A stretch of DNA of 64,000 bases from Halomarina pelagica. Its GTDB lineage: Archaea; Halobacteriota; Halobacteria; Halobacteriales; Haloarculaceae. Position 1 is the first letter of the stretch. The number at the start of each line of letters is the position of its first letter. Position numbers and translations under genes: made by a program. Location: positions 1,302,001-1,366,000 of the forward strand of contig NZ_CP100454.1 of assembly GCF_024228315.1 (NCBI RefSeq), given 5' to 3'. Of this stretch, positions 1 through 64,000 are shown piece after piece. The notes beneath the pieces were generated by a model, which saw only the letters and a list, made by a program, of their open reading frames with translations, did not search any database and was not told the origin of the DNA.

Positions 1-34
1 GGACGCTTTTCCCGGGGGGCATCCCAGAGAGACC

Positions 35-1231
35 GTGAGACGCGCGCGGCTGCCGACCCCTGCTGCGGTCCGCCAGCCCCGGGTGGCCGTCTTCCTGACG
101 GGCGTCGTCGCGGCGGTCGCCGTCGCCACCGGCGTCCTCGTCCTCGGCCTGCAGGTGCTCCTCGCGACGGAGATCCCGGTCCCGATCGTCGGGGCGGTCC
201 CGCGCGGCGTCAGCCTGACGGCGGCGTTCACCGGGACGCTAACGGGGTTCGCCCTCCTGTTGAGCGCGCGCGGACTGCGCGGGGGGAGCCGACTGGCCTG
301 GTACTCGGCGGTCGCCCTGCTCCCGCTCGTCGCGCTCCTCGGCGTGCTCCAGGCGACCCCCGTCTCGACGCCGGTGGTCGCCCTGTCGTTCGCGGCGCTG
401 GCGCTGCTCGTCGACACCCGGGCGGCGTTCTCGCGCCCGACGGACCTCACGCCGACGCAGCTCGCCGCCATCGGCGCGATCGTCGGTTCGCAGCTGTACG
501 GAACCGTCGGCGCGTACCTCCTGCGCGAGGACTTCACCGGTATCGAGACGCCCATACAGGCGTTCTACTTCTCGCTCGTCACCGCGAGCACGGTCGGCTA
601 CGGGGACGTCGCACCGACGAGCGACATCGCCCGCCTGTTCGCCGTGAGCGCCATCATTCTCGGGACGTCGAGCTTCGCCGCCGCCGCCGGCGCGCTGCTC
701 GTCCCCGCCGTCGAAGCCCGCTTCGAACGTACCCTCGGAACCATGACCGACAAGAGCCTCTCGCTGCTCGAACGCCACGTCATCGTCGTCGGCCACGGCG
801 ACCTGACCGAACCGATCCTGGAAGAACTCACCGACGAGGACGCCGACTTCGTCGTCGTCACCGAGGACCCCGACGCTGCGGGCGTCCTCCGCGACCGCGG
901 ACTCCTCGTTTACGTGGGCGACCCGAGCGACGAGGAACCGCTCCGGCGCGTCGGGATCGAGCGCGCCCGGGCCGTCGTCGCGGCGACCGAGGACGACGCG
1001 CGGGACGCGCTCGTCGTCCTCACCGCCCGCGAGCTGAACCCGGACGTCCGCATCGTCGCCGCCGCGACCGACCGCGAGAACGTGAAGAAGCTCCGGCGCG
1101 CCGGGGCCGACACGATCATCAGCCCCGCGGTCATCGGCGGGCACCTGCTCGTCCGGAGCGCGCTCGGCACAGGTGGCATGGAGGCGCTCGCGGACCGCCT
1201 GCTCGACGTCGACGACGCCCGCGACCTCTGA
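35..1231 (+). CDS. Two-TM-type potassium channel with cytoplasmic TrkA-N (RCK) domain
   Basis: Predicted ion channel that conducts K+ across the membrane and is gated by a cytoplasmic nucleotide-binding RCK domain. Hydrophobic segments fill roughly residues 17-125, with a further pair around the pore. The K+ selectivity filter TVGYGD is at residues 186-191. A Rossmann-type start (HVIVVGHGDL, about 248-257) opens the TrkA-N domain, which runs to about residue 375. The start is a GTG at 35, and the upstream region is cut by the window edge. At 398 aa it matches haloarchaeal channels with extra N-terminal helices. Substrate is inferred from the filter; the gating ligand cannot be read from sequence. 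Confidence 0.9.
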   Translation: MRRARLPTPAAVRQPRVAVFLTGVVAAVAVATGVLVLGLQVLLATEIPVPIVGAVPRGVSLTAAFTGTLTGFALLLSARGLRGGSRLAWYSAVALLPLVALLGVLQATPVSTPVVALSFAALALLVDTRAAFSRPTDLTPTQLAAIGAIVGSQLYGTVGAYLLREDFTGIETPIQAFYFSLVTASTVGYGDVAPTSDIARLFAVSAIILGTSSFAAAAGALLVPAVEARFERTLGTMTDKSLSLLERHVIVVGHGDLTEPILEELTDEDADFVVVTEDPDAAGVLRDRGLLVYVGDPSDEEPLRRVGIERARAVVAATEDDARDALVVLTARELNPDVRIVAAATDRENVKKLRRAGADTIISPAVIGGHLLVRSALGTGGMEALADRLLDVDDARDL

Positions 1232-1253
1232 CGCGACGGCGCGACGCGCCCCC

Positions 1254-1592
1254 TCAATCGCGGGCCGGGTCGCCCGGCGTCGCGTCGAGGGGTCGCTCGA
1301 GGTGCGCGTCGACGGTCGGGAGCGCCTCGATCGCCGTCGCAAGCGCCGTGGAGAGCGATCCCGTCGTCCCGAGGGTCGTCGCGACCTCGTGGTCGACCCA
1401 GCGGTCGCGGTCGGCGTCGTACGTCGTCGACTCGACGACCTCGACCGCGTACCCGACGTCGGCACCGTCGTAGCCGCCCGCGTACGGCACCGCCCCGATC
1501 TCGACCCGGCCGGTGTGGTGCATCAGTCGGACTTCCCGCGTCCCCGGCACCGCGCCGCGGAGAATCAACACCTCCCAACGGAACGCCGTCAT
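1254..1592 (-). CDS. Conserved haloarchaeal hypothetical protein, 112 aa
   Basis: I do not recognise a named family. It is a small soluble acidic protein without membrane segment, signal peptide or cysteines. It begins MTAFRWEVLILRG and has mixed beta-strand character in its first 50 residues, including a basic and hydrophobic MHHTGRVEIG stretch. The last third is acidic and Pro/Asp-rich. It converges with the K+ channel gene (22 bp between the stops) and is separated from the HPP-USP gene by about 100 bp, so it is probably its own transcription unit. Codon use is like that of the neighbours, which supports a real gene. Confidence 0.6.
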   Translation of the reverse strand: MTAFRWEVLILRGAVPGTREVRLMHHTGRVEIGAVPYAGGYDGADVGYAVEVVESTTYDADRDRWVDHEVATTLGTTGSLSTALATAIEALPTVDAHLERPLDATPGDPARD

Positions 1593-1692
1593 CGTCCGCC
1601 GACTCGGCGTCGGGAGTGTTCAATCCTATCGATGCTTGCGTCAGTTCAGGTGCGAAACAGTTCGCAACGATCGTCCGAGGGGGCCGTCGCGC

Positions 1693-3204
1693 TCAGAGGC
1701 GGTGGTTCCGATCGAGGATCGCCACGTCGCAGCCGAGGTCCCGGAGGCGCTCGAACGTCGGCCGCGAGACGAACCGGGAGGCCGCGCTCCGGTCCTGGCT
1801 CGCCCCGATGATGACGAGGTCGTAGGCGTCGGCGTTCGCGTCGAGGAACCGCTCGATGGGCGACCGCGAGACGCGCGTCTCGACGGTCGCGTCGACGGTC
1901 TCGACGATGTCCGCGAGCATCTGTTCGGCGCGACGGCGCTCTGCCTCCCGATCGATGCAGTGACAGACCGAGACGCGACCGGTGCGGCCGGCGAGGCGGG
2001 TGGCGAAGTCGACCATCTCGTGGGCGACGTCGCCGGTCTTGCGCACGGGGACGAGGATCCGCTTCCACGTGGTCCCGTCGAGCGAGCGGTGGACGAGCAC
2101 GTCCACGTCGCCGCGAAACAGCTCCCTGACGAACGGCGAGAGACGGCCGCTATCGGTCTCGTAGGGCGTGACGACGAGGTCGCAGTTCGTCTCGTGGGCG
2201 GTGGCGAGCGTCGTCGACGCGGGGTTCGGTCCCGCCTCGGCCACGACCACCTCGCACGGGACGCCGATCTTCGTCCGGATGCGCGCCGCCCGGGACTCGA
2301 GGTCGGTCGCGGCCGCGGCCGCGGCGCGACGCTGGATCTCGGAGCCGTCCTCGACGTCGTCCGCCACGTCCGGGGCCTCGGAGTCCGGCCGCGCGGTCGA
2401 GCCGCTGTCGGTCGTGACGGCGGCGGTCCGCGGTGCGTCGGCCGCGTCCTCGAGGTCGGTCTCCGTGACCAGGTCGAGCAGGACGACCTTCCCGGCCTCG
2501 TGGGCGGCGGCGAGGCGCGCGCCGAGCATGGCGGTCGCGTCGCAGTCCGGGCCGCGCATCGGGACGAGCACGTGGTCGTCGCCCTTCGTCGAGAGGTAGA
2601 GGTAGCGCGAGCGGGCGCTGTAGAAGTTCCGCCGCCAGACGACGAACGCGATCGCGATGAGCGTGCTCGACGCCAGGATGCTGACCACGTAGGCGAGCCG
2701 TCCGTCGAAGAGGTAGCGACCGCTCGCCGACCGCGGGACGTCGGCGATGAGGATCAGCAGCGCGCTGGAGAACGCGGACGGTTCCTCGACGTCGAACGCC
2801 CAGGTGACCGCGCCGGTGAGGAAGACGGCGAGCGCGGCGCTGCCGGCGTGGACGTCCATCGGATCGGCCGGGTACACGTACGTGCCGGCGACGAACGCCA
2901 CCCAGCCGCAGACGGCCCCCGCCGTCAGCCCCGCGACGAACCGAACCGGCGAGGAGTACTTCCCCCGCGGGTCGGCGAAGAGGGTGTACGTTCCGGCGGC
3001 GAGCGGCGGGAACAGCAGGAACGAGAAGCCCTCGAAGCTGTTCGACACCATCGTGACGAGGGCGATGAGGAGGGGGACGAGCAGCAGCGCCGACACGTGG
3101 ACGAGGTTGTGCGTCGCCTCGAGCCAGACGCGGAACTCGTGGAGTTCGCGGCGCTCCGCTCGCCGGAGTCGTCTGAATAGTCGGTACAACCGTTCCCCCT
3201 TCAC
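1693..3204 (-). CDS. HPP-family membrane protein fused to two universal stress protein domains
   Basis: The N-terminal part (about residues 30-185) has several hydrophobic helices and resembles the HPP family, with small-residue-rich helices followed by a PADPMDVHAG segment. After a short basic stretch the rest is cytoplasmic. A USP-like domain (about 205-355) is interrupted by an acidic/Ala-rich insert near 250-295. A second USP-like domain (about 360-500) includes VPVRKTGDVAH and ends near a GASQDRSAASR nucleotide-loop-like motif. The start is GTG at 3204. Function is unknown; HPP proteins of cyanobacteria have been linked to nitrite transport, and the USP tail suggests nucleotide or stress control. 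Transcribed alone. Confidence 0.8.
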   Translation of the reverse strand: MKGERLYRLFRRLRRAERRELHEFRVWLEATHNLVHVSALLLVPLLIALVTMVSNSFEGFSFLLFPPLAAGTYTLFADPRGKYSSPVRFVAGLTAGAVCGWVAFVAGTYVYPADPMDVHAGSAALAVFLTGAVTWAFDVEEPSAFSSALLILIADVPRSASGRYLFDGRLAYVVSILASSTLIAIAFVVWRRNFYSARSRYLYLSTKGDDHVLVPMRGPDCDATAMLGARLAAAHEAGKVVLLDLVTETDLEDAADAPRTAAVTTDSGSTARPDSEAPDVADDVEDGSEIQRRAAAAAATDLESRAARIRTKIGVPCEVVVAEAGPNPASTTLATAHETNCDLVVTPYETDSGRLSPFVRELFRGDVDVLVHRSLDGTTWKRILVPVRKTGDVAHEMVDFATRLAGRTGRVSVCHCIDREAERRRAEQMLADIVETVDATVETRVSRSPIERFLDANADAYDLVIIGASQDRSAASRFVSRPTFERLRDLGCDVAILDRNHRL

Positions 3205-3254
3205 GACAGTACATCGAACGAGGAGGGGTATTGGGCGTTTCGCCTACGACTCCG

Positions 3255-3989
3255 TCACAGCCTCGTCGCCGCCGTGAGCGCGATCTCGATGGCGCGCTCG
3301 ACGTTGTTCCGCGCCTTCTCCGGGAGTTCCTCGTCCTCGGTCTCGCCCTTCTGGGTACCCTCGACGAGGTTGCCGTCGACGGTGCAGATCGCCCCCGCGC
3401 GCAGGCCCTTCCGGCGGGCGAGCGTGAAGACGGCGGCGGCCTCCATCTCGACCGCGAGGAGGCCGGCCGCCTCCCAGTCGCGGACGAAGGCGTCGTCCTC
3501 GGCGTAGTACGCGTCGTCGGAGGCGATTGGGCCGACGTGGACCTGACCCACGCGCCCGCCGTCGATCTCGGCGCTCTCGACGAGCGCGGTCACCACGTCG
3601 TAGTCGGGGACGGCGGGGTACTCGACGGACTCGTATCGCTTCGTCGTCCCCTCGTTCTTCGCCGCGCCCGTGGCGACGACCATGTCGCCGATCTCGATGC
3701 CGCGCTGGAGCGCCCCCGTCGTGCCCACCCGGAGGAACGTCTCGACCCCGACGTTCGACAGTTCCTCGACGGCGATGGCGGCGGAGGGACAGCCGATACC
3801 GGTCGAGCAGATCGTGAGTTCGCGCCCCTCGAACGCGGCGTTGACGACCCGGTACTCGCGGTTCTCGGCGACGACCTCGCGCTCCTCGCACCGCGCGGCG
3901 ATGCGATCGACCCGACCGGGGTCGCCGGGGATGAGCGCGATGTCGGTCACGTCGCCCGGTTCGACGAGGAGGTGGGGCTGCTTGGCCAT
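3255..3989 (-). CDS. udp: Uridine phosphorylase (nucleoside phosphorylase family)
   Basis: Cleaves uridine, or a related nucleoside, with phosphate to give the base and ribose-1-phosphate in the cytoplasm. The PNP/UDP family phosphate-binding motif PGDPGR is at residues 21-26. The core continues through a CSTGIGCPS segment, an LRVGTTGAL strand (family R..T/S-G) and an EMEAAAVF motif that contacts ribose. Its 244 aa are typical for the family. It is 47 bp upstream of a small membrane protein and 590 bp from a PfkB-type sugar kinase on the same strand; deoC lies 2.5 kb away on the other strand. The grouping points to nucleoside salvage and pentose catabolism. The exact nucleoside is not fixed by sequence. 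Confidence 0.92.
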   Translation of the reverse strand: MAKQPHLLVEPGDVTDIALIPGDPGRVDRIAARCEEREVVAENREYRVVNAAFEGRELTICSTGIGCPSAAIAVEELSNVGVETFLRVGTTGALQRGIEIGDMVVATGAAKNEGTTKRYESVEYPAVPDYDVVTALVESAEIDGGRVGQVHVGPIASDDAYYAEDDAFVRDWEAAGLLAVEMEAAAVFTLARRKGLRAGAICTVDGNLVEGTQKGETEDEELPEKARNNVERAIEIALTAATRL

Positions 3990-4036
3990 ACCTGCGCCTC
4001 CGCGGCGCGAGGTAAAAGTGAGTCGGGTCGGGACCG

Positions 4037-4555
4037 TCAGGTCAGGAGGAGCACGCCGACCGGGAAGAGGAGCACCAGCGCGACGGCGTAGACGACGACG
4101 GAGATCGCCCAGTCGCCGCGGACGCGGCCGGCGTCGCCGTCGGTCCCCCCGCCGAAGCGCGGGTAGACGACGTAGCCGAAGAGCCAGTAGAGCGCGAGGA
4201 CGACGACGAGCGCCGCGACGGCGGCCGGGACGAGCGCCACGCCGAGGACGCTCGATCCCGGTGGGAGCACCGCCTCGGCGACGAGGAAGGCGATCGCGAA
4301 CAGCGCCCCGGCGAGGATCCCCGCCGTGTAGTGCGCCGAGAGCGCCTCGGTCTCCGTGAGGTCGTCGCGCGAGCGGCCGTAGAGGACCGACGCGGCGGCG
4401 AACGCGGGCGTCAGGCCCTCCGGGAGCCGCCGCATCACCGGACTCGCCACCAGCGCCGCGCCGAACCCCGCGAGCATCGCCACGGCGACGACGAGGAGGG
4501 GGGACGGCGCGGCCTGTAGTACCGTCATGACGGAAGCCGGGGACGGAGCCGGCAT
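4037..4555 (-). CDS. Small membrane protein with about four TM helices, unknown function
   Basis: A 172-aa protein with hydrophobic segments near residues 19-40, 82-104, 108-132 and 150-171. A charged loop between helices 1 and 2 contains RSRDDLTETEALSAHYTAG; a conserved-looking acidic loop after helix 3 is Gly/Asp-rich. No family is recognised with certainty. Two starts are possible: ATG at 4555, or the internal ATG at 4528, nine codons later; neither has a clear Shine-Dalgarno sequence. It sits between uridine phosphorylase and the PfkB kinase on the same strand with gaps of 47 and 25 bp, so it may be co-transcribed and could serve nucleoside uptake. That role is a guess. Confidence 0.6.
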   Translation of the reverse strand: MPAPSPASVMTVLQAAPSPLLVVAVAMLAGFGAALVASPVMRRLPEGLTPAFAAASVLYGRSRDDLTETEALSAHYTAGILAGALFAIAFLVAEAVLPPGSSVLGVALVPAAVAALVVVLALYWLFGYVVYPRFGGGTDGDAGRVRGDWAISVVVYAVALVLLFPVGVLLLT

Positions 4556-4580
4556 AGTAGTCTCGATCGCCCCCGTCGAG

Positions 4581-5441
4581 TCAGGCCGATCCGCAGCGCT
4601 CGGCGACGGCCGCCGGGTCGAGCGGCGGGCGCGCCCCGGGCGCGCCGGCGACGAGCGCGCCGCAGGCGTTGGCGACCGCGAGCGCCCGCTCGTAGCCGCC
4701 GCCGTCGACGAGCGTCGCGACGAACCCGGCGGCGAAGGCGTCGCCCGCGCCGGTCGAGTCGATCGCCTCGACGGCGTAGCCGGGGTGGGTGATCCGGCCC
4801 TCGGGCGTGTCGGCCGCCGCGCCGCCCGCGCCGCACTTCGTGACGACGACCCGACCCGGCGGGACCCGTTCCCCGATCACCTCGGCCTCGCGCTCGTTCA
4901 GGAAGACGACGTCCGCGAGCGCGAGCACCTCGTCGTCCGCTCGACCCTCGAGGCGGCGACCGGGGTCGAAGCTCACGCCCATGCCGGCCTCGCGGGCGCG
5001 CGCGGCGAGCCCCGCCGCCGTCGCGGAGTCCTGTCCGGTCAGGTGGAGGTGTTCCGCGCGCTCGAAGTAGTCGTCGGGGGCCGTCTCGACCGAGAACGCC
5101 TCGTTGACGCCCTCGGTGCCGAGGACGTACGTCTCGCCGTCGGGCGTGACCACGAGGTACTTCACGGCGGTCATCCCCCCCTCGACGACCCGGACGCCCC
5201 TCGCGTCGACGCCCGCCTCGCGGAGTTCTCGGCGGGCGTTCCGCCCCTCGTGATCGTCGGCGACCGCGCCGACGAGTCCCGAGGCCACGTCGAGGCTGGC
5301 GAGCGCGCAGGCGACGTTGGCGGCGCTCCCGCCCCCGCCCTCGCACCGATCGCCGATCCGGGCCTCGGCGTCCGGCGCGGGGAACGTATCGACGAAGAGG
5401 GTGACGTCCCAGTTGACGTGCCCGGCGCAGACGACGCGCAT
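4581..5441 (-). CDS. PfkB-family carbohydrate kinase, candidate ribose-1-phosphate kinase
   Basis: Phosphorylates a sugar or sugar phosphate with ATP. The N-terminal PfkB signature area is GGGGSAANVACALASL (about 35-50). The second PfkB signature DSTGAGDAF (229-237) carries the anion hole and catalytic Asp234. Length (286 aa) fits the ribokinase family. It is clustered with uridine phosphorylase. In haloarchaea a non-carboxylating pentose bisphosphate pathway has been described in which a PfkB enzyme phosphorylates ribose-1-phosphate released by nucleoside phosphorylase, so context supports that substrate. Ribokinase, nucleoside kinase and ketogluconate kinase activities remain alternatives that sequence alone does not exclude. 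Confidence 0.85.
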   Translation of the reverse strand: MRVVCAGHVNWDVTLFVDTFPAPDAEARIGDRCEGGGGSAANVACALASLDVASGLVGAVADDHEGRNARRELREAGVDARGVRVVEGGMTAVKYLVVTPDGETYVLGTEGVNEAFSVETAPDDYFERAEHLHLTGQDSATAAGLAARAREAGMGVSFDPGRRLEGRADDEVLALADVVFLNEREAEVIGERVPPGRVVVTKCGAGGAAADTPEGRITHPGYAVEAIDSTGAGDAFAAGFVATLVDGGGYERALAVANACGALVAGAPGARPPLDPAAVAERCGSA

Positions 5442-5487
5442 ACCACGAGGAAAGGGACGACGGGGGCAAAACCCTGCTGGCCCGGGA

Positions 5488-6405
5488 TCAGGGCGCGAGG
5501 AGCGGGAACGGGAGCGGGACGGCGGTCGCGGCGGACGGAACGGGAGCGACGGACGTGACGGAGACCACAGACGCGGCCGGCGCGACGGGATCGGCCATCG
5601 CGAACAGGACGAGGTTGTGCGCGCCGGGACCGAGCCCGACGGCGGTGACGCCCGCGAGCAGGAGGAAGCCCCACCTCGGGTCCTCCCGGACGTAGTCGGC
5701 GAGCACGGCGACGACGAACGTTCCGAGCAGGACCTTCACGAGGACGAACAGCCAGACCGATCCGACGTAGGGTTCGGTCGGCAGGGCCGCGCCGACCTCG
5801 ATGATCGCCTGCGAGAGCGGCGTCTGCTCGCCGAAGCCGAGCACGTCGATGCCGACGGCCGTCGAGACGCCGTCGAGAGTGTGCGCGAAGACGCCGAGGA
5901 AGCCGGCGGTGGCCGTCGTCCGCACCGCGCCGGGGCGCACTTCGCGGAGTCCGATCCAGGCGAGCCCGGCGACGACGGCCGAGAGGACGAGACCGACGGT
6001 CGGCCAGAGGAGTTGCGCCGGCGGGTTCGCGAACGCGACGACGAGCGACAGGCCGAGGACGGCGCTCATGGCTCCGAGGCCGGCGACGAGGAGGGCGACG
6101 GTACCGAATCGCGGGTCGTCGTTCGTCAGCGACGCGAGCGCCCAGACGTAGGCCATGACGGCGAACGTCGTCAGGTAGACCGTCGGGGAGCCGAACAGGG
6201 GCGCGAGGACGGCGGGGATCACCGCCACCTGATACAGCGCGTAGAGGCCCGCTCCCGTGACCATCCACGGCGCGAACGCGACGACCGTGACCTCCGTGAC
6301 GGCGGGGCGAGCGAGCGCGAGCGCGGCCAGCGCGAGCGCGACCGCACCCGCGACGAGCAGCAGATACGGTAGCGGTGGGACGGAGAACCCCGCCGGCAGT
6401 GGCAT
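5488..6405 (-). CDS. DUF63 family multi-pass membrane protein
   Basis: An archaeal integral membrane protein of unknown function, almost entirely hydrophobic over 305 aa with about eight or nine helices. Family-like features are an HTLDGVST motif near residue 187 in a helix, a DDPRFG loop, and a GLGPGAHN motif close to the C-terminal helix. DUF63 proteins are widespread in Euryarchaeota. It starts with ATG at 6405, divergent from deoC, and shares a 73 bp promoter region with it. The last 25 residues (Ala/Val/Pro) have low complexity. No catalytic function can be assigned. Confidence 0.82.
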   Translation of the reverse strand: MPLPAGFSVPPLPYLLLVAGAVALALAALALARPAVTEVTVVAFAPWMVTGAGLYALYQVAVIPAVLAPLFGSPTVYLTTFAVMAYVWALASLTNDDPRFGTVALLVAGLGAMSAVLGLSLVVAFANPPAQLLWPTVGLVLSAVVAGLAWIGLREVRPGAVRTTATAGFLGVFAHTLDGVSTAVGIDVLGFGEQTPLSQAIIEVGAALPTEPYVGSVWLFVLVKVLLGTFVVAVLADYVREDPRWGFLLLAGVTAVGLGPGAHNLVLFAMADPVAPAASVVSVTSVAPVPSAATAVPLPFPLLAP

Positions 6406-6435
6406 GTGAGGGAGACGGGGGCGAAGCCTCGAAAG

Positions 6436-6456
6436 TCTTTACAATCGGTTTTTGTA
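6436..6456 (+). promoter_or_regulatory. Candidate promoter of deoC
   Basis: An A/T-rich stretch (TCTTTACAAT followed by GTTTTTGTA) stands out in GC-rich DNA and lies 22-43 bp upstream of the deoC ATG, where an archaeal TATA box is expected. A GGAGGGGAGGGG purine run directly precedes the start codon and could act as ribosome binding site. Confidence 0.5.
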
Positions 6457-6478
6457 CCGCCGGTCGGAGGGGAGGGGT

Positions 6479-7117
6479 ATGGACCGCGAGGAGTTCGCCG
6501 CGCGAATCGATCACACCGTCCTCGGGCCGGAGACGACGCCCGCAGACGCAGAGCGCGTCGTCCGCGAGGCCGAGGAGCGGGGGATGAACGCCTGCATACC
6601 GCCGTGCTACGTCGCGGGGGTGGACGCGGAGGCGACGGTCGCCACCGTGATCGGCTTCCCGCACGGTCAGCACGCCACGGACGCGAAGCGCGACGAGGCC
6701 GAGACCGCCTGGCGCGACGGTGCCGACGAACTCGACCTCGTGATCAACGTCGGGCGGCTGAAGGCGGGCGACGACGCGGCCGTCCGCGACGAGATCGCCG
6801 AGGTGGTGGCGGCCACGCCCCTCCCGGTGAAGGTGATCGTCGAGACGGCGCTGCTCACCGACGACGAGAAGCGCCGCGCCTGCGCGGCGGCCCGCGACGC
6901 GGACGCCGCGATGGTGAAGACCTCGACGGGCTTCGCCGACGGCGGCGCGACCGTCGCGGACGTCGAACTCATGGCCGAGTACCTGCCCGTCAAGGCGAGC
7001 GGCGGGGTCGGGAGCTACGAGGAGGCGATGGCGATGATCGAGGCGGGCGCGGCGCGCATCGGGGCGTCGAGCGGCGTCGAGATTGTCGAGGGCTACCCGG
7101 CGGATCCGGCGGAGTAG
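6479..7117 (+). CDS. deoC: Deoxyribose-phosphate aldolase
   Basis: Cleaves 2-deoxyribose-5-phosphate to glyceraldehyde-3-phosphate and acetaldehyde in deoxynucleoside breakdown. The Schiff-base lysine lies in MVKTSTGF (Lys147), with the second family lysine in VKASGG (Lys172) and the Asp of LDLVINVG at 86. The 212-aa length is typical of archaeal DeoC. I chose the ATG at 6479 over an in-frame ATG at 6452 because a GGAGG-like ribosome binding site precedes it and family proteins begin at MDREEFA-like sequence. It works with the phosphorylase and kinase group encoded on the opposite strand at 3.2-5.4 kb. Confidence 0.95.
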
Positions 7118-7301
7118 ACGGCGTCGAGTGCGCGAGCCGCCACCGACAGCTCGCGGCGGCCCGCGGCGGCAGTGATCGGCGCGGTCCTCCGCGCCGGCGA
7201 ACGGTCGTCGCAGGACCCGAAAGCGGGCGGTCGTCGCGAGATCGTCCGGAGTTGCGCTCGCAGCCCTCGAATTTTTGCCCCGGAGTCGAGTAGACGCCGG
7301 C

Positions 7302-8429
7302 ATGTCGCGCCTGCCGCTGCCGTCCGACCGCTCGCGCGTCGCGTGGTGGCTCCTGACCGGCGCGCTGGCGGCGCTGTTGCTGTTCGCCGTGTTCAGCCTG
7401 ATCGGGACGGTCGTCCTCGGACTGTTCGTCTACTACGGGCTGCGGCCGGTCTGCCGTCGGCTCCGCTCCATCGTCGGCTCCAGGGGGGAGGCGGCGGCGC
7501 TGACCCTGCTCGCGGTCGCGCTGCCGGTGGCGGTGCTGCTGGCCTACGTCGGGGTCGCCGGCCTGCGCGAACTCGGGCCGCTGTTGCGGACCTACGGCTC
7601 GGTGCTCGAACCCTACCTGAACGTCTCGTCGCTCAAGTCCCACCCCCTCCGGACGCTGTCGCGGTTCCTCCGGAACCCCGGGACGCCCTCGCTCTCGCAG
7701 GTGCTCTCGGCGTGGGGGACGTTCGTCGGTCCAGTGCTGACGGGAGTGACGCACCTGTTCGTCGCCGTCACGCTCGCGTTCTTCCTGCTCAGGGACGACG
7801 TCCGCATCGCGCGGTGGTTCCGCTCCGAGATCGGGGACGCGGGGACCACCGCCTACGCCTACGCCACGGCGGTCGATCGCGACCTCGAGACCATCTACTT
7901 CAGCAACGTGCTCCTCGTCTTCCTCGTCGCGGGGCTCTCGCTGGTGACGTACCACGCGTACAACCTCGTCGCGCCCGCGAGCCTCGTCGTCCCCTTCCCG
8001 ACCGTCCTCGCGCTGCTGACCGGCGTGGCAAGTCTCATTCCTATCGTGGTCGGGAAGGTGGTGTACGTCCCGCTGACGGCCTACCTGGGGTGGAAGGCGG
8101 CCCGGATCGATCCGTCGCTGGTGATCTACCCGGCGGCCCTGTTCGCGGTGGCGCTGCTCGCGCTCGACCTGATCCCGCTCACGTTCCTGCTCCCGAAGCT
8201 GGCGGCGCGCAAGACCCACGTCGGCCTCGTGATGTTCGCCTACGTCGTCGGGACGATCCTGTTCGGCTGGTACGGGCTCTTCCTCGGTCCGCTGCTGGTG
8301 GTCCTCGGGATCCAGGTGGTCCGCGTCGTCTTCAGCGAGCTGATCCACGGGGAGCCGGTCACCCCGACCGTCCGCGCGGCCGGCGCGATGGGCTCCGAAC
8401 CCAAGGGCGACGCCGGGGAGTCGGACTAG
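7302..8429 (+). CDS. AI-2E family transporter (membrane permease)
   Basis: A polytopic membrane protein with about seven or eight helices: two at residues 15-45, one near 63-85, then a soluble loop (90-150) and a C-terminal group of helices from about 150. The C-terminal LFLGPLLVVLG segment is typical of the AI-2E/TqsA (UPF0118) family. Members export various substrates, including Na+/H+ exchange in some halophiles; the substrate here cannot be deduced. The ATG at 7302 is preferred to an in-frame start nine codons upstream, since it directly precedes the first hydrophobic helix. The 184 bp upstream of it contain no other gene. Confidence 0.85.
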   Translation: MSRLPLPSDRSRVAWWLLTGALAALLLFAVFSLIGTVVLGLFVYYGLRPVCRRLRSIVGSRGEAAALTLLAVALPVAVLLAYVGVAGLRELGPLLRTYGSVLEPYLNVSSLKSHPLRTLSRFLRNPGTPSLSQVLSAWGTFVGPVLTGVTHLFVAVTLAFFLLRDDVRIARWFRSEIGDAGTTAYAYATAVDRDLETIYFSNVLLVFLVAGLSLVTYHAYNLVAPASLVVPFPTVLALLTGVASLIPIVVGKVVYVPLTAYLGWKAARIDPSLVIYPAALFAVALLALDLIPLTFLLPKLAARKTHVGLVMFAYVVGTILFGWYGLFLGPLLVVLGIQVVRVVFSELIHGEPVTPTVRAAGAMGSEPKGDAGESD

Positions 8430-8492
8430 GCGGTGTCCGCGAAGCGTCGGCCTTTTGCTCGCTCGCGCCCCAGCACCGGACGGAGACACGAC

Positions 8493-9743
8493 ATGGCCCG
8501 CTACCACATCGAGACCTACGGCTGCACCGCCAATCGGGGTGAGAGCCGCGTCATCGAGCAGGCGCTCAGGGACGGCGGCCACCACCGGGCCGAGGGCGTC
8601 GAGGAGGCGGACGTGGCGATCCTCAACACCTGCACCGTGGTCGAGAAGACCGAGCGCAACATGCTCAGGCGGGCCGAGGAACTGGAGCGGGAGACGGCGG
8701 ACCTCATCGTCACCGGGTGCATGGCGCTCGCGCAGGGCGAGGCGTTCCGCGAGGCGGGCGTCGACGCGCGCGTCCTCCACTGGGACGACGTTCCCGGGGC
8801 CGTCCTCAACGGCGAGTGCCCGACGCCGACGCCAGACTCGGAGCCCGTCCTCGACGGCGTCGTCGGCATCCTTCCCATCGCCCGGGGGTGCATGAGCGAT
8901 TGCTCCTACTGCATCACGAAGAAGGCGACCGGGCGGATCGACTCGCCGCCGATCGAGGAGAACGTGGCGAAGGCCCGCGCGCTCGTCCACGCCGGGGCGA
9001 AGGAGATCCGCGTCACCGGCCAGGACACCGGCGTCTACGGCTGGGACGCGGGCGAGCGGACGCTCCACGAACTCCTCGATCGCATCTGCGACATCGACGG
9101 CGAGTTCCGCGTGCGCGTCGGGATGGCGAACCCGAAGGGCGTCCACGGCATCCGCGAGGAACTCGCCCGGGTGTTCGCCGAGAACGAGAAGCTCTACAAC
9201 TTCCTGCACGTCCCCGTCCAGTCCGGTTCGAACGACGTGCTGGGCGACATGCGCCGCCAGCACCAGGTGCGCGAGTTCGTGGAGGTCGTGGAGACGTTCG
9301 ACGCGCACCTCGACCACTGGACGCTCTCGACGGACTTCATCGTCGGCTTCCCGACCGAGACCGACGCGGACCACAGAAAGAGCCTCGAGCTGTTCGAGCG
9401 GGTGCGCCCGGAGAAGGTGAACGTCACGCGCTTCTCGAAGCGCCCGGGCACGGACGCGGCGGAGATGAAGGGCCTCGGCGGGACGCTCAAGAAGGAGCGG
9501 TCGAAGGAGATGGTCGACCTGAAGATGCGCCTCGTCGGCGAGGCCCACGAGGAGATGGTCGGGGAGACCCACGAGGTGCTCGTCGTCGAACCCGGGACCG
9601 GCGACTCGGTGAAGTGCTACGACGAGGCCTACCGGCAGGTGATCGTCACGGACGCCGAGGAGCGCGGGATCGAACCCGGAGAGTTCCACGAGGTCGAGAT
9701 CACGAGCGCCGAGACGGTCTACTGCTTCGGCGAACCGATCTGA
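8493..9743 (+). CDS. tRNA t6A37 methylthiotransferase (archaeal MtaB/CDKAL1 type)
   Basis: Radical SAM enzyme that adds a methylthio group to N6-threonylcarbamoyladenosine at position 37 of tRNAs (ms2t6A). The N-terminal UPF0004 domain holds three cluster cysteines at 11, 47 and 76. The radical SAM motif CMSDCSYC gives Cys133, 137 and 140. A C-terminal TRAM-like domain covers about 355-416. The ATG at 8493 is favoured because MARYHIETYGC is the conserved N-terminus; an in-frame upstream start would add 20 unrelated residues. The gene follows the AI-2E transporter after 63 bp and probably stands alone. The match to the e-MtaB/CDKAL1 branch rests on overall resemblance. Confidence 0.92.
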   Translation: MARYHIETYGCTANRGESRVIEQALRDGGHHRAEGVEEADVAILNTCTVVEKTERNMLRRAEELERETADLIVTGCMALAQGEAFREAGVDARVLHWDDVPGAVLNGECPTPTPDSEPVLDGVVGILPIARGCMSDCSYCITKKATGRIDSPPIEENVAKARALVHAGAKEIRVTGQDTGVYGWDAGERTLHELLDRICDIDGEFRVRVGMANPKGVHGIREELARVFAENEKLYNFLHVPVQSGSNDVLGDMRRQHQVREFVEVVETFDAHLDHWTLSTDFIVGFPTETDADHRKSLELFERVRPEKVNVTRFSKRPGTDAAEMKGLGGTLKKERSKEMVDLKMRLVGEAHEEMVGETHEVLVVEPGTGDSVKCYDEAYRQVIVTDAEERGIEPGEFHEVEITSAETVYCFGEPI

Positions 9744-9784
9744 CGCTCGCGCCGAACGCGCGGCCCCGACGAGGGCGGACTGGC

Positions 9785-10462
9785 CTACGCGAGCGCGGGG
9801 TCGAGTATCGACCGCGGGAGGTGCTCGCGGACGAGCGGGATCGCCGCCCGGGGGTCCGCGAGGTCGGTCGGGGGGAGCGTGGAGACGTCGGTATCGACCA
9901 TCCGTTCGAGGACGGCGGGATTGGTCCGCTCTGCCGCCGTCGCGCCCTCGAACTCGTTGAGGACGACGGCACGTACCTCGACGTCCCGCCGGTCGAGCGC
10001 CTCGACCGTGAGCGCGGTGTGGTTGAGCGTCCCCAGTCCGGATCGGGCGACCACGACCGCCGGGAGACGGAGGTCGGCGACGAGATCGACGACCTCGCGG
10101 TCGTCCGTCAACGGTACGCGCAACCCGCCGATCCCCTCGACGACGCCGGCCTCGGCGTCCGCGAGCGCGCGCTCGCAGCCGTCCCTGACGGCCGCGTACG
10201 ACAGCGTCCTCCCCTCGCGCTCGGCCGCGACGGCGGGGGCGAGCGGCGGGCCGAACCGCTCGACGCAGGTCGCCGCCGCGCCGGTGCCGCAGGCGTCGGC
10301 GACGAACCCCGCGTCGTCGTCGGGGGGACAGCCCGTCTGGACCGGCTTGATCGCGCGGGCGTCGACGCCCGTTTCGCGGAGCCAGCCGACCAGGCCGGCC
10401 GTGACGACCGTCTTCCCGACGCCGGTGTCGGTCCCGACGACCGCGAGGCCGCGGGGACTCAC
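9785..10462 (-). CDS. bioD: Dethiobiotin synthetase
   Basis: ATP-dependent carboxylase that closes the ureido ring of dethiobiotin from 7,8-diaminopelargonate and CO2, the penultimate biotin step. The P-loop-like GTDTGVGKT is at residues 10-18. VKP-type lysine in AIKPVQTG, a VEGIGGLRVPL segment (family E-G-x-G-G) and a VVARSGLGTLNH motif are all present. The GTG start at 10462 overlaps the bioF stop by 4 nt, which indicates translational coupling. It is the last gene of the minus-strand order bioB-bioU-bioF-bioD. Length (225 aa) is normal. Confidence 0.95.
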   Translation of the reverse strand: MSPRGLAVVGTDTGVGKTVVTAGLVGWLRETGVDARAIKPVQTGCPPDDDAGFVADACGTGAAATCVERFGPPLAPAVAAEREGRTLSYAAVRDGCERALADAEAGVVEGIGGLRVPLTDDREVVDLVADLRLPAVVVARSGLGTLNHTALTVEALDRRDVEVRAVVLNEFEGATAAERTNPAVLERMVDTDVSTLPPTDLADPRAAIPLVREHLPRSILDPALA

Positions 10463-11718
10463 AGCAGCCCCTCGGCGCGCCCCGCCGCCTCGAACGCGGC
10501 GAGACAGCGGTCGATCTCCTCGTCGGTGTGCGTCGCCGTGGGCGCGACGCGAACGCGACTGGTCCCGTCGGGGACCGTCGGGGGGCGGATCGCCGGGGCG
10601 ACGATACCGCGTTCACGGAGGCGCTCGCCGAGCGACAGCGCGGCCGCGCGCTCGCCGACGACGACGGGGAGGATCTGCGTCTCCCCGCGGACGTCGTACC
10701 CCATCGACGTCAACCCCTCGCGGAGGCGCTCGACGTTCCGCCAGAGCCGGTCGCGGCGGTCCGACGAGCGAGCGACGCGCAGCGCCTCCCGGGCCGCCCC
10801 GACCGCCGGCGGGGCCAGCCCCGTCGAGAAGACGAACGGACGCGCCGCGTTCAGCAGGTGTTCGACCAGGGGCTCGCTCCCGGCGACGTAGCCGCCCTGA
10901 CTGGCGAGCGCCTTCGAGAGCGTTCCCATCTGGACCTGCACGCGATCGGCGAGTCCCTCCCGCTGGACGATTCCGCCGCCGTCCTCGTACAGCCCCGTCG
11001 CGTGCGCCTCGTCGACCATGACCCACGCGCCGTGGCGTTCCGCGACGTCGCAGACGTCCGGCAGGGGTGCGACGTCCCCGTCCATGCTGAACACGGAGTC
11101 GGTGACGACCAGCCACCGCTCGCCGTCGGCTTCCGCCCGCTCCCGACGGGCGAGCGCGTCGGCGAGCGCATCCGCGTCGCAGTGGTCGTAGACGACCGTC
11201 TCCGCCCCCGAGAGCCGACAGCCGTCGACGATGCTCGCGTGGTTGGCTTCGTCCGAGAAGACGACGTCCGGCCCGAGCGCCGCGACCGTCCCGACGTTCG
11301 TCGCGTAACCCGAGGAGAAGACGAGCGCGCGCTCGGCGTCTTTCGCGCCCGCGAGATCCTGCTCCAGCGCGCGGTGGCAGCCCGTGTCGCCCGTGAGTAA
11401 TCGGCTCGCGCCCGCCCCGGTGCCGACCGCCTCCGCCGCCTCCGCCGCGGCGCGTCGGGTGCGCTCGTCCGCGGCCAACCCGAGGTAGTCGTTCGCGGCG
11501 AAGATCAGTCGCTCCTCCTCGTACTCCGGCGCGGACCCCTTGGGGTCCGGAGCCATCCGCGAGCGGGACGCGACGCGGTCGACCGGCTGGAGATCCCGCC
11601 GAAGGTCGCGGGCCTCGCGCTCTGCGAGGCGAGCGGCCGGGTCGAAGCCGTGGGCCGTCCCGCCCGTCGGTCGCTCCTCGTCGGCCCCACCCGGCGGGGG
11701 ATCGGTCGCTCGGTCCAT
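10459..11718 (-). CDS. bioF: 8-amino-7-oxononanoate synthase
   Basis: PLP enzyme that condenses pimeloyl-CoA (or pimeloyl-ACP) with alanine to KAPA. The pyridoxal lysine is Lys269 in GTLSKALASQGG, with DEAHATG at 236-242 and FSSGYATN and SDEANHAS motifs upstream. The N-terminal 50 residues are an acidic/Pro-rich extension beyond the usual family start; the ATG at 11718 follows the bioU stop by only 5 bp, so a shorter start cannot be excluded. It overlaps bioD by 4 nt. No bioC, bioH or bioW for making pimelate thioester is visible in the window. Confidence 0.95.
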   Translation of the reverse strand: MDRATDPPPGGADEERPTGGTAHGFDPAARLAEREARDLRRDLQPVDRVASRSRMAPDPKGSAPEYEEERLIFAANDYLGLAADERTRRAAAEAAEAVGTGAGASRLLTGDTGCHRALEQDLAGAKDAERALVFSSGYATNVGTVAALGPDVVFSDEANHASIVDGCRLSGAETVVYDHCDADALADALARRERAEADGERWLVVTDSVFSMDGDVAPLPDVCDVAERHGAWVMVDEAHATGLYEDGGGIVQREGLADRVQVQMGTLSKALASQGGYVAGSEPLVEHLLNAARPFVFSTGLAPPAVGAAREALRVARSSDRRDRLWRNVERLREGLTSMGYDVRGETQILPVVVGERAAALSLGERLRERGIVAPAIRPPTVPDGTSRVRVAPTATHTDEEIDRCLAAFEAAGRAEGLL

Positions 11719-11723
11719 CGATC

Positions 11724-12752
11724 TCAGAACTCCGGCATCAGCTCCGCCGGGCCGAAGACGCCGTACTCGCCCGCCCGGTTCCGTCCGACCGCCGCCTTCA
11801 GGTACCCCAGCGCGGGACCGTTGACGTTCGCCGCCATGCTCGTGGCGTCGTCCAGTCGGAAGACGTTCGTCCCCCGCGCGCCGTCGAACGTCGTGCCCGT
11901 CACCCGCACGGTCGTGGTCGTGGGCTTCTCGTCAGACGTGAGGTCGAGGATGCCGCCGACGGTGACGTCCTCGGCGTCGCAGATCCCCGCCCGCTCCAGC
12001 AGGACGTCGTCGGCGTGCGCCATGTCGCGGAACTCGAGGACGCCGTCGTGCTCGTCGACGATCGCCTCGATCTCGTCGTCGCTCATCCCGCGGATCGTCT
12101 CGACGTCGTACCCGTCGAGGTGCGCGACGTCCTCTCGGACCGTCCCCCGGTTGTCCTCGTAGCCCGATTCGAGGCCGACGCCCCACCAGATCTCGACCGC
12201 CTCGACCTCGACGAACGACTGGGCGGCCAGCGCCGCCGCGCCCGTCAGGAAGCCCGGCGTCGCGCCCGCCCCGCAGACGAACGTGACGCCGTGCTCCTCG
12301 AACGCGTCGGCGCGGTCGTCGAGCATCCCGATGACCCGCGAGCGCTTGAGCACGTCGACGAGGACGCCCGAGTAGTCGGCCGCCACGAAGCGATCTGCGA
12401 CCCGCGGGACGAAGTCGTGTTCGAGGTTCGGGAGCGCGATCAGCACCGCGTCGATGGCGTCGCTCTCGGCGACGACGTCGTCGATCGGCGTGTCGGTCGG
12501 CACGGCCTGCGTCGAGGCCGCGACGCCCGTCCCCCCGCCCACCTCCTCGACCGCGGACGCGCCGCCGTCGGAGGCGACGTTACCCTCCGTCGCGGCCAGC
12601 AGTTCGTCCACGTCGAGTCCGTCGTGGTCGATCGCGACGCCGTCGCGGTCGCAGGCCGCGACGGGAACGAGGTCGTCCCTGTGCTCCGAGACGGCGAGCG
12701 TTCGTCGGCCGATACCGCCGGTGCCGAGTACGGCGAATGTAACGTCGTTCAT
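11724..12752 (-). CDS. bioU: BioU-like NAD(P)-dependent oxidoreductase of the biotin cluster
   Basis: A Rossmann-fold oxidoreductase (FAVLGTGGIGRR, residues 6-17) of the saccharopine/homoserine dehydrogenase-like group. BioU, known from cyanobacteria, is a single-turnover enzyme that replaces BioA: a lysine side chain donates its amino group to KAPA, and NAD(P)H and CO2 are used on the way to the dethiobiotin precursor. The lysine in LVDVLKRSR (Lys136) is the best candidate donor, followed by a conserved-looking GAGATPGFLTGA segment. The gene lies between bioB and bioF, and no bioA is present in the window. A Gly/Ala/Asp-rich stretch at about 56-82 looks like a lineage-specific insert. Assignment rests on family resemblance plus context. 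Confidence 0.75.
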   Translation of the reverse strand: MNDVTFAVLGTGGIGRRTLAVSEHRDDLVPVAACDRDGVAIDHDGLDVDELLAATEGNVASDGGASAVEEVGGGTGVAASTQAVPTDTPIDDVVAESDAIDAVLIALPNLEHDFVPRVADRFVAADYSGVLVDVLKRSRVIGMLDDRADAFEEHGVTFVCGAGATPGFLTGAAALAAQSFVEVEAVEIWWGVGLESGYEDNRGTVREDVAHLDGYDVETIRGMSDDEIEAIVDEHDGVLEFRDMAHADDVLLERAGICDAEDVTVGGILDLTSDEKPTTTTVRVTGTTFDGARGTNVFRLDDATSMAANVNGPALGYLKAAVGRNRAGEYGVFGPAELMPEF

Positions 12753-12768
12753 GGTCGTGTCGAATGTG

Positions 12769-12843
12769 GTCGGTCGGTGCGTCGTCGGTCGGTGCGTCGT
12801 CGGTCGGCGTGTCGTCGGTCGATGTATCGCCGGTCCGTACCCG
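12769..12843 (+). repeat. 15-bp tandem repeat, about five copies, between bioB and bioU
   Basis: Two exact copies of GTCGGTCGGTGCGTC (12769-12798) are followed by three increasingly diverged ones (12799-12843). They fill much of the 148 bp between the bioB stop and the bioU start on the minus strand. No open reading frame here has support, so the repeat should be in the transcribed spacer of the biotin operon. Confidence 0.85.
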
Positions 12844-12900
12844 TCGACGAACGTCGACGGGCGTCGGTGGTCGTCGTGGCCGTGGGAGCGGTACTTCGGG

Positions 12901-14013
12901 TCACTCGCTCGGCCCCGCGTCGCTCGCGACCTCCGCCGTCCCCTCCCCGTTGCAGTCGCCCGCCGAGCGGGCCTTGACCGCCTCCGGGTCGAAGTCGTTC
13001 ACGGCCGTGTTCGGCGACAGCCCGGCCCGCTCGACGACGCGGATGTCGTCGCCGGGCGACTGGCCCTCGGTGGTGAGGTAGTCGCCGGTCAGGATGCCGT
13101 CCGCACCGGCCCGGAAGGGGAGGTGCTGTTCGTCCTCGTCGAGGTTGACCTCGCGCCCGCCCGTGAGCCGCACCCGCGCGTGCGGGTGGAGCAGTCGGTA
13201 GACGGCGACGGTCTCGACGATCTCCTCGGTGGAGATGGCCGCCGAGTCGCCGAGCGCATCACCCAGCGGCGTCCCAACCACGGGGTCGAGCACGTTCACC
13301 GGGAGCGAGGAGACGCCCACCTCCTGGAGCGCGACGGCGGCCTCGACGCGGTCGGTGGGCGTCTCACCCATCCCGAGGATGACGCCCGCACAGAGGTCCA
13401 TCCCCGCGGCCTTCGCGCGTTCGAGCGTCTCCACCCGGTCCTCGAAGGCGTGGGTCCCGACGACCTCCGGGAAGAAGCGCGGGGAGGTCTCTATGTTGTG
13501 ATTGTAGTGACCGACCCCCTCCGCGGCGAGGATCCGCGCCTCCTCCTCGGTGAGGATGCCGAGGCTGGCGTCGACCGCCACGTCGGTCTCCTCGCGCACG
13601 AGGCGGATCGCTTCGAGCACCTTCGCCCACTCGTCGGGCCGACGTTCCTTGCTGACGCCCTTCTCGGCGACGACGATGCCGAACCGTTGTGCGCCGTCGC
13701 GCTCGGCCCGCCTGGCCGCGTCGAGGATCGCCTCGGGGTCGAGGAGGTCGTACGTGTCGATACCGGTGTCGAAGTGGACCGACTGCGCGCAGAACCCGCA
13801 GTCCTCCGCGCAGTTGCCGGCCTTCGCGTTCACGATGCTACAGGCGTCGACCGTGCCGTCGCCGAACCGGGCGCGGACGGCGTCGGCCGCCGCCGCGAGG
13901 TCGTCGGTCGGCTGTGCCAGCAACGCCAGCCCGTCGGTCCGGTCGAGCGACTCGCCGGCCAGCACCCGCGCGACCGCGTCGTCTATCGTCCGATTTCCCG
14001 TCTCGTAAACCAC
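12901..14013 (-). CDS. bioB: Biotin synthase
   Basis: Radical SAM enzyme that inserts sulfur into dethiobiotin. The 4Fe-4S cysteines are in CAEDCGFC (Cys68, 72, 75). Downstream family motifs include NHNIETS, GVILGMGET and the RLTGGREVNL arginine region, with a GADGILTGDYLTTEG segment near the 2Fe-2S arginine. The start is GTG at 14013 and a TATA-like box lies 24-32 bp upstream, so the message is probably leaderless. It is the first gene of the biotin cluster, 148 bp ahead of bioU. The last 25 residues are an acidic, low-complexity tail usual for halophiles. Confidence 0.96.
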   Translation of the reverse strand: MVYETGNRTIDDAVARVLAGESLDRTDGLALLAQPTDDLAAAADAVRARFGDGTVDACSIVNAKAGNCAEDCGFCAQSVHFDTGIDTYDLLDPEAILDAARRAERDGAQRFGIVVAEKGVSKERRPDEWAKVLEAIRLVREETDVAVDASLGILTEEEARILAAEGVGHYNHNIETSPRFFPEVVGTHAFEDRVETLERAKAAGMDLCAGVILGMGETPTDRVEAAVALQEVGVSSLPVNVLDPVVGTPLGDALGDSAAISTEEIVETVAVYRLLHPHARVRLTGGREVNLDEDEQHLPFRAGADGILTGDYLTTEGQSPGDDIRVVERAGLSPNTAVNDFDPEAVKARSAGDCNGEGTAEVASDAGPSE

Positions 14014-14036
14014 GAACTCAATAGCGGTTGACGGCG

Positions 14037-14045
14037 TGATAAAAC
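14037..14045 (-). promoter_or_regulatory. Candidate TATA box of the biotin cluster
   Basis: On the minus strand the sequence reads GTTTTATCA, ending 24 bp before the GTG start of bioB. Position and composition fit a haloarchaeal promoter for a leaderless transcript of bioB and the genes after it. Confidence 0.55.
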
Positions 14046-14126
14046 CCAGGGGTGGGTGAGATTCCTACCAGACGTACTCTCGAACGAACGGACGGGATCG
14101 CGGCGGTCGTCGCGAGCGAAGCGGAC

Positions 14127-15062
14127 TTAGGAGGCGTCCGTCGACCCGTCGAGGTCGACGCGCTCTCCGTTCTCCCCGCCCTCCTCCTTCCACTCGCCGA
14201 GTTCCCTCGGGTCGAGGTGGACGAACACGTCGTCGACCTCGTCGATGTCACGGATCGCCGTCACGACGGCGGTCTCGATGTCGTGGGCCTCGGAGACGGT
14301 GCGCTCGCCCTCGATCTCGATGTGGAGGCTCACGTCCACCTCGGGACCGACGTAGTGGGCGACGACGTCGTGAACGCCCTGCACTTCGGGGTGTGCCAGC
14401 GCCCGGTCGACGATCTCCGCCTGGAGTTCGTCCGACGGGGCCGCCCCGACGAGGTAGTTCAGGTTGTCGCGGACGATCTCGACGCCCGTGTAGAGGATGC
14501 CGAGGGCGACGACCGCGCCGGCGAGCGGATCGAGGACGCCGAACCCGGCGGCCGCGCCGAGGACGCCGGCCAGCGCCGCCGCCGCGGTGAGGATGTCCGC
14601 GCGGTTGTCGAGCGCCGTCGCCTCCAGCGCGGGCGAGTTGTACGTCGCCGCCATCCGGCGACAGTAGCGATAGAGGAGGTACTTGGCGACCGCGCCGACG
14701 GCGAGCACGCCGGCCGCGAGGGGGCCGTCGTGCCCGCTCGCGCCGCCCGCGAGCGCGGCCTCCAGCGCCTGCCAGAGCACGACCCCGCCGGCGGCGAAGA
14801 CCCCGAGCGCGACGAACAGCGAGACGAACGGCTCGATGCGCTCGTGGCCGTGGGGGTGGACCTCGTCGGGCGGTTGCGTCGTGAGGTAGAGCCCCGCGAC
14901 GACGACGAGGCTGTAGACCGCGTCGGCGAGGCTGTTGACCGCCTCGCTCCCGACCGCGATGCTCCCCGTGGACAGGTAGACGCCGCCCTTGGCGAGCGCG
15001 AGCAGCAGGTTGACCCCGAGAACGACGAGGCCGACGCGGCGGAGGGCGGCGACGCGGTCCAT
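14127..15062 (-). CDS. Cation diffusion facilitator (CDF) family transporter
   Basis: Proton-coupled exporter of divalent cations such as Zn2+, Fe2+ or Mn2+. It has about six TM helices in residues 10-205. The HPHGHERIEP motif after helix 2 (about 69-78) is a CDF hallmark, and TALDNRADI in helix 5 (about 168-176) supplies the paired Asp metal ligands. A cytoplasmic C-terminal domain (about 210-295) includes the HDVVAHYVGPE and DVDDVFVHLDP segments. The residues on helices 2 and 5 suggest the Fe/Zn/Mn subgroup, but I cannot assign the metal. Single gene, ATG at 15062, acidic C-terminal tail. Confidence 0.9.
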   Translation of the reverse strand: MDRVAALRRVGLVVLGVNLLLALAKGGVYLSTGSIAVGSEAVNSLADAVYSLVVVAGLYLTTQPPDEVHPHGHERIEPFVSLFVALGVFAAGGVVLWQALEAALAGGASGHDGPLAAGVLAVGAVAKYLLYRYCRRMAATYNSPALEATALDNRADILTAAAALAGVLGAAAGFGVLDPLAGAVVALGILYTGVEIVRDNLNYLVGAAPSDELQAEIVDRALAHPEVQGVHDVVAHYVGPEVDVSLHIEIEGERTVSEAHDIETAVVTAIRDIDEVDDVFVHLDPRELGEWKEEGGENGERVDLDGSTDAS

Positions 15063-15143
15063 ACCCCTCCCTTGGAACCTGACCGTAAAGTCGCTTCGCG
15101 TTTATCCGTCGAATCCGGGCTTTAGATGCGTCGAAACCCCCGT

Positions 15144-15683
15144 TTATGCGTCATCGACGCGCACGGCACCGTCCTCGTCGACGGTCGCCCCTTCCCGCGC
15201 CGCGAACGCCTCGTGGAGACGGTCGTACGTCTCGTCGATGGCCTCGACGATCACCTTCGTGTCGGCGATCACGGGCATGAAGTTGGTGTCGCCGCCCCAC
15301 CGGGGGACGACGTGGGTGTGCAGGTGGTCGGTGATGGAGCCGCCCGCGGGGCCGCCGAGGTTCAGTCCGGCGTTGAAGGCATCCGGCCCGAGCGCGGCCT
15401 CCAGGGCGTCGAACGTCGCCTGCTTCAGGCGGGCGTGGTCGAGCAGTTCCCGGTCGTCGAGGTCGCGGTAGTCGCCGGTGTGTCGGTAGGGGATGACCAT
15501 CGCGTGCCCGGGGTTGTAGGGGTAGTTGTTGAGGAGCACGTAGGCGTGCTCCGACCGGGCGACGATGCGGTTTCGTCGGTCGTTCGTTCGCTCCGGCAGT
15601 TCGCAGAACACGCAGCCGTCGACGTCGTCGGACCGGTCCCGTTCGACCCACTCGATGCGCCAGGGGGCGACCAGTTGCTCCAT
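15144..15683 (-). CDS. HIT family nucleotide hydrolase/transferase
   Basis: A histidine-triad protein that acts on phosphoanhydride nucleotides such as Ap4A or nucleoside phosphoramidates. The catalytic triad HLHTHVV is at residues 120-126 and is followed by PRWGGDTNFMPV, a segment usual in the Ap4A phosphorylase-like branch of actinobacteria and archaea. A CVFC zinc pair (Cys24, Cys27) precedes the fold. Length (179 aa) fits this branch. It follows the CDF gene's promoter region on the same strand and is probably monocistronic. Substrate is not decided by sequence. Confidence 0.92.
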   Translation of the reverse strand: MEQLVAPWRIEWVERDRSDDVDGCVFCELPERTNDRRNRIVARSEHAYVLLNNYPYNPGHAMVIPYRHTGDYRDLDDRELLDHARLKQATFDALEAALGPDAFNAGLNLGGPAGGSITDHLHTHVVPRWGGDTNFMPVIADTKVIVEAIDETYDRLHEAFAAREGATVDEDGAVRVDDA

Positions 15684-15897
15684 AGTTCGAGGACGGACGC
15701 GGGTGCGTAAAACGTGCGGATTCGGGGCCTTCAGCGGTTCCGACCCCGTCTTAAATATATTGGCTCGGAGGCTGATGAAACGGCCCGAAACAGTCTGAGC
15801 AACAATCGTGAACGGTTTCGTACTCTCTCAGGCCGTCGTTCACCGACTCCGTTGCCGTCTGTCGTTTTTACCGTAAACAACCCCCAACGAAAATCGG

Positions 15898-15905
15898 TTT
15901 TTATA
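15898..15905 (+). promoter_or_regulatory. Candidate TATA box of the zinc-ribbon microprotein gene
   Basis: TTTTTATA lies 25 bp upstream of the ATG at 15931, within an A/T-enriched segment (15860-15906). The spacing predicts a leaderless or near-leaderless transcript. Confidence 0.6.
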
Positions 15906-15930
15906 CCCCCGTCCGGAGTAGGCCGGGGCG

Positions 15931-16131
15931 ATGGCAGCAACACGCAACCAGTCGAACGATATGCTCGAAGGCTGCGCCGACTGCGGCCGTGAGACGCCCC
16001 ATTCGGTACGCCTCGAGATACGCACGGAGAGCCAGAAGTCCGAGAACGCGCAGTTCTCCCGCGAGCCCTATCGCGTCAGCACGTGCCGCATCTGCGGGGC
16101 GGAGACGGCGCTGCGCATGAACAACGCGTAG
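15931..16131 (+). CDS. Zinc beta-ribbon microprotein (DUF7835-like), 66 aa
   Basis: A tiny soluble protein with two CxxC pairs: CADC (Cys15, Cys18) and CRIC (Cys52, Cys55), the arrangement of a zinc ribbon. Between them are about 33 residues with alternating polar and hydrophobic positions. It resembles a family conserved across haloarchaea (DUF7835, from memory). A clear TATA-like box precedes it, which supports expression. Function is unknown; small CPxCG-type zinc proteins in Haloferax and Halobacterium have been tied to signalling and regulation. It is divergent from the HIT gene. Confidence 0.85.
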   Translation: MAATRNQSNDMLEGCADCGRETPHSVRLEIRTESQKSENAQFSREPYRVSTCRICGAETALRMNNA

Positions 16132-16295
16132 GTCACGCCGAGCGGGCGGCGCGTGAAACCACGCCGGTCCGCATCCCCCTGTCGCGTCCGGCCCCCATCG
16201 GTCGCTGTTTCTTCGGTACCCCCGACGCCGCCCGTACCGACGGTTTATCGTCCCCGACCCGTCCCCCACCGGGCTACGCCCGGCCTCCGCGCTCG

Positions 16296-16451
16296 TCACG
16301 ACTCGTTCGAGGAGTCGCCGCTCTCCGACCCGTCGTCGGGATCGTCGCCCGACGGGGCACCGGGGTTGTCCGTCCCGTACTCGGTGCAACCGGCGAGCGT
16401 GAGGCTCGCGACCGCCGCGCCGGCCGTCGCGACGAATCGTCGTCGGTTCAT
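16296..16451 (-). CDS. Very small Tat-exported lipoprotein, 51 aa
   Basis: The protein starts MNRRRFVATAGA, with a twin-arginine motif, a short hydrophobic core and the lipobox LAGC (Cys22). After the lipobox only about 30 residues remain, all acidic or small (Asp, Gly, Ser, Glu, Pro). It should be secreted by Tat and anchored to the outer face of the membrane. I chose this ATG rather than an upstream in-frame one because it gives a perfect signal peptide. It lies 90 bp after the map stop on the same strand. No known family; perhaps a remnant of a longer lipoprotein. Confidence 0.6.
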   Translation of the reverse strand: MNRRRFVATAGAAVASLTLAGCTEYGTDNPGAPSGDDPDDGSESGDSSNES

Positions 16452-16540
16452 GAGAGGACGTCGGGAGGAGGGTCGCGAGCCGATTGAGGTGACGGGCTGT
16501 AAATACAGGGTCGGCGGGGCGGTCTGACGGACGGAATCGG

Positions 16541-17437
16541 CTACCGCGAGCGCGTCGTCACTTCGCACCCGTCGTCGGTGACGACGATCGTGTGCTCCTT
16601 CTGGCTGACGAGCGTCCCCTCGGCCTCCTGGAGGACGGGGTAGCCGTGGAGGACGCCCTGCTGTTTCAGCCGCCGGACCGCCATCTCGGCGCGGTCGACG
16701 TCGAGCCAGCGGGTGGCGAACGGGAGCGTCCGGAACTCCTCGGTGATCTGTTCGAGCGCCTGGCGGGCCTGGCGGTTCCGGACGGACCGCTCGCGCTCGA
16801 GCGCGAAGATCTCCTCCGTCGGCCCCTCGCCGACCTTGCCGCTGCCGTCCGTGGCGAACGGTTCGATGGCGACGACGTCGCCGACGTCCAGTTCGACCCC
16901 GGATTCGACCGCCCGGTTGGGGATGTTCGGCGGGACGTGCTGTTGCCAGTGGCCCAGGCCGTGTCCGGTGAGGTTGACGACGGGGTTGTAGCCGTACCCG
17001 TCGATGACGGACTCGATCTCCGCGCCGATCTCACCCGTCCGGACGCCGGGTTCGACGACGTCGAGGGCGGCGTCGAGCGCCTCGGCGCTAGCCTCGGCGA
17101 GGTCGGCGTGCCCCGAGAGGTCGACCGTGATCGCGGTGTCGGCCAGCCAGCCGTCGACGTGCACGCCGATGTCGAGGTTGACCATCTCCTCGCCGAACGT
17201 CGCCTCGTCGTCGATACCCGGCGTGGCGTGTGCCGCCTCGTGGTCGATCGAGATGTTCACCGGGAAGGCCGGTTCGCCGCCGAGTTCGCGGATGCGCTCC
17301 TCCGCGCGCTCGGCCACGTCGAGGTGACTCGCGCCCACCTCGACGCGCTCTGCGGCCTCGTCGCGGACCCGCGCGAGGATCCGCCCCGCCTCGCGGTGTT
17401 TCTCGTACTGTTCCGACGTGAGGTCGACGTCGCTCAT
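16541..17437 (-). CDS. map: Methionine aminopeptidase, type II
   Basis: Removes the initiator methionine from new proteins and needs two divalent metal ions. Metal ligands appear as the Asp of NLDIGVHVDGW and the Asp of AVQ/DTAITVDL, followed by the His of LTGHGLGHWQQH and Glu residues in AIEPFAT and the C-terminal EHTIVVT region. The ~60-residue insertion near 200-255, containing FALERERSVRNR, is characteristic of the archaeal/eukaryotic type II enzymes. Length 298 aa is normal. ATG at 17437, with 126 bp to the divergent phosphatase gene. Confidence 0.95.
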   Translation of the reverse strand: MSDVDLTSEQYEKHREAGRILARVRDEAAERVEVGASHLDVAERAEERIRELGGEPAFPVNISIDHEAAHATPGIDDEATFGEEMVNLDIGVHVDGWLADTAITVDLSGHADLAEASAEALDAALDVVEPGVRTGEIGAEIESVIDGYGYNPVVNLTGHGLGHWQQHVPPNIPNRAVESGVELDVGDVVAIEPFATDGSGKVGEGPTEEIFALERERSVRNRQARQALEQITEEFRTLPFATRWLDVDRAEMAVRRLKQQGVLHGYPVLQEAEGTLVSQKEHTIVVTDDGCEVTTRSR

Positions 17438-17563
17438 ACTCGGGCACTCGCGGGAACGAGGGATAGGGCTTGTGTTGCCCGCCAGGAGATCTCGTGAGAC
17501 CTATTGAGCGATACTGAACGGTCATAGCAACGGCTTATTCGGCCGCGTCGAACGGATCGGCAC

Positions 17564-18382
17564 ATGTCGAACACGTCGCGTCCACGGCGGGTCGCGCCGC
17601 CGCGGGGCCGGTCGGACGGCGGGACGGTGGACGGCGGGACGGTGGACGGCGAAGCGTCGGACGGGTCGGCGGACCTCCCCCCGCTCTCTCCCGACCTCGC
17701 CGCGCACCACGAGCGCATCGACGCGGCCGACTGGGAGCGCATCGCCGTCGTCGGCGACGTTCACGGCTGTCACGACGAACTGCTCGATCTCCTGGACCGC
17801 CTCGATCCGGGCGAGGACGACCTGCTCGTCTTCGTCGGCGACCTCATCAGGAAGGGTCCCGCCAGCCGCGCCGTCGTCGAACTCGTCAGGGACAGTCCGA
17901 ACATGCGCGCCGTGCGCGGGAACAACGAACAGAAGTACGTCGACGACCGCGTGGAGTGCCCCGCGCTCGCGCCCGTCGCCGAGTACATCGAGTCTCTCCC
18001 GGTGGCCCTCTCGTGGGACGGCGCGATGGTCGTCCACGGCGGACTCGACCCCCGGCGGCCCCTGGTAGAGCACACGATCGACGACCTGGAGACGACCCGC
18101 GCCATCCCCCCCGGGAACGGCTACGACGGGCCGTTCTGGTTCGAAACCTACCGCGGACCGCCGCGGGTGTTCTTCGGCCACACGGTCCTCGACGCGCCGG
18201 TGGTGAGCGAGTGGGCCGTCGGGCTCGACACCGGGTGCGTCTACGGCGGCTCTCTCACGGCCTACGACTGCTCGACCGGCGAGGTCCTGTCGGTCCCCGC
18301 CCACGAGACGTACAGGGAGCGCGCCGACCGGAAGATACTGAACCCGGGCGCGACGGACGCGGGGACCGCGGATCGACCCTGA
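17564..18382 (+). CDS. PPP-type metallophosphoesterase (Ser/Thr phosphatase or diadenosine polyphosphatase)
   Basis: Metal-dependent phosphatase of the PPP family. Motifs in order are GDVHG (64-68), GDLIRKGP (92-99), GNNE (119-122), MVVHGG, VFFGHT and LDTGCVYGG, which together make the dinuclear metal site. Family members act on phosphoproteins or on Ap4A; the sequence does not decide. The first 40 residues are a low-complexity head with a GGTVDGG repeat encoded by a 15-bp DNA repeat. It is 64 bp upstream of polyphosphate kinase and co-directional, which suggests shared control, possibly with polyphosphate or signal turnover as a theme. Confidence 0.88.
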   Translation: MSNTSRPRRVAPPRGRSDGGTVDGGTVDGEASDGSADLPPLSPDLAAHHERIDAADWERIAVVGDVHGCHDELLDLLDRLDPGEDDLLVFVGDLIRKGPASRAVVELVRDSPNMRAVRGNNEQKYVDDRVECPALAPVAEYIESLPVALSWDGAMVVHGGLDPRRPLVEHTIDDLETTRAIPPGNGYDGPFWFETYRGPPRVFFGHTVLDAPVVSEWAVGLDTGCVYGGSLTAYDCSTGEVLSVPAHETYRERADRKILNPGATDAGTADRP

Positions 18383-18446
18383 CGCCACCGCCACCGACGC
18401 CGCGCGCCGACGCGGACGACGACACACCGACGCTGACACCCCACCG

Positions 18447-20768
18447 ATGCCAGAGAACGACGGTACGACGGACGACGACACGACGGACGACGACACGACG
18501 GACGACGATACGACGGACGACGCTTCCGACCACGACGAGACGGCCCGCGCCGCGAACGGCCGCGGGGAGCGCGCCGCGGCGGTAGCGCGCGACCGACCCG
18601 ACCCGAACGACCCCCCGGTCCCCGACGTGGACCTCGACGCCCCGCGGTACTACCTCAACCGCGAACTGAGCGAACTGGCGTTCCAGCGGCGCGTGCTGTT
18701 CGAGGCGCTCGACGAGCGCAACCCGCTCCTGGAGCGGGTGAAGTTCCTCGCCATCGTCACGCGGAACGTCGACGAGTTCTTCATGAAGCGCGTCGGCGGG
18801 CTGAAACAGCTCATCGCGGCGGGCGTCACGGAACGCTCCCCCGACGGTCGCACCCCGGAGGAGCAACTCGGCGAGGTGCTCGAGACCGTCAGACCGCTGT
18901 TCGAGCGGCAGGTCGAGTGCTACCGCGAGGAGATCAGGCCGGCGCTCGCGGCGGCTGGCGTCCGCGTCCTCGATCACGACGACCTCTCGCCCGCGGAGCG
19001 GGCCGACCTGCGCGAGTACTTCGAGGCGTCCGTGCTGCCGACGCTGACCCCGTTGACGTTCGATCCGGCGCACCCCTTCCCGTTCATCTCGAACCTCTCG
19101 CTGTCGCTCGCGGTGCTGACCCGCGGCGAGGACGACGACGAGCCGCGGTTCTCGCGGGTGAAGATCCCCGGGAACCGTCCGCGGCTCGTGCGGGTGGGAG
19201 ACGAGGAGGAGGGGAGGAACGGAGAGGGCGAGGAGGCGCGGTTCGTCCCCCTCGAACAGATCGTCGCGGCGAACCTCGACCTGCTCTTTCCCGACGTCGA
19301 GGTGCTCGATCGCTCGGTCTTCCGCGTGACGCGCAACGCCGAGGTGCGCCGCAACGAGGAGGTCGCGGAGGGACTGATCGAGATGATCGAGGGCGTCCTC
19401 CGCGAGCGCCGGTTCGCGACGGTGGTGCGACTGGAGGTCGAGTCGGACATGCCCGCGCCGGTTCGGGAACTGCTCGTCGAGCAGCTCGACCTCGACGAGC
19501 GGGAGGTGTTCGAGCGGGCGGGACCGCTCGACTTCCGCGACTTCGCGGCGCTCTGCGACCTCGATCGACCCGACCTGAAGCTCGACCCGTGGACGCCACA
19601 GCCCCACCACCGGCTCGCGGGCGAGGAGCGCGACGTCTTCGCCGAGATCCGCCGGGGCGACCTGCTCGCACACCACCCGTATCACTCCTTCGAGGAGACC
19701 ACCCAGCGGTTCCTGAGCGAGGCGGCCCACGACCCGGACGTGCTCGCCATCAAGGCGGCCATCTACCGCACGGCGCACGACTCGAAGGTGATCGAGAGCC
19801 TGATCGAGGCGGCCCAGAACGGCAAGCAGGTCGCGGTGATGGTCGAACTGAAGGCGCGCTTCGACGAGGAGAACAACCTCCGCTGGGTCCGCCGCCTCGA
19901 GGAGGAGGGCATCCACGTCGCCTACGGGACGGTCGGCTACAAGACCCACTCGAAGGTGGCGCTCGTCGTCCGCGAGGAGGCCGACGGCGTCCGCCTCTAC
20001 TCGCACGTCGGCACCGGCAACTACCACTCCGAGACGGCGAAGACGTACGTCGACCTCGGCGTGCTCAGCGCCGACCACGACGTCGGCCAGGACCTCACCC
20101 GACTGTTCAACTTCTTCACCGGCCACTCGCTCCAGAAGGAGTACCGCGAGTTGCTGGTCGCACCCGTCAACATGCGCCGCCAGTTCGTCGACCGCATCCG
20201 GGAGGAGGCGGCCCACGGCGAGGACGGTCGGATCGTCGCGAAGATGAACGCGCTCGAGGACCCGGGGATCGTCGAGGAACTCTACCGGGCGTCGATGGCC
20301 GGCGCGCGGATCGACCTGATCGTCCGTGGGATCTGTCGCCTCCGCCCCGGCCTCCCCGACGTGAGCGAGACGGTGCGCGTGCACAGCGTCGTCGGGCGGT
20401 TCCTCGAACACTCCCGGATATTCTACTTCGAGCACGCAGAGCCGCAGTACTACGTCGGGAGCGCCGACTGGATGACGCGGAACCTCGACCGCCGGGTCGA
20501 GGCCGTCACGCCGGTCGACACGCCCGACCTCCAGTGCGAACTGCGGGACGTCCTCGACGCGATGCTCGCGGACAACCGCAAGCGCTGGGCGATGAACTCC
20601 GACGGCACGTACGAACAACGCCGCCCCGACGACGGCGAGGAGGTGCGGAGCACCCACGAGGTGCTGATGCGTCGCGCGCGAGCGCGAGCGACGGAGTCCG
20701 ACGGTGCCGCCGACGGCGTCGGCCACGAGGGATCGCTCGCGGGCGTGCACGAGGGAGAGCGCGAGTGA
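18447..20768 (+). CDS. ppk1: Polyphosphate kinase 1
   Basis: Makes inorganic polyphosphate from ATP, through a phosphohistidine. After an acidic head of TDDDT repeats (about 5-30), the N-terminal domain starts at YYLNRELSELAF (about 70). The catalytic motif HVGTGNYH carries the candidate phosphorylated His520, and FFTGHSLQKEY supplies the second conserved histidine. RGICRLRPGLPDVSETV and the C-terminal SADWMTRNLDRRVE are also family signatures. At 773 aa it is somewhat longer than usual because of its N- and C-terminal acidic tails. It follows the PPP-type phosphatase and is overlapped at its stop by a possible short frame. Confidence 0.97.
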   Translation: MPENDGTTDDDTTDDDTTDDDTTDDASDHDETARAANGRGERAAAVARDRPDPNDPPVPDVDLDAPRYYLNRELSELAFQRRVLFEALDERNPLLERVKFLAIVTRNVDEFFMKRVGGLKQLIAAGVTERSPDGRTPEEQLGEVLETVRPLFERQVECYREEIRPALAAAGVRVLDHDDLSPAERADLREYFEASVLPTLTPLTFDPAHPFPFISNLSLSLAVLTRGEDDDEPRFSRVKIPGNRPRLVRVGDEEEGRNGEGEEARFVPLEQIVAANLDLLFPDVEVLDRSVFRVTRNAEVRRNEEVAEGLIEMIEGVLRERRFATVVRLEVESDMPAPVRELLVEQLDLDEREVFERAGPLDFRDFAALCDLDRPDLKLDPWTPQPHHRLAGEERDVFAEIRRGDLLAHHPYHSFEETTQRFLSEAAHDPDVLAIKAAIYRTAHDSKVIESLIEAAQNGKQVAVMVELKARFDEENNLRWVRRLEEEGIHVAYGTVGYKTHSKVALVVREEADGVRLYSHVGTGNYHSETAKTYVDLGVLSADHDVGQDLTRLFNFFTGHSLQKEYRELLVAPVNMRRQFVDRIREEAAHGEDGRIVAKMNALEDPGIVEELYRASMAGARIDLIVRGICRLRPGLPDVSETVRVHSVVGRFLEHSRIFYFEHAEPQYYVGSADWMTRNLDRRVEAVTPVDTPDLQCELRDVLDAMLADNRKRWAMNSDGTYEQRRPDDGEEVRSTHEVLMRRARARATESDGAADGVGHEGSLAGVHEGERE
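18465..18523 (+). repeat. 15-bp tandem repeat encoding TDDDT units at the start of ppk1
   Basis: Four nearly exact copies of ACGACGGACGACGAC encode repeated Thr-Thr-Asp-Asp-Asp near the PPK1 N-terminus. The unit length is a multiple of three, so copy number can change without a frameshift. Confidence 0.85.
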
Positions 20769-20917
20769 CCGACTCGCCGGCCGACGACGAACGCGACCCC
20801 GCCGTCTCGCTGGCGGCGGATCGGCGCTTCGATCCGATCCTCGTCGAGGGCGTCGTTCGGGAGGGAGGGAAGCGGCGACGCGCAGAGGGACGGTCGACCC
20901 GGGGGACGTCCGAGTGA
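20765..20917 (+). CDS. Possible 50-aa protein coupled to ppk1
   Basis: A GTG at 20765 overlaps the ppk1 stop by 4 nt (GTGA) and opens a frame of 50 codons ending at 20917. The product is soluble and charged, with a central RRFDPILVEGVVREGG stretch that looks foldable and a basic end. The 4-nt overlap is the same coupling used by bioF-bioD and by the galactose operon genes in this window. There is no family match that I recognise and the gene is short, so it could be chance. The next gene (USP) begins 52 bp later. Confidence 0.35.
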   Translation: MTDSPADDERDPAVSLAADRRFDPILVEGVVREGGKRRRAEGRSTRGTSE

Positions 20918-20969
20918 CGGGAGCGCCGCAACGGCTTACCCGCCGCACGACGAATCGATAGGTATCACC

Positions 20970-21833
20970 ATGTTCGATCGAATCCTCCTGCCCGTGGACG
21001 GAAGCGACCCCGCGAAGCGAGCGGCGGCGGCCGGACTCGAACTCGCGGAGACGTACGACGCGGCAGTGGACGTGCTGTGTGCGATCGAACCGTCCCGGAT
21101 GCGGGAGGAGGAGGCTGCGCGACGCCATCGAGAGGAGCGCGGAGCCGAGATCGTAGCGGAGGTGGTCGGGATGGCCGAGGGGTCGGGCGTACCGGTCGAG
21201 ACGCACCTGGTCGAGGGACGGCCCCACAGGGTCGTCGTCGATCACGTGAACGAGCGCGGGATCGACCTCGTCGCGATGGGGCGACGCGGGCGGACCGGAC
21301 TGGGCGAGCGCCTGCTCGGGAGCGTCACCGAGCCGGTGCTCCGGGGCAGCGACGCCCCGGTGCTCACCGTGGGCGGCGACGCGGACGCCGGGGGGTACGA
21401 GAACGTCCTCGTCCCGACGGACGGGAGCGGGATCGCAGAGCGCGCCGCGCCGTACGGGGCCGACCTCGCGCGGCGCTACGGCGCGACGCTCCACCTCCTC
21501 AACGTCGTGGACGTGCAGCGGGAGGGGGGACTCTTCAACGCCGGGGGCGTGGACGCCGCGTTCGTCGAGCGACTCGAGGAGCGGGGACGGGAGAAGGTCG
21601 ACCGCCTCGCGGAGCGCGTGCGCGAGACGGACCCGGACGCGGAGCCCCGCACGGCGGTCGTTCGGGGCGCGCCCCACGTCGGCATCCTCGAGTACGCGGA
21701 CGCGAACGACGTCGACCTCGTCGTCATGAGTTCCGAGGGGGAGTCGAACCTCGCGTGGCAACTCCTCGGGAGCGTCGCCGACCGAGTCCTCCGCACCGTC
21801 GAGGTGCCGGTGCTGATCGTCCCGTCCGGGTGA
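20970..21833 (+). CDS. Universal stress protein with two UspA domains
   Basis: Cytoplasmic nucleotide-binding stress protein. Domain 1 (1-137) begins MFDRILLPVDGSDPAK and carries the ATP loop GRRGRTGLGERLLGS. Domain 2 (about 145-287) begins NVLVPTDGSGIAER and has a weaker loop, MSSEGESNLAWQLLGS, which departs from the ATP-binding G-x2-G-x9-G pattern at its first glycine. The second domain may therefore not bind ATP. At 287 aa it is a standard tandem USP. It lies 52 bp after the small ppk1-coupled frame and converges with the peptidase gene. Confidence 0.93.
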   Translation: MFDRILLPVDGSDPAKRAAAAGLELAETYDAAVDVLCAIEPSRMREEEAARRHREERGAEIVAEVVGMAEGSGVPVETHLVEGRPHRVVVDHVNERGIDLVAMGRRGRTGLGERLLGSVTEPVLRGSDAPVLTVGGDADAGGYENVLVPTDGSGIAERAAPYGADLARRYGATLHLLNVVDVQREGGLFNAGGVDAAFVERLEERGREKVDRLAERVRETDPDAEPRTAVVRGAPHVGILEYADANDVDLVVMSSEGESNLAWQLLGSVADRVLRTVEVPVLIVPSG

Positions 21834-21877
21834 TCGATCCTCGGCACGATTCGACCGTCCGAGCGGTCGACCGACGG

Positions 21878-22774
21878 CTACTCGCCGGCGACGCTCGTCT
21901 GCATCCCGTCGGAGTTGAACGCGCTTCCCGAAGCCCCGTCGCGGTCCATGACGACGACGCCCGCCTCGCTCCCCGTGATGTCCTCGAACTCCTCGATCGC
22001 GAGTTCGGCGGCCGTCCCCGGGTCGCGGCCGAGTTCGAGGTGGTCCACCGCGCGCCGGGCGAGCGTCACGCGGACGATGTCCTCGCCCGCGCCCGTCGCG
22101 CTCGCGCCGCCCGCGTGCGTGGCGAAGAAGCCCGATCCGACCTGCGGCACGTCGCCGACCCGCCCGGCGAGCGCCGCCCACCGTCCGCCGGTGGAGGTGC
22201 ACGTCGCGAGCGTCTCGCCGTTGGTGGCGACCGCGCCCACCGTGTCGTAGTCCTCCGGTCGGGCGTCGTCGCCGGTCGCCGCGCTCCCGCCGAACTCGCC
22301 GACGAGCCAGTCGAGTTGCCCCCGCGGGTCGTCGCGGGCGGGCGGCGACGGGTCGAGGGCCGCCCACCGCTCGCGGGTGTCCTCGCTCCGGAGGTCGACG
22401 CCCGTCTCGATCCCGAAGGCGGCCGCGAGGTCGACCGCGTGGACGCCCGAGACGCAGACGTGCGGGGTCTCCTCCATGACGATCCGCGCGACCTCGCAGG
22501 CGCGCTCGACGCCGGGCATCGAGCAGGCCGCCCCGACCAGACGGTCGTCGGTCATGATCCCCGCGTCGGTGCGGACGACGCCGTCGGACTGGATCGCGCC
22601 GCCGACCCCCGCGTTGAACCGCGGCGAGGACTCGAGAACGCGGACGGTCGCGACGACCGCGTCCACCGGCGTCGCCGCCGTCGCACCCGCCGCCGTCGCC
22701 TCGTCGAGCGTGGCCTGCCGCCGCTCCGGTTCCTCGACGGCCCCGCCGGCCCCGCCGTGCGCGATGACGTACAT
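21878..22774 (-). CDS. Isoaspartyl peptidase / L-asparaginase (Ntn hydrolase)
   Basis: An Ntn-type hydrolase that makes itself active by autocleavage and then removes beta-aspartyl residues or hydrolyses asparagine. It starts with YVIAHGGAGG, typical of the family. FNAGVGGAIQSDG is the oxyanion region. The cleavage site and nucleophile is Thr178 in DYDTVGAVA, and TSTGGRWAALAGRVGD follows it. The length of 298 aa is normal. Role: repair or recycling of damaged proteins, or nitrogen supply. ATG at 22774; divergent from the E1alpha gene with 231 bp between. Confidence 0.93.
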   Translation of the reverse strand: MYVIAHGGAGGAVEEPERRQATLDEATAAGATAATPVDAVVATVRVLESSPRFNAGVGGAIQSDGVVRTDAGIMTDDRLVGAACSMPGVERACEVARIVMEETPHVCVSGVHAVDLAAAFGIETGVDLRSEDTRERWAALDPSPPARDDPRGQLDWLVGEFGGSAATGDDARPEDYDTVGAVATNGETLATCTSTGGRWAALAGRVGDVPQVGSGFFATHAGGASATGAGEDIVRVTLARRAVDHLELGRDPGTAAELAIEEFEDITGSEAGVVVMDRDGASGSAFNSDGMQTSVAGE

Positions 22775-22965
22775 GGGCGGAGGTGTGTCACGGGCCGGGA
22801 ATAGTGCTTCTATACCGTCGGCCGTCGCGTCGGCTCTCGCGCAACGGTACGGCTGACGTGATCTGCGAGACGTATGCGCGACCCCGGTCGCGCGTTCGCG
22901 TCGAACGCACGTTCCGAAGCGACGACGACGTTCTCCACGCGGTGACGTACACGAAAATTGTCGGC

Positions 22966-22975
22966 AAATTATATC
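22966..22975 (+). promoter_or_regulatory. Candidate TATA box of the 2-oxoacid dehydrogenase locus
   Basis: AAATTATATC lies 30 bp upstream of the E1alpha ATG at 23006, inside the most A/T-rich part of the intergenic region (22950-22980). This predicts a transcript with a very short leader for the E1alpha-E1beta-AcoX group. Confidence 0.65.
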
Positions 22976-23005
22976 CCCTCGTGCTCGAACCTCTCAAACT
23001 GTTGT

Positions 23006-24040
23006 ATGGTAGCAATTGACATCGAAACGGAGGACGGTCGGCGCGAGGCGCTCCGTCGGATGCTCACGATACGGGCGTTCGACAGCGCGGCATCCGACCT
23101 CTTCGCCGACGGGGAGATACCGGGGTTCGTCCACCTCTACATCGGCGAGGAGGCGGTGGCGACGGGCGCGTGCGCCGCCCTCGAGGAGCAGGACTACATA
23201 ACCAGCACGCACCGCGGGCACGGTCACTGCATCGCGAAGGGGCTCGACCCGACGTTCATGATGGCCGAGCTGTACGGCAAGCGCGACGGCTACTGTAACG
23301 GCAAGGGCGGATCGATGCACATCGCCGACGTGGACGCCGGGATGCTGGGCGCGAACGGCATCGTCGGCGCGGGCCCGCCGCTCGCGACGGGTGCGGCACT
23401 CACGGCGCAGCTGAAGGGCGAGGACCGCATCGCGCTCGCGTTCTTCGGCGACGGCGCGGTGGCGCAGGGGCAGGTCCACGAGGCGATCAACCTCGCCGCG
23501 ACGTGGGACCTCCCGGCCATCTTCCTCGTCGAGAACAACCAGTTCGGCGAGGGGACGCCGGTCGACGAGCAGCACAACGTGCAGGCGCTCTCCGAGACCG
23601 CGGAGGCCTACGACATCCCCGGGTTCAGCATCGACGGAATGGACGTCACGGCGGTGTACGAGGCCGTCGGCGAGGCACGAGAGCGCGCCGCGAGCGGGGC
23701 TGGACCGACGTTCATCGAAGCCGAGACGTACCGCTTCCGGGGGCACTTCGAGGGCGACCAGCAGCCCTACCGCGAGGAGGAGGACGTGGCCGTCTGGCGC
23801 GACCGCGACCCCGTCGAGTCGTTCAAGGCCCGACTCGTCGAGCGCGGCGAGTTGACCGACGAGGAGTTCGAGGCGATGCGCGAGTCGGCCGACGAGGAGA
23901 TCGAGGAGGCGGTCGAGTACGCGCGAGACGCCGCCGACCCCGCGCCGGAGGAGGCCTACGACGACATGTTCGCGACAGTCGTCCCGGAGATCGAACAGTT
24001 CGCGGCCCGAATGCGCGCCGACGGGGGCGCGGAGCGATAG
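23006..24040 (+). CDS. acoA: Thiamine-dependent dehydrogenase E1 alpha subunit (acetoin/2-oxoacid dehydrogenase)
   Basis: The alpha chain of an E1 component binds thiamine pyrophosphate and decarboxylates acetoin, pyruvate or another 2-oxoacid. The TPP motif begins GDG (148-150) and closes with NN at 177-178. THRGHGHCIAKG (68-79) and NGKGGSMHI (98-106) are strongly like AcoA. Start ATG 23006 is chosen over a frame-open start 16 codons upstream because a TATA box lies between them. Length 344 aa. It is followed after 3 bp by E1beta. The AcoX-like neighbour favours acetoin as substrate over pyruvate; branched-chain or pyruvate dehydrogenase is the alternative. Confidence 0.88.
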   Translation: MVAIDIETEDGRREALRRMLTIRAFDSAASDLFADGEIPGFVHLYIGEEAVATGACAALEEQDYITSTHRGHGHCIAKGLDPTFMMAELYGKRDGYCNGKGGSMHIADVDAGMLGANGIVGAGPPLATGAALTAQLKGEDRIALAFFGDGAVAQGQVHEAINLAATWDLPAIFLVENNQFGEGTPVDEQHNVQALSETAEAYDIPGFSIDGMDVTAVYEAVGEARERAASGAGPTFIEAETYRFRGHFEGDQQPYREEEDVAVWRDRDPVESFKARLVERGELTDEEFEAMRESADEEIEEAVEYARDAADPAPEEAYDDMFATVVPEIEQFAARMRADGGAER

Positions 24041-24043
24041 ACC

Positions 24044-25054
24044 ATGAGCACCGAGACAGGCACCAGTTACGACGTGGACCAGACCCGCACGATGACCATG
24101 CGCGAGGCGATACGCGAGGCGATACGCGAGGAACTCGCCCGCGACGACGACGTCTTCCTCATGGGCGAGGACGTGGGGCGCTTCGGCGGCGTCCTCGAGG
24201 TGACCGCGGGCCTCCTGGACGAGTTCGGCGACGATCGCGTCCGCGACACGCCGATCAGCGAGGCGGGCTTCATGGGCGCGGGTATCGGGGCGGCGGCGAC
24301 GGGAACCCGTCCGGTCGTCGAGATCATGTTCAGCGACTTCCTCGGCGTCTGCTCCGAACAGGTGATGAACCAGATGGCGAAGATGCGCTACATGTTCGGC
24401 GGTAAGACGGAGATGCCGATCACCGTCCGCACGACCGAGGGCGGCGGGATGGGGGCCGCGAGCCAGCACTCCGGCACCGTCCACACCTGGTTCGCGCACT
24501 TCCCCGGCCTGCTCGCGGTGACGCCGGGCACCCCGGCGGCCGCGAAGGGGCTGCTCAAGAGCGCCATCCGCTCCGACGACCCCGTGTTCTTCTTCGAGAA
24601 CAAGATGACCTACGAGCAGCAGGGCGAGGTCCCGGTCGACGAGGACTTCACGCTCCCGCTGGGCGAGGCCCGCGTCGAGCGCGAGGGCGACGACGTCACC
24701 GTCGTCGCCAGCCAGCGCCTCGTCGGCGAGTCGCTCGACGTGGCCGAGGACCTGGCGGGCGACGTGAGCGTCGAGGTGATCGACGTGCGGTCGCTCTACC
24801 CGCTCGACACGGACACGCTCGTCGGGAGCCTGGAGAAGACCGGGCGGATGGTGGTCGCCGACGAGAGTCCGCTCTCCTACGGCGTCCACGCCGAGGTGAT
24901 GGCGCGGATGATGGAGAACGCGTTCTTCAGCCTCGACGCGCCCATCCAGCGCGTCGGCGTGCCCGACACCCACATCCCGTTCAGCCCCGCGCTTGAGGGG
25001 GAGGTCCTGCCGAGCGCCGACGACGTCAGAACGGCCGTCGAGCGCATCGCCTAG
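24044..25054 (+). CDS. acoB: Thiamine-dependent dehydrogenase E1 beta subunit
   Basis: Partner of the E1 alpha chain; it helps to form the TPP site and binds E2. The transketolase pyrimidine domain covers about 10-185 and includes MGEDVGRFGG and the DTPISEAGFMGAGIGAA segment with the Glu that activates TPP. The C-terminal transketolase domain runs from about 200, with VEVIDVRSLYPLD. A 12-bp direct repeat (24103-24130) encodes REAIREAIREE at residues 21-31. Length 336 aa, 3 bp after E1alpha and 1 bp before the AcoX-like gene. Confidence 0.92.
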   Translation: MSTETGTSYDVDQTRTMTMREAIREAIREELARDDDVFLMGEDVGRFGGVLEVTAGLLDEFGDDRVRDTPISEAGFMGAGIGAAATGTRPVVEIMFSDFLGVCSEQVMNQMAKMRYMFGGKTEMPITVRTTEGGGMGAASQHSGTVHTWFAHFPGLLAVTPGTPAAAKGLLKSAIRSDDPVFFFENKMTYEQQGEVPVDEDFTLPLGEARVEREGDDVTVVASQRLVGESLDVAEDLAGDVSVEVIDVRSLYPLDTDTLVGSLEKTGRMVVADESPLSYGVHAEVMARMMENAFFSLDAPIQRVGVPDTHIPFSPALEGEVLPSADDVRTAVERIA

Positions 25055-25055
25055 C

Positions 25056-26057
25056 GTGGCGACCGTTGGACTGGTCGTCAACCCGTCGGCGGGCCGCGAC
25101 ATCCGGCGGCTCACCGGCGGAGCCAGCGTCAGCGACCGCTACGCGAAGGTGCAGACCGCCCGATGCGTCCTCGCCGGGCTGACGACGATCGATCCCCCGC
25201 CGGACGTGCTCGTGATGCCGGACAAGGCGAACGTCGGCCAGGGACTGGTCGAGGAGGCCGTCGAGGCCGGGGAGATCGACGCCGCGCTCCTCGATCAGTC
25301 CGTCACGGGGTCGGGGGAGGACACCCGAAGAGCGGCCGACGCGCTCTGCGAGCGCGCCGACGCGGTGGTCGTCCTCGGCGGCGACGGGACGAACCGCGAC
25401 GTGGCGACCGGGATCGGCGACGTACCCGTGGCGAGCATCTCGACGGGGACGAACAACGTCGTCCCGACGGCCATCGACGGCACGCCGGCCGGTGCGGCCG
25501 CCGCCCTCGTGGCCACGGGACGCGTGCCCGCGGCGGACGTGACGGTGCGCCACGGCACGGTCGTCGCCGCAGTCGACGACAACGGCGGGCACCGCCGGTT
25601 CGAGGGGCTCGCCGCGCTGTCGGTGCTCGACCGCCCGTTCGTCGGCACGCGGGCCGTCCTTGACCCGGGGGACTTCCTCGGGGGCGTCGTCTCGCGCGCC
25701 TCGCCGGGAGACGTGGGGCTCTCCGGGGTCGCCGGGACGCTCGGCGCGATCGCGCCGGACGACCCCGGTGGTGCGGGACTGCGACTCGGACCGCCGGACG
25801 ACGCTCCCCGGACCGTCCGGGCGATGACGACGCCGGGCGTGGTCGGGCGCATCGGCGTGCGCGAGCACCGCCGCCTCGACGACGGCGAGGCGATGACCTT
25901 CGACGTGCCCGAAGGCGTGCTGAGCGCCGACGGGGAGCGCGAACTGGAGGTGCACGACGCGCACGTGGAGGTCCGCCCGCGCCCCGATGGCCCGCGGTTC
26001 GTCGACTTCGACGCCGTCTTCGAGCGCGCCGCGGACGAGGGGCTGTTCGTCGAGTGA
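25056..26057 (+). CDS. AcoX-like ATP-NAD kinase family protein
   Basis: Carries the ATP-NAD kinase fold: the start VGLVVNPSAGRDIRRL and the nucleotide motif VVVLGGDGTNRD (near residue 110) are the typical pair. In bacteria the acetoin clusters contain acoX, a member of this superfamily with unproven function. The GTG at 25056 follows the E1beta stop by one base and gives the conserved N-terminus; in-frame codons further upstream overlap E1beta. Length 333 aa. The protein may phosphorylate NAD or a related small molecule, or may be a regulator; neither is shown by the sequence. Confidence 0.8.
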   Translation: MATVGLVVNPSAGRDIRRLTGGASVSDRYAKVQTARCVLAGLTTIDPPPDVLVMPDKANVGQGLVEEAVEAGEIDAALLDQSVTGSGEDTRRAADALCERADAVVVLGGDGTNRDVATGIGDVPVASISTGTNNVVPTAIDGTPAGAAAALVATGRVPAADVTVRHGTVVAAVDDNGGHRRFEGLAALSVLDRPFVGTRAVLDPGDFLGGVVSRASPGDVGLSGVAGTLGAIAPDDPGGAGLRLGPPDDAPRTVRAMTTPGVVGRIGVREHRRLDDGEAMTFDVPEGVLSADGERELEVHDAHVEVRPRPDGPRFVDFDAVFERAADEGLFVE

Positions 26058-26153
26058 GCACCGGGATCGCGCGGAACGTGACGGTTCCCCGGCGCGACCG
26101 GTCGCGTTCCGTGAGAAGCAGTGATGTGTGTCACCATTGAACAGTAACCGGTC

Positions 26154-26657
26154 ATGGCGACGGACATACCGCAGCTGGACGTGGAGGTACCCGAGATCAG
26201 CCAGGTCGCGTTCGTGGTCGAGGACGTCGAGGACGGGATGGACCGGTTCGGTGCCGTCCTCGGCGTCGGCCCGTGGCAGCTCTACCGGTTCGAGCCGCCG
26301 GCGCTCCACGACACGACCTACCGGGGCGAGGAGCGCGACTACTCGATGATCCTCGCGCTCGCGACGGTCGGCGACACGATGATCGAACTCATCGAGCCGC
26401 TCACGGGACCGAGCATCTACACCGAGCACCTGGAGGAGCACGGCGAGGGGTTGCACCACGTCGCCTGCTTCGCGTTCGAGGACGCGCCCTCCGTGGTCGA
26501 GGAGTTCGAGGAGGCGGGGATGCCCGTCCTTCAGAGCGGCGTCTACGAGGAGACGCCGTACTGGTACTTCGACACCGCCGAGCGGTTGAACGGGGTGATC
26601 TTCGAGACGGCGGACAACGTGGACGCGCTGCCCGAGCCGGACGGTACGTACCCCTGA
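26154..26657 (+). CDS. VOC/glyoxalase family protein, methylmalonyl-CoA epimerase-like
   Basis: A vicinal oxygen chelate fold of 167 aa with two beta-alpha-beta modules. Metal ligand positions look like Gln17 (ISQVAFVV, where the family usually has His), a mid-domain Glu in MIELIEP, the His of HHVACFAF and the Glu of VIFETAD. The replaced first ligand makes epimerase activity uncertain. It follows the AcoX-like gene after 96 bp and converges with the E2-OsmC gene, with only 6 bp between the stops. An epimerase or lyase for a CoA ester or hydroxy acid linked to this catabolic locus is plausible, but not proven. Confidence 0.75.
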   Translation: MATDIPQLDVEVPEISQVAFVVEDVEDGMDRFGAVLGVGPWQLYRFEPPALHDTTYRGEERDYSMILALATVGDTMIELIEPLTGPSIYTEHLEEHGEGLHHVACFAFEDAPSVVEEFEEAGMPVLQSGVYEETPYWYFDTAERLNGVIFETADNVDALPEPDGTYP

Positions 26658-26663
26658 GCCCGC

Positions 26664-28544
26664 TCACGCCCGTCGCCAGGAGACGCCGAGATCGACGTCG
26701 TCGTCCAGGGCGTCGACGACGTAGCAATTGCGTCGGCCGAGGTCGACGACGTGCCGGAGCGTCTCGTCGTCCGCGTCGGCGTCGAGCACCACGGTGACGT
26801 CCACCCGTTCGAGCCAGCCGCGCTCGGGCGACCCGCGCGCCCGCACGTCCACGTCGTCGAGCGGGACCTCATCCCGGTCCGCCTGCATCCGCACGGCGAG
26901 CGCGACGCAGGCCGCGAGCGAGCCGAGGAACGCGTCGACGGGCGTCGGGGCGGTGCCGCCCCCGCCGAGGTCGGCCGGCACGTCGAAGTCCCACGCGACG
27001 GGGCCGACGGAGACCGTCCCCGCCGTCCCGTCGCGCATCCGCGCGGAGACCTCGCGCTCGGGGAGATCGAGCGTCGCGGACCCCTCCGGCCGCTCGACCG
27101 CCTCGGGGAGGAGCGGCCACGGGTCCTCCAGGTGGCCGACGAGCGTCTCCAGGAAGCGCGCGGCGTCCGCGCCGTCGACGACGCGGTGGTCGAACGAGAG
27201 GTCGAGGGGGAGCACCCGCCGGACCGCGACGCCCCTCTTTCCCTCGGCCATCGGGCGGCGGTCGAGGGCGTTCACGCCGAGGATGGCGACCTGCGGCGGG
27301 TTGATCACGGGATCGAACGACTCGACGCCGAGCACGCCGAGGTTCGTGACGGTGAACGTCCCCCCCGTCAGGTCGTCCATCGAGTAGTCGCCGGCGAGCA
27401 CCCGCTCGGTGAGTTCGCGCCGCCGGTCGGCGAGGTCCGCGAGCGACGCGTTCCCCACGTCGCGCAGCACGGGCGCGATGAGGCCGGCCTCCACGTCCAC
27501 CGCGAGACAGAGGTTGTGCTCCGCGTAGAGGCGGTGGGTGTCGTCCTCGAAGTGCGCGTTGAACGCGGGGTGCTCGTCGAGCGCCGCCGAGAGCGCGATC
27601 AGCAGGATGTCGGTGAGCGAGACGTCGACGCCGAGGGCCTCGGTCGACGCCTCGCGCGCCGCGAGGAGGTCCTCCGCGTCCACGGTCCGGTGCTCGGTGA
27701 CGTGGACGGCCTCGCGGTAGCTCTCCCCGAGACGTCGGGCGATCGTTCGGCGCATCCCGTCGAACGGTCGCTCCTCGCTGAGCGTGAGGCCCTCGGGACC
27801 GGCCGCCGCCGGGGGCGATTCGGCGGCCGACTCGACGTCGTCCTCGGTGATCGACCCCTGCGGCCCCGTCCCCTCGATCGTCGCGAGGTCCACGCCCAGT
27901 TCCTCGGCGCGACGCTTCGCACGGGGGGAGGCCCTGACGTCGGCGCTCGCTCCCGCGTCGCCGCCGGCGTTCGACGCGACCGCGGTCTCGACGTCGTCCT
28001 CCGTGATCGCTCCCCCTGGACCGGTTCCGTCGATCCCCGATAGTTCCACGTCCAGTTCGTCGGCGCGCTTGCGCGCCCGCGGCGAGGCCCTGACCGACTC
28101 GGCGCGAGCGGCGCTCGATCCGTCGGCCGCGCGCTCGGACGCCGACGACGGGCCGGACGCGGCGGCCGCGGCGTCCTCGGCGGTTCCCTCGGAGGCGTCC
28201 GCCGCGGCCCCCTCGGCGGGTTTCGGTTCGGACGCCGCGGCCTCACCGTCGGCGTCCGCCTCCGTCCCCGCCCCCGCCTCCGCCTCCAGGTCCGCGATGT
28301 CCTCGTCCGATTCCGCGACGATGCCCATCGGCGTGCCGGGCGGCACCTCGTCGCCCGGCGCGAGGAACGTCGTCCGCAGGACGCCCGACTCGCGCGCGTC
28401 GACCTCGGCGGTCGTCTTCTCGGACTCGATCTCGGCGATCGCGTCGCCCTCGGTCACCGACGCTCCCTCCTCGACGCGCCACTCGAGGAGCGCGCCGCCC
28501 TCCATCTCCAGCCCGAGCTTGGGCATCCTGACGATGTACGCCAT
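26664..28544 (-). CDS. acoC: Dihydrolipoamide acyltransferase (E2) with two E3/E1-binding domains and a C-terminal OsmC domain
   Basis: E2 core of the 2-oxoacid or acetoin dehydrogenase complex. The lipoyl domain (1-77) has the lipoylation site Lys43 in ESEKTTAEV. Two tandem peripheral-subunit-binding domains follow (about 152-190 and 203-242, each RASPRA-like to TEDDVE). The acyltransferase core (255-480) has the active-site DHRVVDG (452-458, His453). Residues about 497-624 are an OsmC/Ohr-type domain with two cysteines at the expected positions: Cys546 in SLAACVALAV and Cys607 in RRNCYVVDAL. ATG 28544 gives the standard N-terminus MAYIVRMPKLG. Known biochemistry has lipoylated E2 reducing Ohr, so the fusion is functionally sensible. 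No E3 gene in the window. Confidence 0.92.
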   Translation of the reverse strand: MAYIVRMPKLGLEMEGGALLEWRVEEGASVTEGDAIAEIESEKTTAEVDARESGVLRTTFLAPGDEVPPGTPMGIVAESDEDIADLEAEAGAGTEADADGEAAASEPKPAEGAAADASEGTAEDAAAAASGPSSASERAADGSSAARAESVRASPRARKRADELDVELSGIDGTGPGGAITEDDVETAVASNAGGDAGASADVRASPRAKRRAEELGVDLATIEGTGPQGSITEDDVESAAESPPAAAGPEGLTLSEERPFDGMRRTIARRLGESYREAVHVTEHRTVDAEDLLAAREASTEALGVDVSLTDILLIALSAALDEHPAFNAHFEDDTHRLYAEHNLCLAVDVEAGLIAPVLRDVGNASLADLADRRRELTERVLAGDYSMDDLTGGTFTVTNLGVLGVESFDPVINPPQVAILGVNALDRRPMAEGKRGVAVRRVLPLDLSFDHRVVDGADAARFLETLVGHLEDPWPLLPEAVERPEGSATLDLPEREVSARMRDGTAGTVSVGPVAWDFDVPADLGGGGTAPTPVDAFLGSLAACVALAVRMQADRDEVPLDDVDVRARGSPERGWLERVDVTVVLDADADDETLRHVVDLGRRNCYVVDALDDDVDLGVSWRRA

Positions 28545-28703
28545 GTCGTGACACCTGCTGGCAAGAGGCATAAATCCGGGCGACGATCGGGGGCGTTCCG
28601 ACCGATCGACCACCGCCGCGTGACGGTCACGATGCCGGAATCGGTCGCAAATCGCCGAATCGGTCGTATCAGCGGGACGAAACCGCGCTCGGATAACGGC
28701 AGA

Positions 28704-28711
28704 CATTTTAG
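28704..28711 (+). promoter_or_regulatory. Candidate TATA box of icd
   Basis: CATTTTAG lies 22 bp before the ATG at 28734. A purine-rich GGGAGAGGGA sits between box and start and could be a ribosome binding site. Confidence 0.5.
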
Positions 28712-28733
28712 CCAGACGCTGGGAGAGGGACGT

Positions 28734-29996
28734 ATGAGCTACGAGAAGGTCGACGTGCCGGAGGAGGGCGAGGCGATCACGGTAGCGGACGCCGAACGCG
28801 ACGAGCTCAACGTCCCGGAGAACCCGATCATCCCCATCATCTACGGCGACGGGATCGGGCAGGACGTCGGGCCGGCCGCACAGACCGTCCTCGACGCCGC
28901 CGCGGAGGCGACGGGTCGCGAGATCAACTGGATGCGCCTGTACGCGGGCGAGTCCGCCCGCGAGAAGTACGACGAGAACCTCCCCAACGACACGATCGAG
29001 GCGATCAAGGAGTTCCGCGTGGCGATCAAGGGGCCGCTCACGACCCCCGTCGGCGCTGGCTTCCGCTCGCTGAACGTCGCGCTCCGCAAGAAGCTCGACC
29101 TCTACACGAACATGCGCCCGACCTACCACCTCGACGGCGTCCCCTCCCCGGTGAAACACCCGGAGAAGATGGACATGGTCAACTTCCGCGAGAACACGGA
29201 GGACGTCTACGCCGGCATCGAGTGGGAGGCCGGCACCGACGAGGTCGAGGAGGTCCGCGCGTTCGTCGAGGAGGAGATGGGCTACGACAGCACCATCCAC
29301 GACGGGCCGGTCGGCATCGGCATCAAGCCCATCACCGAGTTCGGCACGAAGCGCCTCGTCCGCAAGGCCATCGACTACGCGCTCGCCCACGACCGCGACT
29401 CGGTCACCCTCATCCACAAGGGCAACATCATGAAGTTCACCGAGGGTGCCTTCCGCGACTGGGGCTACGAGGTCGCGGAGGAGGAGTACGGCGACGAGGT
29501 CATCACCGAGGACACGCTCTGGAACGAGCGCGACGGCGAGCCGCCGGAGGGCGCGGTCGTCGTCAACGACCGCATCGCCGACAACATGCTCCAGCAGCTG
29601 CTCACCCGCACGGAGCAGTACGACGTGCTCGCCATGCCGAACCTGAACGGCGACTACCTCTCTGACGCCGCGGGCGCGCAGATCGGCGGCCTCGGCATCG
29701 CGCCCGGCGCGAACATCGGCGACGGCCGCCTCCTCGCGGAACCCGTCCACGGCTCCGCGCCGAAGTACGCCGGCCAGGACAAGGTGAACCCCTCCGCGAT
29801 GATCCTCTCCGGCCGCATCATGCTCGAGTACATGGGCTGGGACGACGCCGCGGACCTCGTGCGCGACGCCCTGGAGGAGACCATCTCCTCGAAGCAGGTC
29901 ACCTACGACATCGAGCGCCAGATCGAGGGCGGCACGAAGCTCGCGACCAGCGAGTTCGCCGAGAAGGTCGCGGAGAACGTCCGCGAGCGCGCCTGA
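28734..29996 (+). CDS. icd: NADP-dependent isocitrate dehydrogenase
   Basis: Oxidises isocitrate to 2-oxoglutarate in the TCA cycle. The substrate loop GPLTTPVGAGFRSLNVALRK contains the conserved Ser and Arg residues, followed by DLYTNMRPT and ENTEDVYAGIEW. KGNIMKFTEGAFRDWGY and the NLNGDYLSDAAGAQIGGLG active-site Asp segment are also present. The length (420 aa) and motifs match haloarchaeal Icd. I chose ATG 28734 because an upstream in-frame extension of 62 codons is basic and unlike the family. It is divergent from the E2-OsmC gene, 189 bp apart, so the two metabolic units may share control. Confidence 0.97.
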   Translation: MSYEKVDVPEEGEAITVADAERDELNVPENPIIPIIYGDGIGQDVGPAAQTVLDAAAEATGREINWMRLYAGESAREKYDENLPNDTIEAIKEFRVAIKGPLTTPVGAGFRSLNVALRKKLDLYTNMRPTYHLDGVPSPVKHPEKMDMVNFRENTEDVYAGIEWEAGTDEVEEVRAFVEEEMGYDSTIHDGPVGIGIKPITEFGTKRLVRKAIDYALAHDRDSVTLIHKGNIMKFTEGAFRDWGYEVAEEEYGDEVITEDTLWNERDGEPPEGAVVVNDRIADNMLQQLLTRTEQYDVLAMPNLNGDYLSDAAGAQIGGLGIAPGANIGDGRLLAEPVHGSAPKYAGQDKVNPSAMILSGRIMLEYMGWDDAADLVRDALEETISSKQVTYDIERQIEGGTKLATSEFAEKVAENVRERA

Positions 29997-30281
29997 ACCG
30001 GCACACTCGAACGGACCTATCACCTCCGGTGAAGCGTTTTGATCCGTGAAGCGACCTAAGTGACTCGTAGATTTTTACCGACACACCGGCCAGTGCGGCC
30101 TCTTTCCCTCGACCGGTCATAACGGCGAGGATGTCACAGGCGTCGAATCGTGTGTCTCCGCTTCGAGCGACGGCGTCAATGACCAACGAGTCGCACGGGC
30201 GAAGCCGCCTCGACGTTCATGTGCAAGCAGTGTGCATCGTTCGAAATCGTTATCCGTCTATGTGCAGAACTCCCACACGAG

Positions 30282-30662
30282 ATGAGCGCGAGCGACGGTC
30301 CCCGGCGAGTCCACTTCCAGTCTCCGGAGTACCTGGTCGATCGACTCGATGCGATCGCCGATCTCTTCGATAAGGATCGGACGGACCTACTCGTGGACGC
30401 TATCCGCGAGTATATCGATGACACCACGGACAGTGAGAGGTTCCAGAAACTGGTCGCGACCAAGTACTACGACGACCAACTGGACTTCGAGACCGTCAAA
30501 CGGTTGGCCGGGGCCGAAACCGCCCAGCGGCTCCGGTTGCTCAAAGCGGATCTGGAGGGCGAACCGTTCGACCTCGCTCCCCCCGACGACGTCGACGTGT
30601 ACGACGGAGACACGACAACGACGTCCCCCGAGAACGAGTCCGACGGTGCCGACGATCGATGA
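30282..30662 (+). CDS. Ribbon-helix-helix-like antitoxin or regulator
   Basis: A 126-aa protein with an N-terminal RHH-like pattern: RRVHFQSPEYLVDRLDAIADL (strand then helix) followed by DRTDLLVDAIREYIDD (second helix). The rest is charged and ends in an acidic, disordered-looking tail. ATG 30282 is preferred; an in-frame start 21 codons upstream is Cys-rich and unlikely. Its stop overlaps the start of the PIN gene by 4 nt (ATGA), the usual antitoxin-toxin arrangement. It would repress its own operon and neutralise the toxin. Base composition is less GC-rich than nearby genes, which hints at transfer. Confidence 0.78.
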   Translation: MSASDGPRRVHFQSPEYLVDRLDAIADLFDKDRTDLLVDAIREYIDDTTDSERFQKLVATKYYDDQLDFETVKRLAGAETAQRLRLLKADLEGEPFDLAPPDDVDVYDGDTTTTSPENESDGADDR

Positions 30663-31231
30663 GCGGTCAGCCCGGACTGCGAACGGTGGTCGCTGATACG
30701 AGCGCGCTCGTAAGTCTCGGGGTCCCCCGCGCCGACGATAGATACGACACCGACTCCGCACCGGATCCACTCCAGTATCTGCTCACTTCGTGTACCGTCT
30801 CCGTGCCACCGGTGGTCGTTTCGGAACTCCGTGACGTCGCCCAGTACCACGACATCCACGGCGCGGCAGCCAGCAACGTACTCGCCGCGCAGGATCACTA
30901 CGCTATCGAAGATCCCTACCGGCGGACGGAGTCCCCCGATACGCGGCCGACGTTCGGTCTGGACGACGGCGAAACGGACGGTATCGTCCTGGCGAACGCG
31001 CTCGACGTCGACGGTTTTCTCACCGACGAGTTCGGCGGGACGAACTTCGCGCTCGTTCACGCGGGACTCGCCGGGCCGCGAATCGTGCCCACGCCACGGC
31101 TCATCTGTGATTACGCCCGTGGCGGCTACATGACCGACGGGGAGGCGCGGGCGCTCATCACCGCGATCAGCCCGCACCGGAGTTGGGGAAACAACCCTTA
31201 CGTCACCCAGTTGTTGCACCTGTTGGAGTGA
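30659..31231 (+). CDS. PIN-domain protein, probable toxin
   Basis: A 190-aa PIN-like ribonuclease. The fold's acidic residues are Asp13 in VVADTSALVSLG, Glu56 in VVSELRDV, the cluster LDDGETDG (102-108) and LTDEFGG (121-127). These match the four-acid active site of PIN toxins. Compared with VapC (about 130 aa) it is long, with an extra stretch near residues 22-45 and a C-terminal helical segment. It overlaps the RHH gene by 4 nt and converges with a cupin gene only 4 bp after its stop. Target RNA is unknown. Confidence 0.82.
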   Translation: MSGQPGLRTVVADTSALVSLGVPRADDRYDTDSAPDPLQYLLTSCTVSVPPVVVSELRDVAQYHDIHGAAASNVLAAQDHYAIEDPYRRTESPDTRPTFGLDDGETDGIVLANALDVDGFLTDEFGGTNFALVHAGLAGPRIVPTPRLICDYARGGYMTDGEARALITAISPHRSWGNNPYVTQLLHLLE

Positions 31232-31235
31232 CGCG

Positions 31236-31574
31236 CTACTCCGACCAGTCCGCGTCGAGCCGCGGCGGGGAGAAGATATCGACGCCCTCGACCAGCCCGT
31301 CGGTGTCGTTTCTGGCCGCGTGGGGTTCGTCGGCAGGGATTGCGTAGGCGTCGTCGACCCCGGCGCGGTGCTCCTCGCCGTCGACGACGAACGTGAGCAC
31401 GCCGGCGGTGACGTAGCCCGTCTGCTCGTGGGGGTGGCTGTGCTCCGGCACCTCCGCACCCGGCTCGATGCGGAAGTACTGGACGCTCATGTTCTCGCCG
31501 ACGACGAGCCGCGCGAGGTGGACGCCGTCGACCGCTTCGGTCGTCTGCCGTTCGGTCCGGGGAGCGATCTCCAT
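31236..31574 (-). CDS. Cupin-domain protein
   Basis: A one-domain cupin of 112 aa. Motif 1 is in GAEVPEHSHPHEQTGYVTAG, with His45, His47 and His49/Glu50 as probable metal ligands. Motif 2 is AIPADEPHAA with His85. Such proteins bind a metal and act as small isomerases, dioxygenases or sensors; nothing in context settles the role. ATG 31574 has a GGAGG-like site just upstream and is preferred to an in-frame GTG five codons earlier. It converges with the PIN gene (4 bp). Confidence 0.88.
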   Translation of the reverse strand: MEIAPRTERQTTEAVDGVHLARLVVGENMSVQYFRIEPGAEVPEHSHPHEQTGYVTAGVLTFVVDGEEHRAGVDDAYAIPADEPHAARNDTDGLVEGVDIFSPPRLDADWSE

Positions 31575-31601
31575 GCCCTCCGCTCGCACGGAGAGGGCCT
31601 A

Positions 31602-31710
31602 AGCGTTCCCGTCCTCGCCCCCTCTCCTCTTCTCTCGGCCTCTCATCTCTCGTCTCCTCTCCCCTCGTTCCGCCGTCGCCTCGCCCACCCCGTTCACCTC
31701 CACCTCGACC
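31602..31710 (+). other. Long pyrimidine-rich tract between divergent genes
   Basis: About 100 bases upstream of the DUF5817 gene are nearly all C and T on the plus strand, with only scattered G or A. It includes long CTCT runs such as CCCCCTCTCCTCTTCTCTC (31618-31636). It covers the region between the cupin start and the DUF5817 promoter, where no gene is present. Confidence 0.75.
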
Positions 31711-31746
31711 CGGTGGTTTTTCCCCGAGAGCGGCGATAGCACGGAT

Positions 31747-32268
31747 ATGTACACGGTGGTGGGCTGTCCCGACTGCTCGGCGCTGAAGATCGTCGAGGGG
31801 CGACCGGAGACGACGCGGTGTCCGCGCTGTCGTCGGACGAGCACGTTCTCGAAGCTGCGGGCGCTCTACCGGAGCGACGACCTCGACGCCGCCCGCGAGA
31901 TCCGCGCGCGCCTGCTCGCAGAGCGGAGCGGACACGCCGACTCGTACGCGGCGGTCGGGACGTTCGCGGCCACCGACGCGGACGCGGAGGGGGCCGTCGT
32001 CACCGACGAGGAGTACCTCGCGTCGGGTGGCGTCGACCCCGACGCCGCCCGCGAGGCGGGCGAGCGCGCGGCGGGCGGAACGAGTTCGCGGAGTCGGAAG
32101 GAGGTCGTCACCGACGCCCTCTCGGAGCTCGACCGACCCACCGAGGCGGAGGTCGTCGAGTACGCCGCCGAGCGCGACGTCCCCGCCGACTACGTCCGGC
32201 GGGCGCTCTCGAAGCTCCACCGTCGCGGCGAGGTCAGCGAGACGGGCGGGCGGTACCGCCTCCTCTAG
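31747..32268 (+). CDS. DUF5817-type zinc-ribbon protein with winged-helix-like C-terminus
   Basis: Begins MYTVVGCPDCSALKIVEG and continues with TTRCPRCRRT, giving two CxxC pairs (Cys7/Cys10 and Cys25/Cys28) of a zinc ribbon. The middle is acidic. The last 65 residues (SRKEVVTDALSELD... to GGRYRLL) look like a small winged-helix: two helices followed by RRALSKLHRRGEVSETGGRY. The architecture is common in haloarchaea, sometimes annotated as DUF5817 or, in older data, replication protein H. A nucleic acid-binding role is inferred; the target is unknown. Confidence 0.82.
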   Translation: MYTVVGCPDCSALKIVEGRPETTRCPRCRRTSTFSKLRALYRSDDLDAAREIRARLLAERSGHADSYAAVGTFAATDADAEGAVVTDEEYLASGGVDPDAAREAGERAAGGTSSRSRKEVVTDALSELDRPTEAEVVEYAAERDVPADYVRRALSKLHRRGEVSETGGRYRLL

Positions 32269-32322
32269 ACCCTCGTCCGGGGGCGGGTTAGTTTGATGTA
32301 GTGACACGTAGTAGGTCGTCGG

Positions 32323-32670
32323 ATGCGCTCGCAGGTGGGGACGACTGCGGGGGTAGCACAGGCACTGGCCGTCGCGGGCGGGATCGCGACACTGCTCGCC
32401 GGATGGGTCGGCGTCCGGACGGTCGCCGGCGTGAGCGCGGCGGTCATCGCGCTGTCGTCGCTCGCGGCGGGCTTCCTCGTCGGGAGCGTCCGGTCGTGGA
32501 CCGGGGGGCGACGCCGACAGGCGATCGCCGAGGGAGCCGGAGCGCTCGGGTTCGCGCTCGTCCTGCTCGGTGCGATCTCGCACGGCGGGGCGCTGTCGCT
32601 CGTCGGCGGGGGACTGGTCGCCGTCGCGGGCGTCGGGTTCTTCGCCGCGGGACGGTCGCGATTTGGCTAG
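32323..32670 (+). CDS. Small membrane protein with about four TM helices
   Basis: A 115-aa hydrophobic protein with helices near residues 9-26, 31-53, 66-85 and 87-108, broken by a basic loop VRSWTGGRRRQ that should face the cytoplasm. No family is recognised. It begins 54 bp after the DUF5817 gene on the same strand, so the two may be co-transcribed. Its stop overlaps the hmgA stop on the opposite strand by 4 bp. Confidence 0.6.
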   Translation: MRSQVGTTAGVAQALAVAGGIATLLAGWVGVRTVAGVSAAVIALSSLAAGFLVGSVRSWTGGRRRQAIAEGAGALGFALVLLGAISHGGALSLVGGGLVAVAGVGFFAAGRSRFG

Positions 32671-33878
32671 CGGCCCAGCTGTTCGTGCGCGCTGGCGAGG
32701 TGGCTGGAGGCGAGCGCGCCGAGCAGCGAGAGTTCGCCGGCGAGCGTCCCGACGGCGATGACCTCGGCGAGGGCGTCGGCGTTCGAGCCAGGGGGGTCGC
32801 CGCCGCCGCGGACGCCGAGCACGGAGAGCGCCTCCGACTGGGTGGGGAGCCTCGTCCCGCCGCCGACGGTGCCGACCTCGAGCGACGCGAGCGTGACGCT
32901 GGCGTAGAGGTCCCCGTCCCGAACGTCGACGGTGGTGATGGCGTTCGACCCCTCGACGACCTGCGCGGGGTCCTGCCCGAGCGCGAGGAAGGCGGCGGCG
33001 ACGACGTTCGCGGCGTGGGCGTTGAAGCCGAGCGCGCCCGCCTTCGCGCTGCCGACGAGGTTCTTGCGCGTGTTCGCCTCGGCGATCGCCTCGGGGGTGG
33101 TCTTCAGCACGTCGGCGACGAGGGCACGCGACAGGACGACGTCGGCGGCGACGGTGCGCCCGCGCCCCTCGATCGCGTTGATCGCGGCGGGCTTCTTGTC
33201 GGCGCAGAGGTTGCCCGAGAGGGCGACGAGGGAGGCGGGCGTCTCGGCCTCGACGGCCTCGCAGGCGGCCTGCGTGGCGATGGTGGCCATGTTCATGCCC
33301 ATCGCGTCCTTCGTGTCGTAGGCGAACCGCAGGAAGACGCTGTCGCCGACGACGTAGGGCGTCACGTCGCGCAGTTCGCCGTGGCTCGTGGTGGCCTCGG
33401 CGGCCTCGCGGAGCGCCCCCTCGTTCGCGCGCACCCAGGAGACGACCTCGCTCGCCTCCCCCACGTCCGCGACGCGGAAGACGGGCGCGCGGGTCATCGC
33501 CGACTTGAGGACGCGCGCGGTCGCCCCGCCTCCCTCCCGGACGGCCGCACAGCCGCGGTTCACGCTGGCGAGCAGCGCCCCCTCCGTGGTGGCGAGCGGG
33601 AGGTAGTACTCGCCCGACGCCGCCCCGCCCTCGACGCGGACGGGACCGACGACGCCCATCGGCACCTGCGCCGCCCCGATCATGTTCTCGACGTTCGAAT
33701 CGGCGGCCGCCGCGTCGAAGGCGTACGCGCCGACCGTCGAGAGGTCGGCCCCCGTCTCGGCTTCGAGCAGGACGCGCCGGGCCTCGGCCGCGACGTCGGC
33801 GTCGGCGTGCTGTTCGAGTTCGTGCAGTCGCAGGTCGCCCTCGCGCACGCGCTCCGCGAGGTCCTCGGCGGCGGTCAT
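32667..33878 (-). CDS. hmgA: 3-hydroxy-3-methylglutaryl-CoA reductase (NADPH)
   Basis: Makes mevalonate for the isoprenoid chains of archaeal lipids; target of mevinolin in haloarchaea. Class I motifs in order: ENMIGAAQVPMGVVGPV (substrate), the catalytic Glu in the TEGAL segment, DAMGMNMATIATQAA, the catalytic Lys in ADKKPAAIN, GTVGGGTRLPTQ, and near the C-terminus HLASAHEQLGR with the catalytic His. Length 403 aa is normal. Starts at ATG 33878 and is probably monocistronic. It is the likely housekeeping copy of the pathway. Confidence 0.97.
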   Translation of the reverse strand: MTAAEDLAERVREGDLRLHELEQHADADVAAEARRVLLEAETGADLSTVGAYAFDAAAADSNVENMIGAAQVPMGVVGPVRVEGGAASGEYYLPLATTEGALLASVNRGCAAVREGGGATARVLKSAMTRAPVFRVADVGEASEVVSWVRANEGALREAAEATTSHGELRDVTPYVVGDSVFLRFAYDTKDAMGMNMATIATQAACEAVEAETPASLVALSGNLCADKKPAAINAIEGRGRTVAADVVLSRALVADVLKTTPEAIAEANTRKNLVGSAKAGALGFNAHAANVVAAAFLALGQDPAQVVEGSNAITTVDVRDGDLYASVTLASLEVGTVGGGTRLPTQSEALSVLGVRGGGDPPGSNADALAEVIAVGTLAGELSLLGALASSHLASAHEQLGR

Positions 33879-34021
33879 GCGCGAGGCGTGGCGGGCCGCC
33901 CGCCTAACGCTTGCTATTGGCCGGAGCCGACGAGGCGTCGGCGCGCCGGGACCGCCGAGATCCGTTCGGTATTCGTGAACGGTGTTCGGATCGTGTCGTC
34001 CGTTCGGGAGAGGAGAACGGC

Positions 34022-34771
34022 TCAGCGGGCGAGGTCGAGCGCCACGGCGTTCGCGCCGCTCAGGACCAGCCCGGCGTAGTCCTCCTCGAGTCGCTTTCCG
34101 ACCATCCGCTCTGCGGGTCCGGCGACGCTGATCGCGCCGACCGCGCGCCCCGCGTCGTCCGTCACGGGCGCGGCGACGGCGCGCATGCCGCGCGACAGTT
34201 CGCCCCGATCGAAGGCGAGCCCCTGGTCCCTGACGGTGCCGAGCTGTCGTCGGAGGGTCGCCTCGTCGGTCACGGTGTCGGGCGTTCGTCGGGGGAGGCC
34301 CCGCTCCTCGACGTAGCGCCCCACCGCCTCGTCGGGGCGGAACGCGAGCATCGCCTTGCCGGGCGCGCAGGCGTGCAGCGGCGCGCGGAGGCCGTCACGA
34401 ACGGGGATCTCGGGGTCGGTCGACCCGACGGCGTAGGCGTACACCGCCCGCCCGTGCTCGGGAACCACGGCGCTCGCCACGACGCCCGTGTCGGCGGCGA
34501 GGTCGCGGACCGTCGCGCGGGCGGCGACGACGAGCGGCAGTCGATCCCGGACGCGGACGCCGAGGTCGAGAAATCGCAGGCCCAGCCGGTAGGTTCCATC
34601 CTCCTTCACGACGACCTCCAGCCGCTCGAGCGTGACGAGGTGGTTGTGGACCGCGCTCTTCGAGAGGTCGAGGTGACGCGCCAGTTCCGTCACGCCAGCA
34701 CCGTCGAGGTCGAGGAGGGCGCGGACGACCCGGGCGGACGTCCCGGTCGCGCGAACGGGGTACTCGGTCAT
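34022..34771 (-). CDS. IclR-family transcriptional regulator
   Basis: Regulator of the divergent sugar operon by position. The N-terminal winged HTH (about 1-65) includes VVRALLDLDGAGVTELARHLDLSKSAVHNHL. The C-terminal IclR effector domain (about 75-245) contains APVTDDAGRAVGAISVAGPAERM and GLVLSGANAVALD. ATG 34771 is favoured over an in-frame GTG two codons upstream. It shares a 302 bp intergenic region with the ABC transporter genes. IclR regulators in haloarchaea control sugar pathways and can act as activators or repressors; the ligand may be galactose, galactonate or KDGal (inferred). Confidence 0.92.
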   Translation of the reverse strand: MTEYPVRATGTSARVVRALLDLDGAGVTELARHLDLSKSAVHNHLVTLERLEVVVKEDGTYRLGLRFLDLGVRVRDRLPLVVAARATVRDLAADTGVVASAVVPEHGRAVYAYAVGSTDPEIPVRDGLRAPLHACAPGKAMLAFRPDEAVGRYVEERGLPRRTPDTVTDEATLRRQLGTVRDQGLAFDRGELSRGMRAVAAPVTDDAGRAVGAISVAGPAERMVGKRLEEDYAGLVLSGANAVALDLAR

Positions 34772-34953
34772 GAACACCCACAGGAACGCCGATCACAAAG
34801 GCGTTCAGTAAGAGCGAACCGCTCCGGAGAGCGACGACCGACTGGACGATCGTGGGGATCGGTCCGAACGCGCTCCGACGGCGACTGACGGCCGTCTCCC
34901 GGCCGTTCGCCGGTACGGGGCGCGAAGGTACGTCCACTATTAGAGAACAGATC

Positions 34954-34973
34954 GAACATGAACCCCCGTGTTC
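34954..34973. promoter_or_regulatory. Candidate operator GAACA-N10-TGTTC upstream of the galactoside operon
   Basis: A perfect inverted repeat with 5-bp arms and a 10-bp spacer lies about 55 bp upstream of the TATA box of the binding-protein gene and 180 bp from the IclR start. A second, imperfect dyad (GTTCC...GAAAAC, 34970-34986) overlaps it. The position suits an activator of the IclR family. This is inferred from symmetry and context only. Confidence 0.4.
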
Positions 34974-35027
34974 CGTATTTGAAAACCCCATACGCGAGGG
35001 TCTAAGGCCAGATAGCCACGACTATGC

Positions 35028-35045
35028 AAAAATATTAAATATCTC
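35028..35045 (+). promoter_or_regulatory. TATA region of the ABC transporter / galactoside operon
   Basis: The block AAAAATATTAAATATCTC is the most A/T-rich stretch of the region and is 29-46 bp upstream of the ATG at 35074. The rest of the 302 bp between the divergent genes holds no other reading frame with support. Confidence 0.65.
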
Positions 35046-35073
35046 TGTTTCATGGACGGGAACACCACTCACC

Positions 35074-36441
35074 ATGTGTGCGAACTCGACACGCGGACGG
35101 CGGGCGGTCGAACGGCGGTCGATCCTGAAGGGCCTCGGAGGGGCGGGCCTGGCCGCGCTCGCGGGGTGCATCGGCACCGGCGACGCCCCCGGTAGCGGGG
35201 ACGGCGGCGGCGACGGCGGCGGTGGCGGCAACAGCAGTGCCGGCGGCGAGATGGCGAAGCGGATCGAGGCGTGGGGCTGGGACGTCGCGGCGAAGTCGCT
35301 CGGGATCACGGCGTCGGCCTACGAGAAGGAGGCCGACGCCACGGTGGACGTGAAGCAGATCGGCCGCTCCGACATGAAGGACAAGTACAAGTCCCGCCTC
35401 CTCTCGGGGTCGGGCGCGCCGGCCGTCGCGATGATGGAGAGCGTCGACGCCGCCGCCTGGGTCGCCACCGGCGGCCTGCGGGACATCGGCGGCTGGATCG
35501 AGGAGGCGGGCCTGCGTGACGCCTTCGTCTCCGGGAAGTGGGAACCCCTGACGAAGGAGGGGAAGACGTACGCCCTGCCCTGGGACATCGGCCCGGTCGG
35601 GACGTTCTACCGCAACGACGTGCTCGAGCAACACGGCGTCGACGTCTCGAACGTCGAGACGTGGGACCAGTTCATCGAGGAGGGGAAGAAGCTCCCCGAC
35701 GGCCAGTACATGCTCAACCTCCCGTCGAACGACTACGACGGGCTCTGGCGGATGCAGTACCGCCAGCTCGGCGGTCAGCCGTTCACGGAGGACGGGAAGG
35801 TGAACCTCGACAACGAGACGAGCGTCCGGGTGGCGCGCAACCTGAAGCGGATCCACGACTCGGGAATCGCCGACGACAAGGCGTCGTGGTCGAGCGCCTG
35901 GTTCTCGGCGTTCAAGTCCGGCTCCATCGCGGCGCTCAACGCCGGCGCGTGGATGGAGGGGACGCTCCGGGCCGAACTCCCCGGCACGTCCGGCAAGTGG
36001 CGCGTCATGAAACCGCCCGCCTTCGAGGCGGGCGGCAGCCGCGCGACCAACTGGGGCGGCTCGAACCTCGTCATCGCGGATCAGGTCGAGGAGGCGGCGG
36101 CCCGCCGGGGGTGGGACTACATGAAGTTCTCCCTCGGGACGAAGGAGATGCAACTCGCCATGTACGAGGAGTACGGCATCTTCCCGGCGCTGAAGGCGGC
36201 CTACGAGGCGGACCAGTTCGACCGGAAGAACGAGTTCTTCGGCGGGCAGCGCTCGGGCCGCCTGTTCGCCGAGATCGCCCGGAAGATCGAGCCGTACCGG
36301 TTCACCACCGCGACGCCCGAGGTGACGAAGGCGATCAACGCCCACTTCGGCTCGATGATGGGGGGCACGCTATCGCCCGAGGAGGCGGTGGCGAAGGCCG
36401 CGAAACAGGTCGCGGACCGCACCGGACGGGAACTCGCCTGA
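35074..36441 (+). CDS. Extracellular sugar-binding lipoprotein of ABC transporter
   Basis: Captures sugar outside the cell and delivers it to the permeases. The signal has a twin-arginine-like ERRSILKG followed by a hydrophobic core and lipobox LAGC (Cys32), then a Gly/Asp-rich linker to about 60. The remaining 390 residues are family 1 solute-binding type, with YALPWDIGPVGTFYRND and a NWGGSNLVI segment near the C-terminal lobe. ATG 35074 lies shortly after the TATA box. It is first of a seven-gene operon ending with beta-galactosidase, so the ligand is probably a beta-galactoside or galactose-containing oligosaccharide. Confidence 0.93.
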   Translation: MCANSTRGRRAVERRSILKGLGGAGLAALAGCIGTGDAPGSGDGGGDGGGGGNSSAGGEMAKRIEAWGWDVAAKSLGITASAYEKEADATVDVKQIGRSDMKDKYKSRLLSGSGAPAVAMMESVDAAAWVATGGLRDIGGWIEEAGLRDAFVSGKWEPLTKEGKTYALPWDIGPVGTFYRNDVLEQHGVDVSNVETWDQFIEEGKKLPDGQYMLNLPSNDYDGLWRMQYRQLGGQPFTEDGKVNLDNETSVRVARNLKRIHDSGIADDKASWSSAWFSAFKSGSIAALNAGAWMEGTLRAELPGTSGKWRVMKPPAFEAGGSRATNWGGSNLVIADQVEEAAARRGWDYMKFSLGTKEMQLAMYEEYGIFPALKAAYEADQFDRKNEFFGGQRSGRLFAEIARKIEPYRFTTATPEVTKAINAHFGSMMGGTLSPEEAVAKAAKQVADRTGRELA

Positions 36442-36444
36442 TCC

Positions 36445-37464
36445 ATGGCGAGCGACCCGTCGACGTCGACCGGCCTCCGCGGCGTCGGCTGGCGGGCAGC
36501 GGACGCGCTCCGCTACCGCCGGCAGGCGCTCGCGCGGCGACTGCCGTCGTTCCCGGGCGTCCCGTACCTCTTTCTGGCACCCTTCTTCGTCCTGTTCGCC
36601 GTCTTCCTCGCGTTCCCCATCGCCTACACCGTCTACCTCTCGTTCTTCGAGTTCCAGGGCGTCGGCGAGGGGGCGCTGCTCTGGATCGACTTCGGCCCCG
36701 TCTTCGTCCAGCTCCCGAGGATGGCTGACCTCCGCTTCGTCGGCCTCGCGAACTACGCCCGCCTGCTGGAGGACGCGCAGTTCCACAACGCGCTCTCGAA
36801 TACGGTGTTCATCCTCGCGGTGCAGGTGCCGCTGATGATCGGCGTCGCCCTCGGGCTCGCACTCGCGCTGAACGCCTCGTTCGTCCGGGCGAAGGGGCTG
36901 TTCCGGACGGCCATCGCCCTGCCCGTCTCGGCGAACCTCGTCGCCTACGCGACGGTGTTCCTCCTGCTCCTCCAGGAACACGGGCTGGTCAACTACCTGC
37001 TGACGGGCGTCGGGCTCCCGGCGGTCCCGTGGCTCTCCTCGCCGTTCTGGTCGCGGCTCTCGATCGTCGGCGCGGTGACGTGGCGCTGGACGGGCTACAA
37101 CATGATCATCCTGCTCGCCGGCCTCCAGACGGTCCCCGAGCAGCTCTACGAGGCGGCTGAGATCGACGGCGCGAACCGCTGGGAGAAGTTCCGCTACGTG
37201 ACGCTCCCCCAGCTTCGCCCGGTGTTGCTGTTCGTCCTCGTCACCTCGACGATCGGGACGTTCCGGCTGTTCTCGGAGCCGCTGATCATCGACGAGGGCG
37301 GCGCGCCGACGGAGGCGACCCGCACGGTCGTCGTCTACATCTACCGGATGGCGTTCAAGCAGTTCGAACTCGGGTACGCGAGCGCGATGACCGTCGTGCT
37401 CGTCGCGATCGTCAGCGTCCTGTCGATCGTCCAGCTCAAGGCGGGGGGCGAGGACGATGCGTGA
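36445..37464 (+). CDS. Sugar ABC transporter permease 1 (MalF type)
   Basis: One of two channel subunits in the membrane. After a cytoplasmic head (1-35), helices begin at about 37 (YLFLAPFFVLFAVFLAFPIAY). The EAA loop that docks the ATPase reads YEAAEIDGANRWEKF (about 233-247). Length 339 aa is somewhat longer than typical sugar permeases, because of an inserted loop between helices 1 and 2 (FEFQGVGEGALLWIDFG). It starts 3 bp after the binding-protein stop and overlaps the next permease gene by 8 nt. Confidence 0.95.
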   Translation: MASDPSTSTGLRGVGWRAADALRYRRQALARRLPSFPGVPYLFLAPFFVLFAVFLAFPIAYTVYLSFFEFQGVGEGALLWIDFGPVFVQLPRMADLRFVGLANYARLLEDAQFHNALSNTVFILAVQVPLMIGVALGLALALNASFVRAKGLFRTAIALPVSANLVAYATVFLLLLQEHGLVNYLLTGVGLPAVPWLSSPFWSRLSIVGAVTWRWTGYNMIILLAGLQTVPEQLYEAAEIDGANRWEKFRYVTLPQLRPVLLFVLVTSTIGTFRLFSEPLIIDEGGAPTEATRTVVVYIYRMAFKQFELGYASAMTVVLVAIVSVLSIVQLKAGGEDDA

Positions 37465-38302
37465 GGACGACCGGCGCGAGGGCGTCTGGCGGTTTCTCAC
37501 GTACACGGTCCTGCTCGCCGCCGTCGTCGTCACGCTCGTCCCCCTCTACTGGATCGTCGTGGCGGCGACGCTCCCCGAGCGGGCGTTTCTCGCCGCCGGG
37601 AGCGACCCGCGCCTGCTCCCCGGCGGGCACTTCCTCGAGAACCTGCGGGCGCTCCAGGCGCGGGAGAACGTGGACTTCCTCGGGAGTATCCGAAACAGCG
37701 TCTTCGTCGCGGTGACGTACACGCTGCTCTCGCTGGTGCTCTGCTCGATGGGCGGCTTCGCGTTCGCCAAGTACGAGTTCCGGTTCAAGGAGCCGATCTT
37801 CTACGCCATCCTCGCGACGCTGATCCTGCCCATCCAGCTGCTCGTGATCCCGCTGTTCCTGCTCGTCTCGCGGATCGGACTGACCAACAGCTTCTGGGCG
37901 ATCATCCTCCCGTGGGCGGCGAACCCGCTCGGCATCTTCCTCATGCGCCAGAACATGCGGTCGATCCCGGACGCCCTGCTCGAATCTGCGCGAATCGACG
38001 GCGCGACCGAGTTCCAGCTGTACTACCGCATCGCGCTGCCGACGATGAAGTCGTCGCTCGCGGCGCTCGCCATCGTCCTCTTTCTGTTCCAGTGGAACCT
38101 CTTTCTGTTCCCGCTGGTCATCCTGGACACCGGCAAGTACACCATCCCGGTCGCGATCAACCAGCTGGTCGGGGCACAGCGCGTCTACTACGACCAGATC
38201 ATGGTCGCCGCCGCGCTCTCGATCGTCCCGATCTTCCTGCTGTTTCTCTTCCTGCAGAAGCAGTTCGTCAGCGGCATCCTCGCTGGCTCGATCAAGGAGT
38301 GA
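37457..38302 (+). CDS. Sugar ABC transporter permease 2 (MalG type)
   Basis: Second membrane subunit. Six helices are expected; the first is at about 13-36 and later ones include ILATLILPIQLLVIPLFLL. The EAA loop is LESARIDGATEFQLYYRI (about 176-193). The C-terminus LQKQFVSGILAGSIKE is typical of MalG-like permeases. Length 281 aa is typical. The ATG lies within the end of the previous gene (8-nt overlap), implying translational coupling, and the ATPase gene follows after 3 bp. Confidence 0.95.
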   Translation: MREDDRREGVWRFLTYTVLLAAVVVTLVPLYWIVVAATLPERAFLAAGSDPRLLPGGHFLENLRALQARENVDFLGSIRNSVFVAVTYTLLSLVLCSMGGFAFAKYEFRFKEPIFYAILATLILPIQLLVIPLFLLVSRIGLTNSFWAIILPWAANPLGIFLMRQNMRSIPDALLESARIDGATEFQLYYRIALPTMKSSLAALAIVLFLFQWNLFLFPLVILDTGKYTIPVAINQLVGAQRVYYDQIMVAAALSIVPIFLLFLFLQKQFVSGILAGSIKE

Positions 38303-38305
38303 CCC

Positions 38306-39439
38306 ATGGCACGAATCACAGTCGACACGCTACGGAAGGAGTTCGGCGACGACGGGCGGACCATCGTCGCCGTCGAGGACCTCGATCTGACGGTCGAGGA
38401 CGGGGAGTTTCTCGTCCTCGTCGGGCCGTCGGGGTGCGGAAAGACCACCACGCTCCGGTGCGTCGCCGGCCTGGAGGACGTCACTGGCGGCGAGATCGCC
38501 TTCGACGGCGAGGACGTCACCGACCTCCGGGCGCGCGACCGCGACGTGGCGATGGTGTTCCAGAACTACGCGCTCTACCCCCACATGAACGTCCGGGAGA
38601 ACATCGGCTTCGGGCTGAAGCTCTCGACGACGCTCTCCACCGCCGAGATCCGCGAGCGCGTCGAGCGGGTCGCCCGCATGCTCTCCATCGAGGACCTCCT
38701 CGGGAAGAAGCCGAAGGAACTCTCCGGCGGGCAGCAACAGCGCGTCGCGCTGGGACGCGCGATCATCCGCGAGCCCCAGGTCTTCCTGATGGACGAACCG
38801 CTCAGCAACCTCGACGCGAAGCTCCGCGCCGAGATGCGCACCGAACTCCAGGAGCTACAGCACGACCTCGGCGTCACCACCGTCTACGTCACCCACGACC
38901 AGACCGAGGCGATGGCGATGGGCGACCGCATCGCCGTGATGAACGGCGGGAGGCTCCAGCAGGTCGGCACCGCGGAGGAGGTCTACCGCTCGCCGGTCAA
39001 CGAGTTCGTCGCCGACTTCATCGGCTCGCCGAGCATCAACCTGCTCGACGCGGCCGTCGAGGGCGGGACGCTCCGCGGTCCCGGCGACTTCGCGTACGAC
39101 CTCGACGACCCGACGCCGGTCGAGGGGTACGACCGCGTCCGCGCCGGGATCCGCCCCGAGGACGTGTACCCCGTCGACGTGGGCGGCAACGCCGCCGAGG
39201 CGCGCGTCGTCGAGCCGATGGGCAACGAGAACTTCCTGTACATGGAACTCGGCGGCGTGGAGCTGACCGCCCGCGTCCCGAGCGCGTTCCGACCCGAGCC
39301 GGGCGAGACGGTCCGGTTCGGCTTCGACGAGGCGGCGCTGTACCTGTTCGACGCCGAGACGGGCGAATCGCTGAAGACCAAGACCGACGAGGGCGGACCG
39401 ACGACCGACGACTACGTCGTCGAACGCCCCGGAGAGTGA
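38306..39439 (+). CDS. Sugar ABC transporter ATP-binding protein (MalK/MsmK type)
   Basis: Cytoplasmic ATPase that powers the importer. Walker A GPSGCGKTT is at residues 40-48, the signature LSGGQQQR near 141-148, Walker B VFLMDEP just after, and the switch His in VYVTHDQTEAM. The C-terminal 130 residues form the OB-fold/TOBE regulatory domain found in MalK, with RAGIRPEDV. Length 377 aa fits. It follows the permease by 3 bp and precedes galactonate dehydratase by 8 bp, tying import to catabolism. Confidence 0.97.
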   Translation: MARITVDTLRKEFGDDGRTIVAVEDLDLTVEDGEFLVLVGPSGCGKTTTLRCVAGLEDVTGGEIAFDGEDVTDLRARDRDVAMVFQNYALYPHMNVRENIGFGLKLSTTLSTAEIRERVERVARMLSIEDLLGKKPKELSGGQQQRVALGRAIIREPQVFLMDEPLSNLDAKLRAEMRTELQELQHDLGVTTVYVTHDQTEAMAMGDRIAVMNGGRLQQVGTAEEVYRSPVNEFVADFIGSPSINLLDAAVEGGTLRGPGDFAYDLDDPTPVEGYDRVRAGIRPEDVYPVDVGGNAAEARVVEPMGNENFLYMELGGVELTARVPSAFRPEPGETVRFGFDEAALYLFDAETGESLKTKTDEGGPTTDDYVVERPGE

Positions 39440-39447
39440 GACACGAC

Positions 39448-40596
39448 ATGCGAATCACCGACTACGAACTCTACGCCGTCCCGCCGCGCTGGCTGTTCCT
39501 GCGCCTCGAGACGAGCGACGGCCGCGTGGGCTGGGGCGAACCGGTCGTCGAGGGCCGCGCGCGCACCGTCCGCGCCGCCGTCGAAGAACTGATGGACACC
39601 TACCTGCTCGGGTCGGACCCCGACCCGATCGAGGACCACTGGCAGACGATGTACCGCGGGGGGTTCTACCGCGGCGGGCCCATCCTCATGAGCGCCATCG
39701 CCGGCATCGACCAGGCGCTCTGGGACCTCAAGGGCAAGGCGTTCGACGCGCCGATCTACGAGTTGCTCGGCGGTCGCGCACGCGATCGCGTCCGCGTCTA
39801 CCAGTGGATCGGCGGTGACCGCCCCGCGGGCGTCGCCCGCGCCGCGAGCGACAAGGTCGAGGAGGGGTTCACCGCGCTGAAGATGAACGCCACCTCCGAA
39901 CTGCGGCGGGTGGACACGCCGGCGGCCGTCGCCGACGCCGCCGACCGCCTGGGGGCGGTCCGGGAGGCGGTGGGGCCGGCGGTGGACGTGGGAGTGGACT
40001 TCCACGGGCGGGTGTCGAAACCGATGGCCAAGCGGCTGGCGAGCGCGCTCGAACCGCACGAACCCTTCTTCATCGAAGAACCCCTCCTTCCGGAGCACAC
40101 CGACGCGCTCCCCGAGATCGCCGCCCACACCTCGACGCCGATCGCCACCGGCGAACGCCTCTACTCGCGCTGGGACTTCAAGGAGGTCTTCGAACAGGGC
40201 GTCGTGGACGTGATCCAACCCGACCTCTCGCATGCTGGGGGGATCACGGAGGTGAAGAAGATCGCGGCGATGGCCGAAGCCTACGACGTGGCGATGGCCC
40301 CGCACTGCCCGCTCGGACCGATCGCACTCGCCGCCTGCGTGCAGGTCGACGCGTGTTCGCCGAACGTGCTCATCCAGGAGCAGAGCCTCGACATTCACTA
40401 CAACGAGGGCGGCGACGTCCTCGACTACCTCGCGGATCCGAACGTCTTCGAGTACGAGGACGGCTACGTCCGCCTGCCCGACGGCCCAGGGCTGGGCATC
40501 GAGATCGACGAGGACTACGTGCGCGAGCGGGCGGGGGCGGTCGACTGGCACAATCCCGTCTGGCGACACGACGACGGCAGCGTCGCGGAGTGGTGA
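39448..40596 (+). CDS. dgoD: D-galactonate dehydratase (enolase superfamily)
   Basis: Dehydrates D-galactonate to 2-keto-3-deoxygalactonate. It is a mandelate racemase/enolase superfamily protein with N-terminal capping domain (1-120) and a barrel. Metal ligands lie in VDFHGR (Asp, with following His), FIEEPLLPE (Glu) and GERLYSRWDF (Glu). The HCPLGPIALAA segment near the end carries the catalytic His, as in DgoD. Length 382 aa matches. It sits between the transporter ATPase and an SDR gene that overlaps its stop by 4 nt. Gluconate dehydratase specificity is a weaker alternative; the GH42 neighbour favours galactonate. Confidence 0.93.
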   Translation: MRITDYELYAVPPRWLFLRLETSDGRVGWGEPVVEGRARTVRAAVEELMDTYLLGSDPDPIEDHWQTMYRGGFYRGGPILMSAIAGIDQALWDLKGKAFDAPIYELLGGRARDRVRVYQWIGGDRPAGVARAASDKVEEGFTALKMNATSELRRVDTPAAVADAADRLGAVREAVGPAVDVGVDFHGRVSKPMAKRLASALEPHEPFFIEEPLLPEHTDALPEIAAHTSTPIATGERLYSRWDFKEVFEQGVVDVIQPDLSHAGGITEVKKIAAMAEAYDVAMAPHCPLGPIALAACVQVDACSPNVLIQEQSLDIHYNEGGDVLDYLADPNVFEYEDGYVRLPDGPGLGIEIDEDYVRERAGAVDWHNPVWRHDDGSVAEW

Positions 40597-41387
40597 CCGT
40601 GGAGCGATTCGCAGACCGGACGGCGCTCGTCACCGGTTCGACCCGCGGCATCGGCGCGGGCGTGGCGAGGCGGCTGGCGGCCGAGGGCGCGTCGGTGGTC
40701 GTCACCGGGCGCACGCGGGAGGCGGGCGAGGCGGTCGCCGGCGAGATCAGCGAGGCGGGCGGCGAGGCGGCGTTCGTTCGCGCGGACATGCGCGAACCGG
40801 ACGACATCGCGACGCTGGTCGACGCCGCGGTCGAGCGCTTCGGCGGCCTGGACGTGCTCGTAAACAACGCGGGCGTCGAGACGAACACCGCCGCCGACGA
40901 GGCGACCGAGGACGACTGGGACTTCGTCGTCGAGACGGACTTCCGGTCCTACTGGCTCTGCGCCAGGCGCGCCGTCCGCCACATGGACGACGGCGCGATC
41001 GTCAACGTCTCCTCGAACCACGCGCGCCTCACGATGCCCGAGATGTTCCCCTACAACGCGGTGAAGGCGGGGATCGACGGGATGACCCGGGCGATGGCGC
41101 TCGACTTCGGCCCGCGCGTCCGCGTGAACACCGTCAACCCCGGCTGGGTCGCCATCGACCGGACGACCGGCGACATGGACCCCGACTACCGCGAGCATCT
41201 GGAGTCGATCCACCCGACCGGGCGGCTGGGCACGCCCGCGGACGTGGCCGGGGCGGTCGCCTTCCTCGCGAGCGACGACGCGGCGTTCGTCACCGGCGCG
41301 AGCCTCCTCGTCGACGGCGGGCGGACCGCCGTCATGCAGGACGACGCGCTCCCGGACTACCGGGCGCGCAGGGAGGGCGAGCGGTGA
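40593..41387 (+). CDS. SDR-family dehydrogenase, candidate galactose dehydrogenase
   Basis: A 264-aa short-chain dehydrogenase. The cofactor motif TGSTRGIG is at 14-21, NNAG in VLVNNAGVE, catalytic Ser in NVSSNHARL and the Y-x3-K in FPYNAVKAG. The GTG at 40593 overlaps the dgoD stop (GTGA); a second GTG two codons later is also possible. Position between dgoD and beta-galactosidase suggests oxidation of D-galactose to galactonolactone as the first De Ley-Doudoroff step. Other sugar dehydrogenase activities are possible. Arg residues after the first Gly motif hint at NADP use, but this is not certain. Confidence 0.85.
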   Translation: MTVERFADRTALVTGSTRGIGAGVARRLAAEGASVVVTGRTREAGEAVAGEISEAGGEAAFVRADMREPDDIATLVDAAVERFGGLDVLVNNAGVETNTAADEATEDDWDFVVETDFRSYWLCARRAVRHMDDGAIVNVSSNHARLTMPEMFPYNAVKAGIDGMTRAMALDFGPRVRVNTVNPGWVAIDRTTGDMDPDYREHLESIHPTGRLGTPADVAGAVAFLASDDAAFVTGASLLVDGGRTAVMQDDALPDYRARREGER

Positions 41388-43453
41388 CGGACCCCCACCG
41401 CGCCGCGGACGATCCGACGACGACCCCGACGGCGACCCCGACGGCGACGACGCCCCGGACGGGCGTCTGCTACTTCCCCGAGCACTGGCCGCGCGAGCGG
41501 TGGGCCGAGGACGCGGCGCAGATGGCCGACGCCGGCCTCACCTACGTCCGCATGGCCGAGTTCTCGTGGGCGCGCCTCGAACCCGAACGCGGGGCGTTCG
41601 ACTTCGGATGGCTGGACGGAGCCATCGACGCGCTCGCGGCCGAGGGGCTGTCGGTCGTGCTCTGCACGCCGACCGCGACGCCGCCGAAGTGGCTCGTCGA
41701 CGAACGTCCCGAGATCCTGCAGGAGGAGCCGGACGGGACCGTCCGCGGGTTCGGCGGGCGTCGACACTACTGCTTCAACTCGCCGGCCTACCGCGAGGAA
41801 ACCGAGCGGATCGTGACGCGGCTGGCAGAGCGCTACGCCGACCAGGAGGCGGTTGTCGGCTGGCAGACCGACAACGAGTACGGCTGTCACCGGACGGTGC
41901 GCTGTTACTGCGACGACTGCGCCCGCGCATTCCGCGAGTGGCTCCGCGAGCGGTACGGCGACGCTGACGGCCTCAACGAGGCCTGGGGGACGACCTTCTG
42001 GAGCCAGCGTCACGCGAGCCTGTCTGAGGTCGATCCGCCGCGCCACGCGCCCGCGGAGCACCACCCCTCGCGCCTGCTCGACTACGCCCGGTTCGCGAGC
42101 GACAGCGTGGTCGCGTACGACCGCCTGCAGGCCGACTGCCTGCGGGCCGCGAACCCCGACTGGTTCGTGACGCACAACTTCATGGGCGACTTCCCGACGC
42201 TCGACGCCCACGCGGTGAGCGAGGATCTCGACGTCGTCGCGTGGGACTCCTACCCGACGGGGTTCGTCCAGGACCGAAGACCCGGTGAGGCGACCGAGGC
42301 CGAACTGCGCGCGGGCGACCCCGACCAGGTGGGGTTGAACCACGACCTCTACCGTGGGGCGAAGCGCGCGCCGTTCTGGGTGATGGAGCAGCAACCCGGC
42401 GACGTCAACTGGCCGCCGTACGCCCCCCAGCCGGCCGACGGCGCGGTGCGGCTGTGGACCCACCACGCGGTCGCCCACGGCGCGAGCGTCGTCTCGTACT
42501 TCCGATGGCGGCGTTGCCTGGAGGGCCAGGAGCAGTACCACGCCGGCCTGCGGAAGCGCGACGGGAGCCCGGACCGGGCGTACGGCGAGGCCTCGCGGGC
42601 GGCCGAGGAACTCTCGGCCCTCGACCTCGCGCCGGTCGACGCGCCGGTCGCGCTCCTGCACGACTACGACGCGCTGTGGGCGCTCGACGCCCAGCCCCAC
42701 GCCCCGACGTTCGACTACTGGGCCTACCTCAGGTCGTACTACCGCGCGCTCCGCGCCCGCGGCGTGCAGGTCGACGTGATCCACCCCGGGACGTCCCTCG
42801 ACGGCTACGCCGCCGTCGTCGCGCCCGCGCTCCACCTCGTCGACGGGAGCGACGCCGATCGCCTCGGAACGTACGTCCGAGACGGCGGGCACCTGCTGCT
42901 CGGCGCGCGCTCGGGCGTCAAGGACCCCGCGAACAAGCTCCACGCCGCCCCCGCACCGGGGCCGCTCGCCGACCTCGTCGGCGCGACCGTCGAGCGCCAC
43001 GAGAGCCTCCCGGAGCGCCTCGACACCGTCGTCACCTACCGCGGGGAGCGGTACGACTACCGCACGTGGGCGGAGTGGCTGGAGGCGACCGAGGCGTCGG
43101 TGACGGCCGAGCACGCCACCGGCATCGCCGCCGGAAACCCCGCCGCCGTCGAGCGGCGCGCCGGCGACGGGTCGGTCGCCTACTGCGGCGTCTGGCCGGG
43201 CGCGGACCTCGCGGACGCGCTGGTCGCCGACCTGCTCGACCGCGCCGGCGTCGACTGCGCGGCCCGCGCCCCGGACGGCGTGCGCCTCGCGGCGCGCGAC
43301 GGCCACACGTGGGTGACGAACTTCTCCGACCGGCCCGTCCGCGCGACCGCCCCCGACGACGCCGAGTGGGCGATCGGCGGCGAGACGGTCCCGGCGTACG
43401 GCGTGAGCGTCGTTCGGACGGCCCCCTCGACCCTGTCGGTGACGCGGGAGTGA
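41384..43453 (+). CDS. Beta-galactosidase, glycoside hydrolase family 42
   Basis: Hydrolyses terminal beta-galactosides. Acid/base Glu165 is in QTDNEYGCH and the nucleophile Glu335 in WVMEQQPG. Four cysteines (130, 174, 176, 179) have the same spacing as the zinc site of the Thermus A4 enzyme. The barrel (25-400) is followed by a trimerisation-like domain (about 410-620) and a small beta domain (to 689). No signal peptide: the head is a Thr/Pro/Ala low-complexity stretch, so the enzyme is cytoplasmic and works on imported sugar. The GTG start overlaps the SDR stop by 4 nt. Confidence 0.96.
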   Translation: MTDPHRAADDPTTTPTATPTATTPRTGVCYFPEHWPRERWAEDAAQMADAGLTYVRMAEFSWARLEPERGAFDFGWLDGAIDALAAEGLSVVLCTPTATPPKWLVDERPEILQEEPDGTVRGFGGRRHYCFNSPAYREETERIVTRLAERYADQEAVVGWQTDNEYGCHRTVRCYCDDCARAFREWLRERYGDADGLNEAWGTTFWSQRHASLSEVDPPRHAPAEHHPSRLLDYARFASDSVVAYDRLQADCLRAANPDWFVTHNFMGDFPTLDAHAVSEDLDVVAWDSYPTGFVQDRRPGEATEAELRAGDPDQVGLNHDLYRGAKRAPFWVMEQQPGDVNWPPYAPQPADGAVRLWTHHAVAHGASVVSYFRWRRCLEGQEQYHAGLRKRDGSPDRAYGEASRAAEELSALDLAPVDAPVALLHDYDALWALDAQPHAPTFDYWAYLRSYYRALRARGVQVDVIHPGTSLDGYAAVVAPALHLVDGSDADRLGTYVRDGGHLLLGARSGVKDPANKLHAAPAPGPLADLVGATVERHESLPERLDTVVTYRGERYDYRTWAEWLEATEASVTAEHATGIAAGNPAAVERRAGDGSVAYCGVWPGADLADALVADLLDRAGVDCAARAPDGVRLAARDGHTWVTNFSDRPVRATAPDDAEWAIGGETVPAYGVSVVRTAPSTLSVTRE

Positions 43454-43480
43454 GCGCCCGCCGACCCGCCGCCCGCTGGA

Positions 43481-43505
43481 ACGGGACGGGACGGGACGGG
43501 ACGGG
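43481..43505 (+). repeat. (ACGGG)5 microsatellite downstream of the beta-galactosidase gene
   Basis: Five perfect copies of ACGGG lie 28 bp after the GH42 stop and 64 bp before the FNT gene. They give five GGG runs separated by two bases, a pattern able to form a G-quadruplex in single-stranded DNA or RNA. Confidence 0.85.
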
Positions 43506-43568
43506 CCTCGGTGCGTGCGCCGGGGCGACCTTGATACGTCGGCCGCGAGTACGACCTCGAACGTCGCG

Positions 43569-44405
43569 ATGAGTCAGACGCAGACCGAGACGACGTCCGC
43601 CGACGCGCGCAAGTTCAGAAACGTCCTGCGACAGCAGATAGAGAGCGCCATCAGGGAGATGCGCCGGTCGGCGGGCGCGCTCGCCTTCTCCGGACTCGCA
43701 GCCGGGCTCAACGTGAGCTTCGGGGCGCTGTTCATGGCCGTCGCGCTCACCTTCTCACCGGGGTTCGAGTCTGACCTCGTGAAGCAGTTCGTCCTCGCGA
43801 ACGCCTCCGCCGTCGGCTTCCTGCTCGTGATGCTCGGACAGACGGAGCTGTTCACCGCGCACACGACGATGGCGTGGCTCCCCGTGTTCGGCGGCCACGC
43901 CGACCTGCGGGGACTCGGCCGCCTCTGGCTGGTCATCTACGTCGCGAACCTGGTCGGCTGCGCGCTCTTCGCGGGGCTGATCGCGCTGGTGGGGCCGCCG
44001 CTGTCGATCGTCGACCCGGCCGCGTTCGGGGCGCTCGCGAACGCTCTCCTGCCCTACTCGGGGCCGACGATCCTGCTGAGCGGCGTCGTCGCCGGCTGGC
44101 TCATGGGCCTCGCCACGTGGCTCGCGGCCGCCAGCCGCGACACCGTCGGCGAGATCGTCGCGGTGTGGGTCGTCACCGCGGGCATCGGCTTCGCCCCGTT
44201 TCACCACGCCCTCCTCGGGACGACCGAGGTGCTCGGCGCGATGTTCCTCGGCCAGGGCGTCACGCTCGCGGAGTTCGGCCACTTCCTGCTGTGGACGACG
44301 ATCGGGAACGTCGTCGGCGGGACGGTCTTCGTCGCGCTGCTCAACTACGGGCAGATCGCCTACGGCGACACCCCCGACGAGGTGGACGTGGAGTCGATCG
44401 ACTGA
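43569..44405 (+). CDS. Formate/nitrite transporter (FNT) family protein
   Basis: A channel-like membrane protein for small monovalent anions. Six helices are visible from about residue 35 to 260; helix starts include FSGLAAGLNVSFGALFMAV and a GQTELFTAHTT segment in the family's pore region. FAPFHHALLGTTEVLGAMF marks the fifth helix break. The conserved pore His is plausibly the one in PFHH. ATG 43569 is chosen over an in-frame start 18 codons upstream, as the polar MSQTQTETT head is typical. Substrate (formate, nitrite, acetate or hydrosulfide) is not fixed, and the neighbours do not help. Confidence 0.88.
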   Translation: MSQTQTETTSADARKFRNVLRQQIESAIREMRRSAGALAFSGLAAGLNVSFGALFMAVALTFSPGFESDLVKQFVLANASAVGFLLVMLGQTELFTAHTTMAWLPVFGGHADLRGLGRLWLVIYVANLVGCALFAGLIALVGPPLSIVDPAAFGALANALLPYSGPTILLSGVVAGWLMGLATWLAAASRDTVGEIVAVWVVTAGIGFAPFHHALLGTTEVLGAMFLGQGVTLAEFGHFLLWTTIGNVVGGTVFVALLNYGQIAYGDTPDEVDVESID

Positions 44406-44467
44406 CGCCGACGGCAGTCGGGGGAACGCGGGGATCGTTTGAAGTCAGACGGCGCGGTATCTCGCGC

Positions 44468-44677
44468 ATGGTCGAGATCGAGGACGACGCCGTCGTCCCG
44501 TTCGTCGAGGCGCTGGAGGGATCCCGCTGCCCCGAGTGCGGCGCGACCGTCGAGTGGACGGTCAACCTGGACGCCGACGGGACGACGTACCGGGCTCAGC
44601 ACTGCGGCAACGACTACTACCTGGTCCCCCACCACTACCGCTTCGTGGTGGACGAGGGGGGCGTCTACGAGGAGTGA
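44468..44677 (+). CDS. Small zinc-finger-like protein, 69 aa
   Basis: A short acidic protein with CPEC (Cys21, Cys24) and a later Cys46 and His pair (HCGNDYYLVPHHY), which may complete a zinc site. It begins MVEIEDDAVVPFVEALEGSRCPEC and has beta-strand-like segments after the knuckle. Not a family I can name. ATG 44468 is 62 bp after the FNT stop, with weak A/T enrichment (GTTTGAAG) upstream. It joins three other zinc-type microproteins or ribbons in the window. Confidence 0.7.
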   Translation: MVEIEDDAVVPFVEALEGSRCPECGATVEWTVNLDADGTTYRAQHCGNDYYLVPHHYRFVVDEGGVYEE

Positions 44678-44696
44678 GCGGACGCGGAATCGTGAC

Positions 44697-44706
44697 AAAG
44701 TTTATG
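44697..44706 (+). promoter_or_regulatory. Candidate TATA box of the PQQ-repeat lipoprotein gene
   Basis: AAAGTTTATG is 25 bp before the ATG at 44732 and is the only A/T-rich block in the 54 bp between the two genes. Confidence 0.5.
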
Positions 44707-44731
44707 ACAGTTCGGTCCGGGGGGCTACTCG

Positions 44732-45907
44732 ATGCCCTCCACTCGCCGCGGCTTCCTCGCAGCGTGCGCCGTAACGACGCTCGCGGGCTGTGGCGCGCTC
44801 GCTGACGGCGAGCGCGACCCGCCGATCACCTGCGGACCCTCGGAGTACGACTGGCCGACGTTCGGTCACGACCCGTCTCGGACGAGCGCGCTCGGTGGGC
44901 GCGACCTCCCGCCGGACGACGCGCCGGTTCGCCGCCTCTCGCACACCGGGACGACACCGGACGGGGGCGGGAGCGTCGACGGCGGTCCGGTCGTCGACGG
45001 CGGCGTCGCGTTCGTCGCGGGTGACGTACGCGTCGAGGCGCGGGACGCGGAATCCGGCGACCGCCTCTGGGCGTTCGAGGACGTGGACGACGGCGTCGGG
45101 ACGAGCCCCGCCCTCGCCTGCGGCGCGCTCTACGTGAGCACGCTGAACCGGACGTTCGCGCTCGACGCCGCCACCGGCGAACGGCTGTGGGGTGGTGCGG
45201 ACGTCGGCGTCGCCGGCTTCGACGACACCGCGTCGCCGACGGTCCGCGACGGAACCCTGTTCGTCCCGGCCGCCGGCGTCGTCGCCGCGCTCGACGCGGA
45301 GACCGGGGAGACGCGCTGGACCGCCCCGGTCGACGGCGGCCTCGCCGGGGTGGCCGTCGGGGACCGGGCGTACGCCGCGGCCCACACGAACGACGGCGGG
45401 CACCTCGTCGCGATCACGCCGAGTGGCGAGCGATGGTGGCGAACCGACGACCTCGGGGAGCTGTACACCGCCCCGGCGGTCGCCGGGGGGACCGTCTACG
45501 CCACCTCGAAGCGCGGTCGCCTCTCCGCGGTCGCGACGGCCGACGGGAGCGTCCGCTGGACCCAACGCATCGCCGACGGGGTGTACGAACCGCCGGCAGT
45601 CGCCGACGGCCGAGCGTTCGTGTCGGCCGGAAACGGCCGGTTCGCGCGCGCACTCGACGCCGAGACGGGCGAGTCCCTCTGGCGGGCGGAGACGGGGCCG
45701 AGCGCTTCCACGCCGGTCGTTCTCGGTGACGAGGTTCTCCTCGGGAGCGCGAATCGAGGGGTCTTCCTGCTCGACGCGGCGACCGGCGAGGTCCGTCGGC
45801 GGATCGCGGACGAGCGCGTCGGGAGCGTCGGATCCCAGCCCGTCGTCGCCGACGGGCGGCTCTACTACCGCCTGGCGACGAACTCGGACGTGTACGTGAT
45901 GGGCTAA
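44732..45907 (+). CDS. PQQ-type beta-propeller lipoprotein
   Basis: Exported by Tat (RRGFLAA) and lipid-anchored through Cys20 of LAGC. The remaining 370 residues are a series of about 40-residue repeats with the pattern VDGGVAFVAGD...DAESGDRLWAF, DAATGERLWG, DAETGETRWTA, DAETGESLWRA and DAATGEVRRR. This is a PQQ-enzyme or YxWG-like beta-propeller of seven or eight blades. Such proteins act as extracellular scaffolds; no catalytic residues for a PQQ dehydrogenase are seen. Length 391 aa. Its own promoter precedes it, and 220 bp of non-coding DNA follows. Confidence 0.9.
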   Translation: MPSTRRGFLAACAVTTLAGCGALADGERDPPITCGPSEYDWPTFGHDPSRTSALGGRDLPPDDAPVRRLSHTGTTPDGGGSVDGGPVVDGGVAFVAGDVRVEARDAESGDRLWAFEDVDDGVGTSPALACGALYVSTLNRTFALDAATGERLWGGADVGVAGFDDTASPTVRDGTLFVPAAGVVAALDAETGETRWTAPVDGGLAGVAVGDRAYAAAHTNDGGHLVAITPSGERWWRTDDLGELYTAPAVAGGTVYATSKRGRLSAVATADGSVRWTQRIADGVYEPPAVADGRAFVSAGNGRFARALDAETGESLWRAETGPSASTPVVLGDEVLLGSANRGVFLLDAATGEVRRRIADERVGSVGSQPVVADGRLYYRLATNSDVYVMG

Positions 45908-46071
45908 CTGCTGTCCGCCCGTCGCGCCCCCTCAGGACGGCCGGGGGGGGGAGCATTGGAACGCACAGGATGACCGGCAGTAATCCGCCGGGTGAGGTGC
46001 TACCACTGACGTTAATTTGTCCACGAAAGAGGATGTCCCCGGGACTCTCGCGCAGAATTGAAAGATAGTGA

Positions 46072-46080
46072 ACATATATG
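46072..46080 (+). promoter_or_regulatory. Candidate TATA box of the Met-rich miniprotein gene
   Basis: ACATATATG stands in A/T-rich DNA (46003-46080) and is 48 bp before the ATG at 46129. A strong GGAAGGGGG ribosome-binding-like site (46111-46119) lies nine bases before that ATG, so a leader of roughly 25-30 nt is expected. Confidence 0.55.
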
Positions 46081-46128
46081 TGGCGAGGGAGCGTATCCCT
46101 GGCCGTCCCCGGAAGGGGGCGGATACCC

Positions 46129-46272
46129 ATGGAAGAGATGGAATGTATGGAGTGCAACATGATGATGCGCTCTGACGACATGGACGAGATGCGGGGGATG
46201 ATGATGATGCACATGATGGACAAACACGGGATGATGATGTCGGAAGACGACATGAGCGGGATGATGCACTGA
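46129..46272 (+). CDS. Methionine-rich miniprotein, 47 aa, possible Cu(I)-binding
   Basis: Twenty of 47 residues are methionine, with three His and a CMEC pair (Cys6, Cys9). Met clusters occur as MMM (11-13), MMMMHMM (24-30) and MMM (35-37), separated by acidic residues, and the chain ends SGMMH. Clustered Met with His and Cys is the pattern of copper(I) or silver carriers such as CusF, PcoE and Ctr tails. No membrane helix and no signal are evident. ATG 46129 has a good Shine-Dalgarno and a TATA box at the right distance; an in-frame ATG at 46078 would overlap the TATA box. No copper transporter gene is near. I know no family for it. Confidence 0.62.
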   Translation: MEEMECMECNMMMRSDDMDEMRGMMMMHMMDKHGMMMSEDDMSGMMH

Positions 46273-46435
46273 TCGCCGGCCAGAGCATCGACGTCGAACC
46301 CGCTGATCGTCCCGGCACCGGCACTCGTTCTATCGTCGTTCGTCGCGCACCTACCGACGGGAGGGGGACGAACCGGGGCCGAACCACGGGCGGAAGATGG
46401 GCTAACCTTTTGCGGGCAGCGCGCGCCCTACCGCC

Positions 46436-48010
46436 ATGACAGCGCCAGCGGATCTCGTGCTGACGAACGCGGCGGTCCACACGCTCGCCGAACCCGACGA
46501 GGTCCACGAGGCGGTCGCGGTGCGCGACGGTCGCGTCGTCCGCGTGGACTCGGCCTACGAAGTGAGGTTCCTCGAAGGGGCGGACACGAGGGTGATCGAC
46601 CTCGACGGCGGGGTCGTCCTCCCGGGGTTCGTCGACGCGCACACCCACCTGCCGATGGTCGGACGGTCGCTGGTCCACGCCGACCTCTCCGCCGCCGGCT
46701 CCCCGGCAGAGGCGATCTCGCTCCTCCGCGAGTCGGCCGACGACGGGGACGCGGAGGGGCCGATCCTCGGGTACGGCTACGACGAGAGCGCGTGGGAGGA
46801 GGCGCGCTACCTCACCCGCGAGGACCTGAACGCGGTGAGCGCCGAGCGCCCGGTCGTCGCCTTCCGCGAGGACATGCACACGGCGAGCCTGAATTCCGTG
46901 GCCCTCTCCCGGTTCGTCGGGGAGATGCCCGACGGCGACGTGCGCCGGGAGGGGGGCGAGCCGACCGGCGTCGTCGTCGAGGAGGCGGTGGACGTGCTCT
47001 ACGCCGCCGTTGAACCCGACGCCGAGGGCATGCGCCGCCTGATCGAGGCGGCGCGCGACCGGGCGCACGAACTGGGCGTCACCGGAATCCACGACATGGT
47101 GCGGAAGTCGGCCGCGCCCGCCGTCTACCGCGACCTCGACGCCGAGGGGGCGCTCGACCTCCGGGTGCGGATCAACTACTGGAGCGACCACCTCGACTCG
47201 CTGGTCGACCTCGGCGAGCGGACGAACTTCGGGAGCGACCTCGTGCGCACGGGCGCGGTCAAGAGCTTCACCGACGGGAGCTTCGGCGCGCGGACGGCGA
47301 AGCTCTCAGAACCGTATCGAGGAACCGAGGAGGACGGCCAGTGGGTCGTCCCGTCCGAGGAACTGGACGAACTCGTCGCGCGCGCTGACGGGGCGGGACT
47401 GCAGTTCACGGCCCACGCCATCGGCGACGACGCCATCGAGGCCGTGCTCGACGCCTACGCGGAGAGCGCGGGACGGCGCGGGCGCGCACCTGGAACGGGC
47501 ACGGGATCGGCGGACGCGCGCCATCGCGTCGAGCACGCCGAACTCCTGCGCGACGACCTGATCGAGCGCCTCGCGGACCTCGGCGTCGTCGCCTCCGTCC
47601 AGCCGAACTTCCTCAAGTGGGCGCGCGAGGGGGGCCTCTACGAGGACCGCCTCGGCCGCGAGCGGGCGCGGGAGACGAACCGGTACCGCGACCTGCTCGA
47701 CGCGGGGGTCCCGCTCGCCTTCGGGAGCGACTGCATGCCGATGGACCCCCTGTTCGGCGTCCAGCAGGCGGTCACCGCGCCCGACGAGCGCCAGCGCCTC
47801 ACCGTCACCGAGGCGCTGCGGGCGTACACGAGCGGTGCGGCCTACGCGGGCTTCGACGAGCACCGGCTCGGCACGATCGAGGTCGGCAAGCGCGCCGACC
47901 TCACCGTGCTGGCGCGGTCGCCGTGGGAAGTCGATCCGTCGGCCATCGCCGACGTCGAGGTGACCCACACCGTCGTCGACGGGCGCGTCGTGTACGAGCG
48001 GGAGAACTGA
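46436..48010 (+). CDS. Amidohydrolase family 3 protein (YtcJ-like)
   Basis: A metal-dependent hydrolase of the amidohydrolase superfamily with composite domain (1-55) and barrel. The first metal motif is VDAHTHLP (about 65-72); later ligands include the His of FTAHAIGDDA and RVEHAELLRDD, and the Asp of FGSDCMPMDP. The end VVDGRVVYEREN returns to the small beta domain. Length 524 aa is in the YtcJ/AepA group. Substrate is unknown, possibly an N-acyl amine or a cyclic amide. It converges with gpmI (16 bp). Confidence 0.9.
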   Translation: MTAPADLVLTNAAVHTLAEPDEVHEAVAVRDGRVVRVDSAYEVRFLEGADTRVIDLDGGVVLPGFVDAHTHLPMVGRSLVHADLSAAGSPAEAISLLRESADDGDAEGPILGYGYDESAWEEARYLTREDLNAVSAERPVVAFREDMHTASLNSVALSRFVGEMPDGDVRREGGEPTGVVVEEAVDVLYAAVEPDAEGMRRLIEAARDRAHELGVTGIHDMVRKSAAPAVYRDLDAEGALDLRVRINYWSDHLDSLVDLGERTNFGSDLVRTGAVKSFTDGSFGARTAKLSEPYRGTEEDGQWVVPSEELDELVARADGAGLQFTAHAIGDDAIEAVLDAYAESAGRRGRAPGTGTGSADARHRVEHAELLRDDLIERLADLGVVASVQPNFLKWAREGGLYEDRLGRERARETNRYRDLLDAGVPLAFGSDCMPMDPLFGVQQAVTAPDERQRLTVTEALRAYTSGAAYAGFDEHRLGTIEVGKRADLTVLARSPWEVDPSAIADVEVTHTVVDGRVVYEREN

Positions 48011-48026
48011 CGCCCTCGGGACGGCC

Positions 48027-49559
48027 TCACTCCACCAGCGACTCGCCCGTCATCGCCTCGGGTCGCTCGATCCCCATCAGCTCGAGGAGCGTGGGGGAGA
48101 TCGAGGCGAGCCCGGCCCCCTCGCGGATCGCCCGCCCCCCGTCGGTCCCGTCGGGCGCGAGCAGGACGACGGGCACCGGGTTGAGCGTGTGGGCCGTGTG
48201 GGGGTCGTCCTCGGTCCCCATGTCGTCGGCGTTGCCGTGATCCGCGGTGACGAGCACGTCCGCCCCGGCGTCGAGGAGGGCGTCGACCAGGCGGCCTAGC
48301 TGCTCGTCCACCGCCTCGACGGCCGCCACGGCGGCGTCGAAGTCCCCCGTGTGGCCCACCATGTCCGGGTTGGCGTAGTTGAGGACCAGGAGGTCGGGGT
48401 CCTCGGTCCGGACGATCGAGATCGCCGTGTCGGTCAGCTCCTCGGCGCTCATCTCCGGGCGCTCGTCGTAGGTGGGGACGTCGGGGCTCTCGACGATCCG
48501 GCGGCTCTCGCCGTCGAACGCCACCTCGCGCCCCCCGTTGATGAAGTAGGTGACGTGGGCGTACTTCTCGGATTCGGCGAGGCGCGCCTGGGTCAGGCCG
48601 CGCTCCGCGACGACCTCGCCGAGCGTGTCCTCGGGCTGGCGCGGCGCGAAGGCGACCGGGAGGTCGAACGTCGCGTCGTACTCCGTCATCGTCGTCAGGT
48701 GGATCTCGGGAGGGTCGGTCTCGAACGCCCACTCGGGGCGGATGTCGGCGAGCATGCGGACGAGCTGGCGCGCGCGGTCGGCCCGGAAGTTGACGAAGAC
48801 GACCGAATCGCCGTCGGTCAGGGCGGGCCCGCCCTCGATCAGCGTCGGCTCGACGTACTCGTCGGTCACGCCGCGCTCGTAGGACGCCTCGCACGCCTCG
48901 ACGGCGCTCGTCGCCTCGAACGGCGCGTCGCGGTTCACGATGGCGTCGTAGGCGCGCCGCGTCCGCTCCCAGTTCCGGTCGCGATCCATCGCGTAGTAGC
49001 GCCCGCAGACGGTCGCCACGTCGCCCGTACCGGCGGCCTCGATCCGCGCCTCGAGTTCGCCGAGGAACCCCGCGCCGCTCTTCGGCGGGGTGTCTCGCCC
49101 GTCGGTGAAGGCGTGGGTAACGGCGTCGATCCCCCGCTCGGCGGCGAGGTCGACGAGCGCGCGGAGGTGTGCCTGGATCGAGTGGACGCCGCCGTCGCTG
49201 ACGAGGCCCATGAAGTGGACGCGCCCGCCGCGTTCCCGGGCGTACTCGAACGCCTCGTCGATCGCCGCGTTCTCCGCGAGGTCGCCGCTCTCGATGGCGT
49301 CGTTGATGCGCGCCGCGTCCTGCTTCACCACGCGTCCCGCGCCGATGGTGAGGTGGCCGACCTCGCTGTTGCCCATCTGGCCCTCGGGCAGGCCGACCCA
49401 TCGGCCGTGGGTCTCCAGCGTGGAGAACGCGCCGGCCTCGCGCAGGCGGTCGAAGGTGGGCGTCCCGGCGGCCGAGACCGCGTCCCTGCCGCCCTCTGAG
49501 ACGAAACCGCTTCCCGCGCCGAGACCCCAGCCGTCGAGGATGACGAGCGCCGCTTTCAT
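48027..49559 (-). CDS. gpmI: 2,3-bisphosphoglycerate-independent phosphoglycerate mutase
   Basis: Interconverts 3- and 2-phosphoglycerate in glycolysis and gluconeogenesis, with two Mn2+ ions. It starts KAALVILDGWG, with the metal Asp9. The phosphorylated serine is Ser65 in MGNSEVGH. VSDGGVHSIQ, RGIDAVTHAFTDGRDTPPKSG and the C-terminal TADHGNADDM with DPHTAHTLNPVP are all conserved. Length 510 aa is typical of the bacterial-type enzyme found in haloarchaea. Single gene, ATG 49559. Confidence 0.97.
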   Translation of the reverse strand: MKAALVILDGWGLGAGSGFVSEGGRDAVSAAGTPTFDRLREAGAFSTLETHGRWVGLPEGQMGNSEVGHLTIGAGRVVKQDAARINDAIESGDLAENAAIDEAFEYARERGGRVHFMGLVSDGGVHSIQAHLRALVDLAAERGIDAVTHAFTDGRDTPPKSGAGFLGELEARIEAAGTGDVATVCGRYYAMDRDRNWERTRRAYDAIVNRDAPFEATSAVEACEASYERGVTDEYVEPTLIEGGPALTDGDSVVFVNFRADRARQLVRMLADIRPEWAFETDPPEIHLTTMTEYDATFDLPVAFAPRQPEDTLGEVVAERGLTQARLAESEKYAHVTYFINGGREVAFDGESRRIVESPDVPTYDERPEMSAEELTDTAISIVRTEDPDLLVLNYANPDMVGHTGDFDAAVAAVEAVDEQLGRLVDALLDAGADVLVTADHGNADDMGTEDDPHTAHTLNPVPVVLLAPDGTDGGRAIREGAGLASISPTLLELMGIERPEAMTGESLVE

Positions 49560-49966
49560 CGCCTAGTGGATCGCCATCCGGGCGTAACTAGGCTTCGACT
49601 CACACGGGGAGAGAGGTAGGTGTCAGGTTCGACGTTCGGATCGTGGCGGGAGTACTCGAACGCCCTCGACACGCTGCAAACGGTGTCGATAGTGCCTCGA
49701 AAGCCCTCAGGCTCGGAGGTAGAGGACAGTACCACCTCGAGAGCCCTCGGGCTTTCGAGGTGTTCTATTTGCAGCTCATTACGTAAGTGAGGGCTTTCGA
49801 GGTGGTTCCGACAGCGTCCACAGCACGCCGAGAGCGTTCGACGTGTCAGCTCCTCCCTGCTCGATCTATAGGATCGTTCGATATGCCCCCGACCCTCGCA
49901 CGTCCAACCAGGATCGTCACCGCGACCGCGATGCCTTTTTCCCACCCCCGCGCGACCACCACGCGC
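49560..49966. other. 407 bp gene-free region between gpmI and nurA
   Basis: No credible reading frame is seen. The left 130 bp should hold the gpmI promoter (minus strand). The centre carries three related repeat copies (49695-49803) and a short A/T-rich block, TTCTATTTGCAGCTCATTACGTAAG (49763-49787, most of it). The right 160 bp lead into nurA, with A/T-poor sequence; ATGCCTTTTTCCC at 49931 is a weak promoter candidate 25-36 bp upstream of its ATG. Confidence 0.7.
49695..49803. repeat. Three copies of a palindromic AGCCCTCGGGCTTTCGAGGT-like element
   Basis: Copy A (49695-49720) and copy B (49734-49761) are both near-palindromes; B has 12-bp arms with one mismatched position around a CTCG-like centre. 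Copy C (49789-49803) is a 15-bp half element, GAGGGCTTTCGAGGT, in the same orientation as the right arm of B. Such elements could form hairpins in DNA or RNA, and could be a terminator, a protein-binding site or a MITE-like repeat. Confidence 0.85.
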
Positions 49967-51241
49967 ATGACCCTGGACCCGGTGCACTTCGACGGCATCG
50001 CGCGGCTCGCCCGGCGCATCCGACAGGACGTCGACACGAGCGACCACCGGGACCTCGCCGAGACGGTCTGGCGCGACTGGCTCGACCCGCTGCGCGAGGG
50101 CGGCGACGTCATCGTCGAACCGATCGGCGAGCGGCGACGGCGGATGGTCGACGTGACCGAGGTCGCCCTCCAGGACGACCCGTTCCCGACCCAGCACGGG
50201 CTGGATTCGGGGACGATCAACCCGACGACGTTCAAGAACGGGCTCGTGCTCGACGTGGCGCACGCGGCGATGAGCGCCGTCCCCTCGGATCTCGACCTCC
50301 ACCGGGGGCGGACGGTGGTGATGACCGTCCACTCGAACGACGCGACGACCTCGCTGACCGACGACTGGGAGGTGGACGACGGCGGCTACGTGCGCCAGCG
50401 CGTCCTCCACGCGCCCCGAGTGAGCCGGTACGAGGCCGCGGTGGTCCACGAACTGGCGCTCTACCTCGCCGAGAGCGAGCACGCCTGCACCAACGCCGAC
50501 GTGGTCGACGACCTGCTGCTCATGGACGGCCCGATCTACCCGAAGGGGCTGCTCAACTGGACGAACCGCCAGCCGGAACTCGCCGACCTGCTCGCGGAGG
50601 ACGAGCGCCCGCGCGACGTCGTGGAGAACTACCTCCGGCTGGTCGAACGGTTCGTCGCGCGCGACGTCCCCCTCGCGGGGTTCGTGAAGACGCCCGTCTC
50701 GCGCTCGATCACGCGCACCGTGCGCCGGGGGGCGGGCAACGCGCCGTGGGTGAACGACGCGGCGTTCTTCTCGCAGGTGCTCGAACGACGCGAGGAGGTG
50801 GACGGCGAGTGGGAGCGACGGACCGACGCGCTCACGTTCACCAACTGGTTCGTCTCCCGGGGCGGGGCGGACCGGGCGCTCTCGACGCTCGGCGACGCGT
50901 TCGGGCTGGAGCGGGAACTCGACCCCGCCGACTACGAGGTGACGTTCTGCGTCGTCTACGATCCCCGCACGGACGTCGTCTACCGGGTCGAGGCCCCGGC
51001 GGCGTTCACCCGCGACGAGGACCGCCGCGAGCGGCTGCTGCTGCAGGTGTTGAAGGGCGTGGCCGTCGAGCGCGGCCCGCCGAAGGCCGTCGCGAAGGCG
51101 GACAGCCTCGCGCGGATCGGGCGCACGGAGACGACCGCGATCCAGGAGGCGCTCGAACGCGCGTTCGAGACCGAGCGCGACACCGACTACGACGCCGAGC
51201 GCTGGGGCGTGAACGCGTTCGGCTACGGCGGCGCGGACTGA
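49967..51241 (+). CDS. nurA: NurA-domain 5'-3' nuclease
   Basis: Nuclease that works with the HerA helicase in end resection of double-strand breaks. The N-terminal NurA motif is LDSGTINPTTFKNG (about 77-90), where the Asp binds Mn2+. Downstream is LDVAHAAMSAV, and AGFVKTPVSR and NDAAFFSQVL segments follow. The C-terminal third (PPKAVAKADSLARIG) holds the family's last motif, with its Asp. ATG 49967 starts at MTLDPVHFDGIARLARRI; longer frames start within the repeat region. Length 424 aa. The HerA-like ATPase gene is 2.2 kb downstream on the same strand, with four genes or promoters between. Confidence 0.85.
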   Translation: MTLDPVHFDGIARLARRIRQDVDTSDHRDLAETVWRDWLDPLREGGDVIVEPIGERRRRMVDVTEVALQDDPFPTQHGLDSGTINPTTFKNGLVLDVAHAAMSAVPSDLDLHRGRTVVMTVHSNDATTSLTDDWEVDDGGYVRQRVLHAPRVSRYEAAVVHELALYLAESEHACTNADVVDDLLLMDGPIYPKGLLNWTNRQPELADLLAEDERPRDVVENYLRLVERFVARDVPLAGFVKTPVSRSITRTVRRGAGNAPWVNDAAFFSQVLERREEVDGEWERRTDALTFTNWFVSRGGADRALSTLGDAFGLERELDPADYEVTFCVVYDPRTDVVYRVEAPAAFTRDEDRRERLLLQVLKGVAVERGPPKAVAKADSLARIGRTETTAIQEALERAFETERDTDYDAERWGVNAFGYGGAD

Positions 51242-51313
51242 GGGTAGAGGAGAACGGAGGCGGCTCGGGCGTCCGAAGTGAGATCACGGGCGGGCGGAGT
51301 CGGTCGCGGTCGG

Positions 51314-51658
51314 CTACGGTCGCTCGTCGGGGTCGACCGTGATGACCTCGATCTCGACGTCGGACTCGGGGACGCCGACGCGCGCGAACTGGGTCCGGAG
51401 GTGCTCCTTGGCGGCGGCGACGGCCTGCTCGCGGGTGTCGAACCCGTGGGGGGTCGGTGCCTCGAAGGCGACGCGCACGTCCCGCCCGTCGATGCGCTGT
51501 ACCTGCCCGCCGCTCTCGACCTGGTAGAACGCGTCGCAGACCCAGACGTAGGGGGCGTCCTCGTCGGGCGCGCCCCGAAAGTTCGGCGCGCGCTCGCCGC
51601 GCTCGAACAGGGTTCCGGTGAGCGCGGTGCCGCCGCCGTGACCACGGATGAGGAGCAT
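51314..51658 (-). CDS. Conserved haloarchaeal protein of unknown function (DUF7113-like)
   Basis: A 114-aa soluble protein, MLLIRGHGGGTALTGTLFERGE at the start, then PNFRGAPDEDAPYVWVCDAFYQVESGG. The last 40 residues form an amphipathic helix (TREQAVAAAKEHLRTQFARVG) followed by an acidic strand, EIEVITVDPDE. It resembles a family I recall as DUF7113, found with haloarchaeal DNA-repair genes, but I cannot check this. It converges with nurA (72 bp) and leads back-to-tail into the EamA gene. Confidence 0.7.
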   Translation of the reverse strand: MLLIRGHGGGTALTGTLFERGERAPNFRGAPDEDAPYVWVCDAFYQVESGGQVQRIDGRDVRVAFEAPTPHGFDTREQAVAAAKEHLRTQFARVGVPESDVEIEVITVDPDERP

Positions 51659-51731
51659 AACCCCCCCTACATCCGCCCGGCGGAAAAAGCGTGCGTCGTT
51701 CGGGCGGGCGTTCGGCCGCGTCGCGGGGGGG

Positions 51732-52682
51732 TCACCGACCGTCCCCCGCGACCGCGTCCGTCGCGCCCCCGGCGAGCGTGAAGACGGCGTCGCGCTTGAC
51801 GAGCGCGAACCCGAAGAAGATGATCCCGAAGCCGAGGAGCGTCGTCCCGTCGATCAGGTGCCCGAGGAGCAGCCAGCTCATCACCGCCGCGACGACGGGT
51901 TCGAGGTACCCGACGAGGTTGATCTCCGTCGGTCCCATCCGGTCGAGGAGGTCGAAGTAGAGCAGGAACGCGAGGACCCCGGAGACGATCGTGAGGTAGG
52001 CGAGCGAGGCGACCGCCGGGGCGGACCAGTCGATCGCGGCCATCGACTCGCCGCGGACGTCGCCCGCCGCGAACAGGAGACCTGCCCCGACGAGCATCCC
52101 CCACCCCTCCAGCGAGCGGAGCGGCAACCCCGAGTCGATCGGTCGGGTGAGTACCGATCCGAGCGCGAAGCACGCACCGCCGAGGAAGACGAGCGCGACG
52201 CCGAGGAGGGTCGAGCCGACGAGCGCGGCCGGATCGGGCGCGGCGACGACGACCACGCCGAGCAATCCGAAGGCGAGGCCGGCCACCTCGACCGGACCCA
52301 ACCGCTCGTCCGCGAGGAAGGCGCTCGCGAACACCGCCGTCAGCACCGGCGAGAGGCTCACGATCACCGCCGCGATCGCGCCGGGGACGTGGAGTTCCCC
52401 GAGGTAGAGCAGGCCGTGATAGCCCGCGATGACGAACGCGCCGACCACGCCCACCGCGGTCCAGTCGTCGCGCGTGACGGGTCGCCACCGGTCGGTAGTC
52501 AGCGTCGCGTACCCGAGGACGATCGCGCCCGCGACCGCGTAGCGGAGCGCCGCGAACAGGAGCGGCGGGAAGTGCTCCAGGCCGACCTCGATGGCGACGA
52601 ACGACGTCCCCCAGACGGCGGCCAGAATCACGAACAACACCCCATTCAGTGGTAGAAAGCTCCAATTCCGTGTCGAAATCAT
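51732..52682 (-). CDS. EamA/DMT-superfamily transporter 1
   Basis: Exporter of metabolites or amino acids by family; ten TM helices in two EamA repeats (about 9-145 and 155-300). The family-like ends VWGTSFVAIEVGL and GPTEINLVGYLEPVVAAVMSWLLLG are clear. Length 316 aa. ATG 52682 is divergent from an Lrp-type regulator, with a perfect palindrome (CTTGTACAAG) a few bases upstream of the start. Control by that regulator is likely. It is closely related to EamA transporter 2 (57.2 kb), sharing the same motif pattern. Confidence 0.9.
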   Translation of the reverse strand: MISTRNWSFLPLNGVLFVILAAVWGTSFVAIEVGLEHFPPLLFAALRYAVAGAIVLGYATLTTDRWRPVTRDDWTAVGVVGAFVIAGYHGLLYLGELHVPGAIAAVIVSLSPVLTAVFASAFLADERLGPVEVAGLAFGLLGVVVVAAPDPAALVGSTLLGVALVFLGGACFALGSVLTRPIDSGLPLRSLEGWGMLVGAGLLFAAGDVRGESMAAIDWSAPAVASLAYLTIVSGVLAFLLYFDLLDRMGPTEINLVGYLEPVVAAVMSWLLLGHLIDGTTLLGFGIIFFGFALVKRDAVFTLAGGATDAVAGDGR

Positions 52683-52687
52683 GTAGT

Positions 52688-52697
52688 CTTGTACAAG
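52688..52697. promoter_or_regulatory. Candidate Lrp operator, perfect palindrome CTTGTACAAG
   Basis: This 10-bp palindrome lies 5 bp upstream of the EamA 1 start codon, between that start and an A/T block (ATGTTAAATG, 52713-52722) that serves as minus-strand TATA candidate. The place is where a repressor would block initiation. The neighbouring divergent Lrp/AsnC gene is the natural candidate. Confidence 0.5.
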
Positions 52698-52756
52698 CCT
52701 CGACGACGGGGGATGTTAAATGTTTCTACAATCTAACCCCGTTAAGCCGTAGAATT

Positions 52757-52768
52757 ATGTATATTTTA
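52757..52768 (+). promoter_or_regulatory. Candidate promoter of the Lrp-family gene
   Basis: TATGTATATTTTA lies in a 70 bp A/T-rich block (52712-52790) between the divergent genes. It is about 95 bp upstream of the Lrp ATG, so the leader would be about 65 nt; a weaker box nearer the start (AGATTCAAT, 52826) may be used instead. Confidence 0.45.
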
Positions 52769-52861
52769 GCTATCTGGTTGAATAAATCGTGGTAGATCCC
52801 GCACGAGGCGCGGCGCTCGGAGTGAGGTAGATTCAATCCCTCGCCTTCCGACGTGACGGAC

Positions 52862-53347
52862 ATGGACGAGCGCGACATTCGGCTACTCAAGGCCATCGCC
52901 GACCTCGGCACCGGGAGTCCCGAGCGGCTCCACGAGGAGACGGGCATCCCGGTCTCGACGATCCACTACCGGTTGAACAACCTGAAGGACGACGGCGTCA
53001 TCGAGAACGACCTCTACGACGTGAACCTGGAGAAGTTCGGCCTCGGTGTCACCGTCCTGGTGGAGGTGCTCGCCGACTACGCCGGGCCCTACCAGGAGGT
53101 AGGCGAGAAGCTGCTCGCGGTGGAGGGCGTCACGCAGGCGCACTTCACGATGGGCGAGACAGACTTCGTCGTCGTCGCGCGACTCACCGGGTCGGAGATG
53201 GTCGAGCGGCTCATCAGCGACTTCGAGGCCATCGAGGAGGTCGAACGGACCAACTCGACGTACGTCATCTCGACGCTCCGGGACACGCACAACGCCCTCC
53301 AGAGCTACAGCCTGGAGACGCTGATCGATGAGCTGGCGGAGGAGTGA
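52862..53347 (+). CDS. Lrp/AsnC-family transcriptional regulator
   Basis: The N-terminal HTH (1-60) reads DERDIRLLKAIADLGTGSPERLHEETGIPVSTIHYRLNNLKDDGVIE in two parts, clearly Lrp-like. The C-terminal RAM/AsnC ligand domain (65-150) has GVTQAHFTMGETDFVVVARL. ATG 52862 begins MDERDIRLL; a GTG three codons earlier is possible. It is divergent from EamA transporter 1, so it probably senses an amino acid and controls its export. Family knowledge supports this; the ligand is not visible. The HerA gene follows 90 bp later. Confidence 0.93.
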   Translation: MDERDIRLLKAIADLGTGSPERLHEETGIPVSTIHYRLNNLKDDGVIENDLYDVNLEKFGLGVTVLVEVLADYAGPYQEVGEKLLAVEGVTQAHFTMGETDFVVVARLTGSEMVERLISDFEAIEEVERTNSTYVISTLRDTHNALQSYSLETLIDELAEE

Positions 53348-53437
53348 CGGCGCGGCGTGCCGTCGCACCGGACGCTCCGCCGTCGCTGACGTTCCGACGG
53401 GGAAACGGGTTTTACCGAGCGACCCGACGGCTCCGTC

Positions 53438-55276
53438 ATGAGCGACCTCGAGGACTTCTCCGACTACCAGGCGGACGGCCGGTCCGAAGCGGCGACGAAC
53501 GAGTCGGACGGCGACGGTACGGCGGAGGCGGAGGGGCGGGGAGAGACAGAGGAGACGGAGGAGACGGAGGAGTTCGAGCGCGTCGAGGTGCCCGACGTCG
53601 GTCCCGACCGCGGCATCGGGACGCTCTCGGCGTCGGAGGGGCTCGTCATCAGCGAGGACGAGCGCGACACCCGTCTGCGCGCGTACGTCACCGTGGGGAA
53701 CCGCCGGGCGGTGCGCATCGGGACGTACCTGCTCGCGCGGTATCCCGATGGGGAGCGCCTGTTCGCGCGCGTGACCGCCCTCGAGTACGCCCAGGAGTTC
53801 CGCGCGGACGACGCGACGGAGATCCACGCCCGCCGCGCGATGCGCTCGGGCGGGATCGACGAGCAGGACTACAAGTTCATCGCGACGCTCGAACCCGTCG
53901 CCGTCCTCTACCGACAGGACGGGGAACTCAAGCGTCGGATGCCGGATCGGGTGCCGAGGCCGGAGACGGTCGTCCGACCCGCGACCGACGCCGAGGAGAT
54001 CAAGACGGGACTCAAGATGCCGAGCGAGGGCGTCTTCCTCGGGCACCTCGCGGTCGGCGGCGAGACGGTCAGGACGGCGGCCGAACCGCCGACCATCGAC
54101 TACCGCCTGAAGGACGACTACGAGGCGGGCGACCCGCTCGTCTTCCGCCACACGCTCGTCGCGGGCGGGACGGGATCGGGGAAGACACACGGGGCGAAGA
54201 ACGTCCTCCGGCAGTACCTCGCCGGGGAACGCGTCTACCCGATCGAGTCCGGCGGCCGCACGGTCCGACCCGCAGTCGTCCAGTTCGACCCGCAGGACGA
54301 GTACGCACAGATGCACGACGACAACGACGACCTCGACGCCGAGACGGCCCGACGCTACGAGCGCGAGGGGATCGCCCACGGCGGTCACGACGACACCGTC
54401 GCGTTCGTCCCGACGGTGGGCGACGCCTCCTACTCGGCGAGCCACCACGACGCCGAGCAGGTGGCGTTCACGATCCCCTTCTCGATGGTCCGGGACAACA
54501 AGTGGCTGGTCGCCGGCTCCGGCCTCAACGACAACCAGTACGGCGCGCTGTCGTACCTCCTCGATCGCTTCTTCGGGAACTACGGCGACGGCGGAACCTA
54601 CGACGAGTTCACCTCCTTCCTCGACGACCCCGCGCTCCGCGAGGAACTGCACGAGTCCGGGCGCGTCCACGAGGCGACCTACGACGCCGTCAAGCGCCGC
54701 GTCTACGGCTTCGGCGACGTGTTCGACCAGGAGGCCCCGGCCGTCACGGACCTGATCCACCGGTTCGTCCGCCCGGGCGGGCTGACGGTCGTCCCGACGT
54801 ACCACATCTCCTCCTCGCGGGCGAAGGAGACGATCGTCCTCGCGGTCTCGAGCCTGCTCATCGACCAGAAGCTCTCGAACAGCCCGCGCTACGACCGCAT
54901 CAAGGAGACGCCGCTCGTGCTGGGGATGGACGAGGCGCACAACTTCCTCACGGACGCGGAGAGCGTCCAGGCTCGGCGCGTCATCGGGAAGTTCACCGAG
55001 GCGGCCAAACAGGGGCGCAAGGAACGACTCGGCCTCTTTCTCATCACGCAGGACCCCCAGGACATCGCGGATTCGATCTTCAAGCAGGTGAACACGACGA
55101 TCGTGCTCAACCTCGGCGACGAGGACGCCATCAAGTCGGTGAACATCCCCTCGACCCTGGAGTCGAAGGTCCCCTACATGGAGAAGGGACAGATGGTCGT
55201 CTACTCGCCCGACAACTCCGAACCGGTCGAGATCATCGGCCTCCCACACTGCCTGACGCGACACGGCCGCGACTAG
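53438..55276 (+). CDS. herA: HerA-like ATPase (DUF87 helicase family)
   Basis: A hexameric DNA pump/helicase of the FtsK-HerA group. An acidic head (1-45) is followed by the HAS-barrel-like domain (about 60-150). Walker A GGTGSGKT is at 243-250 in LVAGGTGSGKTHGAKN. Walker B is LGMDEAHNFL. The LFLITQDPQDIADSIFKQVNT segment holds the sensor Gln, typical for HerA. Length 612 aa is normal for haloarchaeal members. It most likely pairs with NurA (2.2 kb upstream). Other DUF87 ATPases look alike, so the symbol is given with moderate certainty. Confidence 0.82.
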   Translation: MSDLEDFSDYQADGRSEAATNESDGDGTAEAEGRGETEETEETEEFERVEVPDVGPDRGIGTLSASEGLVISEDERDTRLRAYVTVGNRRAVRIGTYLLARYPDGERLFARVTALEYAQEFRADDATEIHARRAMRSGGIDEQDYKFIATLEPVAVLYRQDGELKRRMPDRVPRPETVVRPATDAEEIKTGLKMPSEGVFLGHLAVGGETVRTAAEPPTIDYRLKDDYEAGDPLVFRHTLVAGGTGSGKTHGAKNVLRQYLAGERVYPIESGGRTVRPAVVQFDPQDEYAQMHDDNDDLDAETARRYEREGIAHGGHDDTVAFVPTVGDASYSASHHDAEQVAFTIPFSMVRDNKWLVAGSGLNDNQYGALSYLLDRFFGNYGDGGTYDEFTSFLDDPALREELHESGRVHEATYDAVKRRVYGFGDVFDQEAPAVTDLIHRFVRPGGLTVVPTYHISSSRAKETIVLAVSSLLIDQKLSNSPRYDRIKETPLVLGMDEAHNFLTDAESVQARRVIGKFTEAAKQGRKERLGLFLITQDPQDIADSIFKQVNTTIVLNLGDEDAIKSVNIPSTLESKVPYMEKGQMVVYSPDNSEPVEIIGLPHCLTRHGRD

Positions 55277-55367
55277 CCGCCCGGGACCGTCGCCCCGAAC
55301 GCCCGGCCGCCTCACGTCGTGCTACCACGGCGCAAGGGTCATTAGCGTCGGTCGAGAGAGGTCACGT

Positions 55368-55790
55368 ATGCGCCACGTCCTTGTCCCGATCGACGGTTCC
55401 GAGCCGTCGGAGCGGGCGCTCGAACACGTCGCGTCGGCGTTCCCCGACGCTCGCCTGACGCTGCTGACGGTCATCGATCCGAGTTCGGGCTTCGCCACCG
55501 GCGCGAACGCACCCGGGACGGCCGAGGTCTGGTACGAGACCGTCCGGGAGCGGGCGGAAGAGCAACTCGCGGCGGCCCGGGAGGAGGCCGAATCCCGGGG
55601 GATGACCGTCGAGACGATCGTCGAGACGGGGCGACCCGCAGCGACGATCGTCGACTACGCCGAGCGCGAGGCCGTCGACCAGATCGTCATGGGGAGCCAC
55701 GGACGGCGGGGCGTCTCCCGGCTCCTGCTCGGAAGCGTCGCGGAGTCCGTCATCCGACACTCCTCGATCCCGGTCACGGTCGTCCGCTGA
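55368..55790 (+). CDS. Universal stress protein, single domain
   Basis: A 140-aa UspA-like protein starting MRHVLVPIDGSEPSERALEH. The ATP-binding loop is complete: GSHGRRGVSRLLLGSVAESV (about 111-130), so it probably binds ATP. The C-terminus SSIPVTVVR is typical. Role: stress-related signalling; target unknown. ATG 55368 lies 22 bp downstream of a weak A/T block. Gene order puts it after herA (91 bp). Confidence 0.93.
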   Translation: MRHVLVPIDGSEPSERALEHVASAFPDARLTLLTVIDPSSGFATGANAPGTAEVWYETVRERAEEQLAAAREEAESRGMTVETIVETGRPAATIVDYAEREAVDQIVMGSHGRRGVSRLLLGSVAESVIRHSSIPVTVVR

Positions 55791-55911
55791 TCCCGCCGAC
55801 CGATCGTCGGAGACCGTCCACCGACCGCCGAGGATCGCCCGCCGATAGCGTTCGCCGTGTCCGAACACGTTCGGGACGTCTGCCTTGCTCCCGCGCCGCC
55901 TCCCTCCGGTC

Positions 55912-56319
55912 ATGAGTGCGACGGACCAGCGCGAGCGCGCGGAGGGGCGACGGGAGACGACGGTGAACGTCCGGTGTACCGGACACGTCCGGACCGCCCT
56001 CGGGACGCCCCGCTTCGAGTTCACCTTCGAGGGGACGACGCTGCGGGCGTTCCTGACGGCGCTGTTCGACGAGTACGGCGACGACCTGCGCGAACTGCTC
56101 ATCGCCGAGACGGAGGCGGACTCGACGGCCCGCGGGTGGGCGCGTCCGCCCGCCGAACTCCCCGGCACGTGGCGGAAGAACCCCGAGGGCGAGCAGACCC
56201 GGGCGTACGCCCGCATCCTCGTCAACGGTCGGTTCAACGAGCATCTCGGCGGGTTCGACGCGGAACTCGAAGACGGCGACAGGGTCGCGCTCGTCTACCC
56301 CTTCATGTTCTGCTGTTAG
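55912..56319 (+). CDS. MoaD/ThiS-like ubiquitin-fold protein lacking the C-terminal GG
   Basis: A beta-grasp protein: NVRCTGHVRTALGTPRFEFTF begins the fold, TLRAFLTALFDEYGDDLRELL is the central helix, ILVNGRFNEHLGGFDAELEDGDRVALVYPF gives the last strands. Family members that carry sulfur or become protein modifiers end in Gly-Gly; this one ends PFMFCC. An insert of about 25 residues (ARPPAELPGTWRKNPEGEQ) separates helix and strand. Either the two Cys replace GG as sulfur site or the protein is not a modifier. ATG 55912 is chosen; an in-frame start nine codons earlier is Pro/Arg-rich. 135 aa. Confidence 0.8.
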   Translation: MSATDQRERAEGRRETTVNVRCTGHVRTALGTPRFEFTFEGTTLRAFLTALFDEYGDDLRELLIAETEADSTARGWARPPAELPGTWRKNPEGEQTRAYARILVNGRFNEHLGGFDAELEDGDRVALVYPFMFCC

Positions 56320-56362
56320 TCGCCGTCTCCGCCGTCAGGGTGGGTGAGGACGCGAGGGCGAC

Positions 56363-56460
56363 GATACGAGGACGGATACGAGGACGGATACGAGGACGGA
56401 CACGAATACGAGGACGGACACGAATACGAGGACGGACGCGAGGACGGACGCGAGGACGAC
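56363..56460 (+). repeat. 12-bp tandem repeat (GATACGAGGACG)n upstream of the Bat-type regulator
   Basis: Three exact copies (56363-56398) are followed by variants with C for T or an AATACG insert up to 56460. They lie in the 196 bp between the MoaD-like gene and the HTH_10 gene, outside a supported reading frame, and would be part of the promoter or leader of the regulator. Confidence 0.85.
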
Positions 56461-56515
56461 GCGAGAGCGGACGCCAGACGACAGGCCTATGCCCCGGACG
56501 CGACCGACCACAGGT

Positions 56516-57166
56516 ATGGCTCACGCGCGACTCCGCGTGTCGCTCCCCGAGGGGACGTGGGTACGGGACGTCACGACCGCCCACCCGGAGGCGTACGTCC
56601 GCGTGCTCGCCGTCCTCTCGCGGACGACGGGCGGCGTCGGACTCGTCACCGTCGACGCACCCGACCTCCCCGCCTTCCTCGACGCGATGCGCGCCCACGA
56701 GGGGGTGACCGCCCTCGACGTCGTCGAGCGCGCCGACGACCGCGCAGTCGTCCGGTTCGAGACGCCCGATCCGCTGCTCGCGTTCGCCAGCGGGATGGCC
56801 GGGGTCCCCATCGAACCCCCGGTCGACATCCGCGACGGCGAGGCGACGCTGACCGTGACGCTCCCCCACGAGCGCCTCTCGACGCTCGGAACGTCGCTCG
56901 ACCGCTTCGGCCTCGACCACACCGTCGAGGCCGTCTACCGCTCGGCCGAGGACGACCGACGGCTCACCGACCAGCAACACCGCCTCGTCGCGCTCGCCGC
57001 CGAGCGCGGGTACTACGACACCCCTCGTCGATGCACGCTCACCGACGTCGCCGAGGAGGTCGGGCTCGCGAAGTCGACCGTCAGTGAGGTGCTCCACCGC
57101 GCCGAGGGACGACTCGTCGAACACTACCTCGAGGAGGGAGCGGGTGCGGGACGGCCCGCGGGGTAA
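56516..57166 (+). CDS. Bat-type HTH_10 transcriptional regulator
   Basis: A 216-aa haloarchaeal regulator. The N-terminal 150 residues form the bacterioopsin-activator-like sensor fold: ARLRVSLPEGTWVRDVT start and repeated VERADDRAVVRFE strands. The C-terminal HTH_10 domain (about 155-205) includes LTDQQHRLVALAAERGYYDTPRRCTLTDVAEEVGLAKSTVSEVLHRAE in several parts. ATG 56516 fits the conserved MAHARLRV start; an ATG nine codons earlier is also possible. No PAS or GAF domain. Targets are unknown; a tandem repeat in its upstream region may influence expression. Confidence 0.88.
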   Translation: MAHARLRVSLPEGTWVRDVTTAHPEAYVRVLAVLSRTTGGVGLVTVDAPDLPAFLDAMRAHEGVTALDVVERADDRAVVRFETPDPLLAFASGMAGVPIEPPVDIRDGEATLTVTLPHERLSTLGTSLDRFGLDHTVEAVYRSAEDDRRLTDQQHRLVALAAERGYYDTPRRCTLTDVAEEVGLAKSTVSEVLHRAEGRLVEHYLEEGAGAGRPAG

Positions 57167-57223
57167 CGCGCGTGGACGCGTCGCGACGCGGCGCGTCGAG
57201 GCTCGTTCGACGCGGAACGTCCC

Positions 57224-58177
57224 CTAATCGTCAGTCCTGGCCCCCGATCCTCGCCGCACCGTCCCGAGTTCCGCGCGGATCGCCTCGCGCTTGATGAGGA
57301 CGAAGCCGACGACGATGACGAGAAAGCCGAGCGCCGTCCGGAGCGTGATGAGTTCGCCGAGGAAGAGAAAGCCCGAGACGGCGGCGAAGACGGGCGCGAC
57401 GTAGGAGACCAGGTTGATCTCGATGGGACCCAGCCGGTCGAGGAGGTCGAAGTAGACGAGGAAGCCGAGCGCGCTGGCGACCAGCGAGAGGTAGCCGAGC
57501 GCCGCGAGCGCGCCGAGGGCGTCCGGTCCCGAGAGGGCCTCGAGCATCGGCTCGATCCGTTCGCCGCGGGCGGCGCTCAGGGCGTGCATCAGGAGCGCGC
57601 CGCCGAGCATCGACCACGCCTCCATCGACTCGATGGGGAGCCCCGAGTCGAGACGACGGCTGACGACGCTCCCGAACGCGAACGACAGCGCCGCGGCGAA
57701 GACGAGTGCCTTACCGACGACGCCCGCGGCGAGGAGGTTCGACGGGTCGCGGACCGAGAGGACGGCGACCCCGAGGAGACCGAGCAGGAGGCCCGCGGTC
57801 CCGGCGACGCTGAGGCGTTCGCTCGGGAGCGCCGCGCGGGCGACGGCCGTCGTGAGCACGGGCGAGAGGGAGACGATGACCGCGGCGGCGGCGCTCGTCG
57901 TGTTCTGCTCGCCGACGAACAGGAAGGCGTGGTAGCCGGCGATGAGGAAGACGGCACCGACGAGCACGTCGGCGACCTGTCGCCGCGTTCGCGGGAGCGG
58001 GTCGTCGAGGACGTAGAGGGCGTACGCGAGCATCACCAACCCGGCGACGTCGTAGCGGACGGCGGCGAACAGCACCGGCGGGAACCCGTACAGGTCGAGA
58101 CCCGCCTTGATGGCCATGAACGCGGACCCCCAGACGGCGGCGAGAAGCAGGAACAGAGAGAGGTTGCGGTAGCGCAC
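57224..58177 (-). CDS. EamA/DMT-superfamily transporter 2
   Basis: Ten TM helices in two repeats over 317 aa. VWGSAFMAIKAGLDLYGFPPVLFAA is at the N-terminus and GPIEINLVSYVAPVFAAVSGFLFLGE near the C-terminus, nearly the same pattern as transporter 1, which suggests duplication. The start GTG at 58177 gives the sequence MRYRNLSLFLLL; upstream codons in frame are not supported. It is divergent from the RNase H gene across 84 bp. Substrate unknown. Confidence 0.9.
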   Translation of the reverse strand: MRYRNLSLFLLLAAVWGSAFMAIKAGLDLYGFPPVLFAAVRYDVAGLVMLAYALYVLDDPLPRTRRQVADVLVGAVFLIAGYHAFLFVGEQNTTSAAAAVIVSLSPVLTTAVARAALPSERLSVAGTAGLLLGLLGVAVLSVRDPSNLLAAGVVGKALVFAAALSFAFGSVVSRRLDSGLPIESMEAWSMLGGALLMHALSAARGERIEPMLEALSGPDALGALAALGYLSLVASALGFLVYFDLLDRLGPIEINLVSYVAPVFAAVSGFLFLGELITLRTALGFLVIVVGFVLIKREAIRAELGTVRRGSGARTDD

Positions 58178-58230
58178 ACCGACTGTCGGGCGGCGGGGCC
58201 GGTGAACGTTTCGACGGAGGCAGGGCACAC

Positions 58231-58240
58231 GTTTATATTC
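58231..58240 (+). promoter_or_regulatory. Candidate TATA box of the RNase H gene
   Basis: GTTTATATTC is 21 bp before the ATG at 58262, in otherwise GC-rich sequence. This spacing predicts a leaderless message. Confidence 0.6.
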
Positions 58241-58261
58241 GATCAGTGTCGTACGTTTGAT

Positions 58262-58909
58262 ATGGCCGCATACGGACGGCCGACCCTGCGAGACCTGTTC
58301 GACGAGTCCCCCACCCCGCACATCGCACACCCCCCGCACACGCACCACCGCGACTATTACCTGGCGTGCGACGGGTCGTTCCGCGAATCGGGCGGCGGAC
58401 TCGGTGTCGTCATCGAAACGCGCGACGGACAGTGCGTCGCCCGCCGATCGCTGTCCGATCGCGTCCCCGACAACAACGTCGCCGAGTATCGGGCGCTCCA
58501 CCTCGGACTCGACCTGCTCGCCGCGCGCGCACCGCGGGACGCCCGGGTCGGCGTCCTCATCGACCACGACGACCTCGCCGCGAACGTCAACCGCGCCGCC
58601 ATCGCGGCGCGCCAGCCGACGCTGGGGCCGCCCCACCCCTACACGGTGCCGTCGGCCACCGGCCACCACTGGCGCGGCATCCGGGCGCGCATCGCGGGCT
58701 TCCGGGAGATCCGCGCCGCCCGCATCGACAGCGCCGAGAACCCCGCACACTACCTCGCGAACGCGCCGGGCCAGTACGCCCACGTCAACCGCGAGCCGGC
58801 GCGCTGCGTCCTCCCGCCCGAGCGCGCGGAGGAGACGACGCAGATCCCGCCGCCCTCGCGCGCGAACCGCCACGGCCACGGCCACGGCAACGCCAACGCG
58901 AGCGACTGA
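58262..58909 (+). CDS. rnhA: RNase HI-family protein with His-rich tail
   Basis: Degrades the RNA strand of RNA-DNA hybrids. Catalytic residues are Asp37 (LACDGSF), Glu75 (NNVAEYRAL) and Asp101/103 (IDHDDLA). The fourth position, usually Asp in a N-x-x-A-D motif, is His163 in NPAHYLAN. The N-terminal 30 residues are His-rich (HIAHPPHTHHR), and the C-terminus contains HGHGHGN, so metal binding at both ends is possible. Length 215 aa. ATG 58262 follows a TATA box. Confidence 0.85.
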   Translation: MAAYGRPTLRDLFDESPTPHIAHPPHTHHRDYYLACDGSFRESGGGLGVVIETRDGQCVARRSLSDRVPDNNVAEYRALHLGLDLLAARAPRDARVGVLIDHDDLAANVNRAAIAARQPTLGPPHPYTVPSATGHHWRGIRARIAGFREIRAARIDSAENPAHYLANAPGQYAHVNREPARCVLPPERAEETTQIPPPSRANRHGHGHGNANASD

Positions 58910-59029
58910 GGGGGTTCCCGACCGGTCTTCGATCCACCACCGGTCCGGCGATGGACGCGCTGAGGTCGGCCCGCTGCCGGCGATGGACGCGTCGCTACGA
59001 GACCCCCTCGCGGACCGCTCCGCACACCA

Positions 59030-59037
59030 GTTAAATC
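59030..59037 (+). promoter_or_regulatory. Candidate TATA box of the YegP-like gene
   Basis: GTTAAATC lies 22 bp before the ATG at 59060, within a short A/T-enriched spot. Confidence 0.4.
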
Positions 59038-59059
59038 CACGCATCGCCTACCTGTTGTC

Positions 59060-59578
59060 ATGGATGAACGAACGCGCGTGAGCGTCACCGTCGACGTGGC
59101 GCTCGACGAGGGGTCGCTGGGGTTCGCCACGACCGCGGTGGAGGAGGCGGTGGCGGACCTCGTCGGGGACGGCGTCGCCGGCGAGGTGCGCGTCGCGGTG
59201 GCTCGCGACGGAGCGTCGCCCAGCGCCACGACCGAACCGACGGGCGCGCCCGAGGGAGCGGCGGCGTCGGAATCGACCGACGTGCTCTCGGCCGAGGGGG
59301 ACGGAACCGAACGAACCCGGCGGATCGAACCCGACGAGCTCTCCCGGGCGTTCGACGCGCTCGCCGAGCGCGAGGCCTTCGAGCTTCCGCTCGCCGACGC
59401 GCAGGCGTCGTTCGAGGTGTACAGCGACCGCGCCGGACGCTGGCGCTGGCGGCTCGTCCACGACAACGGCAACATCATCGCGGACTCCGGCGGGAGCTAC
59501 GCGTCGCGGTACGGCGCGGTGCAGGGGATCAGGAGCGTCAAGCGGAACGTCCCCGGCGCGGCCGTCGAGTCGCGCTGA
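59060..59578 (+). CDS. HVO_2922/YegP-like DUF1508 protein
   Basis: A 172-aa protein whose last 55 residues are a DUF1508 domain: ASFEVYSDRAGRWRWRLVHDNGNIIADSGGSY and GAVQGIRSVKRNVPGA. The N-terminal 90 residues contain a beta-rich segment (SVTVDVALDEG, GEVRVAVARDG) and an acidic low-complexity linker. Similar two-part proteins are known in Haloferax (HVO_2922 family). Function is unknown; a small DNA/RNA-binding or stress role has been suggested for YegP-like domains. It converges with EamA 3 (7 bp). Confidence 0.88.
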   Translation: MDERTRVSVTVDVALDEGSLGFATTAVEEAVADLVGDGVAGEVRVAVARDGASPSATTEPTGAPEGAAASESTDVLSAEGDGTERTRRIEPDELSRAFDALAEREAFELPLADAQASFEVYSDRAGRWRWRLVHDNGNIIADSGGSYASRYGAVQGIRSVKRNVPGAAVESR

Positions 59579-59585
59579 CCGGTCG

Positions 59586-60482
59586 TCACGTCTGCACGAG
59601 GACGACGCCCGCGAGCACGAGCACGCCCCCGACGAGCGTGGCGAGCGTGACCGGTTCGTCGAGCAGGAGCGCCCCCAGCGCCACGGCGACGGCTGGTTCG
59701 ACGGTGCTGACGATGCCGGTCCTGCTCGGCCCGATCCGGCGCAACCCGAGGAAGAACGTCGAGACGGGGAGCACCGTCGCGAGCACCGCGATACCGAGGA
59801 CCGCGGCCCACCCCAGTCGAGACTCGGGGAGCGCCAGACGCCCGGTCGCACCGCCGAGCGCGAGAAACGAGAGCGCGGCCGCCGGCATGACGTAGGCGCT
59901 CAGCACCACCCCGTCGGTCGCGTCGAGCGCCACTCGACTGACGACGATGTACAGCGAGTAGACGACCGCGCTGCCGAGGACGATCAGCACGCCCGTCGGA
60001 TCCACGCCGGCGGGATCCGCCCCCGTGACGAGCAGCACGCCGCCCAGCGCGAGGGGAAGCGCGACCAGATCCCGCCGCGTGAGCGACTCGTCGAGCACCG
60101 TCGCCGAGAGGAGAAGCACGAACACCGGGTAGGTGTAGAGCACGATGGTCGTCATCCCGGCGGTGAGGTACCGGAGGCCGAGGAAGAACAGCGCGCTCTG
60201 TCCGGTGTAGCCGACGAGACCGAGCAGCACCGCTATCGCGAGCGTCCGTCCCCGCAGGCGGAGCGAGGCGAGATCACCCGCACGGGAACGCGCGACGAGC
60301 AGGAGCGGCCAGACGAGCGCCGTGGCGATCGAGAAGCGTAGCGCGAGGACGGACGCGACGTTCAGTCCCGCGGCGAAGGCGTACTCGCCGAGGACGGCGA
60401 GCGTGCCGAACCCGACGGCCGAGCAGGTCACCAGCGCCGCGCCGACCGTCTCGTCGTCCAGCACTCCGTCGCACGGGGACAT
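59586..60482 (-). CDS. EamA/DMT-superfamily transporter 3
   Basis: Ten-helix drug/metabolite transporter of 298 aa, two EamA repeats (about 14-140 and 155-295). Features are GFGTLAVLGEYAFAAGLN, SQALFFLGLRYL-like (GQSALFFLGLRYLTAGMTTIVLY) and IGPSRTGIVSTVEPAVAVALG. It differs in sequence from transporters 1 and 2, so it is not a recent duplicate. Substrate unknown. ATG 60482; the gene-poor 243 bp upstream hold no clear promoter apart from a weak GCTATATCG (60508-60516). Confidence 0.9.
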   Translation of the reverse strand: MSPCDGVLDDETVGAALVTCSAVGFGTLAVLGEYAFAAGLNVASVLALRFSIATALVWPLLLVARSRAGDLASLRLRGRTLAIAVLLGLVGYTGQSALFFLGLRYLTAGMTTIVLYTYPVFVLLLSATVLDESLTRRDLVALPLALGGVLLVTGADPAGVDPTGVLIVLGSAVVYSLYIVVSRVALDATDGVVLSAYVMPAAALSFLALGGATGRLALPESRLGWAAVLGIAVLATVLPVSTFFLGLRRIGPSRTGIVSTVEPAVAVALGALLLDEPVTLATLVGGVLVLAGVVLVQT

Positions 60483-60725
60483 CGATAGCGGGTAGCAGTC
60501 GCTCCGGCTATATCGCTCCGGCGGTTCGCGGGCGGAGAGGGTGACAGGGGAGGGGGTGACGAGGGGAGAGGTGACGAACGGAGGATGGCGAACAGGCGAC
60601 GCGCTGGTCGGGGGATCGCCGACGGGTGCGCCGCGCTCCCGCGAGGCCGTCGGCGGCGAGCCTTCAGGTCACGGGGACGCTGGTCCCGTCCTGGTAGATA
60701 AAATCGAGGGGCGACGGGGCAGAGC

Positions 60726-60887
60726 TCACCCGGGGCCGATCACGTACTGCTCGACCTCGTCCCGGGTGGGCATGTCGCCGTGCGCGTCGCGCACGTGCTC
60801 CTGCGCGCCCTCGACGACCACCGCCTCCTCGTTGTCCCTGTTCGAGTACTCGCAGTCGTCCACCGGACACTGGAATTCCCAGACCAT
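60726..60887 (-). CDS. DUF1059-like zinc-finger microprotein, 53 aa
   Basis: A 53-residue protein that begins MVWEFQCPVDDCEYSN and continues EEHV-like: QEHVRDAHGD. The pattern C-x4-C then H-x4-H (Cys7, Cys12, His31, His36) is a C2H2-like knuckle, as in the DUF1059 family. It ends with VEQYVIGPG. Stop TGA at 60728-60726, start ATG at 60887. It is too short to stand out by length, but codon use and motif support it. Function is unknown. Confidence 0.78.
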   Translation of the reverse strand: MVWEFQCPVDDCEYSNRDNEEAVVVEGAQEHVRDAHGDMPTRDEVEQYVIGPG

Positions 60888-61007
60888 GCGTCGATCCCGC
60901 CTCGGGGTACGATCGTCGGGGCGTTAATCGCTCGGCCGGCGACGGCATGCCCTCGAAGCCAGTCGCGGTGGAACCGCACGAGGGAGCGGGCGAGTCGGCG
61001 TCGGTTC

Positions 61008-62795
61008 CTATGCCAGGAACACGTGTCGCGGTCGATCCGCCAGCACGTCCCGGCCCCACTGCACGGTGTCGCGGAACGCCTCCGAGCGGAAGAACGCCAT
61101 CGCGTCCTCGCGCCCGCGCCACTGGCTCGCGATGAACATGTCGTTCTCGTCCTCGACGTTCACCATCAGGTCGGTCTCGACGTGGCCCTCCATCCCGTCG
61201 AGGAGGTCGCCGACGGCGGCGAACCGCTCGACGAAGTCCTCGCGGTACTCGGGCTTGGTGGTGTAGAACATGCCCATCGTGCCGAACCCGGACTCCTCGC
61301 CCGCCCGCGCGACGACCCCGGGGAGGTCTGCGAGGTAGCCGCCCGCGGTGTCCGCGGCGCTCGCCGTCTCCCAGATGCTCACCACGGCGCGACGGTCGCG
61401 CCCGCGAGCCTCGTAGACGGACGTGCCGACGTGCGTGTCGTAGCGGTCGAAGCCGTCGCGCAGCGACTCGACCTCGGGGACGAGGTCGTCGCGGTCGGCC
61501 TCCGAGTAGAGCACCAGCGCGTGGACGTCCTCGCCGTGGGGCGTACCGGCGTAGACGCCGAGGTCCGCGAGTTCGTCGCGGATGTCGTCCGCGTCCGCCG
61601 CCCCGTCGGTCCCGGACGCCCCGGCCCCGGACGTCTCGGCCCCGGTCGCGCCGGCCGCGTCACCGCCGGCCGCGTCACCGCCGGAGCCGCCCCCGACCGC
61701 GCCTGTCGTCCGCTCGACGACCCCGGGGAGGTCCGCGAGGAAGCCGGCGGCGGTGTCGGCGGCGCGCTCGGTCTCCCACGCGCTCACGACCGCAGCGCCC
61801 TCGTCGGTCCCGTGGACGGTCGTGCCGCGGTGGCTGTCGTAGTGGTCGAAGTTCCCCCGGAGGCCGGAGACCGCCTCCTCGACCTCGTCCGCGTCGGCCT
61901 CGGAGCGGACGAGCACGACGTGCGAACCCGCCTCGACCTCCGCGCCGATGGCGTCGAGTTCCGCGCGGAGGGCGTCGTCCGTCGCCCCGTCCTCGCTCGC
62001 GCCCTCGCCGGTCGGGATCGGCTCGCCCGCGAGGAGCGCCCCGAGGTCGGCGGGCGGGAAGCGCCGCCCGAAGTAGAACGGGCCGAACTCGGCGTAGCGC
62101 GAGGAGGAGGGGTCGAATCGCATCTCGTAGAGCAGGTGCTTGATCTCCGTCGGGTCGTCGGCGAAGAGGGTGACGCCCCACTCGTAGTCGTCGAGGCCGA
62201 CGCTCCCGGTGATGATCTGCGTGACCTTCCCGGCGTACCCCCGGCCGATGTCGCCGTGGGCGGACATCAGCTCGGCGCGCTCGTCGAACGGGAGGTCGTA
62301 CCAGTTGTGGGGCTCCTCGCGGCGCTTGTCCATCGGGTAGAAACAGACGTGCTCGGCGTCGGGGATGGACGGCTCGATGCGCGACCGGATGTAGCGCCGG
62401 AGGCCGGGATCGACCGCCTCCGGGCCCTCCTCGAAGTAGGCGCGCGCGGACTCCGAGTAGCCCGAGGCCTCCGTGACCGAGACGTACGAGGAGGTCTGCT
62501 CGGTGAAGCGGGCGAGGGCGGTCCGCTCGAAGCGCCGCTCCGCGGTGTCGAGGTGGGCCGTCGTGGGCCGGAGGTGGACGATCAGCAGATCGGCCTTGTG
62601 CCCGAGGATCGAGAAGACGGCCGAGCCGCCCTCGTCGGCGTCGGCCAGGTCCTCGTGCGCGCGGAGGTACTCGACGCCCTCCTCGACGGCGCGCTCGCGC
62701 GCTTCGTCGCTCGCCGCCTCCCACGCGTCCCAGTCGACGGTTCGGAAGTCGTGGAGGGCGTACCAGCCCTCGTCCGTCCGCGGTGGTTTCGGCAT
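61008..62795 (-). CDS. pitA: PitA-type chlorite dismutase/HemQ-like heme protein with duplicated middle module and ABM domain
   Basis: The Cld/HemQ domain (1-255) probably decarboxylates coproheme to heme: FYPMDKRR holds Tyr153 (matching the catalytic Tyr) and SAHGDIGRGYAGKV holds His180 (proximal heme ligand by resemblance), with EIKHLLYEMRFDPSSSRYAEFG after. Then two related modules (about 274-362 and 403-496, each from DELxxLG to FLADLPGVV or YLADLPGVV) are joined by a Gly/Ala-rich linker. The last part (503-595) is an antibiotic-biosynthesis-monooxygenase-like domain. Haloferax PitA has Cld plus ABM. ATG 62795 is used. 595 aa. Confidence 0.9.
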   Translation of the reverse strand: MPKPPRTDEGWYALHDFRTVDWDAWEAASDEARERAVEEGVEYLRAHEDLADADEGGSAVFSILGHKADLLIVHLRPTTAHLDTAERRFERTALARFTEQTSSYVSVTEASGYSESARAYFEEGPEAVDPGLRRYIRSRIEPSIPDAEHVCFYPMDKRREEPHNWYDLPFDERAELMSAHGDIGRGYAGKVTQIITGSVGLDDYEWGVTLFADDPTEIKHLLYEMRFDPSSSRYAEFGPFYFGRRFPPADLGALLAGEPIPTGEGASEDGATDDALRAELDAIGAEVEAGSHVVLVRSEADADEVEEAVSGLRGNFDHYDSHRGTTVHGTDEGAAVVSAWETERAADTAAGFLADLPGVVERTTGAVGGGSGGDAAGGDAAGATGAETSGAGASGTDGAADADDIRDELADLGVYAGTPHGEDVHALVLYSEADRDDLVPEVESLRDGFDRYDTHVGTSVYEARGRDRRAVVSIWETASAADTAGGYLADLPGVVARAGEESGFGTMGMFYTTKPEYREDFVERFAAVGDLLDGMEGHVETDLMVNVEDENDMFIASQWRGREDAMAFFRSEAFRDTVQWGRDVLADRPRHVFLA

Positions 62796-62910
62796 ACCGG
62801 GGGTTGGAACGGCCCCGATAAGGACGTTTGGAGTTTCGGTCGCCGGCGGCGCGTCCGGAGGCGGGAACGCGATCCGTCGCCCCGACGACACGCTCGTCGG
62901 CGCTTGACAA

Positions 62911-62918
62911 TTCTTAAG
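62911..62918 (+). promoter_or_regulatory. Candidate TATA box of pyrH
   Basis: TTCTTAAG lies 25 bp before the ATG at 62944; the sequence around it (GACAATTCTTAAG) is the only A/T-rich block between pitA and pyrH. Confidence 0.5.
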
Positions 62919-62943
62919 CGGCCCACCCGGTTACGCCACGGCA

Positions 62944-63624
62944 ATGAGAGCAGTCGTCTCTATCGGGGGGAGCGTCCTCGTGCCGGAACTCGACGGCGAA
63001 CGGGTCGCGGCCTACGCGGACGTCGTCCGGTCGCTCCTGGGAGCGGGCCACGAACTCGGGCTCGTCGTCGGCGGGGGGCGCGTCGCGCGCGACTACATCC
63101 GAGCGGGGCGCGTCCTCGACGCCAACGAGATGGCGCTCGACCAGCTCGGGATCGGCGTCACGCGCCTGAACGCCCGCCTGCTCATCGCCGCACTCCACGG
63201 ACGGGCCGCGCCCACGCCGCCGGAGACGTACGAGAAGGCGGCCGAGGCGATCTCCCGGGGCGACGTCCCGGTGATGGGCGGGATGGTCCCCGGCCAGACG
63301 ACCGACGCCGTGGCCGCCGCGCTCGCCGAGACGGTCGGCGCGGACCTGCTCGTCTACGCCACGAGCGTCCCCGGCGTCTACAGCGACGACCCGGACGAGC
63401 ACCCCGACGCGATCCACTACGACGAGGTGTCGACCGACGACCTCGTGGACATCATCGCGGAGATCGACATGAGCGCGGGGAGCAACGCGCCGGTCGACCT
63501 GCTGGCCGCGAAGATCATCCAGCGCTCGGGCACGCGGACGCTCGTCCTCGACGGCACGAACCCCGAGGCGGTCCGCTGGGCCATCGCCGACGGCGAACAC
63601 GAGGGGACGGAGGTCGTCCCGTGA
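62944..63624 (+). CDS. pyrH: UMP kinase
   Basis: Phosphorylates UMP to UDP with ATP; a member of the amino acid kinase family. SIGGSVL (6-12) is the first glycine loop, VVGGGRVARDYI (41-52) the second. The substrate region VMGGMVPGQTTDAVAA and YATSVPGVYSDDP near residue 138 are typical of archaeal PyrH. Length 226 aa is as expected. The gene has its own promoter and is followed after 34 bp by lysS, an order common in haloarchaea. Confidence 0.96.
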   Translation: MRAVVSIGGSVLVPELDGERVAAYADVVRSLLGAGHELGLVVGGGRVARDYIRAGRVLDANEMALDQLGIGVTRLNARLLIAALHGRAAPTPPETYEKAAEAISRGDVPVMGGMVPGQTTDAVAAALAETVGADLLVYATSVPGVYSDDPDEHPDAIHYDEVSTDDLVDIIAEIDMSAGSNAPVDLLAAKIIQRSGTRTLVLDGTNPEAVRWAIADGEHEGTEVVP

Positions 63625-63658
63625 GGGGTGCCGATCGACTCGACGCGAGGTGGCGACC

Positions 63659-64000
63659 GTGAGCGTCGACGACGACGCGCTCGCGGCCGACGACGCCGAG
63701 CGCGGGGAACCCGGCGCGGCCCACCGCGCGTTCTGGGCGGACGCCGTCGCCGACGAGATCGAGGCGCGCGACCCCGAGGAGCCGATCGTGATAAAGGGCG
63801 GCGTCTCCCCCTCGGGCGTCCCCCACATCGGCCACCTGAACGAGGTCATGCGCGGCTACTTCGTCGCGGAGGCGCTCCGCGACCGGGGCCGCGAGGTCAG
63901 ACAGGTGTTCACGAGCGACGACCGCGACCCCCTCCGGGGAGTGCCCCGCACCCTCGCGACCCTCGACTGGGAGGTCGTCTCGCTCGGCGAGACGGAGAAC
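63659..64000 (+). CDS. lysS: Class I lysyl-tRNA synthetase, N-terminal part (cut by window end)
   Basis: Charges tRNA-Lys; the archaeal class I type. The 114 visible residues include the HIGH motif at 56-59 in GGVSPSGVPHIGHLNE, and continue EVRQVFTSDDRDPLRG. GTG 63659 is chosen because GAGGTG 7 bases upstream suits a ribosome binding site; an in-frame GTG at 63650 is the alternative. The gene runs off the window at 64000, still in frame. The KMSK-like region lies outside. Confidence 0.93.
   Translation, partial: MSVDDDALAADDAERGEPGAAHRAFWADAVADEIEARDPEEPIVIKGGVSPSGVPHIGHLNEVMRGYFVAEALRDRGREVRQVFTSDDRDPLRGVPRTLATLDWEVVSLGETEN

What the first reader, a model, noticed from the sequence alone, without database searches (positions are those of the whole stretch)
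26664..28544. E2 acyltransferase fused to an OsmC/Ohr-type domain
A full lipoyl-PSBD-PSBD-catalytic E2 carries a 130-residue OsmC domain at its C-terminus with both expected cysteines (Cys546, Cys607). Ohr/OsmC peroxidases are known to be reduced by dihydrolipoamide on E2 enzymes, so the fusion would place peroxidase and reductant on one chain: organic peroxide detoxification linked to the 2-oxoacid or acetoin dehydrogenase. The stop at 26664 is well separated, and I see no break between the domains.
Basis: partly seen in the sequence, partly recalled or inferred. Interest (0 to 1): 0.8.

Follow-up and report, generated by a model that had tools for sequence, protein, structure and literature searches.

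The report
Haloarchaeal E2 acyltransferase with fused OsmC domain
In many salt-loving archaea the lipoyl-carrying core enzyme of a dehydrogenase complex ends in a redox domain of a type that such lipoyl groups keep reduced in other organisms; the joint protein is real and conserved, but several species dropped the enzyme and kept the redox domain, so that domain must also have a job of its own.

Summary
Window 26664-28544 (-) encodes one 626-aa protein: lipoyl, two E3-binding domains, acyltransferase, OsmC, with Cys546 and Cys607. It is not a one-off: about 43 of 392 sampled Halobacteriales genomes, in five families, carry the fusion, mostly beside E1-alpha, E1-beta and an AcoX-like gene. The lipoyl lysine is kept in all but one fused protein examined, and both cysteines are invariant in 62 aligned OsmC domains.

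Ohr and OsmC are known to be reduced by lipoylated E2, so a dihydrolipoyl-to-OsmC relay on one chain is the leading model. But the domain lacks the Ohr catalytic Arg and Glu and resembles YhfA-type members, whose activity is unknown. At least five lineages lost E1, AcoX and acyltransferase and kept a shortened lipoyl-relic-OsmC gene at the same site; each lost the lipoyl lysine but kept both cysteines. Other genomes have the complex without OsmC, or OsmC as a separate neighbour. OsmC therefore has a function that does not need its own chain's lipoyl group.

No published description was found in the held library. Real, conserved, new variant; peroxidase activity unproven.

The parts
28260..28544 (-). 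Lipoyl domain of the E2, about residues 1-95; lipoyl lysine K43 in the motif EIESEKTTAEV
   Evidence: Pfam Biotin_lipoyl 5-74; ESEK intact in fused homologues; model
27816..28085 (-). Two peripheral-subunit (E3) binding domains, about residues 154-193 and 203-243
   Evidence: Pfam E3_binding, two stretches; helices 155-193 and 207-242
27105..27794 (-). Acyltransferase catalytic domain, about residues 251-480, catalytic motif DHRVVDG (H453, D457)
   Evidence: Pfam 2-oxoacid_dh 257-478; motif conserved in the fused proteins
26667..27050 (-). OsmC domain, about residues 499-626, with C546 and C607; preceded by a flexible linker 489-499
   Evidence: Pfam OsmC 528-619; AlphaFold pLDDT 93.7; C546, C607, P535, P573 invariant in 62 domains
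26664..28544 (-). Whole E2-OsmC gene, 626 aa plus stop
   Evidence: translation; conserved as one frame in homologues
22958..24040 (+). E1-alpha (thiamine-diphosphate dehydrogenase), conserved partner
   Evidence: Pfam E1_dh 4e-93; synteny
24044..25054 (+). E1-beta, conserved partner
   Evidence: Pfam Transket_pyr and Transketolase_C; synteny
25056..26057 (+). AcoX-like protein of the NAD-kinase superfamily, conserved partner
   Evidence: Pfam NAD_kinase 4.7e-10; AcoX found in 35 of 43 fused genomes and 0 of 9 E2-less ones
26154..26657 (+). VOC (glyoxalase superfamily) protein, convergent with the E2-OsmC gene; optional partner
   Evidence: Pfam Glyoxalase_4 1.6e-17, weak similarity to methylmalonyl-CoA epimerase; present in some fused clusters only

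Best explanation
The gene encodes the E2 core of an AcoX-associated, acetoin/2-oxoacid-dehydrogenase-like complex whose C-terminus carries a dithiol OsmC domain. Most likely mechanism: Cys546 in the domain's central helix is oxidised by a peroxide or other thiol oxidant, forms a disulphide with Cys607, and the mobile dihydrolipoyl arm on K43 (charged by E1 with substrate, or by E3 bound at the PSBDs running backwards from NADH) reduces that disulphide. The complex would thus carry its own lipoyl-dependent thiol oxidoreductase, probably a protective peroxidase. Shown: the fusion, its conservation, the intact residues, the gene cluster. Inferred: dimer assembly, disulphide cycle, electron donor, substrate. 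The OsmC part can also work without its own lipoyl arm, presumably reduced in trans, since several lineages kept it alone.
For: Fused proteins with lipoyl lysine, acyltransferase His and both cysteines intact in divergent haloarchaea; C546 and C607 invariant in 62 domains down to 30% identity. OsmC fold with a confident model, the matches including 6ebg, an Ohr C60S mutant whose entry title says it interacts with dihydrolipoamide. Published: oxidised Ohr is regenerated by Lpd/SucB, better than by thioredoxin (PMC4486171), and OsmC is also reduced by lipoyl systems (PMC8945050). The own genome has E3-type reductase, LplA/LipB-family and LipA genes. OsmC is under purifying selection (dN/dS about 0.13-0.26). 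The linker 489-499 is predicted flexible.
Against: The Ohr catalytic Arg and Glu are absent (Thr507, Val536), as in YhfA, whose activity is unknown (PMC8945050). E2-less lineages lost the lipoyl lysine but kept OsmC. 37 AcoX-positive genomes have no OsmC of this family, so the complex does not need it. No expression or biochemical data.
Confidence: 0.5

Rival explanations
1. The OsmC domain is a self-contained thiol protein with its own job, reduced in trans by any lipoylated protein or by another thiol system. Fusion to E2 gives co-expression and tethering, not an obligatory on-chain relay.
For: At least five independent E2-less derivatives keep both cysteines and purifying selection on OsmC but lost K43 and the E1/AcoX genes, at the same genomic site where flanks could be compared. 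LipA was found in 7 of 8 E2-less genomes searched, so lipoylated proteins probably remain available. OsmC is a separate neighbouring gene in the genus of G269/G278/G352/G391.
Against: Where the chain is complete the lipoyl lysine is kept, and the fusion persists over large divergence and several E1 types; but E2 needs its lipoyl anyway, so this does not discriminate strongly.
Confidence: 0.3
2. The OsmC domain is not a peroxidase. As a YhfA-like dithiol domain it exchanges thiols with the lipoyl arm or its acyl-thioester, for example as an alternative electron acceptor, a thiol transfer site or a sensor that tunes the complex.
For: No Ohr Arg/Glu; Asp537 and Arg605 near the two cysteines are nearly invariant in this family. 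In some AcoX-type clusters the E2 keeps the lipoyl lysine but has lost the acyltransferase motif, so not all these complexes pass acyl groups to CoA.
Against: No direct evidence; the E2-less forms argue against a role tied to the complex.
Confidence: 0.15
3. The fusion is an assembly, gene-calling or read-through artefact.
For: Only the MAG G003 shows the domains in different frames.
Against: One open frame in about 50 distinct sequences, including single-contig genomes; G003 also has frame breaks in E1-alpha and AcoX, which suggests sequence errors there.
Confidence: 0.02

Closest known systems
Ohr/OsmC lipoyl-dependent thiol peroxidases (Ohr of Xylella and Corynebacterium, E. coli OsmC)
   Same: Same fold, two cysteines in the same positions; partner is a lipoylated E2/E3 system (PMC4486171, PMC8945050)
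   Different: Those are free proteins; here the domain is fused to the E2 and lacks the Ohr catalytic Arg and Glu
YhfA subfamily (PDB 1ml8) and other OsmC-like proteins such as 2onf (Ta0195, Thermoplasma)
   Same: Fold (1ml8 rmsd 2.0; 2onf best Foldseek hit); YhfA has two cysteines and no Ohr Arg/Glu
   Different: Free proteins of unknown activity; here part of a dehydrogenase core
Acetoin dehydrogenase (AcoABC with AcoX) and haloarchaeal 2-oxoacid dehydrogenases such as HVO_0669/0668
   Same: E1-alpha, E1-beta, AcoX, E2 gene set. PMC8305020 lists HVO_0669/0668 as 54%/47% identical to Bacillus AcoA/AcoB with no substrate identified
   Different: I found no description of an OsmC domain on their E2; orthology of the window's genes to HVO_0669/0668 was not tested
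Bifunctional alpha/beta hydrolase-OsmC proteins (plasmid annotations)
   Same: OsmC domain fused to another enzyme domain
   Different: Partner is a hydrolase, not a lipoyl enzyme

Membership tests
2-oxoacid dehydrogenase E2 acyltransferase | Lipoyl domain with lipoylatable lysine | tested here: met
   Pfam 5-74, ESEK K43; lipoylation itself not shown
2-oxoacid dehydrogenase E2 acyltransferase | E3-binding domain and catalytic domain with HxxxDG | tested here: met
   Pfam E3_binding x2, 2-oxoacid_dh; DHRVVDG intact
OsmC/Ohr superfamily (PF02566) | Profile match above curated cut-off and fold | tested here: met
   55.1 bits against cut-off 27.5; Foldseek query TM about 0.7-0.84 for the listed hits
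OsmC/Ohr superfamily (PF02566) | Peroxidatic and resolving cysteine positions | tested here: met
   C546 and C607 invariant in 62 domains
Ohr subfamily | Catalytic Arg (Arg19 in X. fastidiosa Ohr) and Glu (Glu51) | tested here: not met
   Aligned residues are Thr507 and Val536; in the family 507 is mostly Met/Leu (Arg in 4 of 62) and 536 is Val/Ile/Pro
YhfA subfamily | Two cysteines without the Arg/Glu pair | tested here: inconclusive
   The stated features fit (definition from PMC8945050), but no tree with reference Ohr, OsmC and YhfA sequences was made, and OsmC-type Arg placement in the Gly-rich loop was judged by eye only
Lipoyl-dependent peroxidase | Hydroperoxide reduction with a dihydrolipoyl donor | not testable with these tools
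   Needs an enzyme assay
Acetoin dehydrogenase | Acetoin as E1 substrate | not testable with these tools
   Only gene content (E1, AcoX-like) was seen

The most novel reading that the evidence does not exclude
The OsmC domain is the complex's own terminal electron acceptor: the dihydrolipoyl arm charged by E1 is re-oxidised by OsmC with an organic peroxide or another oxidant instead of by E3 and NAD, making the dehydrogenase a peroxide-consuming machine; where the dehydrogenase was later lost, the domain was re-used with another donor.
Probability: 0.12. Interest if true: 0.85.

Novelty: new variant of a known kind. Interest (0 to 1): 0.6.

Why it matters
It puts a putative redox enzyme and its known type of reductant on one polypeptide, giving a natural construct to test lipoyl-dependent peroxidase chemistry and the unknown function of YhfA-like OsmC proteins. 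The fused, split, OsmC-less and E2-less versions in related haloarchaea form a ready comparative series, and the substrates of most haloarchaeal dehydrogenases of this kind are an open question (PMC8305020).

Tried and rejected
Artefact (frameshift or read-through): rejected, one frame in many genomes. Ohr membership: rejected on the Arg/Glu positions. Fusion outside Halobacteriales: none recognised in 295 genomes sampled over the phylum; hits outside the order were mostly short frames, and one 553-aa frame (G598) was not examined. Bacterial plasmids: only partial OsmC matches, several in hydrolase-OsmC proteins; bacterial chromosomes were not surveyed. The E2-less proteins first looked like a minimal lipoyl-OsmC relay supporting the model, but their lipoyl lysine is gone, so they count against an obligatory on-chain relay. 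Three paper calls failed on a too-short term.

Full report
Observation. The minus-strand frame 28544-26664 encodes 626 aa without interruption. Pfam gives lipoyl, two E3-binding, acyltransferase and OsmC domains, all above curated cut-offs, OsmC at E=1.1e-14. Cysteines are at 346, 546 and 607. The OsmC domain folds confidently in AlphaFold (pLDDT 93.7) and matches OsmC/Ohr/YhfA structures. The full-length model shows folded modules with low-confidence linkers, one of them at 489-499 before OsmC.

Setting. The gene is convergent with a run of E1-alpha, E1-beta, an AcoX-like protein of the NAD-kinase superfamily and a VOC protein and divergent from an isocitrate/isopropylmalate dehydrogenase-family gene. 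The own genome has E3-type reductase, LplA/LipB-family and LipA genes, so lipoylation is plausible.

Distribution. An OsmC-domain profile search of 392 Halobacteriales genomes gave 43 genomes with the hit in a fused E2 frame, 9 with an E2-less form and 4 with a separate OsmC gene beside the cluster. These counts were compiled by hand; most fused frames were checked by locating the E2 domain in the same frame. They span five families (f1, f4, f7, f12, f14 in the tool's labels). AcoX occurs in 35 of the 43 fused genomes against 41 of the other 349 (Fisher p = 3e-21, not corrected for relatedness). The fusion also occurs with other, more divergent E1 types (G261, G386, G234, G366). No fusion was recognised outside the order in a 295-genome phylum sample.

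Residues. In the fused proteins the lipoyl motif is ESEK or EAEK, except G114 where the lysine is lost; the acyltransferase motif reads DHR..DG, with Asn for the Asp in G366 (second copy) and G234. In 62 OsmC domains, down to 30% identity, only P535, C546, P573 and C607 are invariant; D537 (otherwise Glu) and R605 (59 of 62) are nearly so. The positions of the Ohr Arg and Glu hold Thr507 and Val536; in the family, position 507 is Arg in only 4 of 62 and position 536 is never Glu. PMC8945050 describes YhfA proteins as having the two cysteines but lacking these Arg and Glu, with properties still to be investigated.

Evolution. In a tree of the acyltransferase domain the fused state needs six changes, at least three forced by well-supported branches; one old fusion with several losses would fit, and so would more than one fusion. 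In the OsmC tree the E2-less forms need five changes, all five forced by supported branches. Where flanks could be compared the E2-less genes lie at the same site as the fused ones: the same 2-oxoacid:ferredoxin oxidoreductase-type gene on one side and the PHP-domain gene on the other in Natrialbaceae, and the same ATP synthase gene for G226 and G351. None of the nine genomes has AcoX. Each has lost the lipoyl lysine and kept both cysteines. OsmC evolves under similar constraint in fused and E2-less forms (dN/dS about 0.13-0.26), while the lipoyl relic is less conserved than OsmC in the E2-less pairs and at least as conserved as OsmC in the fused pairs. The direction, deletion from fused ancestors, is inferred from the nesting and from the relic. 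G114, with E2 and OsmC but a lysine-less lipoyl domain and no AcoX, looks like an intermediate.

Interpretation. Published biochemistry shows Ohr regenerated by Lpd/SucB (PMC4486171) and OsmC by lipoyl systems (PMC8945050). The simplest reading is that the swinging dihydrolipoyl arm reduces a C546-C607 disulphide in the tethered OsmC domain. This is inference. So the coupling may be useful but is not obligatory, and the peroxidase label is not established.

Prior knowledge. No paper found in the held open library describes an E2-OsmC fusion. Subscription journals and database architecture lists were not checked, so automatic annotations may already list the domain combination.

Limits.

Noticed in passing
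L092:11413-12945(-), L125:10784-12280(-), L014, L016, L017, L018: AcoX-type clusters whose E2 keeps the lipoyl domain but has lost the acyltransferase motif (e.g. YDARAIGG or YDTRxLG in place of DHRxxDG): apparently complexes without acyl transfer to CoA.
   Followed up: partly
L093-L101 (E2-less forms): Lipoyl-domain relic without lysine fused in frame to an intact OsmC, at least five independent times, with E1, AcoX and acyltransferase gone.
   Followed up: yes
L092:7665-8249(-), L125:7042-7626(-), L154:8159-8743(-): OsmC as a separate 195-aa frame beside E1-alpha (next to VOC in L092 and L154) in one genus.
   Followed up: partly
L115:7315-7982: Truncated VOC and OsmC remnants side by side at a second site in G355, which also has a full fused copy.
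   Followed up: no
window 26154-26657: VOC protein convergent with the E2-OsmC gene with only a few bases between the stops; present in part of the fused clusters, function unknown.
   Followed up: partly
L034:5405-7672(+): E1-alpha and E1-beta in one 756-aa frame in G049; similar in G366 (L118:5542-7668).
   Followed up: no
L123:2358-3295: AcoX-like fragments in three frames in G293, looking like a decayed AcoX gene.
   Followed up: no

Follow-up and report, generated by a model that had tools for sequence, protein, structure and literature searches.

The Met-rich open reading frame (ORF) described here lies in a window of 64,000 nucleotides, the whole stretch of DNA that was analysed, on a 3.5-Mb contig of a 4.6-Mb haloarchaeal genome (7 contigs, 71% GC). 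The ORF encodes 47 residues (translation MEEMECMECNMMMRSDDMDEMRGMMMMHMMDKHGMMMSEDDMSGMMH), of which 20 are Met, and it stands alone between two gene-free stretches. The original prediction had described it correctly in these respects, as an uninterrupted 47-aa frame with 43% Met and with no gene directly beside it. A gene for a PQQ/BamB-type protein precedes the ORF and an amidohydrolase gene follows it (Table 1). Other genes in the neighborhood encode sugar ABC transport proteins, a beta-galactosidase, and a formate/nitrite transporter, as well as phosphoglycerate mutase, NurA and HerA-like proteins, and EamA transporters. No gene for copper, silver, or other metal resistance was seen among those scanned from about 12 kb upstream to 17 kb downstream of the ORF, and the same scan revealed no Met-sulfoxide reductase gene. 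A further small protein, encoded at 44405-44677 (+), carries a zinc-ribbon-like CPECG...HCGN pattern without a Pfam match, and elsewhere in the genus it is retained beside the gene for this amidohydrolase.

Table 1. Features at and around the Met-rich ORF, with positions counted from the first letter of the window.
Feature	Position	Strand	Remarks
PQQ/BamB-type beta-propeller protein with lipobox	44732..45907	+	left neighbor
11-nt direct repeat GATGGGCTAAC, left copy	45898..45908		includes stop codon of PQQ gene; left edge of extra segment
TATA-like stretch CATATATG	about 46073-46080	+	~50 nt upstream of start codon; putative promoter, read from sequence
Predicted 8-bp leader hairpin, GGAA loop	46103-46122	+	overlaps proposed ribosome binding site
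Met-rich DUF1059-like protein, 47 aa	46129..46272	+	C6, C9, H28, H33 = presumed metal ligands
11-nt direct repeat GATGGGCTAAC, right copy	46396..46406		leads into promoter-like CTAACCTTTTG of amidohydrolase gene
Amidohydrolase family protein	46436..48010	+	right neighbor
Ordinary DUF1059-like paralogue, 53 aa, 2 Met	60726..60887	-	CPVDDC...HVRDAH

The Met content of this protein is not due to chance. ATG makes up 0.63% of the triplets in the window, and at that frequency 19 or more Met among 46 residues would arise with a binomial probability of about 6e-30; the runner-up among all 47-aa stretches in the six frames of the window holds 7 Met. The remaining residues include 6 Glu, 6 Asp, 3 His, and 2 Cys, while Ala, Val, Ile, Leu, Phe, Trp, Tyr, Pro, Thr, and Gln are absent altogether. 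Non-Met codons carry G or C at 78% of their third positions, and no signal peptide is apparent from the sequence. A His-rich frame on the reverse strand (46012-46269) was ruled out as the coding frame, as it is the sense frame that shows the homology.

Placement of the start codon at 46129 is supported by the homologues, whose first Cys follows their start by 5-7 residues, as it does here; a longer in-frame start at 46078, giving 64 aa, is disfavored by the same comparison. The upstream signals named in the original prediction, a TATA box and a ribosome binding site, were borne out in part. The TATA-like stretch stands at a plausible distance from the start codon, whereas the proposed ribosome binding site is not a canonical GGAGG and consists of a run of G at 46115-46119 within the predicted leader hairpin. 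The leader (46083-46140) has a predicted folding energy of -26.7 kcal/mol (z -2.18). The hairpin matched no Rfam family, and no terminator-like site was found. The promoter scan covered bacterial sigma-70 sites only and is thus uninformative on archaeal promoters.

The Met-rich protein is almost certainly homologous to DUF1059 (PF06348), judging from profile comparisons. The Pfam model aligns to residues 7-42 with E = 0.0028 and 18.3 bits, which falls below the curated cut-off of 21.1 bits, and the protein is therefore described as a divergent member; the paralogue encoded in the same window likewise scores just under the cut-off (18.4 bits). Since a Met-rich composition can mislead homology scores, shuffle controls were used. 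A profile of 36 haloarchaeal relatives, a set found mostly with the Met-rich query itself, scored 31.6 bits from end to end, against 11.2 for the best of 20,000 composition-preserving shuffles. A second profile, built solely from sequences that the Pfam model, and not the query, had picked out, gave 27.1 bits against a best of 13.8 among 20,000 shuffles. C6, C9, H28, and H33 are invariant in 17 of 17 aligned sequences; in another set of 16 sequences, C6, H28, and H33 are invariant and C9 is nearly so. Both the spacing and the length from the CxxC pair to the C-terminus match DUF1059 with no net expansion. The original prediction knew of no named family for this protein and raised the possibility of a new one in haloarchaea; neither view holds, given that the protein belongs to DUF1059, a family present in 52 of 146 sampled haloarchaeal genomes.

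Four ordinary DUF1059 paralogues, with 2-3 Met each, are encoded in the same genome. The one within the window is located directly downstream of a chlorite dismutase/ABM-domain gene (61008-62891, -), and the sister genome retains an orthologue of it. Two more paralogues lie on opposite strands about 1.2 kb apart (G000:C1:3455481-3456994), with a methyltransferase-like gene between them.

The Met-rich form itself was found in one species only. Searches of 8 genomes of the genus, 146 of the family, 392 of the order, and 392 of the phylum returned ordinary DUF1059 members and no Met-rich orthologue, and the form was not found among plasmids and phages. Exact 8-residue patterns were absent from viral contigs and from a collection of 84,980 species. 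Across 391 genomes of the class, the DNA pattern for CMECNMMM occurs only at this locus and once elsewhere, a chance hit on the strand opposite to an unrelated gene. The original prediction had suggested a search of haloarchaeal genomes for further short Met-rich frames with CMEC, and no second case emerged from the genomes covered here.

The predicted fold agrees with family membership. In the AlphaFold2 model of the Met-rich protein, for which the input alignment was thin at 17 sequences (pLDDT 84.7), two strands (residues 2-5 and 12-15) are followed by a long helix (18-33) and a second helix (39-45), and an ordinary DUF1059 member is predicted with an identical layout (pLDDT 91.9). The CxxC pair would occupy the turn of the hairpin, with H28 and H33 on the long helix of a beta-beta-alpha arrangement, as in a C2H2 site. 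Foldseek gave no significant match, and no solved structure matched by sequence. For both proteins, the top row of the structural aligner was the C2H2-type zinc finger AFV1p06 of an archaeal virus (2lvh), a weak match (for the ordinary member, Z 4.3 with an rmsd of 1.6 over 40 residues; for the Met-rich protein, Z 3.5 with an rmsd of 2.1 over 38 residues) that was tied in rank with unrelated rows. From the invariant Cys/His set and this predicted layout we infer metal binding, and it is probable that C6-x2-C9...H28-x4-H33 holds a metal ion as a C2H2 set.

Methionine has entered two kinds of positions. At columns 4, 11, 13, 21, 25, 29, 42, and 46, residues are nearly always hydrophobic in 62 relatives, and all are Met here. 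For columns 18, 26, and 30, which are also Met here, the share of these relatives with a hydrophobic residue is 8% or less, and helix-surface columns that normally carry Glu, Gln, or Lys have become Met. Core column 22, hydrophobic in every one of the 62 relatives, is Arg in the Met-rich protein, which could mean a looser fold. A Glu or Gln codon must change at two or more bases to become ATG. Because such changes run against a genome of 71% GC, the substitutions favor selection for Met, as read from a single sequence. The length and spacing match the family, and therefore a simple expansion of ATG triplets does not account for the composition. It is the substitution by Met, and not the protein family, that is new.

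The ORF lies inside an extra segment, about 500 bp long and with a copy of GATGGGCTAAC at either end, that is absent from the closest relative (G004). In G004, the amidohydrolase is 93% and the PQQ protein 91% identical, and their genes are about 30 bp apart without an ORF between them. Insertion in the present genome and loss through repeat-mediated recombination in G004 cannot be told apart. The other genomes of the genus with a readable site have neither the PQQ gene nor the Met-rich ORF, and other genes precede the amidohydrolase gene, ahead of which lies sequence resembling CTAACCTTTTG. No meaningful DNA match to the segment was found in 59 relatives, and thus nothing points to a mobile element present in repeated copies. 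The original prediction placed a PQQ-type lipoprotein close to the ORF, which is accurate; however, its gene occurs in only 2 of the 8 genus genomes, and no link to the Met-rich ORF was found. The intergenic site seems to collect genes, the PQQ/BamB-type lipoprotein gene being a case in point.

The reading that we tentatively prefer, short of an even chance, is that of a cytoplasmic C2H2-type metal microprotein retooled for Cu(I) or Ag(I). The original prediction of a metal-handling microprotein is accordingly plausible as to function, given the invariant CxxC and HxxxxH pairs and their C2H2-like site in the predicted fold, and fails as to novelty of the family. In the proposed scheme, the ORF would yield a cytoplasmic microprotein derived from DUF1059, in which C6, C9, H28, and H33 would hold one metal ion, presumably Zn(II) in the ordinary members. 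The added methionines replace core aliphatics as well as helix-surface Glu, Gln, and Lys beside both His residues. M24, M25, M26, M27, H28, M29, M30, H33, M35, M36, and M37 may then provide extra thioether and imidazole sites for soft monovalent metals, allowing the protein to buffer or sequester Cu(I)/Ag(I), with CxxC possibly the tightest site. That the methionines are present for Cu(I)/Ag(I) is possible, if somewhat less likely than the reading as a whole. The silver sponge SilE, rich in Met and His, uses MxxHxxxxxHxxMxx and similar motifs to bind Ag(I) (PMC5008109), and the Met-rich protein contains M25xxH28xxxxH33xxM36, a SilE-type motif minus one residue. At most this resemblance would be convergent, given that SilE is an exported, disordered protein. 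It is more doubtful that a zinc-finger-type fold with a nearly all-Met core and a Met-lined helix evolved naturally from DUF1059 and became a buffer for Cu(I)/Ag(I) inside the cell. The case bears on DUF1059 at large, a family frequent among haloarchaea that has hardly been studied. That so extreme a member retains nothing but the presumed ligands directs attention to the C2H2-like site as the central element of DUF1059, and the Met-rich form makes metal binding by the family directly testable.

The main rival is that the methionines serve as an oxidant sink, scavenging hypohalous acids or peroxide and being recycled by Met-sulfoxide reductases as in bacterial MrpX, with the C2H2 site needed for the fold only. 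The Met residues at surface columns 18, 26, and 30 would be within reach of oxidants, and about 15 kb from the ORF there is a gene of the chlorite dismutase family. However, that gene is distant and has a DUF1059 neighbor of its own, MrpX is periplasmic and works with YedYZ whereas the Met-rich protein has no apparent signal peptide, and the scanned neighborhood offers no reductase to recycle the residues. An oxidant sink would also not need all four ligands to be kept, and we consider this explanation unlikely. Among the neighbors scanned, genomic support is found neither for a metal sponge nor for an oxidant sink.

It is also rather improbable that the protein is an ordinary zinc-finger-like DUF1059 regulator or structural protein in which Met is hydrophobic filler with no metal or redox role. 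In line with this explanation, the C2H2 residues, length, and acidic character of the family are retained, and most of the methionines sit at family-hydrophobic columns. Small zinc-finger proteins of haloarchaea can act as regulators, as with Brz (PMC2253796), and AFV1p06 binds DNA (PMC3541406). Filler would leave unexplained the Met at charged-surface columns 18, 26, and 30, where family members hardly ever have a hydrophobic residue. A Met content of at most 13% in every other sampled member also speaks against this explanation. Least likely, and quite improbable, is a recent arrival or decaying functionless copy made ATG-rich by drift or triplet slippage (ATGATGATG), for which the presence in one genome, the repeat-bounded segment missing from the closest relative, the runs of ATG triplets, and three imperfect 33-nt repeats could speak, and against which stand the intact frame, the family length and spacing without net expansion, the four retained ligands, and the G/C preference at third positions of non-Met codons.

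The preferred reading, that of a soft-metal microprotein, can be set beside several known systems. MrpX, a hypochlorite-scavenging peptide, is likewise short and Met-rich, but it is periplasmic and coupled to YedYZ within a group of stress genes (PMC4623255). The likeness is compositional, and the Met-rich protein has no apparent signal peptide and no adjoining yedYZ Met-sulfoxide reductase gene among its scanned neighbors. SilE and PcoE, the Met-rich Cu(I)/Ag(I) sponges, share with it Met and His on helices at a similar MxxH...HxxM spacing (PMC5008109). In contrast, both sponges are periplasmic, and SilE is disordered without metal and encoded in a resistance operon, while the Met-rich protein has no apparent export signal and no resistance gene among the neighbors scanned; its likeness to SilE is one of residue arrangement. 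The CPxCG-related zinc-finger proteins of haloarchaea, such as Brz, are also very small and intracellular and combine a Cys pair with a second ligand pair. Their definition calls for at least one CPxCG, CPxCx, or CxxCG pattern (PMC2253796), whereas the sole Cys pair of the Met-rich protein is C-M-E-C-N, with an H-x4-H second pair. AFV1p06 (PDB 2lvh), an archaeal C2H2 zinc finger, has a beta hairpin with the Cys pair and a helix with His, as predicted for the Met-rich protein, but has Glu where the fourth His would stand, and it binds DNA (PMC3541406); the similarity reaches Z 3.5-4.3 only and comes with no sequence match. The closest comparison is with DUF1059 itself, with which the Met-rich protein shares its length, an end-to-end alignment, the invariant Cys, Cys, His, and His, and the predicted beta-beta-alpha-alpha layout. 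The sampled members contain at most 13% Met, in contrast to the 43% seen here, where Met also occupies surface positions, and the protein thus provides a natural experiment on how far Met alone can replace the hydrophobic content of a small protein.
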